From the NCBI RefSeq assembly GCF_000004075.3, contig NC_026661.2, positions 19,372,307-19,436,306 of the forward strand: DNA of 64,000 nucleotides, read 5' to 3'. Under the pieces are notes generated by a model. It had not been told where the DNA came from, made no database searches, and saw nothing but the letters and a program-made list of their open reading frames with translations. Positions 1 through 64,000 of this stretch are shown here, piece after piece. A program made the translations under genes and the position numbers. How positions within the stretch are numbered: position 1 is the stretch's first letter; every line of letters begins with the position of its first letter. The DNA is from Cucumis sativus (Eukaryota; Streptophyta; Magnoliopsida; Cucurbitales; Cucurbitaceae).

Positions 1-226
1 GAGGAAATGAAAACACCAAGCTCATAGTTACAAAAATAATTTGACTTATTGAAAATACTCAATTGAGCTCTTAAGTTTAAATAGTTACTCATATCTTCTA
101 TCAAAGACCATTTATAGATCCTTAAAATCATCTCAAGGCTTCTTTTGTGCTACTTGAAAAGCCGTTGTTATTTCTCCATAAATTTTCAACTTGTAGACTA
201 AAAATACTTTATGCATTGGTTGGCGC

Positions 227-1550
227 AGCCTGTTGCAGAGCTCCAATATGGTAAAGTATCTGCTGAAGAACTGGTGCAGGCAGTTAATGAAATGCTTACT
301 ACTGCTGGAATCAACGTGGATATTGAGCGGCAGTCCCTCTTGCAAAAGGCTTTAATCCTGCAAGAACAATTGAAGGATTCTCAGGCAGCTCTTTTGTTAG
401 AACAGGTGAGTATTTGCTAAACCGTTTGTGTGCTCTATGTATTGTGTAGAACTATGTCATTCTATAAATTACCAAATTGATGTGACCTAGCATCTAAGAG
501 ATAGAACTCCAGGAATACTCCACAAGAGTCTTAATTATTTAAAAGTCGCACTAGTGTGAATACAAATGACTATTCCTTAGTCATAGTAGATGCTAACCTA
601 CCAAGTAGAAACTAATTACTAACAAAATAACCAACGTGCAAATCCACTTGAAGCCAAAGGTTTAGTCTCACCAAATCTCCAAATGTTTGGCAAGTCAATG
701 CCCAACGGTGAGTTTCTTTGTTGTCTCATTAGATGTGAGGTTGCAACGGGAGGGAGTAAAGACAGTATAATGCGTTTAATAGGAAGGTCATAACATGGTG
801 GCCACCCCAAAAAAATTCACAAGATTTGGAATCTTGTGACAAAGTGAGTTCACTCGGTCATTTTCAATGTTAGAGTAAAATGGAATTTAAGCCTACTCTG
901 CTTTGCAGCGCAGCCGAGGGCTGTTCTGACCGAATCCCACGGTCCATATTTCCTCTTTCACAAAATTCAGTTTTCACCACGAGAATTTATCACTTTGAGA
1001 GCCATTTTCGTTTTTTCATTTTTGTTGATACCAATTGATAGATTGAGATATAAATGAAATATTAGGAAAGATTCCAAACTATTTGAAATTCTTACTCAAT
1101 AACACCCTTTCTCTAATTCTTCAACTCCCCCTACTTGTAAACTCAATTTACCTTCACTCTAGTTCTAACTCACTAGTTATCCACAGTATAACTAATAAAA
1201 AACCTGGCCAGTGGCCATATTCTTGTTTAATTTTGCTATTTAAGTACTTTCTTCTTTAAAAAAAAAAAAAAAAACTTCATTGTTCTTCAAGTCAACAAAA
1301 GCATAACTTTCTACCTTAAGATTTATTCATGGTTTCTGCATCAATTTTGCAGGAAAAGTCTGATGCCGCAGCCAAAGAAGCCGATACAGCGAAAGCAGCT
1401 TGGCTTTGTCGGGTTTGTTTGACTTCCGAGGTAGAAATAACCATAGTACCTTGCGGCCATGTTCTGTGCCGCAAGTGTTCTTCTGCTGTTTCAAAGTGCC
1501 CATTTTGCCGACTTAAAGTTTCAAAAATCATGAGAATATTTCGACCTTGA
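227..1550 (+). CDS. Sacsin-like giant protein with C-terminal RING finger (3' end only)
   Basis: Only the last two exons are in the window, about 227-405 and 1353-1550, joined by a GT-AG intron of 947 bp. The first acceptor is uncertain: a CAG near 226 fits, but the open frame runs further upstream. The last exon carries a C3HC4 RING: CRVC, then CGHVLC and RKC, then CPFC, followed by the tail MRIFRP and a stop. The preceding residues form a charged helix (LLLEQ|EKSDAAAKEADTAKAAW). This tail matches what I remember of the very large Arabidopsis sacsin-like RING protein At5g23110, and HCF136 and a LysM gene follow it there as here. RING proteins of this type are usually E3 ubiquitin ligases; substrates are not known to me. 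The family is inferred from the tail and the neighbourhood, since the sacsin repeats lie outside the window. Confidence 0.8.
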
Positions 1551-2571
1551 TCTCTTCTAATTCAAGGTTAAGAACAACATGCAAAAGAATGGTCATTTTG
1601 ACCTCGGAATCAGTTGGCTAAAACCCAAGAAGCAACATGGTTTACATTTTGGTTTTCCACACAATTATTTGTTATGTTTGTATATCTGAGTCGAAAATGT
1701 AAATGAAATCTTTAGTTTCCTTTTTCTGTAACTTGTCATTCATTGGTGTACATATTGGCAGTGTAAGTAACATTGATATGTCCAATAAGATTTATTCTTT
1801 ATTAGTGGAAAACAATTGTTTATCCGTTAACTTATTATTGGATTGTTAAAACGTAATAGCAAGTACCACCACACACTCATTGCAAATTAGAGAGAGAACG
1901 TGAACGGTTCTAAGTGTTTGGCAACTTGAGTAATTTGGTAGAGTTGAGTTTTGTTTGGTTCACCAATAATTAAGTGGATTTATTATCTTGTTATTCGTAT
2001 CAACTCACATTTTTTATATTGCTTTTCGCGTCGATTCCTAATAACTTTTCTATAATTATTACCAATTCAACTCAACTCATTGTTTTTATTGCTAACCAAA
2101 CGTCTTCTTAGAGAGTTTAAATGTAGGATTGTAAAAGTTAAAGAGTATGATTCAAATTATCTTAGTTTGGTGTACGAGGCCATTTCTTTATATGAAACCA
2201 TTTCTATATATGAAAATAGTTTGTTATCTCATTTGAATATTTTTATTTGAATGAGAAACCATTTCTATATATGAAAATAGTTTGTTATCTCATTTGAATA
2301 TTTTTATTTGAATGATCCTTAGGCAGGCAAGGTAGCAAAATGTTTTTTTTGACAAAAAGAGAGAAGAGAATTTTTAATGGAATATTATTTTAAATAGCCT
2401 TTATTTTTAATTTTTTATAGTTTAGTCCTCAAGACTTTATCCGTTTGCACTTGGAGAGGCTTCAAAATCACCCGCGAAGCCGTTTGTTTGTGGATAATGT
2501 GAGAGAGAGATAAGAGAGAGAGAGAGTTCATCACCCAACACTTCTCTCCCTCCTTTCCTTTTCTCTCTTCA
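1551..2571. other. Intergenic spacer, sacsin-like to HCF136
   Basis: About 1 kb of AT-rich sequence with no supported gene. It contains the 3' UTR of the upstream gene, a 61-bp tandem duplication near 2195-2315 and, just before the HCF136 start codon, a GA-rich leader (2498-2526) typical of plant 5' UTRs. Confidence 0.7.
2195..2315. repeat. Near-perfect 61-bp tandem duplication
   Basis: The unit beginning AAACCATTTCTATATATGAA occurs at 2195 and again at 2256, head to tail, with virtually no differences. It lies 250-370 bp upstream of the HCF136 start codon. The near identity suggests a recent duplication. Confidence 0.9.
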
Positions 2572-5500
2572 ATGGCCACTCTGCAACAACAACTCCTCAA
2601 ACCTTCATGGACTTCCTCTCTCTTCGCTTCATCCACCTCTCCACGCCATTCCCTCTCTCAACCCCAACTTCTTCCTCGAACTCTTTCTTCCACTACTCCC
2701 AAAGCCTCTCTTCACAATTCTTCCATCAACCGCCGCCACTTTGTGGCTGACACCGCAGCTGCTGTTTCACTCTCGCTTTCTCCTTTTATTGCCCCAGTAC
2801 AGCCGGCGAAGTCCGAAGAATCCTTGTCGGAGTGGGAGAGACTTTACCTTCCTATAGATCCTGGTGTTGTCCTTCTCGACATTGCTTTTGTGCCTGATGA
2901 TATGAACCATGGTTAGTTTCCATTGCTTCGGTTCTTTTTTTTACTTCGTCGTTGAGATAGAAATGCACGAGAATTTTGAATTTGTTTTTGTTTTTCTACT
3001 GCGAATTTTGCGATTCGCGACTTCGGAACTCACTGTTTACGATAATGAATTATTGGAGTTTGGGAGAAGTTGTACATGGAACAGCTATTTGCAGGCTTAA
3101 TTTCTCTATTCTAGTCAAGTTAAGCTGGTCTTTGAAGCCTCCGCATACCCAATTATTTTTACGCCTAATCGAATTCGGGGAAAGCAATTTCTGGTTATCA
3201 TTTCTTCAAATGTTTTTTCTTTTTTATCTACCTTGTTACTGCTTGTGGACTTTGTCAAGGTTCCTGACTATTGTAATTTTGTAGTTTCTCGTTCCTACAC
3301 CTGCGGTTTTGAGTTCGTTTCACCAATATAATGCCATGAAATCATTTGACACTTCCAGCCCACTGCAGGCTTTCTTTTGGGGACTAGGCAAACCATTTTA
3401 GAGACAAAAGATGGTGGAAGAACATGGGCTCCACGTTCAATACCATCGGCTGAAGAAGAAGACTTTAACTACCGATTTAATTCTATTAGCTTCAAAGGAA
3501 AGGAGGGATGGATTGTTGGCAAGCCTGCAATTCTGTTGTACACTTCAGATGCTGGAGAAAGTTGGGAAAGGATACCTCTTAGTGCTCAGCTTCCTGGAGA
3601 TATGGTAAACTAATATGTTATTATCAATGATAAGGAATTGTCATATATGATCATGTGCTCTAATTAGAATTTTTCTTTTCTTAGATTGAATGGTACGTTT
3701 TAGCCTTTTCACTATCAATCGTAGTTATAAATCATTCACAGCAACTCAAGTGCACTCATTTACAAAATTAAGATGGAAATTTTGATTTTCTTAAAATCTA
3801 TCTACAGCTATAAATTAATCGGTTTTTTTCTTTCTTTTTCTGCCAGTAAATGCTTATATTTGACTCTAAAATGGGTGACTCTATTATAAATCTTCAGGTC
3901 TACATTAAAGCAACTGGAGAAAAAAGTGCAGAGATGGTTACTGATGAAGGTGCAATTTATGTTACATCTAACAAGGGATATAATTGGAAGGCTGCAGTTC
4001 AGGAGACTGTTTCTGCCACTCTTAATAGGTGAGCTTCAGCAGGAGAGAATTGTCCATTCTAAGAGTGTTTAACATAAAATACTCATTTAGAATTTAATCT
4101 TGAAATCATAAGAGGAATAATTAATAAGCTGCTGGCTGATAAGATTTTACGAGCAGCTTGTGGCAGGATATCATGGGCCACAGTTTGCTAGTTTAGCTCA
4201 TTAAAGGAAAAAAAATTAAATCCCTATTATGGGATGTTAATGTGGTTTTTCTTAAAACTTTTTTCAGAACAGTTTCTAGTGGTATAAGTGGGGCAAGCTA
4301 TTACACGGGAACCTTTAACACAGTAAATCGCTCTCCAGATGGGCGTTATGTAGCTGTTTCAAGTCGTGGTAACTTCTACCTCACCTGGGAGCCGGGGCAG
4401 GTTTGCTTCTGTACTTATTTCTCTTCTTATCTCTCTTCTTCTAAGTGTACTTCTTTGAACTGGGTGTGGAAGCAGTTTGGTCCTGCTAAATAAGATTGTT
4501 GGGTGCTGAGTTTCTCGTCAGGCTTATCACTACATCAGTCACTAAAACTTGGCTTTATTTGCAATTCCAGCCATTCTGGCAGCCACATAATAGAGCTATT
4601 GCAAGGAGGATTCAGAACATGGGGTGGAGAGCTGATGGTGGTCTTTGGCTTCTTGTACGGGGAGGAGGACTTTTTCTTAGTAAAGGGACAGGGGTAAGTA
4701 AAGTTGGTCCTTTTCCTTTCTAGTCAAGCCACGCTAATGAAAATATGGAAAATGGTTTAGAGTTGCATTGTGGGTTTATTTTGACCTTTAGCAAGAATCA
4801 TTTTCCCCTCCTCCCACCAGTTACACAAGCCTTGAACATTGTATGTATGCTTTTCATCTTTAGACTTATGGCTATTGGCTGCATGATAACTCAATAGTAT
4901 AATCCTACAAACGCATTGCCTTTCAGATATGCTTTCATAGTTTCATTTATAACTTTTGTTGGGTTTTTCTTTTCTTTCATAATCAAAATGATGAACATAT
5001 TGGAAATGGACAAAACTAAATTTTCATCGTATTCATGGTTTTCTTGAAAACAGAGTGACAAGTAAATTCTAGATTGTCATTCTATCCAAAACTGTAAACT
5101 AGAAGCCTAGACTTCTCAGCCAATTTCTGCCAAGTATGTCTTGTTGAATTCAATATGTTTTATACAACAGATAAGTGAGGAGTTCGAAGAAGTTCCAGTT
5201 CAAAGCCGAGGTTTTGGCATATTAGATGTTGGTTATCGTTCAAAGGTAATCATTTAAAATCATTTCAATGCCTACTCTTCTATGCGTCTTGAGATTCCTG
5301 CTGATATTGTGATTGAGATAGAAATAGTAATTTTGTTAGTTGACCTTGGAGGCTGTACTCAATGAATCTCAGTGATTTTTGTGGGAGATTACATAAAGGG
5401 TCAGACAAAAGCCTCAGTATGATTGTTTAGATTTTTAGTTAGTCTGATACATATTTGTGGTACGAGGTGTGACTGTGTTCTACATCTTCTCTGGAGTAGT

Positions 5501-6553
5501 TAGGTTTCTTGTTTGATCACAGATCTTCCTGCAATTATTAACGTGAGAAATGATTGGTACTGTCATAGAACCTTTACAACCTTGTGTCATAATAAATAAT
5601 TGATACTGTCCATGACACCTTGAGCTAATTTGGAAGTCACACATATTATTCTTAGTAGTCATATCTAATCATTCCTTGACATAGTCTGTGTGCTGAATTT
5701 GGATATCCATATCCTTAGAATTTATCATGAGCACCAGACAGAAGGAAATATCATCCCTTTGCTCAAATGGTGGATTCTTATGTATTTATTAATTTCTGGT
5801 CTGAGTTGTACAGGAAGAGGCTTGGGCAGCTGGGGGAAGTGGAGTACTTTTGAAAACTACAAATGGTGGCAGGTCATGGACCCGTGATAAAGCAGCTGAC
5901 AATATTGCAGCCAACTTGTACTCTGTAAAGTGAGTATGACCATTCTGTAAATTTCAGTTTGTCTTACAATTTTTTAAATCTGAAACTACCTCCTACTCAA
6001 GTACCTACTTTTAAGACTATTCCTTTATATAAACTCTCTTTCTATCGCTGGCCTTCCTTTCTCGGATGAATAAAGTGTAAGGAAGAATCAAAGCTAACCT
6101 TGCTTCTTCTATGGTCTTTTTTGGTTGAGTGTTGGGATCACTTTGGGAAGTTAAAACTGTTTTTAACATGTTAAGGACACTTTTAAAAAGTTTTATAGGG
6201 TTTTGTTTTATAATTGAAAATAATGTTAACAAATTTTGTAACCATTGAGAATCACTTGGAAGTTATTTTAAAGTATCAAGTTTTTATTTCAAAAGTCATC
6301 TCAAACTCACAACATTGAAATAATATCTAGTTTTGTGGCCGAGACATGATCATAAGCGAGATGAAATTTTGCTTTGACTTTGCTAATAAAGTTTAGTGGA
6401 TTGGGTTTAGTACTGAGCATAAGTTCTTTACTTTCGATTTACCTTCACATGTGCTGTCTCTTATAGTCCTTGATACATCTCCGCAGGTTTATAAACGACA
6501 AGAAAGGTTTTGTGCTCGGAAATGATGGGGTGTTACTTCAATATCTTGGTTGA
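2572..6553 (+). CDS. HCF136: Photosystem II stability/assembly factor HCF136, chloroplastic
   Basis: Eight exons with canonical junctions: 2572-2911, 3369-3604, 3898-4028, 4268-4400, 4571-4693, 5171-5245, 5814-5929, 6487-6553. They give 406 aa, close to the 403 aa of Arabidopsis HCF136. The N terminus is a Ser/Thr-rich chloroplast transit peptide. A twin-arginine signal follows (RRHF, residues about 54-57, then a hydrophobic stretch and AKS), indicating Tat export to the thylakoid lumen. The mature part has Ycf48-type beta-propeller repeats, for example [18 protein letters not shown] and [13 protein letters not shown], and ends [17 protein letters not shown]136/Ycf48 is known to bind newly made D1 and to be needed for assembly of the PSII reaction centre. 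The start is the first ATG after a GA-rich leader. Identity is very secure, and neighbours match the Arabidopsis order. Confidence 0.97.
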
Positions 6554-9275
6554 AGTGTTTGATTTTCCTCGGTAATAGTTCATATCACTACTTTCCTTCT
6601 CCTCTTTGAATTTTCTGTCTCACTGTCACTGTAAAAATTCTTCTGCTAGGAAAAAGAAGAATTGTTGACGATAATCAATTGAAACTTGACCCACAAGGTT
6701 AAAATGTTAATTTAAATTGTTTGGGGATCAAATTTATGTTTACATATATTTTTGGAAAGTTCACGTTCAAAATTGTTTAGAAACTTAAAAGCTGGAAAAG
6801 AAAACTTTTTAGAACATATTTTTTATTCAACACAAAATTTATTTCAGAGGTTTTTTTTTTTTTTTCTTAAGCTTTATTTTAAAATTTTAGAGTTTAGTGT
6901 CTAGACTTTGGAGTTCAAAGATTTTGGCCCCTCATAGCTGTTTAGTTAAGAGCTTATAAGCTATACTTCTACCTACAAGAAATGTGAAAACTGTAGCATG
7001 AAAGAGAGAGTGCATAAATTTCATAAACATTAAACTAAGAACAAAACTGTTTCAACTTTTGACATTTTTCTTATTCAGGTTACAGAATCAGATTCTATCT
7101 ATATGATGATGCTTGCGATGGAAATTTTGTATCATTAAATCATAGCTTTGCATTCTTGCTTTCGATGATGGGATGAGGTGTTAATGCTACCAAGTTTCAT
7201 ATCTTATTTTCATTTCTGAAGGTCACAAACTTTGAGCAATGCTTTCATTTGAAAGAATCGACATCGTAAATAGTTTTGCGTTTTTTGTTAATATTTGTAA
7301 TCTAAATCTATACTTGTTCAGATGCCCATTGTTGAATGCAAACGATGATGAATTTGGAAGTTATAGATGTTTTTTTGTCCTCTGATTCTTACACAACTTT
7401 ACTGTATATTTGAACCTTTATTTATGCACATTACCATTTCATTTCTAGGATTTGATGAGTGGTGTGCGGACACTCTTTTAATTTCATTTCACTTAAGTTC
7501 AGATGCCCTTTGATAGTACAAGTTTTATGTCGGTGATTTCAACTTTTTTTCATGTTGTGTGATTTTAATTCGAATTGGAATAAATTTTGATATTTTCTTT
7601 AGTTCAAATAGGTTTAGATGTTGCATTATGGAAATAAAGAATCTAAAATAAATAGAGGGCTGTATGAAGTGTATTTGTTTTTGTCCAAGAGCTTACAAAT
7701 GATATTTTAAAATAGTTTGGAACTTTGATGAATGTAGCAGTCTTCTACATTCAGTAATCTTCATAGTAAATTTTTTTCTTTTATTTCTAAATACTCCAAC
7801 TAGTCCCTTTGAGTTTTTCTTTGTAATTTGTGCTACATATATAAATCACTTAACCATCAAATGACTAAGTATAAATTAATCCAATCAAATCAAATTAAAT
7901 CAAATTTTTGTCAAGCGGTGAATCCTCCCTATTTGTTTGATGAAATATTTTAATTAGTTGTATGTTGAAATATTTTAATTAGTTGTATGTTATAAGTGAT
8001 GAGAAGTGGAAACACAAAAGTAGATACATTTCGAGATGTACCTAAGTATTATCCTAAATTAATTTTATCAGAATGAATGTAACCATACAATTGTAGTGAG
8101 TGACTAAAAAACTCTCTAATTAGAACCTGCTTACCTTACTAAGGTATAGGGGGGATATTCGGTTCGTTTTTGACGGGTTTGAGGTCAAACTAAGAACCAA
8201 AACAAATCAATTGTGTTTAAAAAGAAGGGATCCAAACCAATGTCATGGAACAAAACCATTGAATTGATTTTATTTTGATCAATTTATTATCGGTTTGGTT
8301 TTAATTCTATGCATTTTTTTTTGTTGTAATTCTCTTTTTGTTTGTTTTCAGTACACACTTGTTCTGAATGGTTCTTATTGCTAATTCAAAATTAAAATTA
8401 CATCTATTACTATTTTTTATTTTTTATGAATTGAAATATGACATTTTTGTGTTTTTTGAGTCGAAAAAAAACTATTTTATAAAATATAATAAAAAAATTA
8501 AATGATTTATATTTATTTTGATATAGTTTGCTACATTTTGTAAATAGCTTCAATATATTGGTGTATGTTTAAAAGAAAAAAAAGAAAAGGAAAAAAAACT
8601 ATTCCAACCCAAACTGATTGGTTTGCTCAAATATAAACAAAAATGTCCAATCTTAGAAATTAATTTTGCTCTTAACAAAAGAAAAAAGAGAAATTATAAA
8701 AAAAAAAATAGAATATTTGATTTTCTATTTTTGAAAAAACTCCTCAAAAAATAAGAAATTAAATTTCTTTATATATATATTATATAAAAGTGAAATGGGA
8801 GAGTCGGAGAAGGTTGAGTTTGAAACGAATGAAACGAATAACGACTTGGAAAAATATAAAAAACGCGCGGGTAAGTATTGTACGGAATCCTTATTCCTTA
8901 AATTTGCAATTCATCAAAACAAAGATGAATCCAAATTTGTCTTAAATTTCTCAGTTTTTCTATTACATCAAATTCCTTCCCTCACTGTGCCTTCAACGTA
9001 CGGATCAAAATCAGCTTCCATTCTCTCTCTTTCTCTTTCCCTCAATTTTTGGGGACGACCTTCATCCAACACCATTTCTCCTCCCCATTTACCCTAACAA
9101 AATATTCTTCTCAACCATCTCTCTATTTCCATTTTCTCCTCATTTCAACATTCTTCCTCCTGAATCCTGTTTCTCTCTTCATCATTTCTAGATCTGATCA
9201 TTTTCCCCTTTCCTTTCATTCACGACTCTTCTCAAATTTTCTATGCATTCCGGATGGTGAATTTGAGAGGAGCGG
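6554..9275. other. Intergenic AT-rich region, HCF136 to LysM gene
   Basis: No coding sequence I can support. It holds the HCF136 3' UTR, a 25-bp direct tandem repeat (7942-7991) and a degraded stretch near 8155-8640 with GGTTCG- and AACC-type words resembling eroded DNA-transposon ends. Upstream of the LysM gene is a CT-rich leader (about 9020-9240). The small open frame at 8795-9097 is not supported by homology. Confidence 0.6.
7942..7991. repeat. 25-bp tandem repeat, two copies
   Basis: GAAATATTTTAATTAGTTGT followed by ATGTT occurs at 7942 and again at 7967, identical and head to tail. Confidence 0.9.
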
Positions 9276-12170
9276 ATGGAAAAGGGAAGAGGATGTTACC
9301 AGGAGAATCGTGATTGGCATCTTGTTCAGACCAACGGTAATTGTGTAAATCGAACGATGGAGATTAATGGAACCAGCTCCTCTGAAGATTTGTCCTCCAT
9401 TTCATTCTGTTCTGGCCTTGGCTACATCGAACACCCTGTTTCAAGGTTCGATACTCTTGCCGGAATTGCTATCAAGTACGGCGTCGAGGTACTTATGCAT
9501 TCTTAATTGCTTTACTGTTCATTTGATTTTTTTATTTCTTGCTTGATTCAAAAGGTTTATAGGCCCACCTTTAAATCTGTTTTCTTATATATATTGCTTG
9601 CAACCTTTATGGGAGGGATTTTGATCATATTCTGTGGACTTTAATTCAGGAAGCAGTAACTAAAATTAACAGTACTTGAAAATTGAAATGGATTGTGGCG
9701 GATTTATTTGATATATATATAAGGATTAAATTAAACTTTCAAAAAGTGTATAATAGATTTATAATTTGTGTTTGATAGGTTTTAGACAATTTTAAAAAGT
9801 TTTAACAATTAGTTGGAGTTTGAATTTTATATTAAATGGAACTTGTAATTAATATAATGTTAGAAATACTTTAGTTGGAAGGGCAAATTTGATTATACAT
9901 ACTCACTAAGTTATAAACAAAATGCCTTTAAACATTGTTTTTGTTGAAAATACTACATTCTAACTTGCAATGTTAATCTTTTGAATTTCAAATCTTCCCA
10001 TGGAAATTATTTGAAGGAAATGTAATGGTAAAAAAATAGACCTTTTTTTAAAAGTCGCTTTAATTTATGCCTTGAATTTGAATAAATACTCCGATTTCTT
10101 ATCTTCTACCAAGAATTATATATTACAACCTTATATGGAATTGTTAAGAACGAAGATTAAATTGGAATTTTAGGGAGAGAAGGATTGATTGACCTTGTCT
10201 ACCTTGGTAAAATTTGAAAATTTCCTTTCTTTTTCTTTAACAAGCTACAAATAAAGTAAGAATGTTTATATCGTGAATAAAAACTTCAAAAACTTGGAAT
10301 TTTTTTCATGTCCCATGTGCCATAGAACAAAGGATCTAGATGAGAGAAGTTTATTTTCTGCTTCTCAGTGTAATGTTCTTTACAATCTATCATTTATGTT
10401 CGATGCATTCATTGCCACTATATAATTATGTAAATGAATTGCAAGGTCTCGGACATCAAGAAAATGAATGCATTGGTTACAGACCAACAAATGTTTGCTC
10501 TTAAATCTCTACAGATTCCAACTCCTGGAAGGCACCCTTCTCCTCTCTTATCTGAAGATCTTGACATTTCCAGGTTTTGGTTTTTTCTCTCTCAATAGTT
10601 TCATACCTGAACAATGTAATAAACTTCTTCAGTTTTTTTTTCCCCTTTTTAGTCCACAACATAACTCAGTTGATATTTAACTAGATATGTTGCTAATTTT
10701 TCAACCTGAGCCTAACTGTTCGAATCCTCTATCTTGAAGTTACATGTTAGAATACTCGCTCTTGAAACTAAAACATGAAAATGAAATAAAGTAAATTATT
10801 TTTAAAGCAGTTGAAAGGTGAATATTCAGATTGGCACTGAGACAAAAACAAACCAATGTTCCTATCAAATTTCTAAGGTTTTTGTAAGGATGACCCAATT
10901 TTGAATGTGTCAGTGAAATGATTCAATTATGAAAACGAATGAAAACTAATCTTTTGTTGACATCATATATAGAGCGCTCTAGCGTTAAGGAAGCCTCTGA
11001 TTGTGAAATAATATGAGCTCTAATATTTCAATTGAGATGCTTTTCTTTTAAATTAATAGTCGACCAATTGGTGATTGAAAAAGAAAATCGCTTCAGGACT
11101 CCAACCACTTTATGATAGATGAGACATCTCTAATGAGATTATACATTCCAAGCAAAGCTGAAGTGCTCTACGACATAAATAAAATGTTAGTTTTGGGTCA
11201 TTTCACATCAATGTGATCTGATCATCAGTACAAAAATCACCAAATTTCTTTTTCCTTATTTGCATCGACAAATATCAAGAGAATACCTGAAAGTGGACAA
11301 TGTCTCACTTGATATAATTATAGCATCTGTATGTTTTAGCTTGGCTTAAGTTATTATATGTATGCACACTCATGTGAAAGCTTCTACAGGAAGAGTAATT
11401 ATGAGCAAGATACAACTCGGCTCACTTCCTTTAATCTCTTGGACTCGTTCCCATCACTGAGAATCAGACCCTCCACACTCAAAACTCCATTACAACCCCA
11501 TCAAGCAAACGTACCGGCAATCTGTGAATTGACATCCTATAGCAAAGGTGAATTCAACCAGTTAGGATCTCATCCAAAGCTAGCATCCTCCCATAATCCC
11601 CATGGAAGCCACCATCGAAAATCAAGAAGCTTTGCAAATGGTTTTCCTTTGGAAAACATTGAATTCACCGACATCGTTACGGCCCCAAATGGAGCAGCTG
11701 ACTCCATCAAAGGGAGCGAAAAGCTCTGCAGGAGACGTCAGAAATCAATGGCAGACTTCTCGACCGCAACTGAAAGCATTTTGAACAAGACATACGCCAC
11801 CAACAATGGTGAATGTTTGTCAATGACAAGAAGAAGCTTAGATCTGAGACTGAAAGGAGTTCTTGGTAGAACAAATGCTGCATCAAATGGAGTTACTGAA
11901 TTGAGTAAATTGACACCAAATTTAACCGATGATATGGGAGGAGATTCCTCATTAATGAGGAATGGGATTCTTGGTGGAAGAAGATCATCAAGTACATGTA
12001 ATTTACAGGAAGCTGATAAAGGAAATGCTTCATCATCATCTAAGTGGTCAACTTCTTCTTGGAGTTTGAAAACAGATCTTCAAGCATTTTCATCTGCAAT
12101 GGTTACTAAGTCTATATTTGAAGGTTTGCCAAGGTCAGGATCAACAAGGTATAAAGCTTCAAGGGATTGA
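9276..12170 (+). CDS. LysM domain-containing protein (At5g23130-like)
   Basis: Three exons: 9276-9488, 10446-10573 and 11390-12170, giving 373 aa. One LysM domain spans the first two exons. It starts YIEHPVSRFDTLAGIAIKYG (residues about 48-67) and continues VSDIKKMNALVTDQQMFALK, then SLQIPTP, which is the complete LysM core. There is no signal peptide or membrane segment, so this is the non-secretory LysM class rather than a chitin receptor. The remaining two thirds are low-complexity, Ser/Arg/Lys-rich and probably disordered; a motif near the C terminus reads SSSSKWSTSSWSLKTDLQAF. The start at 9276 lies in frame upstream of the conserved MEINGTSSS; 9358 is the alternative. LysM domains bind N-acetylglucosamine polymers, but the ligand of this intracellular class is not known to me. 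It lies tail-to-tail with eL42, 713 bp away. Confidence 0.88.
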
Positions 12171-12281
12171 TTAAGAATTCATTGGTTTTAACATATTTAT
12201 TTGCAGATTGACCCAACATTTGTGCAGAATGATCATTGATTAAAGCCCTGGTTTGTTAGAGATTTTTAATAAGAACTAATA

Positions 12282-12412
12282 AATTTTGACAATGAGAGAT
12301 TGTTTTCAAAATTTTGACGATGAGAGATTGTTTTTTGAAAGTGTAATCTATGTGAGAAAGAAATTAATTTTGACAATGAGAGATTGTTTTTTGAACGTGT
12401 AATCAATGGGAG
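12282..12412. repeat. Degenerate tandem repeat in LysM gene 3' region
   Basis: The word AATTTTGACAATGAGAGATT recurs at 12282, 12310 (one change) and 12366. The latter two copies also share the following TTTTTTGAA and GTGTAATC. The array lies about 110 bp after the LysM stop codon, probably in its 3' UTR. Confidence 0.8.
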
Positions 12413-12883
12413 GGGGAAATTGTTACGTTCATGCTGTAAACTTCAGACTCAGTGATGGACAAAGTGTCCCCACGATGTACTAAAAAACAGTTTTGCAATC
12501 TTTTTCCTCTGGTATGGTCATTCATCTTTTAATTCTAAGCATTGGTCTTAGGATTTGAGTTTAACTTCAAACAAAGTTAGTGATACAAGAGTGTCGGGTT
12601 CAAACCCACCACACCAAATTTGTACTAAAAAAAACAAAGAAAACAATTACCTATCACAGCAGCAAAGAATGAAGCTGTGCAATTCAAACAAACTGATAAT
12701 ACGACATTGGGTAGAAGATAAAGCTAGTTGTTCCATTATAAACTGATACATTAAACAAAATTCAACAAGTAAAAATGTTCCCAAATATCAGAAACACCAA
12801 AACAAAAAAGCAAAGGGCAGAAACAAGCCCACAATTCTGACTCCCTAAACAGCAATATATAGTGAATGACAATGTTAATGCAT

Positions 12884-14013
<1,130 letters not shown>

Positions 14014-14045
14014 GGTGGATTCTTGTCCTCACAACTTCTCCGAAG

Positions 14046-14221
14046 AAACCCTAATCGGCGAACAAAAGGGATGGGAACAAGATCCCTCATTTTATATACT
14101 CCATAGATTTGGACATTGGAAACGATTATGGGCCAGATTTATGATCATTGTAGCCCACGGTTCATTGTAAGCCTAACTAATTGGCCCAATAGTTAACTGC
14201 CCTAATACTTGGTGATGGGCC
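14046..14221 (-). promoter_or_regulatory. Telo-box and site II elements of the eL42 promoter
   Basis: Upstream of the eL42 ATG are a telo-box AAACCCTAA (14046-14054) and site II cores TGGGCC (14129-14134), AGCCCA (14152-14157), GGCCCA (14183-14188) and TGGGCC (14216-14221). In plants this combination is known from ribosomal-protein and cell-growth genes, where TCP-family proteins bind site II. The positions are seen directly; the function is inferred. Confidence 0.8.
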
Positions 14222-14229
14222 AAACTATG

Positions 14230-16990
14230 GTCCATATTATAACATTTAATATGTAAAAAATAATAAAATATATACCACTGCATAAAAATGAGTAAAAGAC
14301 TAAACTAATGTGAAACCAACTTTTCTTTTTTTTTTTTTTTGCTTCCAATTAAACTTCTCAAGTTATCGTTAATGGGTAATTCTTTCACAATTTATTTGAT
14401 AAATAATTATAGATATTAAATTTCAATTTAAGAAATGTGTTATTAGTTGCTATCATTGATACTAACTATCATTTTATTTGTATGATAGTTATTAAAGAGC
14501 ATAATTGACATTTTAAAAAAATTGCTGATTGATCGGCCAACATTACTATTTTTGCAAACATTTTATCTCTACGTTGTTTACGGTAAATTTTATTATTGTT
14601 TTAGAGTATGCTTGATAGTAACGATTTAGCTAATTTTAAAATGATTGTAGTTTATAATAATGATAATAATATAGTTTAGAGAGAGAGATTTGTATTGGTT
14701 TCCAAGGCGTAAGAGGTGAATGGGTCACGGTATTGTTTGAATCATGGGTTTCCCGACTAACTAAAACAAGCTTTCAAGTCTCCATATCACTTCCTCTCTC
14801 ACATTCTCACAAGTGAAAATCTTCTTTTCAAAAAAGAAATTGAAAATGCCCCCACGCACCTCAACGTTCAACAAAATAAAATAAATATCATCAACATCAT
14901 ACATAAAATTTCTCTCTATCAATATTTTCATTTCACTTTTTCTTCAATTATTTTACTTACCTTCAATTTTATCCATTACTTTTAACTCTTTTACGTTTTA
15001 TATTTTTTTCATAGACAATAAATTATTATTACTATATAACATTTTCAAATGATGGAATTACGTAAAATAAGGTATGACCAACTAAAATATCAAATAAAGT
15101 CACGTACAAACAAATCATCTTAGGTCACTATCCTTTTTTCTTTTTTTGTCGTACGTCATTTCTCAAACTAAAATGACAAATTTAATCAAATTCCATGTCA
15201 CACAAGAGAACTTAAGAGACTTAATACTCGACCCTACCATTTCAAAGACACAGCCTCTCTAGGCATCAAGTAAAAACAAATTCTTTTATTAATAACCCAT
15301 GATAAAGTTTTTGTGCTTGCATTTCCATACAATATTAAGATAGTAATAATAATTCTATTTGATTTGGTACAAATGTTAGTTTTACAACCTCACGTATAGA
15401 TCAAATTTCTTTTAAATTTTAAAACTTCAAATCTCCTATTCTCCACTTAACCATTTTGCTATAAACACATCATTTAAGTTTTAACTAATGGTGTGAAATT
15501 TAAAATTATTATTAAATAAATTTGGAGATTGTCATTTTGAAATATTATTGAAATTGAGATTTGAAAATGAAAAGATGTTATGATGTTTGTTAAGAATCCA
15601 AATTGTGAAAGGGTGTATCCATATCCAGTTGGTCATCAATTGTTTACACAATACTTTGCTCTCTCACACGTCTTCTTCAACTAAAATAATATCATTTCTA
15701 TAAAATATTTCCAAACTAACTTTCAAGTCTCCATTTCGCTTCCCCTCTCACGTTCTATCTTTTTCTCTAAAAAAAAATAGAAATTGAAAATGTCTCCACG
15801 CGCTTCAACGCTCAACAAAATTAAATAAATATCATCAACATCATATATTTCTTTAACTTTCTTACCTTCAATTTTATGCATTACTTTTAACTTTCCTACC
15901 TTTTATATTTTATCTCTAAAAACCAACAAATTGTTATTACTATATAACGTTCTTAAATAATAGAATTATGTGATCAAATCAGAAATAGACAATTAAAATA
16001 TCAAATAAGGTTACGTACAAACAAATCATCTTAGGTCATTTCTCAAACTAAAAGTTCTAAACATTTCACATTCTTATATTTTGAAATATTATTGAAATTT
16101 GAACATTGAAAGTGTTGTTGAAATAGATGTTATGATGTTTGTTAAGAATCCAATTGTCAAAGGATGTGAAGTTGTTTGGCAAATCTATATATATTTTTCT
16201 ACTTCATGGTGCTCTCTCACTCATGTGTTCTTCAACTAAAATAATATCAGTTCTAAAAAATATTGTAATTCACCTTAGTCAAAGTTGTGAACTATTAGAT
16301 TGATACACAATTGATTAAATAATCATTCAATTTAACTACAATATCAACCATATCTCTTATTTCGTTTCGTTTGTATAATTAATTAATTCATTCGTATCTC
16401 AACTCTCTAACTTTAATAATACGCACAAATTTTTAATACAATAGAAAAAGAAATTCAAACACCAACACCAAAACTATTCATATCATTAGTTCATACAACA
16501 TATGATCTTATTTTGGTTACTTCATTAAACAAATTTATCAACGAGTATTAAGCAATCTAATTTTCCATAGTATTGGACACAAATTCATATCAAATACCTA
16601 ACTGTTATACAATGTATATTCATCCAACAACGTAAATTTAACATAAGTGATCCAAGGAAAAACATTATCATATACTTTTTTTTTTGTATTTTAAATTTTA
16701 TTCAAAGATGAGCTACATTTTTTAATTTATAACCAAACACGTAATTTGAATTTTAACTCGAAACTATTTTTTGAAAATCGTAAATAAAGAAAGAATTTGT
16801 TTTCTGACTTCCTACTAAATTTTGTTCGAATATTTTTAAATTTTTCACGTTATTTTTATCAATATGAAAATTGTAAAACAAGAAATAGAACCTAATGATA
16901 TTATATCCTAATCTATTTTGTTTCTAACTTAGGTTAGTTTATATATAATTCATTCATTCAATACAAACATTATTCATTCGGTAAAAGCGT
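14230..16990. other. Intergenic AT-rich region with a diverged tandem duplication
   Basis: No gene recognised. The main structure is a tandem duplication at about 14768-16265, listed separately. The rest is AT-rich sequence with short poly-A/T runs. Confidence 0.6.
14768..16265. repeat. Diverged direct tandem duplication, unit about 0.9 kb
   Basis: Unit A (about 14768-15716) and unit B (about 15717-16265) share the same order of words. CTTTCAAGTCTCCAT is at 14770 and 15720; ATAAATATCATCAACATCAT is near 14880 and 15824; ACGTACAAACAAATCATCTT is near 15102 and 16011; ATGTTATGATGTTTGTTAAG is near 15575 and 16128; TCTTCAACTAAAATAATATC ends each unit. Unit B lacks roughly 370 bp in its second half. 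No coding capacity is seen in either copy, so this is a duplicated non-coding segment of moderate age. Confidence 0.85.
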
Positions 16991-17030
16991 TGTTGATAGA
17001 CATGTCAGCATGTGTGGAGCCCACGAACTC

Positions 17031-17070
17031 CACGTGTTTCGTACACGTATATATATCTCTAAGCCACGTA
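17031..17070. promoter_or_regulatory. Cluster of ACGT-core (G-box/ABRE-like) elements
   Basis: Three ACGT cores lie within 40 bp, 137-176 bp before the start codon of the membrane-protein gene: CACGTG at 17031, TACACGTA at 17042 and CCACGTA at 17064. A short TATATATA run lies between the second and third. bZIP and bHLH factors bind such boxes, so ABA- or light-linked control is a reasonable inference. Confidence 0.55.
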
Positions 17071-17206
17071 ATTAATCTTTATTACATTTTTTATTGTTTT
17101 ATTTATTCATTGGATATTATAAAAAGCGTACATTTGGATCGTCGTCTTCAAGGGACTCTCATGCCAAACAAAAACCTTTCCTCCCACTCTCTCCCCATTC
17201 GCTTCC

Positions 17207-19241
17207 ATGGCCAAATCCTCAAATTCCAAATCCAAACCTCACTTTTTCCTCTGCTGTTTTGGATACTCCGACAAGCTTCCCCGCTTTAAGCCCCTCAAAT
17301 CCCCCGCCGGTCACCGTAAACGTCAGTTTTCTTGGTTTAGGAACTCAAAGCCTCCTACGCCCCTTCATTCTTCCTCTTTTCCTTCCCATACGAACCGCTC
17401 CGTTACTAATTCCGACCGCCTCTCCTCGGTTTCTATTGCTCCCACCGCCACTACTAATTCCTCCAATGAAGATTTAGCCGTGCCGGTGGCCACAAATCGA
17501 ACCGGCGAGGAGGTGATCATCAGCCCGCATGAGGTATTTGAATTTTGCTTCGACATTTTTTTTTTTTCTTTTTTAAATTAATTTGAAAACTTACCATTAA
17601 GATTAATTTTTTGAAAAATTATTTCACATAACAAAATTACAAGAAAATATTTACAAAAAATATATAGAAATTTCGTATTATGTTAAAGATATCAAAAAAA
17701 TTAGTAATTGTATTTATTGAATAAGCATGAGAGTAATCAAAGTAATGAAAAAAAAAAGATATAGATTTGACTCGTATTGGCATGGGTGAACTAGTCTTAT
17801 TAATTTTATATAATTAGGTATGCCAGATTTAATTTATAGTAAAATATGTATATGAACAACGACAAATTGTAATCAAGTATTTTTTTTCTTTCTATTTTTG
17901 AAAATAAAAACTTTAAAAAATTTAGCCTATTAGTTTGATATCTTTAATTAAAGAAGCATTAATATGACCTATTGAAGTAATTAATGTGGTCTAGTTAGTT
18001 ACATAATCTATACCACATCAAATCAAATGAATAAATATGTTACATCAATCAAATGAATAAATATGTTACATCAAACTTTGAATTAATAGAGGTGATTTTT
18101 TCTTTTTTTCAAAAGGGATTAAAGCTTAATCAAATAGTAGATTTTAAAAAAATGATAAAATTATCTCGTAATAATATCCAATCAATTCAAATTGAATTTA
18201 TCCAAATTATATAGTTTTTTTTAATATTTATAACGAAGTTAAATTATAAATTTTGAAATAAAAAACTTCATCTATGTACCATAAAAAGTTTTTGAACTTT
18301 AAAGATATTTAATGAATCTTTTGACTTCTAGCCCCAATGTTTTTTAAAAACATTGAAAATAATACTAAACCTTTTGTTCCATTTAACATTTTTTAAAAAA
18401 TAAAACGAACTTATTAGATGTGGAAGATGAAAAAGTACATAAAAACTTTGGATGAAAATACAATAGAGATATAACTCATTTTCTTTTTTAATTAAAAAGG
18501 AGAACCTCTATTAAATATAACACGTCGAACCAAAACTTCTTCACAAATCGGCTTTATTTTAGATAAAAAAATGTCCTACGGATTTATAGAAATTGTGTAC
18601 TATGGCTTATGTAGTCAAATCCTGTTTACGATGAATTGTATGTTTAATATCATATCAAAATTTCTATTTTTATTTTTAATTTTTTTTCATTTTAGGTAAA
18701 AAATGACACTGTCGCAGGAAAAACTATCCATGGGAGTAGTGAGCATTCAAACTCGCCAAACAAACCCATTGATCAAAGTCAATCAAGGTTCTCATTAACG
18801 AAAAGACTCGAGTCGTTTAGATCAATCCGGTTCAATCAAACAGCCCCACCAAAAAAGAATACAAAATCGATCAACGTACAAACACCCACCATATCACACT
18901 CTTTATCATTTCCGCCACCAAAACCAACCCCATCAAACAGAGTTAGTGAATTGCGAGAAAGCAAACGCGTTTGTTCAAAGTCAAAAAACAGAAAATCGAG
19001 CCAACAGTACCGATCGGTAGCGGCGATGTCGGTTTTGATGATGACGTTGGCAATGATGGTAGTTTGGGGAAGAATTTGTGCGATATTATGTACGGCAACA
19101 TGGATTTTTATTGTAACAAGTTTAAGGTCAATTGTTGAAGAATATGAAGGAATTGATTTTGTTGAATCTGATTCATATTCGGAAGGGTTTAAGAAGAAAT
19201 TAGTGGTTTTAAAAGGGTTTGTTTGTAGAAATCATAAATAA
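17207..19241 (+). CDS. Plant-specific protein with C-terminal transmembrane segment (At5g23160/At5g08240-like)
   Basis: Two exons, 17207-17533 and 18696-19241, joined in frame (SPHE|VKNDT), give 290 aa. I do not recognise an enzymatic domain. The N-terminal two thirds are basic, rich in Ser/Pro/Lys and probably disordered; the start reads MAKSSNSKSKPHFFLCCFGY. A conserved block around SRFSLTKRLESFRSIRFNQ follows. A hydrophobic stretch (MSVLMMTLAMMVVW into ICAILCTATWIFIVTSL, about residues 216-250) gives one or two membrane spans. A short acidic-to-basic tail ends VCRNHK. The position beside CYP86B and SCPL34 matches the small transmembrane proteins found beside CYP86B1 and CYP86B2 in Arabidopsis, as I recall. 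The shape suggests a cytosolic tail anchored at the ER or plasma membrane; this is inference only. Function unknown. Confidence 0.8.
18022..18073. repeat. 26-bp tandem repeat, two copies
   Basis: ATCAAATGAATAAATATGTT followed by ACATCA is repeated head to tail at 18022 and 18048. It lies inside the intron of the membrane-protein gene. Confidence 0.85.
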
Positions 19242-20448
19242 TAGAAAATCTGGTGGAAGGAAGTATAGAGAAATGGACATTATTGAAAGGAATTTATTTA
19301 TTTGATTATTTTGTATAATTTGAGTATGATATAAATTGTGGTTAGGGTAATTTATTTATTTGATTGTATATGGTTGGGTGGCAGTTTGGAATGACCTTAG
19401 GTTGAATGGCATATGTCTTGTGATCCAATTCAAGTCGTTCTCATTTTTTAAAAGAAGAAAAGGGGTTTTCTAGAAGGTTTGTTAAGTTAATTAATTAGCT
19501 TACAACTTTCTTGTGCTTTGTGGTTGGGGAAGTTGGGGCTTTCATTGCATTTCTCACTCACAATATAAATGACAATATGCATATTTCCCTTTCTTAGTTA
19601 GTTTATTCCAAACTTTATAAAAACTTAGCTCAAATATTGGTGGGTTTATTTACACCTTTTTAGACAACTTTTACTTGTCAAATCTCTCACAGGTTCTTTA
19701 TAAAAGTAGAACAAAAGTAAATTTGAATACATCTCTATACATCTTTATCATGCCTGCAACTCTTTAAGTTTTATTAATGTAAAAATTAAGTTGATGTACA
19801 GAAGATATTTTATGGTATGTTCTTGAATTTTTATCAATTTAGCCTTGTTGTCGAACTATCTAGTGAAAGAGTATTTGCATTAGTGAGACTAGAAAGAGTA
19901 TTTGCATTAGTGAAATGTAAAGTTTAACACACTTTGATGTTTAATGTAGTACGTGCATGTGAGTTGTCTTTTGAAGTTTACTTACTTCTTTCTTTTGAAA
20001 TCTCAAGATCGTGAGATTGAAGTATTTATAAGGTATTTCTTCTTACACCCATATGAGGTTATGTGTATAACATCAACAACGTGATGGTAGATGATCAAAG
20101 TTAAACTCTACAGTCTTTTTTTTATTATGATTAGTTAGTTGATTGAGAATGAGATTTCAAATTTAAGACATGTATTATCAGCTTAAACTTTGATTTCAAG
20201 ATAAGAAATAAGAAATATATACAAATAATTAATTGAAAAATATACATTCAGGTAGAGTTATTTATTTATTTATGAAATAGATACACATCCCAAATCCAAA
20301 ACTATTATCAATCAAAGCATATATATAATTCCATCTCCAATTTTTCCTTTTTTTTTTTTTTTCCACTCGTTCACTTAAAACAAACATTTTTCTTCAAATC
20401 TAAAAATAAAAACTATCATTATTTCAAATTTATTAACACTCCCACTAA
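19242..20448. other. Intergenic spacer between convergent genes
   Basis: AT-rich 3' flanks of the membrane-protein gene (+) and the P450 gene (-). A short local repeat, AGAGTATTTGCATTAGTGA (about 19868 and 19894), is visible. No gene supported. Confidence 0.6.
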
Positions 20449-22759
20449 TCAATTTAACTTAATGTATTTCCGAAGTTGCCCCTCTTCTCGTTTGATCAAA
20501 TTGACCTTCAAGCCCTTCTTCATGTAGAAAGTTAGGGCAAGCTTCGGCTCCACCGGATGCCCCCTCACCACCGCTACCCGGTACCGGCTGATGATAGAAG
20601 CGGCCACGTATTTCATTTGGTAATACGCAAAATCCTTTCCAAGACACAGCCGAGGGCCCCCATTGAAGGCGGTGAATCGATATGCCGATTCGCTCATGAA
20701 TCGACCCTCTCTCATCCATCTCTCAGGTTTGAATTCGCGACAATCTTTCCCCCAAATCGCTTCCATTCTTCCCATTGCGTATATTGCGTAGATGATTTTC
20801 GTTCCTTTCTTCAGAACCGTTCCGTCTGGGAATACATCGTCCTCCACAACCTGAATCAGACGGATTATCGATTAGATTTCTGAAGTTTTCTTTCGAAATT
20901 AGAATGTGAATGAGTAATTGTTATAATTACCTCTTTGTGATCGAATGGAACTGATGGATACAATCTTAGGGCTTCGGAAATGGCGGCGTGCAAATACTCC
21001 ATTCTTTTTATCTCCTCTGGTTTGAACACTAATGAATCGAATCGAAGCTCTCTGGTTTTGGCCTCTTCTCGTTCGCCGACGATTCTGCAAATTTCTTCTA
21101 GAATTTTATCTTCTACATCGGGATTTTGATCGAGCAACAAGAAGAACCAACTCAATGCTACGGAAGACGTGTCTCTTCCGGCGAGTATGAAATTGACGCA
21201 AATATCTCTGAGAAACTTATCGGAGAATGGGCGTCCTTGCTCGTCCCTTAGCTTCATGAATACAGTTAATAGGTCGGATCTTTGGTTTTCAGCTTGAGAT
21301 TCCGCCGGCGTAGAGAGTTCTCTCTTCCGTGTTTGAATCACGTCCTCCGCAAATTCGTCGACGGCTTTGATCGATTGCTTCAGCTTCTTTTCAATTCCTA
21401 TGTTCAGGTACCTGCTTAAATTTAAATTAATTAAAAAAAATTGGGTTTTTTTAAAATAAGAATAATACCTGAATAACAATTTGATACATAGATATATATT
21501 TATGAAATTACACATTACACTCAAAATAATCTATTTACACTTTGTTGTCTCAAAACTAAATGATAGGCTTTTTCCACCCTAAATTATAAGAAATATTTTT
21601 TTAATTTGTGATTTGAAAAAGGTGCAACAATGACTTAGGAAAAGAAAATGATCATTGGGGATGTTCTTAAATGACATCTATTCTGAGAGTATTTTTTAAA
21701 AAGTTGTAGATAATGTTACAAAATTTGAAAGTAATAGCTTAGTATAGTTCAATGGTAATTTAGCTATGGTTATAATTTACCAAAGCTGTAATTTAGCCCT
21801 TTTTCTAAGTACAATTTAACCAATACTTTGTTGCTGTAGAAGTATGGAGTCAAAATTTTATTGACATTGATTACTAGTAATATCTTAACTGATTAGTTAG
21901 GTTTTGGTGGGCAGCTCTACAATAAACTATTTTCAAACAAAAAAGGATTAACTATTTGAATATGCAAAATTAGAAAAAGAAAATACCTCATGAATTTCCA
22001 TATGAATGTAGGTGTGATGAAGCGTATAACAGTGACTTCAGTTGCATCCTCAAAGGCCTTAGCAAATGGAATCTCCGGCAAGCCGCTGCGCAAGCAACCG
22101 GGATCCACCCCAAAGGCAATCATACACACATTATCAAACGTCAACCTCAATAGAACATCCTGCAAGTCCACCGTTGTTGCTTGCCCCTCGAAATCCTCCA
22201 ACACTGCTTCCAGCCTCGAGTGCACAAGCTCCACCAATGACTCCACTGTCATTTGTCGAAACCTTGCCGAGTGAAACTCAATGCTGGCTACCTTTCTCTG
22301 TCGTTGCCATGTCTCGTCGTCAGCCCCGAATATTCCATCACCAAGTAAGTCTCTCACGGTGTCGCGAAAGAAAGACCCTTTTGGGTAGGAAGAAAATTTT
22401 GTCTTGAGAAGGTGTTCTAAGTTTCGAGGATCAGCCGTGACAACGCAGTTGAGACTAGTAAGCCACGGACCTCGAAATTGGAATGTGCCCTTGTGACGAC
22501 ACAAGAGGTCGGTAATCCACTCGTAGAGATTCCCACGTGTTGCTGTAATCAAAGCTGGTAACATTCCAACAATTGGCCATATAGGCAAGCCGTGTCGTCT
22601 CTTCTGTCTAACAACATGAATAACCAAGAACACGAAAAGGGCGAAAGTGATCTCTAAGATTTGGACATCGAGGAGCGACCGGAGCCCAAAGTGTCCGATG
22701 GAAATTGGAGGGGAGAAGGAGGAGGAGGAGGAGGAGGAGGAGAGGTTTCCAGAATCCAT
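20449..22759 (-). CDS. CYP86B1: Cytochrome P450 86B1-like fatty-acid omega-hydroxylase
   Basis: Three exons on the minus strand: 22759-21987, 21411-20931 and 20850-20449, giving 551 aa; Arabidopsis CYP86B1 is of similar length. The N terminus has a membrane anchor (ILEITFALFVFLVIHVV, about residues 34-50) and a proline hinge LPIWPIVGMLP. The I-helix oxygen-binding motif AGRDTS, the ExxR motif (EALRLYPSVP), the PERW motif and the haem loop FNGGPRLCLG with ligand Cys about 487 are all present. CYP86B1 is known to omega-hydroxylate very-long-chain (C22-C24) fatty acids for suberin at the ER. I chose the start at 22759 (MDSGNLSSS) because the upstream in-frame ATGs (22930 and others) add a second hydrophobic stretch unlike the family; they cannot be excluded. 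Subfamily call rests on sequence style and on synteny with SCPL34. Confidence 0.9.
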
Positions 22760-24572
22760 GATAGGTTTGTGATGAAGGAATGGAAATGCATGGGAAAACA
22801 TGGAGGAAGTTATTGTTGTGAAAAAGTGGAGAATAAGTTGAATAGTCATGCAATATAAGGCAGCAAAAAGCATGCAATTTTGGCCTTTCTTGTTTTTAAC
22901 TTGTTTTTGGCTAAAAGAAAAGTGTTTCAATTTGGTGAGCTGAAAATGCTTAAGTTTCTTAGTTGCTTGGGAGAGGAAGATGGCCTAAATAAACTAACTT
23001 TGGTGTTTCTTTTAAAATTATTATATATTAAGTTTTGGTTTCCAAAATCATTTTGAAGAATTACTAATCGGGTGTAGATTGTATTAAGCCAACAACACAA
23101 AACAACTTTGAATTATTCTAAAAAATGGAAAGTGTCATTTCCAAAAGATAAATTTTGAAATTATTAAAACAAAAGAATTGTTTTCCAAACAATCTTTTAT
23201 TCTTTTTTTAATTGTGAGAGCAATTTTTTAAAAATTAGTTTAACAATTAGTTAAGTAACTGTTTATTAATATTTTTTTCTAGTTTTGTATTATTTTGTTG
23301 GTGCAAAAACCATTTGAGTTCATGTATTTTGAGTCTTGTACTATTTGAGCTTTTGTATTTTAAATACACTTTAAAAGTCTTTTAATAAACTAAGTACAAG
23401 ACTAATTTATTGAGTTAATTAAATAGACTAAAGTTAGACATTTGAGAATATGATAGAACAAAATCTTTCGGTAGAATGACCAACTTGGTCAAATGACCAT
23501 TTGAAAAATACAACTAAAATAGTATATTACATTGTTTCATACATATAAATAATTAAACTCAACAATATTTTTGATGGTTTGAGTTTTGTAATAGAAAACA
23601 ATTAATAATTTAAATAGAAAAAGGTATCAATTTAAAATCAAGTGTAATTAATTTTTAATTGATTTTGTCTTTTTCACACCAATGTTTTTTAATTTAAAAC
23701 AAAATGGTTTAACATTTTCTTTTTTATCTATTTGATATCTTAATTTGTTTGATAGAATTTTAAATTTTAAGATATTATTATTTAAGAAACTACAAAATTC
23801 ATTAGACTTGAGTTTTGTAACAACGGTGTAGAATGGTTGGATGTTTCCTCATAAACTTACATATAAATGATTTTTTTAACAAAATGAATTAATGTCACTT
23901 ATTGGTTACTAATACTTTTAGTTAAATGTTGATTTTAAATGTATTAATTAGATTTAATAACTATCCATTAATAACTTCATAACTAATATTTTGTGTTAAT
24001 CATCAACCTTCTAATTAATTTATATTAATTGATTTTTAGTAATTAATTAAGGAAAATTGTGTCACAAAATATTTATCCGTGTAATTGATTTTAAATTAAT
24101 TACACTTTATATTAGTTGATTTTAAATTAATTTAAGTAAAAATTTCAAAAATATAACATTAGGATATCAAATAGATAAAAAAGAAAATGTTAAACCAACC
24201 AAACCTAATTCTATATTCTTTGTTTTTTGTCTATCAATTGTGAACACTTAAACATTTAGGTTTACAATATTTTCATGTTATGTATCACTTTTTTTTATTG
24301 TAAGGAATACACTGATTTGAGTAAATTGGAAAGAATTTGGGTAGGAATTTGTTCAAAGACTTTAGAAAGTCAATTATTTGGGGGATAAGGTGTGTGGAAA
24401 TTAAAAGGTGAAATCATAAGATTGTAATCTATTTGGGTATTATATTTGAGTGTGTATTTGATTTTGGAGAGTGGGTGTGGCTGATAACCTACTCATTAAT
24501 TGATTCCAAACCCTAATTTTAGTGGTTGATTTCCCCTCCCTAACTTTTCCCCAAGTGGACTTCTTTTTTTTT

Positions 24573-24594
24573 TATATATATATATATATATATA
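24573..24594. repeat. (TA)n microsatellite
   Basis: Uninterrupted TA dinucleotides, about 11 units, after a poly-T run. Confidence 0.9.
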
Positions 24595-24843
24595 ATTAGT
24601 ATTAATTCAAGCACAAAAATAAAATAGTATATATAATATTGTAGATGAATTTCACAAATTTGGTTAAAGTATTTAGTTTAGAATTTGACATGGGGTACAA
24701 TAGTTATAAAAATTATAACAAACCACCAAAATATTTACAATGTATAAAATAATTATGAAAACGAAAAAAATCTATAAGTTCACAATGTAAAATACCAAAA
24801 TTATCTTATCAACATGCGATAAATCGGTCACACATGCCCAAAC

Positions 24844-24869
24844 GATCATGTAGGTTTTGGTACATGATC
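24844..24869. repeat. Perfect short hairpin
   Basis: Arms GATCATGTA (24844-24852) and TACATGATC (24861-24869) are exact reverse complements around the 8-base loop GGTTTTGG. It is at the left edge of a repeat-rich island. Confidence 0.75.
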
Positions 24870-24889
24870 TCGAACATACCATGTCGCGG

Positions 24890-25200
24890 GATGAAAGAAC
24901 ACGATCGTGTAGATACTCTCGATTAGAATAGGTCCGAGCTCTTTTAAATGTTCTTCTTTAAATTCAATCTCGACAAGAACAGGTTTGAGATAGCTCCGAG
25001 ATCCTTCAAATTTCATTTTTTTTTGCCTTCAATCTCGGCTGGACTCAAGCTCGAGATTGCCTGAGAATCTTTAAATATCCTTCTCTATTTCGAGGTTCGC
25101 TTGGAAAATGTCCCCATTTGGCTCAAGATTATAATTAAATATCCTTTAGTTATTCACTCTCGGGCCTTAATTGCACCAAAATGGCCCGAGATTAATAAAT
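24890..25200. repeat. Diverged short tandem repeat island
   Basis: Three or four degenerate units of roughly 65-75 bp alternate a CTCGAGAT/CTCCGAGATC-like word with a pyrimidine-rich TTTAAATNTCCTTCT-like word, ending at GGCCCGAGATTAAT near 25194. The island is richer in GC than the surrounding DNA. It may be the relic of a mobile element; no family assigned. Confidence 0.45.
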
Positions 25201-28200
25201 CACAAAGAATATATAAATTACAAAGACTGACGTAGAATTTGTAAAAGAATAATCATCCATTGTAGGCCTTTTCTTATCTTGTTATATGGGCCATAAATAT
25301 TTTTTGTTTTCGTTACATATATGTAAATTACTAATATAAATATATACGGTGAATGGATAAGGTTTATTGTTAAAAATGGAATTTATGGGCTTAAGAGTAA
25401 AGATAGCCCATTTAGACAAACTGAAGATTCATTTGGGCTTTATTTCCAATCCTAAAAAGATGAACCAAAGAAAAGCCCAAATTATTTCGAAAAGTCAAGA
25501 CTCAAAATTACTATTTTTTTCTTTTTTAAAAAGATGATTTGACAGAAATAATTAAAACCCACCTTTAGAAAATTCTAAAATTTATTTTTGAGTGTCGAAT
25601 TAATAATGTACACATAATTTGTAAAATGAACAAATTAGGTTTCAGTAGAGTTTTAGGTTACCTTCACTATTGTCATCCGCCCAACAACTACGACGGACAA
25701 GCCACCCGTAGGGAGGGACGAGCTATGAGGATGATTGCCTCTTCAGAACCACTGCCTAACACCAACTTCAAGTACCACCTCTATACATCCATTCTTGTCA
25801 ACTATCATTAGCAAGTCATCTCTCACAACTAAAAGTATTTCTCTTTTAATATTGACCTTGATTCAAACATTTTTTTTTATTTAAAATTTAAATTTTGCAT
25901 GGACAAAAAGTTGGGCAAGCCATGGCGTAATGAAAACATGGACACACACCACATGGTACATGATGGAGGTGGGCACTTTCTATGTTGACTATAGAGGTGG
26001 TGAAACTATATGCATGCCTAACAGTATACAAAAATGCTCCCTACAATAATCCTATCTCTACATCTCAATAATAAACTATTACACACTTGTTTTTCTACTC
26101 TTCCAAATTAATTCTTTCTTTTTTCTTTTGTATCTATAAAAATAGAAATTATGATATTAAATTTCGTTGAGTTATCTCAATTTACTATACCTTTAGAACG
26201 CTCAACCATAAACAAGGTGATACAATAATGTTTATAATGTTAGTAACTATGTAATTGAATCTATTTAAATTTTTTTAACGGTGTGTTTTGAATAAAGAAA
26301 GAATATTAATTAGATTTTAGGCCGTTCTATTCAGAAAATTAAATACCAATTGAGTAAAAATTTGTCCATTTTATGTCATATCTATCTATTTATTTTGATC
26401 AAAGAATCCTTACTTAACCTTCAAACTCCCTTTGGTATTTTCTTTTAAATGATACAAAAAAAAAAAAGTTTTATTTATTGAGTAGAAAGACACACAAGTA
26501 GTTTAAAATGTTTTTTATTTCCTTTTCTCTAAAATTCCAATTTTGAAATCAATTTTAATATTGTAATTAACATGTAATATTCAATTTATATGTATCTTTT
26601 ATTACTGCAATGAAGTTTAACAATTTCTGTAACGTCAATAAATAAATAAATAAATGAAAATATATGTTTTGTCTTCGATGGGTAGTTAGGAAGTCAATAT
26701 CTCACATGTAATATTTTCTTTTTTCTTTTTTTATCTAATATCTCGTTTGGTTGAATTTAATAATGAGCTTTGATAAGGAGAAAATTTTTAAATCATTTTG
26801 ATCGTTTTAGGGTTTTGAAAAATTTGTTAGCAACCGTGGCTTAGATGGAGATCGATCGATATTTTAAAATATAAGATAGAGATGGACGTGAAAGAAAATA
26901 AGAAGATATATAAAACAATATACAGTATTTTAAGTTAAATTAAAGTAACAAGTTGAAAGAAAAAAAATGAAAAATCAGCTTTTAGGATAAAATGATTTTT
27001 CAAATTTAAGAAAAAATATTTAAATTAGTTAAGATTTCTTTTTTATCCATCTTGTAATACACCGTTGTGAAACACGAGTCTAGCTCAACTTTTCTGAACT
27101 CATACTATCAACTTCTATATATGAAATTCAATCTCTCAACTTTCATACCATTGATTACAAAACCAAACAAGATCCATATGTCTATAGTTATTGCATGTGG
27201 TTAAATTATTGGAACAAAAATCACGTATTTATTAGCGGTCTCTTTATAATTTTTAAAAATATATCCATATACGATATTTTGTCCCAAGCTCCAAAGACTA
27301 GTCCTTATCAAACAATTATAACAACTGGTTTTAAGGTACAATTGGGTAGTAGACGAAATACTCGGCTCGATGTAAAGGAAAAGAAAAGGAGAGAGAGGAA
27401 GAAAAAGTGGATGAAATAACTTATAATGTCACTCTATCTCAAATGGTATAACTCGTTAGAAGATTATTGACGCGTATTATTTTTCTTATCTCAACTTGGT
27501 ACATGTGATAATAGAACTTAACGATCAAATACACATATTGTTTTAAAAAATTAAAAAGGGGATTTTAGATAAATGACAGGTGGAAAATAGTATTTTAGAG
27601 CATAGGAAGAGATGCCAAAAGGGATGAACGTACGTTTCTAATTCAACACTTCATTGGCGGAAAATATTCTATATAATATTGTCAATACTTTGTTACCCAA
27701 TAAGAAGATGCCACCTGTCAATAATTACAATTCCGAAAAGGCATATTCCTTCTTAGGGAAGATTCAACCGATAAAAGAAATCACATCTAAAGCAATCTTT
27801 CATTACCTATTATTTTAGTCTTTTGGTCAACTTTTTTATTTGACCCTCTTTTTTTTATATATATATGAAATTAGTTTTCCAAATATTAAATCTTTTATTT
27901 TATTATTTTTGGGGAAAATCCAAAATTTGAGTAAACCTCACTCACTATTTTATATAAACATTAGCTAAGAAAAAATTATAGCTAGAAGAAAAAAAAGGGA
28001 TTATTTGTGGGATTTTAGTTTATTATTTCTAAATAATATTTAAGAATTTATATTAATTCTTTTTTTTTTTTTAGGAAATATATTTTTATGATGAAAATTT
28101 GTGTTTGGAATATTTTAATAACACAATGATGAGATACTTGAAAAATATGATATTAATAGTCTGTAGAGTAATAATAATTTTAAGTTATACCTACCATATC

Positions 28201-28449
28201 TTATAATAAGATTTTCTTTTCTCTTATTTTGAGTACAATCGTATGTGCCATGATTTTCGACTTTTTTTTTTTCTTTTTGTGTTTAAATTACAATATGTTA
28301 TTTAGTTGTTGTATATATGTGTATTAAACTTAGAACACTAATACTCTATTGTGCCAACCATTAACACAACACCAAATAATATTCTTAACTTATTCAATAT
28401 ATTCAATTTTCAATTCAAATTAATATCATTTTAACTCTATCAATAGTAC

Positions 28450-28760
28450 TTATTAGGGGTTATTAGGGGTATTCACAGTTTAGTTTAAATCCCAAAAAAT
28501 CTCAGGCCACTAAAGGATCGAGCTCTATAAAATTTTTCTTTCTATTTTAGATCTCGGTGGATCTCAGATGAACATATTTATGATCATTTCTTTAAATTAT
28601 TATTATGTTTAAATGAAGCGGTTCGGTTCGATTTAATTTTAGAATCGATTTAAAACATTAAACCGAACCGAGTCACATAAAAAGTGACTTAAACATAATA
28701 CAAACCGCACTGAACCGCATGTAATCAATTTCAATTCGGTTTGTCAAATTAGTTCGGTTT
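28450..28760. repeat. Degraded DNA-transposon-like stretch with inverted GGTTCGGTT words
   Basis: GCGGTTCGGTTCGATTTAA (near 28619) faces ATTAAACCGAACCG (near 28659), forming a long imperfect inverted repeat. Further AACCGCA and TTCGGTTT words follow up to 28760. The left edge has a doubled TTATTAGGGG word. Such subterminal words and a TAGGGG-like edge are usual in plant hAT-type non-autonomous elements. No target duplication was found, so the family is tentative. Confidence 0.4.
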
Positions 28761-29844
28761 TCAAATATTTTATGAACCATAGAAAGTTACCGAAAGGCCA
28801 AAGATATTACTCAAATCACTATTTTACTTTGATTGAGAAACCAATTTTGGAGAAGTTCCAAGACTTTTTTAGGGTATAAACCATAGAAAGTTAAGTGATT
28901 GTCTACCTATACTCATATGAGTAGCAAATGAGTAGCAAGCTCGATAGTGCGATAGTGGCATGCATTCTGAAAGTACTTCATTTGGTATAACTATTTTTTT
29001 AATAGCACAATTGGAGGACGGATGGATACTTATATCACTGATGAGGTAAAACTTGCTTTAGTCATTTGATATGATTAATAGTTCATCACATGACAAATTT
29101 TTACATTTATTGTTATTATTTTGTATGAACTAAAAAACAATGCGTCTAAGACCCAAATACATCCAAGTATTACTATGTTTAAATACAATATACACCAAAA
29201 TGGTTGTTAATAAATGGTTATTTATTCAAATTTTGTGAAATTTAAAAATTAACATGAATTTTGACTTGGACTTGTAATATTTAATTTTTTATTTTATTTA
29301 TTATAAAAGAAGGTAATAAATCCCTAGAAAAAAGGCATTTTGGGGGAATTGACCTTGAGATTCGGTCTAATTGCCATTAAGTCCTTTTTTGTAGGGAGAG
29401 GAATTATGAGAAAGATTGAATATGTCACACACCTTACCTTATTCCCAAATTCACCCTCTATCTTTTTAATTAATTCCCTATAATAATGCCATAATTTTAA
29501 TGATTTTTATTTTTTATTTATAGTGAGTTGATAATATATCCACCATATCTATCTATTGTATTTATGTTTGTTTTATTTAGTTAATGAATTCAATTTTGTA
29601 CCCAATGTAATTTATTATATAAATCTTATTCTCCTAATATTCCATTCTGGCATTAAAAAAACAAAATTATTTTTCCATAGAATATTAAAAAAGTGATTAA
29701 AAGCCAGCAAAGAGCACGTGTGCAATAATACTATTATTATGGCAATATGGTCTTTAAAGATTTTCAAAAGTTTCATTTCGAAGCAATCCAAAAGACGTAC
29801 TCAATAGTTCTAAATTATTATTACTATTATTTACCTTTCAAGAA

Positions 29845-29848
<4 letters not shown>

Positions 29849-29894
<46 letters not shown>
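29849..29894. repeat. (AT)n microsatellite, 23 units
   Basis: A 46-bp uninterrupted AT dinucleotide run, the longest microsatellite in the window. Confidence 0.95.
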
Positions 29895-29898
<4 letters not shown>

Positions 29899-31569
29899 TA
29901 TGACCTTTTTTCTAATTTATGAAAATTACATCTATTATGACTTATAAGACAAATGCAAAGTCACAAAGTGAAGAAAAAATGACGAAAGGTGGTATATTGT
30001 ATTTTGAATTATTACAACAAAAGAAATGAAAATCATATATTTCTTTTTGTGTAACAAAAATGACTCTTTTGACGTTTTGAGAAAAAGGCTATTGCTACAT
30101 TACCAGATTCTTTTTTGTTACTATCAAAATATCTCTACCTAAAATACCATTTTTGTTTCTATCATTTTAATTTTTGTTTTGTATTTTAGTCATTATATTT
30201 CTAATTGTATTTAATTATAGGCCATATATTTTCAATAAGTCATAAATTTAGTTATTTAAAGTAATTTTTTTATTGGAATTAGTTAAATAATATTAACAAA
30301 AATAGTAATAATAATAATGCAAGAAAATACACGACAAATAATCATTATGAATTGCAAAATATTAAAAATAGACACATATAGGAATACATTGAATACATTT
30401 TTTTAAATCGATCAAAATGAGTGAAACCAACCTAACCAAAATGACAAAACCTATATATATATATATATTAAATATTAAATAATAACATTAAGTTAATATT
30501 AAATAAACCGAACCAACGGAATTGAATCAAGAAAAGTGAATCTACCAAAACCGAACAGTTGACATCGATTGTTGGTTTCTAACTCCAATAAATATATAAA
30601 GCAGTCTCCGCTTCAACAATGATCACCTCTAGTTTCGGTAGTTAATAATTTTCTTTAGAAAAGCAATTGTAACACGTAACGTAAAGAGACTAAAGAAAAT
30701 GACGGTAAATAATAACTTTAATGGATGATATGTTTTTTTATTACTTAAATCTTAACTTAATTGTTAGATTAAAAAATGATATGTTTTTGGTTAGTACTTC
30801 TAGAAAGAGATTAGTGACTTATTATGGCAATAGTTAGTTGGAAAGAAATAACATCTTTACTAAAAAAAACGTAAAGTACTATCCTTTACTTTTTAAAATT
30901 TAATTGACTGTTTCATGTCTAGGGATTTCAAATCCAATAAAATTGGCCGAAATCAAAATTGAAGAACATCAATTAATTTCTCTGCTTCTCTCACACGCAC
31001 ACATAAAAGTAAACTAATTCATACTTTTCCAACAATTAAATTAAATCCATAGTTATGTGCTCCCAATTATGATACCATAAATTTTTATATATTACAGCTC
31101 ATTTGAGTCAAACTTTTAAAGCATATCTTCCATTTAAATATTAGAAATTCAAATGATTTGTTCAATTATAGCAATTTAATTTTTAGCACATAAAATAAAC
31201 AAAAACAATTTTCTTATTAATAATAAAATGAGAAGAGGAGATTTTAATTTTTTAAAAGAGAAATGAAAAGAATAATTTGATTGGTGGAATATTGAGTCAA
31301 CTGAATTAATATTTAATTTATGTATTAATAAGAAAAAAAGGGTACAAAATTAGACGGCCGCTTTATAGTATCTGCCCTCGCACGCATATGGTTCCAAAAA
31401 GCCAATTCTCTTCTTCCCTTTCTTCCATTTCTCCCTTCAACCAAAACAATAAACAAACCTCCACACCCAATTTAATCACACTTCAAACTCCTTTTTCCTT
31501 ATCTCCCTCTCTCTATTTAAACCACACACACTCCACATACAATTTCAAAACTCCACTCCTCCATCCACA

Positions 31570-35255
<3,686 letters not shown>

Positions 35256-38148
35256 ATTCTTTTTCTTTTCTTCTTCTTTTTTAAATCTCTTCTTCTTTAC
35301 GTTTTTATTTTTACTTTTAAAAGTCACAGTCTTTTATTTTTAGTTTAAGGAATTGCCCATAAAAATGCTGATGGCAAAGTAATTAGGTTTTTTCTTTTTT
35401 CTTTTTAATCTTTATCTTCCTTCATAGTTTATTGTCTTCCAATTTGTGAATAAAAAAAAATTATAGTTTCACATGAATTATTGATCTCTATTTCGCCAAT
35501 TTCTCTTGTTATTTCCATGAATTCAATATGTATATTTTTTTAAAATAAAAATCAAATAGGCTAAAAGTATAATTTTGAAGGTCACAATTTATATGGTCAG
35601 TATGAGTAAAGACAAATAACATAAACTACTAGACCAATTTGATTGTGGGTCTTTTAAAAATATAACACCCAAATATTTATGATATATAGAACCATTTGAA
35701 AAACGAAAAAAAGCATAAGAAAATAATCGAATAAAAACTACATAAGAAAGAAAAAAAATAGCAAAATGAGAGAAGAAAGACAATGAAACAAACTACAAAC
35801 TTGAAATATTTTTTTAAAATATCAATTTGATGGACTTTTTACATTAGTTGAGGTATACACTATTTTAACTTGAGAAAGAAATAGTAATTTAGTCTATGTA
35901 TCACTATTTTAACTTTTTCATATATTAGAAGGCAAGTTAGATTTTCAAAATTTGTAATTTAGTCTCTAAAAATAAAGTGAGATTAAAAGTTTATTTTCAT
36001 TATTTAACAAATAAAATTTCGTAAGCTTATAATAATAAAAAAAATGGTCCTTTATTAGTTTATTGATTCACAAATGTAATAAATTTTATTGAATCATAAT
36101 AGTATTTTTTCATAACAAATCATAAATCATTAAAAATTATAAAATCCAAAGAACTAAATTATCATAAAGTGAAAAAACCCAAATGAATTGTAAATAATAA
36201 AATATTTGCAAATTTTTCTCAACAAAAGATGTTTCCTCATTTTTTCGCACGTGGCTAAAACCAAATCTAGATATTTTTTTTTTCAATTATTGTGTTTTCT
36301 TCACGTGCGAAAATACGAAAAAAAAAAAGACTAAAATTTTGTCCATTTAGAAAATGCTCAAACCCATCTAATAACACTAACTATTTCAAAACTAACATTA
36401 CCCGAATAATCTCTAACAAATTAAAATAATAGAAATTAGAACTAAATCTAATGTGAGTAATCTTCAAATACAAAATTAAAATTTAGATTATCGTAAAATA
36501 AACAAAGTTTGATTGATAGTATTAAATTTATTTTGAAATATTGGTATTTCCACTTTTCTATAAGTTCAATGTTAATATTGCATAAAAATTCATAAAAACA
36601 TAAAAATTAAATAACCAAATATAATATATAAATAATACATCTAATTAGAATTAGAAAGGTTGAAATTCACTTATAGAATTAGTATAATGTATCTAATATG
36701 CATTATAATACAAAATTTACATTTTAATTAAATTTTATAATATAAATTTAACTTGAGATAAATTTAAAATTAATTTATTCGATAATTAAACAGTTGAAGA
36801 AGATTAAATAATAAAGTTAATTCGATTGATTTCATATTAAAATTATTGCAAATTATATATACTTATGTAAGAACTAATTTTGACAAGCATACCGTCTAAC
36901 TAATGTATACACTAGTTGTTTTCGAAAATTATTTTAGTATATATTTTGAACCCTACAAAGACATTCTAATTATATAAGTACATCTCGTGAAACACATGCA
37001 TGTTCAAGCTAGTTAATTATAAAATCATAAAAGTTGTGAATGTACGATTGATTAATATTATTAAATTTTCTTAAAATAAAACTAAAGTTAAATCAATTAA
37101 GTACAAGGGAATGCAAATTGCAATGCAACGTAGAGAGGAGAAAAATTACTATCAATGATGACTTAAGAACTCTATATACACTTTGCACATAATTTCTCCC
37201 ACGTTACGGCTGAATTTTGCTACCATTTTGTAATTTAGTTTAGAAACAATTTGTCCAAATTAACTCTTCCCAATTTCCCATCAAACACAAATCCTTTACG
37301 TAACGCAACTTCATCACCCGTCGCTGTTCTAAGCAAAGTCAAATTATTGAAAAATATGAAAGTATGATTTTCTTTTCCTTTATCAAAGAAAAAAAAGAAA
37401 ATTAACGGTTGATAATTTTATTTTTCTTGTCTGATTCTTTGACAATCCCCAAATATTAATTCGATAAACGAAGTATTGTTAATTTCCATGGCTTGCAAAG
37501 GAAGGTGAAGCGTCTAAGCATCAAATTCTTAGCTCAGTTTATTTCCCTGGAATCTCGGGGAACTCTTAGAACACTGTGACCCATGCGATTTCTCTCTGCT
37601 TAGTAGAGGTAGGAGAACACAGGTAGTACTTTGAATTCTTAAATTTCGTAGATTTGGGTTTGTTTTTCTTCTGATGGGGTTTGTTTTAGATGTGATTAGT
37701 TGTTGATTATTCTGTAAAATTAGATGTAGTTTCATTCAGAAGCTTCTGGGGTTGCCGATTTTTGGCCGACACTGTAAGGAGTTTAATCCTTAACACGAAT
37801 TTCTGAGAAGCTTTTGGTTTTTTTATCTCTATTTTGGTTGCCCATGTTATTCCTGTGATCGAGCTTGTGGGATTCTATTTCTGCCTTAGGTTTTTTATAA
37901 TTTTTCGTGCTGTTCAAACTAGTTTTGTTTTCATTTTTTTCACAAAATAGTTATGACGAATCATGATTCAGTGGTTCATGATTTTCAAAGGAAGAAGAAG
38001 CTTAAACAACAGTTACCCAATTGGAAAAAAAAACTCTCAAACAACCGCTTTTTGTAACTGAAGTGATTACTTCATTTAACAATATGTTGGTTAAATTTGT
38101 TGCTTAATCAGTTGTCTTTTCTTTGGATTGCAGAACTGTCTCCTAGGC
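35256..38148. other. Intergenic region, SCPL34 to pheophytinase, with likely PPH leader exon
   Basis: AT-rich and gene-free up to about 37.5 kb. It includes an inverted repeat with G-box arms at 36241-36313. From about 37500 the composition changes to that of a 5' UTR. A plausible leader exon ends at 37622 (ACACAG|GTAGTA), and its intron would end at the acceptor TTGCAG at 38133, 15 bases before the PPH start codon. The donor is a guess; the acceptor is well formed. Confidence 0.5.
36241..36313. repeat. Inverted repeat with CACGTG arms
   Basis: TTTTTCGCACGTG (36241-36253) is matched by CACGTGCGAAAA (36302-36313) on the opposite strand after a 48-base AT-rich loop. Each arm contains a palindromic G-box core CACGTG. 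It could be the relic of a small inverted-repeat element or a pair of bHLH/bZIP sites. Confidence 0.6.
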
Positions 38149-40786
38149 ATGGAAGCTCTGTCTTGTAGCTCAATTCCAAGCAGTAATATTGTATTTCTGA
38201 GGACAAAATGTGCTAGAAAAAGCTTGAATCCAAGTTGTGTAAACCTCTCTGGCTTCAGAAGACGTAAAATCTTGTGTGCTAGAATCAAAGCTAGAACTAG
38301 ATTTTCTTGGTCAAAGCATCACCATGAAAGTTCTCAACTAAAGGTCCTATGTAGTAGCTACGGTGGCTATGTCATTGATGGAGAAGAAGGAGGTTCAGTA
38401 AGTATACCGGAGAGTGGCAAATCGGCGAGTAAAGTGCAAATTCCTGGTTTGCCTGATGAATCTAATGGTGAATCCAGTGCTGAAATCAGTAGTGGCTTTT
38501 GGGAATGGAAACCAAAACTTAGCGTGCATTATGAAAAAGCTGGATCTGAAAATGTGAAATCTCCCCCTGTGCTTTTCCTTCCTGGTTTTGGGGTTGGTTC
38601 ATTCCATTATGAGAAACAACTAAAAGATTTGGGACGTGATTATAGAGTATGGGCCATAGATTTTCTTGGGCAGGGCATGTCATTACCAGTTGAAGATCCC
38701 ACTTCACATTCTAAGGAAGGAAATGAATCAGATGGGAAAGATTCTTCTTGGGGTTTTGGAGATAAGACTGAACCATGGGCATCTGAGCTTGTTTACTCTA
38801 TTGATTTATGGCAGGATCAAGTTCGCTATTTCATCGAACAGGTATCCAAAATAATGATTTATTGTCCTTCATGTGTCCTCCCTATTCATAAGAATAACAT
38901 AGAGAATAATGTACATGCTTTGAGCAAGGAATTTGACTATTCATTTATGATATGACTCATATGTTATATTTATATAGCTTATGTAGCTGAGCTGAGCCTC
39001 TACTTGGTACTGCTAGCTTCATGTCAAAACAGTCAAGTTACATTAGTTTTCACACTAATCTACAAATCAAACATGGGCTACCAAACAGATTTTCAGGATT
39101 TTAAAACTTATTTTTCCACCTGCTACTTCACAAACGGTTTTTCCAACTTTAGGCTGTACAAATGAATCTGAAACTCTCATTGAGTCTGACTGCTTAAGGC
39201 TTACATTGACAAACTTACTGATGTCTTGGATTACCATTGCAGGTCATTGGTGAACCAGTCTACATTGTGGGCAATTCACTTGGAGGGTTTGTGGCACTAT
39301 ACTTTGCAGCATGCAATCCTGATTTAGTTAAGGGCGTCACATTGCTAAATGCAACTCCATTCTGGGGATTTTTTCCTAATCCTATAAGATCGCCGAGATT
39401 AGCAAAATTGTTTCCTTGGGGTGGGAAGTTTCCATTACCAGACAACGTGAGAAAGCTCACAAAGTTTGTGTAAGTTTGATCAATGAGGTCTTATTCATTC
39501 TTTATATCTCTATTTTCTTCTTTTCCTTCTCATAACTCTTTGTTTGATATCAGTTGGCAGAAAATAAGCGACCCCGAAAGTATAGGAGACATCCTTAGGC
39601 AAGTCTATGCAGATCACACAACAAATGTAGACGATGTATTTTGTCGAATTGTAGAAACAACACAGCATCCAGCTGCAGCTGCATCATTTGCATCTATCAT
39701 GTTTGCCCCTCAAGGGAAACTATCCTTTTGGGAAGCATTATCAAGGTGGGATATAATTTTGCCATTAAGATTCAATTTCGTGGCTTTGGAAAACTTCATA
39801 GTCCTTGTACTGTTTTGGCTTAAATTTCTCTCTTTGTTTTGTATAGATGCCATGAGAATTCAGTACCAGTTTGTCTAATGTATGGAAAAGAGGACCCATG
39901 GGTGAAACCCGTTTGGGGGCTTGAGGTGAAAAAGCGAGTGCCTGAAGCTCCATATTACGAAATCAGCCCTGCTGGCCACTGCCCTCATGATGAAGTCCCT
40001 GAGGTATATTTCTGCCGTTCACAAGGCTTATTTTTTTCCAATCAATTCAAAATGGATCCTAAAATTTTCTTCACCTCTAGAACTCGTACAACACTAAAAA
40101 CTACCAAAAACCACCTTAAGAACTTGAACAACTCAACACTAAAACTTCTCCGAAAGGCAAAATAATTGAAGGGGACGGATCCTAAAATGAGAAACTGATG
40201 GAACCAAGGATATTGAAATCTAAAAGATAATATAATTACAAGCACTTGAAAGCTTCAAGTAGTAACCCACCCACTAAAATTTTCATGTCCTAACTCACCC
40301 ACTAAATTATCGTCCATCTTTTCCATTCTTCTCTGCTCTCTATATAAACCAACAAGTATAACTAGCTAACTACTAACAATGACCTTAATACTCTAATAAT
40401 GTCTTATTGTCATTCCTAACAGAAATTTGACTATGTTAGGAATACTTGAACGAAGTCTACTAGTTTCAAAATAAGATATGAGATGTTGAATCTGTGGATT
40501 AGTGACATTCTTGCTTGTGGATGTATAATACTGAAAATATGCATTGTGATCACAGGTTGTGAACTTTTTACTACGAGGGTGGATAAAAAACATAGAGACA
40601 GAAGGTCTAGTGGGATTGCCACTAGTGGGGGAACAAGACACCATCGGAGAGGACAAAGTTGTTAAAGATTTGGAATTCTTAAGAGAAGGATCAAAGAAAT
40701 CTGTGTCTGTTCGACTGTATGGATCCCCTTCTTCAGTTTTGGATCGAATAACCTCTTTGTTTAAAACTGTAACAGTCAAAGCTTAA
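38149..40786 (+). CDS. PPH: Pheophytinase, chloroplastic (alpha/beta hydrolase)
   Basis: Five coding exons: 38149-38841, 39243-39469, 39554-39745, 39847-40003, 40556-40786, giving 499 aa (Arabidopsis PPH about 484). The first 50 or so residues form a chloroplast transit peptide rich in Ser, Arg and Lys. The alpha/beta hydrolase fold follows: PPVLFLPGFGVGSFHYEKQL (oxyanion loop), WAIDFLGQGMS, then the nucleophile elbow VGNSLGG with Ser about 243, and the PPH-specific block VKGVTLLNATPFWGFFPNP. The acid is probably Asp in YGKEDPWV, and the base is His in PAGHCPHDEVPE. PPH removes the phytol tail from pheophytin a during leaf senescence and fruit degreening, in the chloroplast. The start is the ATG after a leader intron; the family is recognised with high certainty. 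It converges with the glyoxalase-like gene. Confidence 0.96.
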
Positions 40787-41214
40787 CAATTAAGCCTCAT
40801 TGTTTAATTATCTTAGAAAGGATTTTTTTTTCACTCCTTTGCTTGTTTTATACTTTGTAAAAATTGTAAGAAAAAGAATAGAAAAGAAGAATACAGATTG
40901 GCTAATATGGTTGTTACGTTTGAATAGAAAATAGGCAGTTGTTTCCATTATCCAACATAAAATTTTACAGCCCATTTCAGAATTATTTGCTTCAATTTTG
41001 AAGTCCAATTTATCTGTTGATGTACTTTATTAGGTTGGTTGATTATAGATTTTGTGGGTAGCCATAAATTTGGTTAGGATTTGGAAAACTAACAAACGTA
41101 ATAAATTTTAAGATCAGCAAGGAAATTTTCCGATTAGTATTGATACGTCATGTTTACAAATGGTTATTAATTTGTAATTGTCCTTACTCTCCGATTACAC
41201 AAAAACGTCCAAAA

Positions 41215-41893
41215 CTATTTCTCATCATTCAATTCCAATGGAGGGTTATGCCGACCCGCCGGAAGTCTAATCTTACCGGAGGAACCCGCTGGCACTAACT
41301 TCAAATTCTCACAGTTACAGATCTCGATCATGAATCCATCAGGATCATTGAAGAAGAGCTGTTCAATCGTTTCTCCCTTCTCCTCTTCCTCCAATGTCCT
41401 CCTCATGTACTTCACTCCCAATTCCTTCAATCTCTCCTCCATCGCTTCCATATCTTCACACTGCCACCCACACTTCAGTGTCAACAAACCAACACATAAC
41501 CCTAAAAAATTCAACTCAAATCTTCATTAATTAAACCCTAACCTGAAACGAGATGTGATTATCCATGGGATCGAGATGATCCTTATCGCTTCCACGGACT
41601 CCAACACTATCATCATCCTCCTCGGTTTGCATCAAGTGAATCCCAACGCCGTAGTTGAACAGCCAAGCTCCTTCGAAATCGAAGCTTTGCGGGCGTTCAA
41701 TGAGGACGAAACCTAGGACTTTGGTGTAGAAATGGACGGAATCCTTGACGTTTTTGCAGACTCTGGAGACGTGATTGAGTGCCATTAATGGAAGTGGATG
41801 TTCTTCTTGTTTTCTTGTAGTTTCTTCGTTGTTTGCTTGGATTTCATTGTTGACGGCAGTGGGGTTTTGATCTGCGATGAGTTGTTGTTCCAT
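41215..41893 (-). CDS. Glyoxalase I-family (VOC superfamily) protein
   Basis: Two exons on the minus strand, 41893-41543 and 41460-41215, give 198 aa. The VOC fold begins at LMALNHVSRVCKNVKDSVHF, about residue 36. The second beta-alpha-beta module covers DNHISFQ|CEDMEAMEERLKEL to FFNDPDGFMIEICNCENL. Candidate metal ligands are the His of NHVS, the His of DNHIS and the Glu of MIEICN, as in the family. The first 35 residues are hydrophilic and unrelated to a transit peptide. It resembles the Arabidopsis GLYI-like proteins (At1g80160 and At1g15380 group), which are small single-domain VOC proteins; activity on methylglyoxal is unproven for several of them, so a substrate is not claimed. Its stop codon is 428 bp from that of the convergent PPH gene. 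Confidence 0.88.
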
Positions 41894-44204
41894 GTGGAGC
41901 AGAGCGACGGCAATAAACTGAAACGGAGGAGTGGTGAGGAGTGTTGACGGTGATTGGTTTTAAAAGAGAAGGAAATGGCAGGGGATTGAGGATACGTGGG
42001 GAAGGGAAGAGAGTGACAACTGCCATGCAAGAAGAAGGAGGTGGAACTCTACGTGGAAGTTGATGTGGAGAAGATGAAAATGTAATCTCCCGTGCTTTGC
42101 CGTTAGTCGGTAGTCGGTTGGTTGGAGTCGGTTTTTCTATCAAATCTATTATGATCGGTTTAGGAAAATTCTCACTCATCTCAATTGCATACGATTAAAA
42201 GTTGGTTTATCCATATCTTTTAAAATTATTTTCTAACTCTTTTCAACAATACCAATCGACTCAATTTGATTTTTCCATCGATAAGACTCGCACTTTTTTC
42301 TTTTAGCCAAACAAGAGAAAAAATTTGAATTTTATTTCACTACAACAATGGAGTTGTATCGTATTTAAACTACAAACCTTTTGATCATATTAATTGGTAA
42401 TCGTTTTTACATTTTTATAAAACTAAAATCCTTACATTTTTATAATTGGTAATAAAAATTTAAATCTTGATTTCTACCTTACGACATAAAATAAGAATTT
42501 AAAATTTAGACAAATTTGATAATTAAAATAATATATCATTTAATGACGTGTTAAAATAAGTGAGAAGAATTCATATTCTAGTAATTCTATAAATTTTTCG
42601 ATAAAATCTAACATATGTGATTAACTATACTCTCGATTTTGTGATAAAATAATTTTTCGTTTCTTTTATTTTCTACCTTCTTTTTATTGTATGGACACAA
42701 AATAAAAAGTTACAAGACTTGTTGATATTTTTTAAAAAACATATACACGAGTAAGACCCAAAAAAACATTAAACTCTATGAATATACGAACACGTCCTTT
42801 AACACAAAAATAAAATGTATAGATAGAGAGAATTCATCTATACAATTGGAAAAATATCCTAACAATTATACTGTGTAAATATGTCGAATATAATTGATAC
42901 ATAGTTATTTATTTTTATTCTTATAATTAGAGATTCAAATTTCAATATCCCAGCTTGTTATATACTTAACATATGCGTACTCACATTGAATATCAATATC
43001 ATTAAAATTAAGTTATAGTTAATGTTGAAATAGGGTATGTGGTTATTAATGGAACAATTAGGGGAAGGTTTCTTTATTCACATGATTTCATTTTCAGTTG
43101 GGCCAACTTTGTGTTCTTTCGGTTGAACCAACCAACTTATTACTCACCAAAATTCAACTCCCAAATTATTTCCATCATCTAAATTCTTTATTAATTAATT
43201 AAAACATTTTAATTTACAATTATAAGTTTACTTTTATTTTGTTTAATCAATCTTAAATTTACTTTTTAATTGTAAGTTTTGAGTTTGTTTTAAATTTAAT
43301 ACATAAATTTTAAACAAATTTTACTCTTTTATATTTGAGATTTAAATGTTGTTTTTAGTTAATTTATTTCCAGATTTATACTTTTCACCTCAACTTGTTA
43401 AATTGTCACTTTCAGCCTTTGATGTCAACATCTATTAATGAATTTTTAAAAGGTTATCGTTTAATTTGAGATAAAGAAATCAAACCTCTAATTTTAAGAT
43501 TGATAATACAAACATTATATCGTTGGACTATGCTTATTTATTTTAATATATGTAAAAGCTTTTCTAAATTCACTAGTTTCGTATAGAGAAAAACATTTTT
43601 TTAAAATTTATATCTAAAAATTATTTAAAATTTTATAAATTATTAATCAAAATCACAAATTTTAACCAAAAAAAGAAAAGAATTTTGTATCATTTTTATC
43701 TAAGCTATTTAGATCAGATTATAGATAGATGGAATATGTAAATTTGAACTCTAAACATGGGGATCAAAATAATTTAGGTATATTTTAGAAAAATTGAAAA
43801 ATTAGAGTAAAAATTGAGTAATATATATTTAGAAAAGAAAAAGATAGTTTCTTGATTTCGTAATTGTGGAATATTTCGATAATATTAATCTAATATTTTA
43901 AATAAAAAATGAACTGTCTGGAATATTCATTTTTTGAAAATTACTCGACCTATTTTTAAGCTTACGCGCATTTTTCTACGCGCCACTCTCCACGCGCTCC
44001 TAATCCCATCCGGACCATCGTCCAACCGATTTCCCTGTTCCTCTCTTTCATTTCACTCTCTCTCTAACTCAAACAAAGCCTTTTTCCACCTCACCGGAAT
44101 CCTAACTTACAACTGCCCAATCAACCGCCGCCCCCGTATCTCACCTCCTATCGTCTTCTTTACGTTGTGAAATTTTCCGTCGGAGGCAGCCGTTGGGTGC
44201 AGAC
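41894..44204. other. Divergent intergenic region, glyoxalase-like to methyltransferase
   Basis: The likely shared upstream DNA of two divergently transcribed genes. The 5' flanks are richer in GC (41894-42130 and 43970-44204); the middle is AT-rich and empty. A small frame on the minus strand at 41844-42179 overlaps the leader and is not supported. Confidence 0.55.
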
Positions 44205-47200
44205 ATGTACAGGGACGTCTCGAGCTGCAACACCTACAACTATGGCGATGCTGTCTACTGGGACGCTCGTTACCTGCAGGAGGCTGGCTCTTTTGATTGG
44301 TACCAGCGTTATTCTTCTCTTCGTCCTTTTGTTCGTAAGTTCATCAGCACTTCCGCCTCCGTCCTTATGGTCGGCTGTGGTAATGCTGGTAATTTCCTCT
44401 TATTTCACCTTTCTTCCTTTTTCCACTTTCTTTTTCTTTTTAGATTTCGATTGTTCTTGAACATGTGTTGGAAGTTGGAATTCGAATAAATTTTCGATGC
44501 ATTCAATCTTTTGTCGTCCGAAATTAGTGTATTTTAAGTTTATCGGATTGAGAGATTTAGGTGGTTTAGCATACGTGGAAATTGAAACGAGGAGATGTCT
44601 TGGAATCTTGTTCTTGAGAATTCGTAGGCAACTATTTGGACTCTGTTGGATGATAATTACACGTTTGAGGGAATGAACGGGAAAACCTGGTTTTGGTATT
44701 CAAATTTTTAATGTTGATTCTAACTTAAGTAGCTTAACGAGGATTAAATCTCAACTTATTTGAGAGCTGAAAGCATTAGCAGAATGGGAATGCCAAGAAG
44801 TTAATCGACGAGAGATGATTATCGAGGTTGTTAGCTGTATTTGGAAATTGGAATTTCTGAATTTGGTTGTTTCTGAAAACGTGTACATATTTGGCTAAAA
44901 TGTCCACAATAACGCGGGTTAAGATACAAGAATTAGTAAGTATTTGGAAGTTATAGACGCTGTATTGTTCAATTATTAATCTATATAGATGCTGTATAAA
45001 AATTGATAACTGATGCAGTGTAATTTAGAGCTTCAGCACATTAAATATAACTTTGTTGTTGTCTACAACTTAAATTGATTTTAACCGTGACATCTTTTGT
45101 ACTTGTAGTCATGTCAGAAGATATGGTCAAGGATGGATATGAAGACATAATGAACGTTGACATTTCTTCGGTAGCAATTGACATGATGAAAAGAAAGTAT
45201 CAGTTTATCCCCCAGTTGAAATGTATCCTCTGAGGCTTGTATTTTTGTTTTGTTTTCAAATTAACGCTCGAGTTGCTCGGGTTGACAGAATTTTCAGTAT
45301 GGTGATCTACATAGTACTTAGAGAGAGAGATAGAGTGAGAGAGAAAAATTAATATGGTCCTCTCAATAGGTTATGGTCCTTGTGTTCCTTTTTAGGTAAA
45401 GTACAATCGGTTTGTACAAGTTCTACAAGTTTACTTGACAAATTTATATAGATATGGAAATGGATGTCAGGGACATGAGCTTTTTCCCAGACGAGAAATT
45501 CGGTGCTGTCATTGATAAAGGTCTGGCTTCTTGATCTTCATTTTACACTCCGTTGAATTTCCCAGTGTTTAATACTGAAGTTTGCTCTATGTGTTGATCT
45601 TTCAATGCTGGTGCCACCACGTTTCACTCCTGGCCTCTTGATTCTTGATATAGGGACACTTGATTCATTGATGGTATGTGAGCTTTCAATATTTCTCAGG
45701 CATGTTATTCACTATTTTCCCCATGTTCTAATTCTTTAATTTTGTGTACACAGTGTGGCACTGATGCTCCGATTAGTGCTGCTCAAATGCTGGGAGAAGT
45801 GAGTAGGTTGTGGACTTTATGAACTTCACAAGATTGGTTGACTACTGTAGATTCTCTTCCTTTGGTTTTATATTTCTCCACTAATTTTTGGTTGTTACTC
45901 CTGTAGGCTTCTTAAACCAGGAGGAGTCTATTTACTGGTATCCATCTTTTATCTTTCGTCAAGACTTTACTTTTCAATGTTCTGTTTGGAGTAAAATAAT
46001 CAAAATAGATTTTTCGGGGTTTGCAGATAACATATGGTGATCCCAAAGTAAGGATGCCCCATTTGATGCGACCTTCATACAATTGGAAGATAGCGTTGTT
46101 TATAATCCGTGAGTTCGTTTTCATCCTCTTTTTAATTCCAGGTCTCTAGTTGATACAGGTGTGTTTATTTGGTTTCTCCTGCTTTTGTTTCAAACCACGT
46201 CTGCAGAAAAAGAATTTAAAGAACAAAAAAATCGAAGAATCACAGACAACTACTAAAGATAGGTAGTTTAAGATTAGATTTCAAGTGTTGAAAGCTCTGA
46301 ACATGAACTATGGATGCAGGTAAGTTAAGCCATGTTGCTAAGATGTGCAACGGGGTGCGTGAGAGTATTAATTAGTAAGGGATATATTGGGAATATTAGC
46401 AGGATAACAATAAGGACTTAGTGGTAATTAGGTGGTGCATTTGTTATAAATAAGGGGAGTTGGGCACCTTAGGAGGGAATCATAGTTTCTAGTGATTGGA
46501 CGTCGGAGAGACATAGCCCTCTCAAAAAACCGTTGATTTTGAAATTTATTATCAATAGTACATTGTAGACATCTTAAGTGATATTTTCTGTGTTTTGGTA
46601 TCCTAACAGTGGCCTATTGGGCCATTTCTTCCTCTAGGCTATGTTTTCACCCTTGAGAAAACTAGATGATTTATAGAGTGACAAGACAGAAGGACAAATG
46701 AACTTCTGAGGTGGTCTTTATTGGAAGAATTGCTATTACGATTCCCAGTTAGTGTTGTAGCCTAAGGAATTGAAGGAGACCATTCTTCAAAAATCAAATC
46801 AAATATCAATAAAAAAAAAATATTGAATACATGATACCACAGGCAAGAAACTACAAATTAAAATACAAAAAAGAAACTAAAAAGGGAAACTGTAATTTAA
46901 ACAGGAAACTAAAAGGATCATTCGAGGATTTAACCAAGAGAAATATGAATTCTGCATTAGTTGGCTAGCTTTCCCAGCGGTTTGGTTTGCTCCCTTACTA
47001 TGTGGTCGGGGATTTTGGATGCTCTGTGATGTGGCCACGCTGCCCATCTATACACAATGACATTTTTTTTTTCTTAAATATAGAACTAGTTGATTGACGA
47101 TAAAGTCAAATCTGTTAACGACGCCTGTACTTTTGAAAAGGTTCTAGTTTTAAATCACTTAGAGCAGTTTGACATGGTTATCTCTATCAATTGAACATCG

Positions 47201-47606
47201 TTGTTTTGGACTACTACTAGTGATGTTGAAACCATAACATCACATTGGTTTTACTTTGATTTCTTTTTCAAGATAATTTAACTTGTTCTATGTCATTAAT
47301 GAGCATTGGAGACATACTTCTGTTTTCCCGTTGTTTTAAGTTTTATGGAATTTTGAAATATATTTCCTTCCCATTTCTCATTCTTTACACCGTACAGCAA
47401 GGCCAGGATACCAAAGGCCGGAAGAGTGTAGTACACCAGAGAAATCAAATCTCGAACAGGTGCCTCTGACCGAAAATGGGTTATTGTCACCAAATTTTGT
47501 TATGGAAGACCCAGATTCTCACTTCATATACGTGTGTCAAAAATTGGATGACTCAGATCCGAATAACATAGTGCCTCCATATCCGTTGAGCACAGATGCG
47601 TTATAG
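44205..47606 (+). CDS. Class I SAM-dependent methyltransferase (EEF1AKMT4/METTL13-N-like)
   Basis: Eight exons: 44205-44388, 45109-45222, 45452-45520, 45654-45673, 45754-45806, 45907-45937, 46027-46108, 47398-47606, giving 253 aa. It starts MYRDVSSCNTYNYGDAVYWD, the conserved N terminus of the EEF1A lysine methyltransferase 4/METTL13 family, followed by WYQRYSSLRPFV. Motif I is VLMVGCGNA (SAM binding) and the acidic motif II follows in NVDISSVAID. GAVIDKGTLDSLM and LLKPGGVYLLITYGDP form the post-I and motif IV/VI region. Total size agrees with the Arabidopsis relative At3g60910 (about 252 aa). The animal relatives methylate a lysine of eEF1A; the plant substrate is inferred only. Exon 4 is 20 bp and exon 6 is 31 bp. 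The 1.3-kb intron before the last exon holds an LTR-like fossil. Confidence 0.9.
46370..46610. mobile_element. LTR-like fossil in methyltransferase intron
   Basis: A stretch with the look of a decayed LTR: a TATAAATAAGG promoter-like core (near 46446), a GGGAATCATAG word (near 46475) and an end of the form TATCCTAACA (near 46599). No partner LTR, target duplication or internal coding sequence was seen, so if real it is an isolated remnant. Family uncertain, possibly Copia-like. Age cannot be given. Confidence 0.35.
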
Positions 47607-49633
47607 AAACAAAAACAAAGGTACCTTTACCTACTTCATATACATTGATTACATGTTATATGCATTGTTGTAAAATGATGTTCGTTGTAAAAGAGAATTA
47701 ATAGACATAAAAACACGTTGAAATTAACACATAATTGAGGGGATACCTTACCCTGAGTCTAGGTGGAGATGGCTTCTTCGAACATAGAAACAAATCATAT
47801 CACTGTGGCTATTCAAACCAAATGCCAAATTCATTACGACATTGAACTGGCCATGTTCTTTGTGCTTTCTCTTCTTCTTCTTCTTTTTTGGGGGTGGGGG
47901 GTGCTGTTGGTTTTCAGCATCTCAAACAAGTAAACTTGGGCCACACGCACACGATATTGAGCGTTGAATAGGGATGATGTTGTTTTGATGCTATTCAGTA
48001 CTCACACTTATTTTTTTGGAAGAATTGATCTATTTTTGCCTTTAATTTGCATTCCCCTCTTTTTATATTTGTAAATTTAGCTCTTCTCCTATTTCGGGTA
48101 ATTGGATTGCTCTTCTTTCCTTGAGGTTGGAGCCAGATGTTAAAATCCTATTGGTTACAATAAGTTTCGTATATACTTTTTAGTTCTAAATTTCTCTATA
48201 ATCTCAAAAAAGGTATTTTGAATGATTTGAATAAGAGAGACGTATTATAGTTAATATGATTAAGTATTATTTATTAATATCAAATTGCAAATTAGTTTTA
48301 ATATTAATTATCCTTGGAGGTTCAAAATCTCCGTAGTGTGTAGTTAGAAGTTTGTTATTGTTAATAATATTATTATGCATTTGACTCTCTATATGCTAAA
48401 GTCTGTGTTAGCATTTCTGTTCCTATGATTCCCTTGAAAAACTGAAGCCAAGAGATATATCGATAATCGTTTTTTGTTAAGTATATAAAAATAATTTGAT
48501 TAGAAAAAGAAAAAATATTGTAAACATTAAAACCGCATGAAATGTTTAAAATTTTGCTATATTTTATAAATATTTTGGTTCAAGATATTTATTTCTAATC
48601 AATAAACATATTATCAATTTATTTGGATCTAGGACTAATAATTGGATTAGAGGAAAAATCTTATGTGTGAACTTATAATTATATTAATTAATTGTTAGAT
48701 TGAAATTGTTTGTGTAACACCATCATTTGAATTTGAGCAATGAATGAAGAGGACAGAATTGATTGTGTTTCTTTCTTAAAAATATTTTCTTACAATTTTA
48801 ATATTTTTCTATAAAAACAACTTTTAAGTGCAATCATAATTGAAAAATTGTATCAAATAACTATTCTTAAAAAAAACAGCTCGTAGTGAATATGTAATAT
48901 GACAATTATCGCAAGTAGTTAATGTCTTAGTGATATCAAAGTCTATTACAAAATTATTATTTTTAAATTGAGGTAATTGCAAATTTAGTAATTATATTTA
49001 AAATAATTAAGTATATAGCAATATTTTAAAATTTTTATAAATATAGCAAAATTTGTCTAATTCTATCAATGATATGAGTCTATCAACAATAGATCATGTT
49101 GCAAATATTGGTCTATCATTGATAGACTATAGGAGGTGTATCAGCGATACAAGTCTATCCATGATAGATTTGCTATAAAAAATTTTAAAATTTTGCTATA
49201 TCCTTAATTATTATTATTAATGCTATTTCAAATTTCCTTTTAAATTTGCTATTTATAAATGTTTTTACTATTTTTACAAAAACTTAAATTATCAGTTTTA
49301 GTTTATTGATTTCTGTCGATCAATTTCGATCGTTATTCATTAAAGGCGTTCAATAAAATTAATCTCGATGATTTCAAAATCATGCACTTAACTCAAATAA
49401 TAATACATAAGCACTTCTTAATTTCTAATAAAACCTTCAAAATTTACATGCCAATATTTTTCAGCAATTTATTTTGTTCTGTTTTGTTTTTGGATTCACC
49501 AAAAATACATAAATGCATTACAAATACAAACATCTTTAGTGTTTCTATACACAATTGAAAATCCCATTACTTGATACACATTTAAATTGATCAATAAACC
49601 CTTTTTCATAGGAAAAAAAGTTCTTATAGAGTT
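47607..49633. other. Intergenic region, methyltransferase to BPS1-like gene
   Basis: AT-rich 3' flanks of two convergent genes. One MITE copy (48979-49249) is listed separately. No gene supported. Confidence 0.6.
48979..49249. mobile_element. MITE with long terminal inverted repeats, copy 1
   Basis: Left end GCAAATTTAGTAATTAT, then AATAATTAAGTATATAGCA; right end is the near reverse complement (TGCTATATCCTTAATTATT and TTAAATTTGC). The core has an unusual series of TCTATCA(A/T)TGATAGAC words, themselves inverted repeats. Related copies lie near 54.3 and 54.6 kb. The structure fits a non-autonomous Mutator-like or similar MITE; no clear target duplication was identified. Confidence 0.65.
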
Positions 49634-50554
49634 CTAATTTTGAGGGTGTCTGAAAACATCAAGCAATCGAGTTCTTCCGTCGAGAACCTCCGAGAATCTT
49701 CCATCCACTTCCTTCCCCAGTCCCTCCACCGTCTTCTCCAATCTCCCCATCCTCTTCCTCATCTCCTCCACCGCCTCGCCGCCACCGTCGACGACCATCG
49801 CTACCGCAACGTTCACCTCCTCAACCTCGTCCGGCACACTCCCCTTCCCGGAAACCACTGCCAAGATCATCGAATCCAACGCCTTAAACGCCGGAACCGT
49901 CACACCGGAAGCCAATTTCCTCATCTCCAAATAGGCCGTCGAATCTCCCTCACAACCAGAAAGCACAATACCACATACCCAATACCCAATTCCCTCCATT
50001 GTTGCTAAAGCTTTCTGAATCGCTCTCTCCTCGCCGGAGCAACCCTTTTTCAGATCTTTCACGTTTGCTTTAATCTCCAATCCTTCGGAATACCTCTTTA
50101 GAACAATCGGTTTCAGACGGGAAACCGCCATTGCAGGGGAGCTCTCAATTAGGCTCAGAGCATAAGAAAGTAAAACCCGAGAATTCCCCAGTTGGGTTAA
50201 AGAAAAACTGATGGAATTGAGAAGATCAAGCAAATTAAGAGTGTAATTTATATACCCATCAACCAAATCGGCTCTCCATCTTCCAACAGGGTACTCCAAG
50301 TCAACAACCAATTTGGCAAACGACTTATGGATGACCGGAAGAAGACCCTGAAGAAGCTGAAGAAAGTAATGAAACGACAACGGTTTTGAAGCGGAAGTCG
50401 AGAGTAAGAGATGATTGAAGCAAGAGGAGACGTCTTCCTCGAATGCGTGAAGACGAGAAAGAGAGAAGGAAGCTAATTTAGAACCGTGGCGGTTGGGGTG
50501 GCGATTGTCGAGCTTGGAACAGAACTTGTTGAAGGTTTGAAGCACAAGGGGCAT
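49634..50554 (-). CDS. BPS1 (BYPASS1)-like protein
   Basis: A single uninterrupted exon of 921 bp encodes 306 aa. The N terminus reads MPLVLQTFNKFCSKLDNR, and a helical domain follows with family blocks such as VVDLEYPVGRWRADLVDGYI (about residues 83-102) and LLDLLNSIS. BPS1 relatives show ELPVSDWDEKWVDVYLD at the same place. The C-terminal part has a helix with a heptad look (EEMRKRMGRLEKTVEGL). There is no signal peptide or membrane segment. BYPASS1 in Arabidopsis limits production of a root-derived mobile signal that inhibits shoot growth; its biochemistry is unknown, and this paralogue could have a different role. Family assignment is by recalled resemblance, not search. The start codon is followed by a clean open frame and preceded by a leader with a TTTTATAGAAGG word. 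Confidence 0.75.
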   Translation of the reverse strand: MPLVLQTFNKFCSKLDNRHPNRHGSKLASFSLSRLHAFEEDVSSCFNHLLLSTSASKPLSFHYFLQLLQGLLPVIHKSFAKLVVDLEYPVGRWRADLVDGYINYTLNLLDLLNSISFSLTQLGNSRVLLSYALSLIESSPAMAVSRLKPIVLKRYSEGLEIKANVKDLKKGCSGEERAIQKALATMEGIGYWVCGIVLSGCEGDSTAYLEMRKLASGVTVPAFKALDSMILAVVSGKGSVPDEVEEVNVAVAMVVDGGGEAVEEMRKRMGRLEKTVEGLGKEVDGRFSEVLDGRTRLLDVFRHPQN

Positions 50555-52646
50555 TATAAAAGCTGCAGAAATGAAAAGTGGGTTTGTGTTGTTGATGGTG
50601 TTTTTGGTGTCTTAGAGCGTTGAACAATGGCGGGCTGTGGAGTTCAAAGAGGTTTTATAGAAGGAAGAAGAAGAAGAAAAGAAGAAAGTTTCAAATGGAG
50701 AAATCCGCGTGCGCCGTGGCTTAAAGCCCAAGAGAGAGAGTAAGCAAACATTTTGACTTCCCTTTTCTTAATCAATATTAAAATTCCATTTCGCGTCAGG
50801 TTTACGATCATAACAATTGCCTTTTTTCCTATGCACCTTCCTTTTTTCTTCCACTTATGTTGCTTCATATCATCAATCATGAGTTACTTTTAAAAAATAT
50901 GTTTATTTTAGTTCATGTCATTGATAGTAATAGTTAGAATTTTGTATTTGTACACTGTGTTGACCAAAATGAAATTAGTTTGAAATTTTTTTAAAAAAAT
51001 AAAGTAATTAGAACAAAAACCATTAGATTTTTGTCTGTTTTTTTTATCATTTGGTCAAACCTGAATTAGCTAAGGATAAGATCAATATGCATATTTGTTT
51101 GTTCTTAGAAAGTTGTAATTAATTTTCTTTTAGTCCTTCCAAAGAAACCTCCAAATATAAGAGGTTAAAATAGTATGTTAATACAAATTTAATTTTTTGG
51201 TTAAAAACTTTAAATAAATATTTCAAGATAATATATATATATATAGAAGAAAAAAAAAAAGGAAAGTTATTAGAAATGAAAACGTAGAATAAATAAGGGT
51301 GGGAGTAGTTATAGACTTACACGTCGGACTTACAGCACACCAAATAAGGAAAAGCTGTGGGCATCCCCAGTTACACATTTTACACGTCGGATTGGACCAA
51401 CTCATTTTTTAATAAAAAATTGCTCTTCAACTTCAAACAAAACATAATTAATGTCTTTAATAGAGTTTTCTCATTTGCATTCTTCATATAATCTTTCTAG
51501 TATTTTGTTATGTTGGTTTTTATTTTCACAATAAACCATTTATTGATCTATGTTGTCTTCCTCTTTTGGTTCTTTATTTTTGTTTCACTTTGAGATATAA
51601 TTACCATTTGATTACTAGTTTCTACTGCAATTATATTAAGAATTATTAAAGTGTGATGTATAATGTAAGCAAAATGTTAATATTAATTTGCTATAACATA
51701 GGGCAAATTGGATGATCCATTTAGAAAAAGGAAAATGTAGAATGTTATCTAAAAAAAGGAATAAATTTAATTATGGAATGGAGAAAGAGAGGTGTTGAAT
51801 AGTGGGGGTCAATTTAGTCATTCTATCTCTCGTCCAACTTTATAGTCAAAAGCTTAACGTCATCCATGTAGTAATCCGTACTTCAATCCACATACAAACG
51901 TGGATTATTAATTTGCATCAAAACCATATGCTCAAATTTAACCATTTAATTACCCATATGGGGTTCAAACCAAAACAACACAAACCTTCTCTTAATAAAT
52001 TTAATTTCATTCAATATTTTGTTTGTTTATCCTTTCTCGTTGTTTCTGTGTATTCTTTAAAAAAAATAAAATGTATATTTTTTTATTTTTAGTGATTTTG
52101 TTAAATAAATTTCAAACAGTCGTTAATTTTTCCTATTTTTTAGTTCAATTATCTAAATTGGTGAGATTTTGAAAATTTTATACTAAAAGACGAAGAAATT
52201 AAAATTTATGTTTTTACGTTGAAACTTCATACTATCAAATCTAATTTGATATTAGAGACAATGAAACTCAAAAGAGATAAAAAGATCAATTTTTACATTA
52301 AAAAGACTTTAAAATTTACTCTATTTATAAATTAATTGGTTTTGAGATTTAGCCATGTAATATTATTTATTTCTTAAAAAAACTCAGTTAAAATTTGAAA
52401 ATTAGAAAAAGTGATCTGTAAATAACTCATGTTAGTTTTTAAAATTTGTATCATGATAAGAATTTTTTTTTAAAAAAAAGTTTAAGATATAACTAATAGA
52501 GGTAAAGAGAGGGCTTAAGTCAATTTGAGCCCACTTAAATATTTATGGTATATGGTTGGGTGTACAAGTTCTTAAAGTCACATTTCTATACCTTCACATA
52601 TGTCATTGATGTAAAATAAGACGTTGATGTGAAATAAGATATCTTT

Positions 52647-53611
52647 GTGTAGGGATGTAAGTTCAACTCGAATAACCTAACAATTTGGACTACCCAACTC
52701 ATATAGTTAGTTTATAATATGGGTTAGGTTGAGTTGAAAATTTTAGTTTTTATTAAGTTGGATTTCGGGTTGGAGGTTGAAAAAGTCGGTTCAATCTAAT
52801 CTAACCATAAATAATATATATAAATAAAAATAAAGTTATGAGTGTTGAGTGTTGAGTAATAAATTTCGGCCAATTAAATCATGTTACATCATCACAACAA
52901 ATATAATTATATTTTATTGGATTTTGATAGTTAAGTTTACTCAATTCAAGCTCAACAAGTAGATGAACCCAAGCTCAATAAAGCAAATAGGTCTAAGTCC
53001 AAACCCAATAAGGCAAATGAGTCCAAACCTAAGCCCAACAAACAAATGGGCCAAAGCCCACCTAAAACCCACAAAATTTCTCTATAAATAGAGACATTTG
53101 TCATACATTTGATGAGGTCTCTTGTTGAAGGAATAATTGAAGCTCGGAAGAGAATCTTCGGAAAGATTAAAGACTTTGAAGATCAAACTTTCCTTGAAGA
53201 TCAAACTTTCTTTGAATTTCAGAAAACTGAAGCTACAACATCCTATTCGAAAGAAAGCATCAAATGAGTAAATACTAGAGATTGTATTCATAATATTCAT
53301 CAATATACAAATTTCAATTCCACGAAATACATTTCTTTGAAATCTCGTGTGAACAATGAGTATTTTGTTAAATGATTATAGAGAAAATTAGCGAATCGTG
53401 TAAAAAGTAAACGATCGTTTGAAGGTAAAAAAGTTAAACGATCACATAAGAGGGTAAACAATCGTTGGGTAGGAAATATAAAAGAACAATACAATTCAAC
53501 CAAACTCAACCCAAAAAATTAATTTGGAGTTATTTGGGCTGCCAACCCAACTAACCCGAAAATATAGGTTGGGTTGAGAATGTCTCCCAACCCCTGTTTA
53601 CATCCCTACAC
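52647..53611. mobile_element. hAT-like non-autonomous DNA element
   Basis: The left end GTGTAGGGATGTAA (52647-52660) is the exact reverse complement of the right end TTACATCCCTACAC (53598-53611). Subterminal words GGGTTAGGTTGAGTTG (left) and CAACCCAACTAACCC (right) are also inverted. The word CTTTGTG occurs at 52643 and again at 53612, a possible target duplication, though the overlap of the left copy with the TIR makes the exact edge uncertain. The TAGGGATG-type tip, subterminal motifs and 7-8 bp duplication fit the hAT superfamily. No transposase is present, so it would depend on another element. An LTR-like insert lies inside. Confidence 0.65.
52880..53360. mobile_element. LTR-like fossil nested in the hAT-like element
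   Basis: The inner sequence differs from the hAT ends. It has an imperfect array of CCCAATAAGGCAAATGAGTC-like words (about 52968-53050), a TATA core TCTATAAATAGAGA near 53081 and purine-rich downstream sequence with the word GATCAAACTTTC repeated near 53181 and 53199. This is the layout of a plant LTR promoter. No second LTR or internal genes are seen, so it looks like a lone, old remnant. Boundaries are approximate and family is not assigned. Confidence 0.4.
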
Positions 53612-54280
53612 CTTTGTGTTACTTTAATGACTAGTCATACACTCAATAGGTACGAAAGTATAGTTAGCATTCAATTCTCACATTTAACGAAAAAGTGAAT
53701 TCAAATGTGAGGATGGAACTTGTAATTTATTTTATTTGTAAAAAATGCGTATCTTATTTTTGGGCTTTTATTATTGGATCCATGTATGTTTATTTGGGTT
53801 TTAGTTTGTGTGAGTGAGAGGAAGAATGTTGTTAGTGCAGTAGGATAGGTTTAAAGAAAAAGAAAATACCAACACATTGATATTTTGAAGATTTATGGTA
53901 ATGTGTTGAAAGGATAAGATGAAAATGAAGATTTAACCACATATATAAAAATAAATAGAAACAAATTAAACCAATTTGTATTTGTCCAAGTTCATCCAAA
54001 TTATTAGGTTTTTGTTATGTCAATTTGTTTCTAAAATCATTCTAACAAACTTCCAATAGAGAGTTGAGAGTAGGCCATCCCATGCTGCCTTTTCCTTTGA
54101 GTTATTCCTTGACCTTTTGCTTATACTTTGTATTTTTGTGTCTTCATCGCATCTTCACTATTACACATTTATGCTAATATTCACTTATTATCCATTTATA
54201 TTTCATTTTGGTTTATCTACCCTTCAAACATTTCATTATTTAGTAGTCAAATTTAAAAGTATTTTCAATATATGGAAAAT

Positions 54281-54436
54281 TCACAAATTTAGGAATAATA
54301 ATTATAGATACAACAATATTTTTAAAAAATTGTAAATATAACAAAACTATTAGAATTTGATAAATTTTGCTATATTTGTAAGTTTTTTAAAATGTGCTAT
54401 ATGCTTAATTGTTTTGAATCTAATTGCTAAATTTGC
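54281..54436. mobile_element. MITE, copy 2 (short)
   Basis: Left end CACAAATTTAGGAATAATAA, right end TTGCTAAATTTGCA, with the inner words TATAACAAAACTATTAGAAT and TTTGCTATATTTGTAAG shared with the copies at 48979 and 54590. It lacks the TCTATCA-rich core of copy 1. Confidence 0.6.
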
Positions 54437-54589
54437 AACAATCTCTGTAGTTTTTAATTTATGGTTTACTTTTTTTAATCAAAACATGGATAATATAAGT
54501 ATACAAGCACACCATAAATTTAGAGGTGAAATGTGTATCTGTAAGCTTGACTTTAAAGGATTAAAAAATAGTAATTAAAATTGATGGTC

Positions 54590-54820
54590 ATTTGAGGAAT
54601 AATAATTAAGGATTTAACAATATTTTAAAAAAATTGCAAATATAGCAAGACTATCGTTGATAGACTTGTATGATCTATTAGTGATAAATCAATATTTACA
54701 ACATAATCTATCGGTGATAGACTTGTATTGTTAATATAATTTGATAAATTTTGTTATATTTGTAAATTTTTAAAGATGTTGCTATATACTTAATTATTTT
54801 GAATTTGATTGTTAAATTAT
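54590..54820. mobile_element. MITE, copy 3
   Basis: Begins near ATTTGAGGAATAATAATTAA and ends near GAATTTGATTGTTAAATTA. The core again carries ATCGTTGATAGACTTGTAT and ATCTATCGGTGATAGACTTG, as in copy 1. It starts about 150 bp after copy 2, in the same orientation as far as I can tell. Confidence 0.6.
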
Positions 54821-57800
54821 TAACTATTCCTAACAAATGGTTACCAAACAAAGCTATTGATTTTAAGTCTATAGAGTTTTAGTTTTGTAGTGCTACACAA
54901 AACGAAAAAGCATTTAGCTTTGTCTTTTTTGTCCCTACACCTTTTTTTTTTTCTTGTGAGTATGAGTCTCCAAACTTTGAAATATCTAAAAAAAAAAAAT
55001 TTCGTCATTCACGTTTTAAATTTGTGTAATTAGACTCTCTTTTTTTAAAATACAAAACCACTAATTTATGAGACACTAATTTGATAAAAAAAAAATCTAA
55101 TAAATCAACCAATTTAATTTTGTAATTTCCAAAATGTTTATTAGACTCTAAATTAGACACAATTAAAAAAAAAATCCGACTAAATTATTATTTAACCATT
55201 GATTTACAAACTGCAAAAGTGGGTTTGAAGAACACAAATCCAATCATCTAAATTTTGGATTGACGATGTAAAAATGAAAATTTAAAAGTAAAAAATAATT
55301 TATTTTAGAAAAAAGAAAAGAAAAGATGAAGTGTTTTGTTTGATTGATAAATTGGATCGAAATGATCATTAATTATATCATATCATAGTGTGAATATTTG
55401 ATTCCATTTCATAAATAATTTGGGCTCTTATGTGAACACTATTTGCCCATCATTGATGTCCATGATCCCACCACTTTTATCTTTATTAATCAAATCAATC
55501 TTACTTTTTAATTATATTCAAATTATTTATTAATTAAAATCATGACAAAAGATAATCTATTCTGTTTTTAGTGTTGACTAAATAAATTTTAGAAGTATCT
55601 TTAAATCAAAGTTAATTTGTGTAATTTGTTTTACTTAGTTCTTAAATCCAATTTTGAAACACTCATCTTCAGTTAATATACCATAGAATTACGTTTAAAT
55701 GTGGCTAATATTACAAAATGATCACTCAACAAGAAAGGAGAGAAAAAGTTGACAGTAATATTGAGATTTCAATTTTTTCTATTAGATATAGAATAGAATA
55801 TTTTAATTTATGTATTTGTTGAAATATACAAAAACAGATAGACAAATATTTTAATTTTACTTACGTGATTATTTTGCTATATGAGCATAGAAAACTGAAT
55901 AGTGAGAGTATTTTGATAACAACTTAGTTTTTTTATTTTCTTTTTCTAAATTAAATCTATAGATACTATTTTCACATCCAAATTTTAACTTTTAAATTCA
56001 ACGTTTCTAGTTAAAAAAAAATGAAAATCATGATAAAGAAATAAGTAGAATACTCCCATTTTATAAGCTTAATTTAAAAAACAAAATGATTACCAAATTA
56101 TATTGGTTATAGGAAAATATATTCTCCGAACCAACATTTTGAGAGAACCGTCCATTTTTCAAAATAACAGCAATACAGTGACATTTCCGATATCTGAAGT
56201 CGTAAGACAGATATTATCAACCTGACTATAAGCTAAGAACTCAAAGTTATTTTTTAAACGAGATATTAGCCGTTTTAGATCATACGTTGACGGTGAAAAT
56301 TTGTTAGTGTGATTGACTTCAGAGTTTGAAGTTTGGGAAAAGAAGAGAGACAAAAAGATAGTATCGTAGGACGGAGCGCAGTGGATAATTTGTTGTCTCA
56401 ATATAAAAAAGAGAAAGAAAGAAAAAAAAGTGTAATTGTAATTTGTTGACTTTCTGGAGTCAAGGTTGCATATGCAGTGTGTTTTTATCGTCTCTTCTTT
56501 CTTTCCCAACTCCTTCATTTTATCTCTCCTTTTATTCAAATATTATTTTTGTTAATAAGTGTTAAATTTTAATCATTAATGAGAATTCTAAATAACCATT
56601 GTTATGTATTTTTAAATATGTTTTATAATAAAATAACAATATTATAATTACATCACACATTCTAAAAATAATATAATGGTAAAGATTTATAAACGTTGTT
56701 ATCAAATATATTTTATTTTAAGTAGCTATATTGCATTTTAAATTACAAATTAATTATTTATACTCTCTGCAATGTTATGTAACTGATTAAAGTGCAGATT
56801 TATTTCAAGTACGATTTAGAGGGATGTTTTTAAATATAATAAAAGAGCTTATTAATTTATAAATATAACAAAATTATAGCTTTTATTTGTTGCAAATATT
56901 TAATTATCTAATCTTGCTTAATTCGATTGGTATTGTTCAATGAGATGTTAATGACATAAATGAAGCACACAACCGAGAGAGACATTGTCTTAGAGCATTG
57001 CAATTGTATGATGTTGTTCAACGTGAAATTTCCATCGAGCGTCACAGGGCAATTGCAATGTGATAAAATTATTTTCCAACCACTTAGAGTTCATCATCTT
57101 TGTTTTAGTCTAAACTTATTGTATTGTAGGTTTTAATTATGTGCATGAATATTTTTCATATTGTTGGGCGCTTGTGTGCGTCGTATGATTATTGATGCTT
57201 TTGGATTGATATATGATTTGCTTTTGTTTTGTTAGATTGTATACAATAATCTCAATAAACAATAAGTTAGGTTAGCTTATTAATCAAACTAGAAAAGTAT
57301 CATCCTAATCAACTTAGGCATTTAAAAATTATACACATTCAACCTAACTTTACCTTAGATCTTAATTAATGCAATTAGGGGCAAATTGAATTTGCATCCA
57401 AATTGTTTAGTCAACTCAAATAGTAGTTGATAAGGGCAATTTAATTATTTAGACCTTCCTTGTTAAATTGGTTAAGATGATAACAATTACTTGATTTGAC
57501 GATAAGAATTCGATAATCAAATACTTTGAATAGAGAAAATCTACATCACCCAAGCTAGGTTTCTCACAATTGTTTTATAACTTTTATCTACTGTTGTTTC
57601 TGTTTTAAGCAATTTAATTCACTTGCAATAATTATCATTACAACTCCTAATTGGTTAACATACTCCATATGTTCGCCGGGTCTTGCCACTAAGCCTAGTA
57701 TGTACTAGTGGACGATCCAGTTAAAATACTTGGTCTGTATTTAGACGACAAAATCCATATAACTAATATTTTGTTGACATACAACTATAAATATCGGTAC

Positions 57801-57954
57801 GAATCTATTTGTAAATTTTTTTAACAGTTTTATCCTTACAATTTCACCCCTTTCTAAACACATTGTTAGAACTGCAACTATTACATTGAAGTTTGACCAA
57901 ACACACACTTTGCCTCTTAAAAATTCAAGAAATGAAAGGTATATTTTTATTAAA

Positions 57955-57978
57955 ATATATATATATATATATATATAT
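57955..57978. repeat. (AT)n microsatellite
   Basis: About 12 uninterrupted AT dinucleotides. Confidence 0.85.
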
Positions 57979-58521
57979 TTTGGAAAATCGAATAAAATAA
58001 GGATTGAGAAGCAAAATTCCATTTGCAGTTTCGGAATTTAAAAATTTTAAAAGGAAAAAAAAGGATAAATCAGTTATTTACAATCGTACGGTCCTCATTC
58101 CTTCATCAGTCCTCAATAATTTAATGGATGGATCCTTTCCATTTTAATATCCTCCAAATTCACTCGGCATCACATGGCGCAACATGATTGGCGGTGTCAC
58201 AACATTTTCATTTTCATCTCCTTCGGCTTCATTGCCAATCAATTTAATCCCATTATATATATTTAATATACTAATTAAATTCATTTCAGTTTTTGAGTTT
58301 TCTCATCGAACTCCGACGTTCATGGCCGTCAAAACGATTCTTCAACTCCTTCATTCGTTTTTCTTCTTATTATTATTTTTCTAAACTTGTACAGATACTC
58401 ATATATACTCTGGATCTAGATACCCAAAACCTCGAAAAATTCCCCAAAATTCCTTTCTCCCTATTTAAACTCCCCTCTCTCATTTTCAGTTTCATCATCT
58501 ATCACCGATCGAGATTTCACA

Positions 58522-62481
<3,960 letters not shown>

Positions 62482-63352
62482 CCTTATTTCCGTCTATAAT
62501 TTCAAGTTACCATTCCTAATATTTTTCAGATTTGGTCCTTATTTCTTCTCTATACCATTCCTAATATTTTTCAGATTTGGTGGGTCGCAGTTCATTTATA
62601 GGAGCGGTAGGCTTGGTCCTTATTTCTTCTCTATTTGTTGTTGCATTTCCTTTTCAATAAACTTGTTTTAGGGGAAATGTGATGATAATTCTTTTACCAA
62701 TTTACTTTCTCAAGCTTGATTTAAACAAGAAAAATTATTTGTTCCGATTGACTACAACTATCAAAGGACAATTTCTGATGTCAATATACAATATTCACGA
62801 TGAAATTAAAAGAAAATGAAAGGAAAGACCACTTTGATCTCAAGTGATTATTTCATTTATCCTTGTTTGCTGTCAACTATTCAACTATCTATCAACCTGA
62901 ACATATCTTTATGGATAAAAGCAATAATCATCATATGTCAAAATCATGTCTAAATTTTAAATTTGTTGCACTATATATCATTGAACTATATGTGATAATG
63001 AGACAAAACCGAAGAAAAAAATAGGCATTTTACACACGTTTAATAACCTTTGAATTAAAAAAAAAAAAAGTAAACATACACACAAAAAAATAATTAGGCA
63101 ACAACCTAAACAAAAGAATAATCCATCTAACTCTAATTCATAAGAATTATCATTACAGTTGTCCAAAGGATTTTAATTGAAAAATCTATAGAATATATAT
63201 CCCTAATATCAAATGAAGTTCATTTTTCAAAATCAAATGAAGTAAAAAAGAAAAGAAAAATAAATAAATAAACAAAAAACGAGAGAGGGAAAGCTGTGGA
63301 AGTTTAAGAAATCAAGGAAGCTGTGGGTTAATTTGATTGGAAGTTATAGTTT
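62482..63352. other. Intergenic region, SCPL40 to U1
   Basis: 3' UTR repeats (62509-62635), then AT-rich DNA with no supported gene. Confidence 0.6.
62509..62635. repeat. 45-bp duplication in SCPL40 3' UTR
   Basis: ACCATTCCTAATATTTTTCA starts at 62509 and again at 62554, a 45-bp step. The second half of the unit, GGTCCTTATTTCTTCTCTAT, appears again near 62614 after a unique insert. All lie directly after the stop codon. Confidence 0.85.
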
Positions 63353-63403
63353 GTCCCACATCGTTGAGTATTAAAGAAGAGACAGTTGAAGTGGGGTATA
63401 AAA
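63353..63403 (+). promoter_or_regulatory. Plant Pol II snRNA promoter: USE and TATA box
   Basis: The upstream sequence element GTCCCACATCG (63353-63363) matches the plant snRNA consensus RTCCCACATCG exactly. The TATA element TATAAAAAAAG starts at 63397. The 33 bases between them fit the spacing known for Pol II snRNA genes; Pol III snRNA genes have about one helical turn less. The RNA start is about 32 bases after the TATA. Confidence 0.93.
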
Positions 63404-63428
63404 AAAGAATCAGGGTGAACGTTGAAAC

Positions 63429-63591
63429 ACACTTACCTGGACGGGGCTTTTGGGCGATCATGAATACTCATAGCCTAGGTTGGTGACCTCCATTGCACAT
63501 ACAGGAGGGGTGCCCGCCTAAGGTCTGCCCAATGTGGCAGAGCCTACGTCATAATTTGTGGCAGTGGGGGCCTGCGTTCGCGCGGCCCCTA
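63429..63591 (+). ncRNA. U1: U1 spliceosomal snRNA
   Basis: The 5' end carries ACTTACCTGG (63431-63440), which pairs with 5' splice sites. Then come ACGGGGC, the U1-70K loop GATCATGAA (63457-63465), GCCTAGGTTGGTGACCTCCA leading to the U1A-binding loop ATTGCAC (63490-63496), CCTAAGGTCTGCCCAA, and GGCAGAGCCTACGTC before the Sm site ATAATTTGTGG (63551-63561). The final hairpin is GGGGGCCTGCGTTCGCGCGG followed by CCCCTA. Length is about 163 nt, as in known plant U1. It has a full promoter and 3' box, so it is likely active. Base 2 seems to be C where most U1 RNAs have U (AUACUUACC); the start is placed by analogy. Confidence 0.96.
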
Positions 63592-63592
63592 T

Positions 63593-63607
63593 CATTTTTC
63601 AGTTCAA
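63593..63607 (+). terminator. Plant snRNA 3' box
   Basis: CATTTTTCAGTTCAA matches the plant snRNA 3'-end signal CA(N)3-10AGTNNAA with six spacer bases. It starts two bases after the mature U1 end and directs RNA 3'-end formation. Confidence 0.9.
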
Positions 63608-63879
63608 CTCTTTATTTCTTCAAGTAAATAATTAGTTCATGATTCGTCTTTATAGAGTTCAAAAATGATTACAAGAATCGCGGAGTCGAAGTTCATGCTT
63701 CACCTATCTTTTATATTCGTCAAAAGAAAAGTACTTTTCATATTTTTAGTGATTATATATAAAGAACGAAATAATTTTTTTACCAAATGAAATGTGAGAA
63801 AATTAAATAAATATTGAAACAGAATTAATTTCTTTATTTTTTGTGTATTGGAACTTTTTAAATGAATCTAAACATTTTA

Positions 63880-64000
63880 CGGCGAATGGGCCTTTGATGC
63901 ACACATGTCCATCAGCGATCCAAAGCCCACACATATCTTTCCCCTAGCAGCCACAGGCTTTCTCCTCTGGACGTCGCCGTTCCGATTCCTTCTCCGTCCG
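63880..64000 (+). other. Possible start of a further gene (promoter or leader)
   Basis: The last 120 bp are clearly richer in GC, with two site II cores (TGGGCC near 63888 and AGCCCA near 63925) and a pyrimidine-rich run near the edge. This is the look of a promoter running into a leader. No coding sequence can be defined before the window ends; the strand is a guess. Confidence 0.35.

Follow-up and report, generated by a model that had tools for sequence, protein, structure and literature searches.

A likely functional U1 snRNA gene of canonical plant type in a 64-kb window of the cucumber genome

Introduction

Is the U1-like sequence in the 64-kb stretch of cucumber DNA analysed here (the window) a working gene of the usual plant kind, a copy that has fallen silent, or a variant with a function of its own? 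An earlier note on this DNA had proposed a complete plant U1 snRNA gene of the type transcribed by RNA polymerase II (Pol II), and had called it a possible U1 variant. The question matters mainly for annotation, where protein-centred gene sets can miss such genes. Judged from its sequence, the locus is likely a functional U1 gene and adds one more copy to a well-known class.

Gene elements and covariance-model match

The check that the earlier note had named, a score above the gathering cut-off of the Rfam U1 model RF00003 (69.5 bits), came out in its favour: the match reaches 134 bits (E 9.3e-34), and RF00003 is the sole Rfam family above its cut-off within the window (Table 1). The proposed RNA of ∼163 nt is thereby recovered as a full-length match, with one correction, a 3′ end at 63592 in the Rfam match instead of 63591, off by one. 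We take the loops of stem-loops I and II to be the U1-70K and U1A sites, respectively, and 63553..63560 to be the Sm site; all three motifs are in place as claimed, as is the splice-site sequence. The window gene has both the Sm site and the ATTGCAC of the U1A loop, and 10 of the 11 letters of the recognition sequence AUACUUACCUG, with C at position 2.

Table 1. Features of the U1 locus, in window coordinates
Feature	Sequence	Position	Strand	Remark
USE	GTCCCACATCG	63353..63363	+	exact match to RTCCCACATCG
TATA box	TATAAAAA	63397..63404	+	gap 33 from USE; 32 bases upstream of RNA start
U1 snRNA, 164 nt		63429..63592	+	RF00003, 134 bits, model 1-166
5′ splice-site recognition sequence, C at position 2	ACACTTACCTG	63429..63439	+	RNA 5′ end
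Stem-loop I loop	GATCATGAAT	63456..63465	+	
Stem-loop II loop	ATTGCACATAC	63492..63502	+	
Sm site	AATTTGTG	63553..63560	+	
3′ box	CATTTTTCAGTTCAA	63593..63607	+	fits CAN3-10AGTNNAA

The promoter elements and 3′ box also agree with what had been claimed for them, namely an exact USE, a TATA box at the Pol II spacing of 33 and a perfect 3′ box, which lies directly after the RNA and fits the published plant consensus. In their available parts, PMC9845283 gives the USE consensus RTCCCACATCG and puts the USE–TATA distance of Pol II-type snRNA genes at four helical turns, and PMC545797 gives the 3′ box consensus CAN3-10AGTNNAA and has the USE in a form with one C fewer, RTCCACATCG. The window gene has the USE, the TATA box about four helical turns off and the 3′ box of a plant Pol II snRNA gene. 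Its USE is the only match to RTCCCACATCG in the window with at most one mismatch allowed, and since 0.64 matches are expected by chance at that looseness, it is weak evidence by itself. The 3′ box pattern starts at a frequency of ∼0.0009 per base on the two strands of the window, so chance is an unlikely explanation for a box whose first base directly follows the RNA. When a second copy of the promoter region was sought, the 329 upstream bases matched nothing but themselves. Transcription by Pol III was set aside given the USE–TATA gap, the 3′ box and an internal TTTT at RNA positions 20-23; such a run is expected to stop Pol III, so its presence is in keeping with Pol II transcription of the gene.

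Genome-wide, the composite pattern RTCCCACATCG-N31-35-TATA has 23 matches, compared to one for a reversed-pattern control. When coordinates were compared by eye, 19 of the 23 were assigned to snRNA families, lying within ∼105 bases upstream of matches to U1 (11), U4 (3), U2 (3, with the U2 match beginning ∼104 bases further on) and U5 (2), where the best 41 of 18522 candidates had been scored for U4, the best 46 of 15097 for U2 and the best 46 of 25012 for U5. The other four (C2:19370944, C3:11067866, C3:28459205 and C5:19728025), not assigned to U1, U2, U4 or U5, may be genes for other snRNAs, copies that were not scored or chance matches.

Just upstream of the U1 gene and on the same strand, two ORFs at 58522-61607 match serine carboxypeptidase (Pfam Peptidase_S10) and are probably exons of one gene. 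An ORF for a GNAT acetyltransferase lies ∼5.5 kb downstream (L029:5812-6474); near its C-terminus, the protein has a long stretch of histidines. ARAGORN found no tRNA in the window.

Relatives elsewhere in the genome

The U1 search covered the 226.6-Mb genome (88 contigs) and scored the best 41 of 2632 candidates; because this and the other family searches score the best candidates only, copy numbers are lower bounds. The genome holds at least 20 U1 matches, at least 15 of them above the RF00003 cut-off, and the window gene ranks tenth among those scored. Five matches (L024-L028) fall under the cut-off, and entries L001-L008 are the same places as L009-L016. A further U1 fragment, 76% identical over 99 bases, is found at C5:6132317.

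Promoter layout is shared between the window gene and its paralogues: 14 of the 15 copies above the cut-off have a USE (11/11 letters in 11 copies, 10/11 in three), and 14 have a TATA box at a gap of 32-34, the gap in L022 being 33. We therefore count the window gene, on sequence criteria, as one of about fourteen promoter-bearing U1 copies found in the genome. A consensus-fitting 3′ box at the RNA end is rarer, occurring in three of the 15 (L009, L012 and the window gene), with loose matches downstream of L011 (by 34 bases) and of L022 (by 44 bases) left uncounted. Over aligned stretches, identity between the window gene and the other 14 copies ranges from 79 to 93%. One of these, L012 (C5:26568484), resembles it at 93% identity over RNA 3-162 and likewise has an exact USE and a gap of 33, with a consensus-fitting 3′ box one base after the RNA; it differs in having U at position 2 and, in stem I, U19, C20 and G44 as compared to C19, U20 and A44 in the window gene.

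Six of the copies above the cut-off (L022, L023, L014, L013, L010 and L016) form a cluster of ∼115 kb at C1:24978250-25093277. Among them, L022 (5′ end TTACTT) and L023 (GTACAT) form a diverged pair in which both 5′ ends are altered. L023 (C1:24984849-24985014) carries A at position 5 of the RNA (GTACATACCTG), within the core that recognises the splice site, together with an exact USE, a TATA box at gap 32 and an altered U1A loop; the altered loop notwithstanding, its sequence makes it a stronger candidate functional variant than the window gene.

The promoterless L021 (C5:19682859-19683018) looks like a U1 retrocopy, with an 18-base flanking duplication and an A-rich tail; it is nearest to L009 in 978 of 1000 bootstraps of a tree of 16 of the 20 U1 matches (L024, L025, L027 and L028 left out). 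Lacking a promoter, it nevertheless scores 120.7 bits, well above the cut-off, so that score alone is no mark of a live gene.

A decayed copy on the minus strand, L026 (C5:29448330, 38.5 bits), agrees with the window gene at 94 of 109 compared columns, a figure that is 76-86 for the remaining 14 copies; L026 and the window gene both have C19, U20, U21 and A44. L026 has no USE (best match 6 of 11), which would fit an RNA-mediated copy of a transcript of the window gene. Such an origin would be a weak hint of past transcription there; an old decayed duplicate fits as well. The argument is weak on several counts. The L026 branch is long (0.44); its pairing with the window gene appears in 900 of 1000 bootstraps, short of what the tree tool treats as firm, and the bootstrap had not settled. 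A search for a target-site duplication at L026 found no shared flanking word of at least nine bases. The AT-rich upstream flank of L026 does have TATA words, at approximately −26 and −18 and not at −32. The flanks of L026 are no more similar to those of the window gene than shuffles are (score reached by 195 of 200 upstream and 42 of 200 downstream) in a test that separates little: of the 14 paralogues above the cut-off, just three (L011, L015 and L017) score higher than every one of the 200 shuffles upstream, and downstream none does.

Secondary structure

The RNAalifold consensus for 14 of the 20 U1 matches (alignment A1, which leaves out the promoterless L021 and, as under the cut-off, L024-L028) comprises 48 pairs, and 15 of these show one or more kept double changes. 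Omitting three pairs with the 5′ tail that to our knowledge do not belong to the accepted fold of U1 leaves 45 core pairs. All 45 are standard in the window gene, which thus has the four-stem fold, by a structure that was derived from the same sequences and is biased towards them. They are likewise all standard in eight of the 13 other aligned copies, and the other five break one or two pairs. Rfam's own consensus marks eight letters (four pairs) as non-standard in the window gene. At one stem I pair (A1 columns 20-45, RNA 20/44), the window gene and L019 have U-A; 10 other copies have C-G, one has U-G and another G-G. With every core pair standard and this stem I pair changed on both sides, the predicted fold suggests constraint.

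Functional reading and alternatives

We put the probability at roughly 90% that the window gene is a member of a dispersed U1 snRNA gene family with the standard mechanism, and we infer its transcription, assembly and splicing activity from that membership. Its sequence, promoter layout, 3′ box, predicted fold and place in the family are direct observations. By the standard mechanism, the USE/TATA promoter would recruit Pol II and the 3′ end of the RNA would form at the 3′ box; the RNA would then assemble with Sm, U1-70K, U1A and U1C proteins into a U1 snRNP that would pair with 5′ splice sites. Covariance model, promoter, 3′ box and fold together support the complete Pol II-type plant U1 gene that had been proposed, a canonical and likely active one. 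A recently silenced copy, intact in sequence yet unexpressed or unassembled, is an unlikely alternative. In its favour, the window gene departs from the majority at position 2 and at RNA 37 (loop I), where it has U, as L022 and L023 do, and the other 12 copies have G; moreover, the same genome contains the five or more U1 matches under the cut-off as well as L021, promoterless and above it. Against silencing, the USE, TATA box, 3′ box, core pairs and Sm site are all intact, and the 3′ box at the RNA end places the gene with only two other copies.

The suggestion of a U1 variant stands in part. Ten of the 15 copies above the cut-off begin with the 11 letters ATACTTACCTG, the exceptions being the window gene (C at position 2), L019 (T at 1, C at 2), L022 (T at 1), L023 (G at 1, A at 5) and L021 (C at 10). 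The C at position 2, which is real in the assembly, is accordingly uncommon, occurring in two of the 15, with U in 13 of the 14 other copies. The loop that had also been cited is ordinary: ATTGCACATAC recurs exactly in L010 and L013 (three of 15), and ATTGCACATA in these and also in L014 and L016 (five of 15), so the loop lies within normal variation.

Could this C nonetheless mark a specialised variant that prefers 5′ splice sites whose intron position +7 is G? Nucleotide 2 of U1 would face intron position +7, and the base is rare in the family, which gives the idea its footing. Position +7 contributes little, however, the recognition sequence is unchanged in its other ten letters, and L019, the other copy with C at position 2, differs at position 1 as well; we regard such specialisation of the window gene as exceedingly improbable. 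Scarcely more credible is the broader proposal that the position-2 C form, in the window gene and L019 together, makes a distinct U1 snRNP that shifts 5′ splice-site choice through pairing with G at intron +7. A special function of this form is unlikely because the rest of the recognition sequence is intact. Except for a single uncommon base close to the tip, the window gene is ordinary and shows no sign of special function. Its combination of C at position 2, C19-U20-U21 and A44 sets it apart from its paralogues and makes it distinguishable from them in RNA data; if the copies with C at position 2 are expressed and used, they would offer a simple natural test of functional differences among plant U1 isoforms.

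Relation to known U1 families

Among the matches listed in our literature search, which included few subscription papers, nothing concerned a U1 with C at position 2 or cucumber U1 genes, and the available part of PMC11489095 holds nothing on U1 gene variants. Tomato U1 variants are named in the reference list of PMC10228655 (Abel et al. 1989), and the part of PMC4291461 at hand describes snRNA isoforms as differentially expressed, with an unclear role in splicing. In the sections available of PMC5159530 and PMC13172311, human variant U1 snRNAs (vU1) are reported to act in stem cells; cucumber resembles that system in having diverged paralogues in a multicopy U1 family.

A close comparison is with Arabidopsis, for which the available part of PMC545797 describes 14 U1 copies, 10 of them likely active and the active ones averaging 87% identity, as well as seven U1-U4 clusters. 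Unlike those clusters, the window gene has no neighbouring U4: no other family is above its cut-off in the window or in the adjoining 20 kb, counted from 128 bases before the RNA. It also departs from the Arabidopsis U1 family, as described there, in its C at RNA position 2. In the features of that family given in the same source, the two otherwise agree, both being multicopy and diverged, with USE, TATA box and consensus 3′ box and with a similar copy number.
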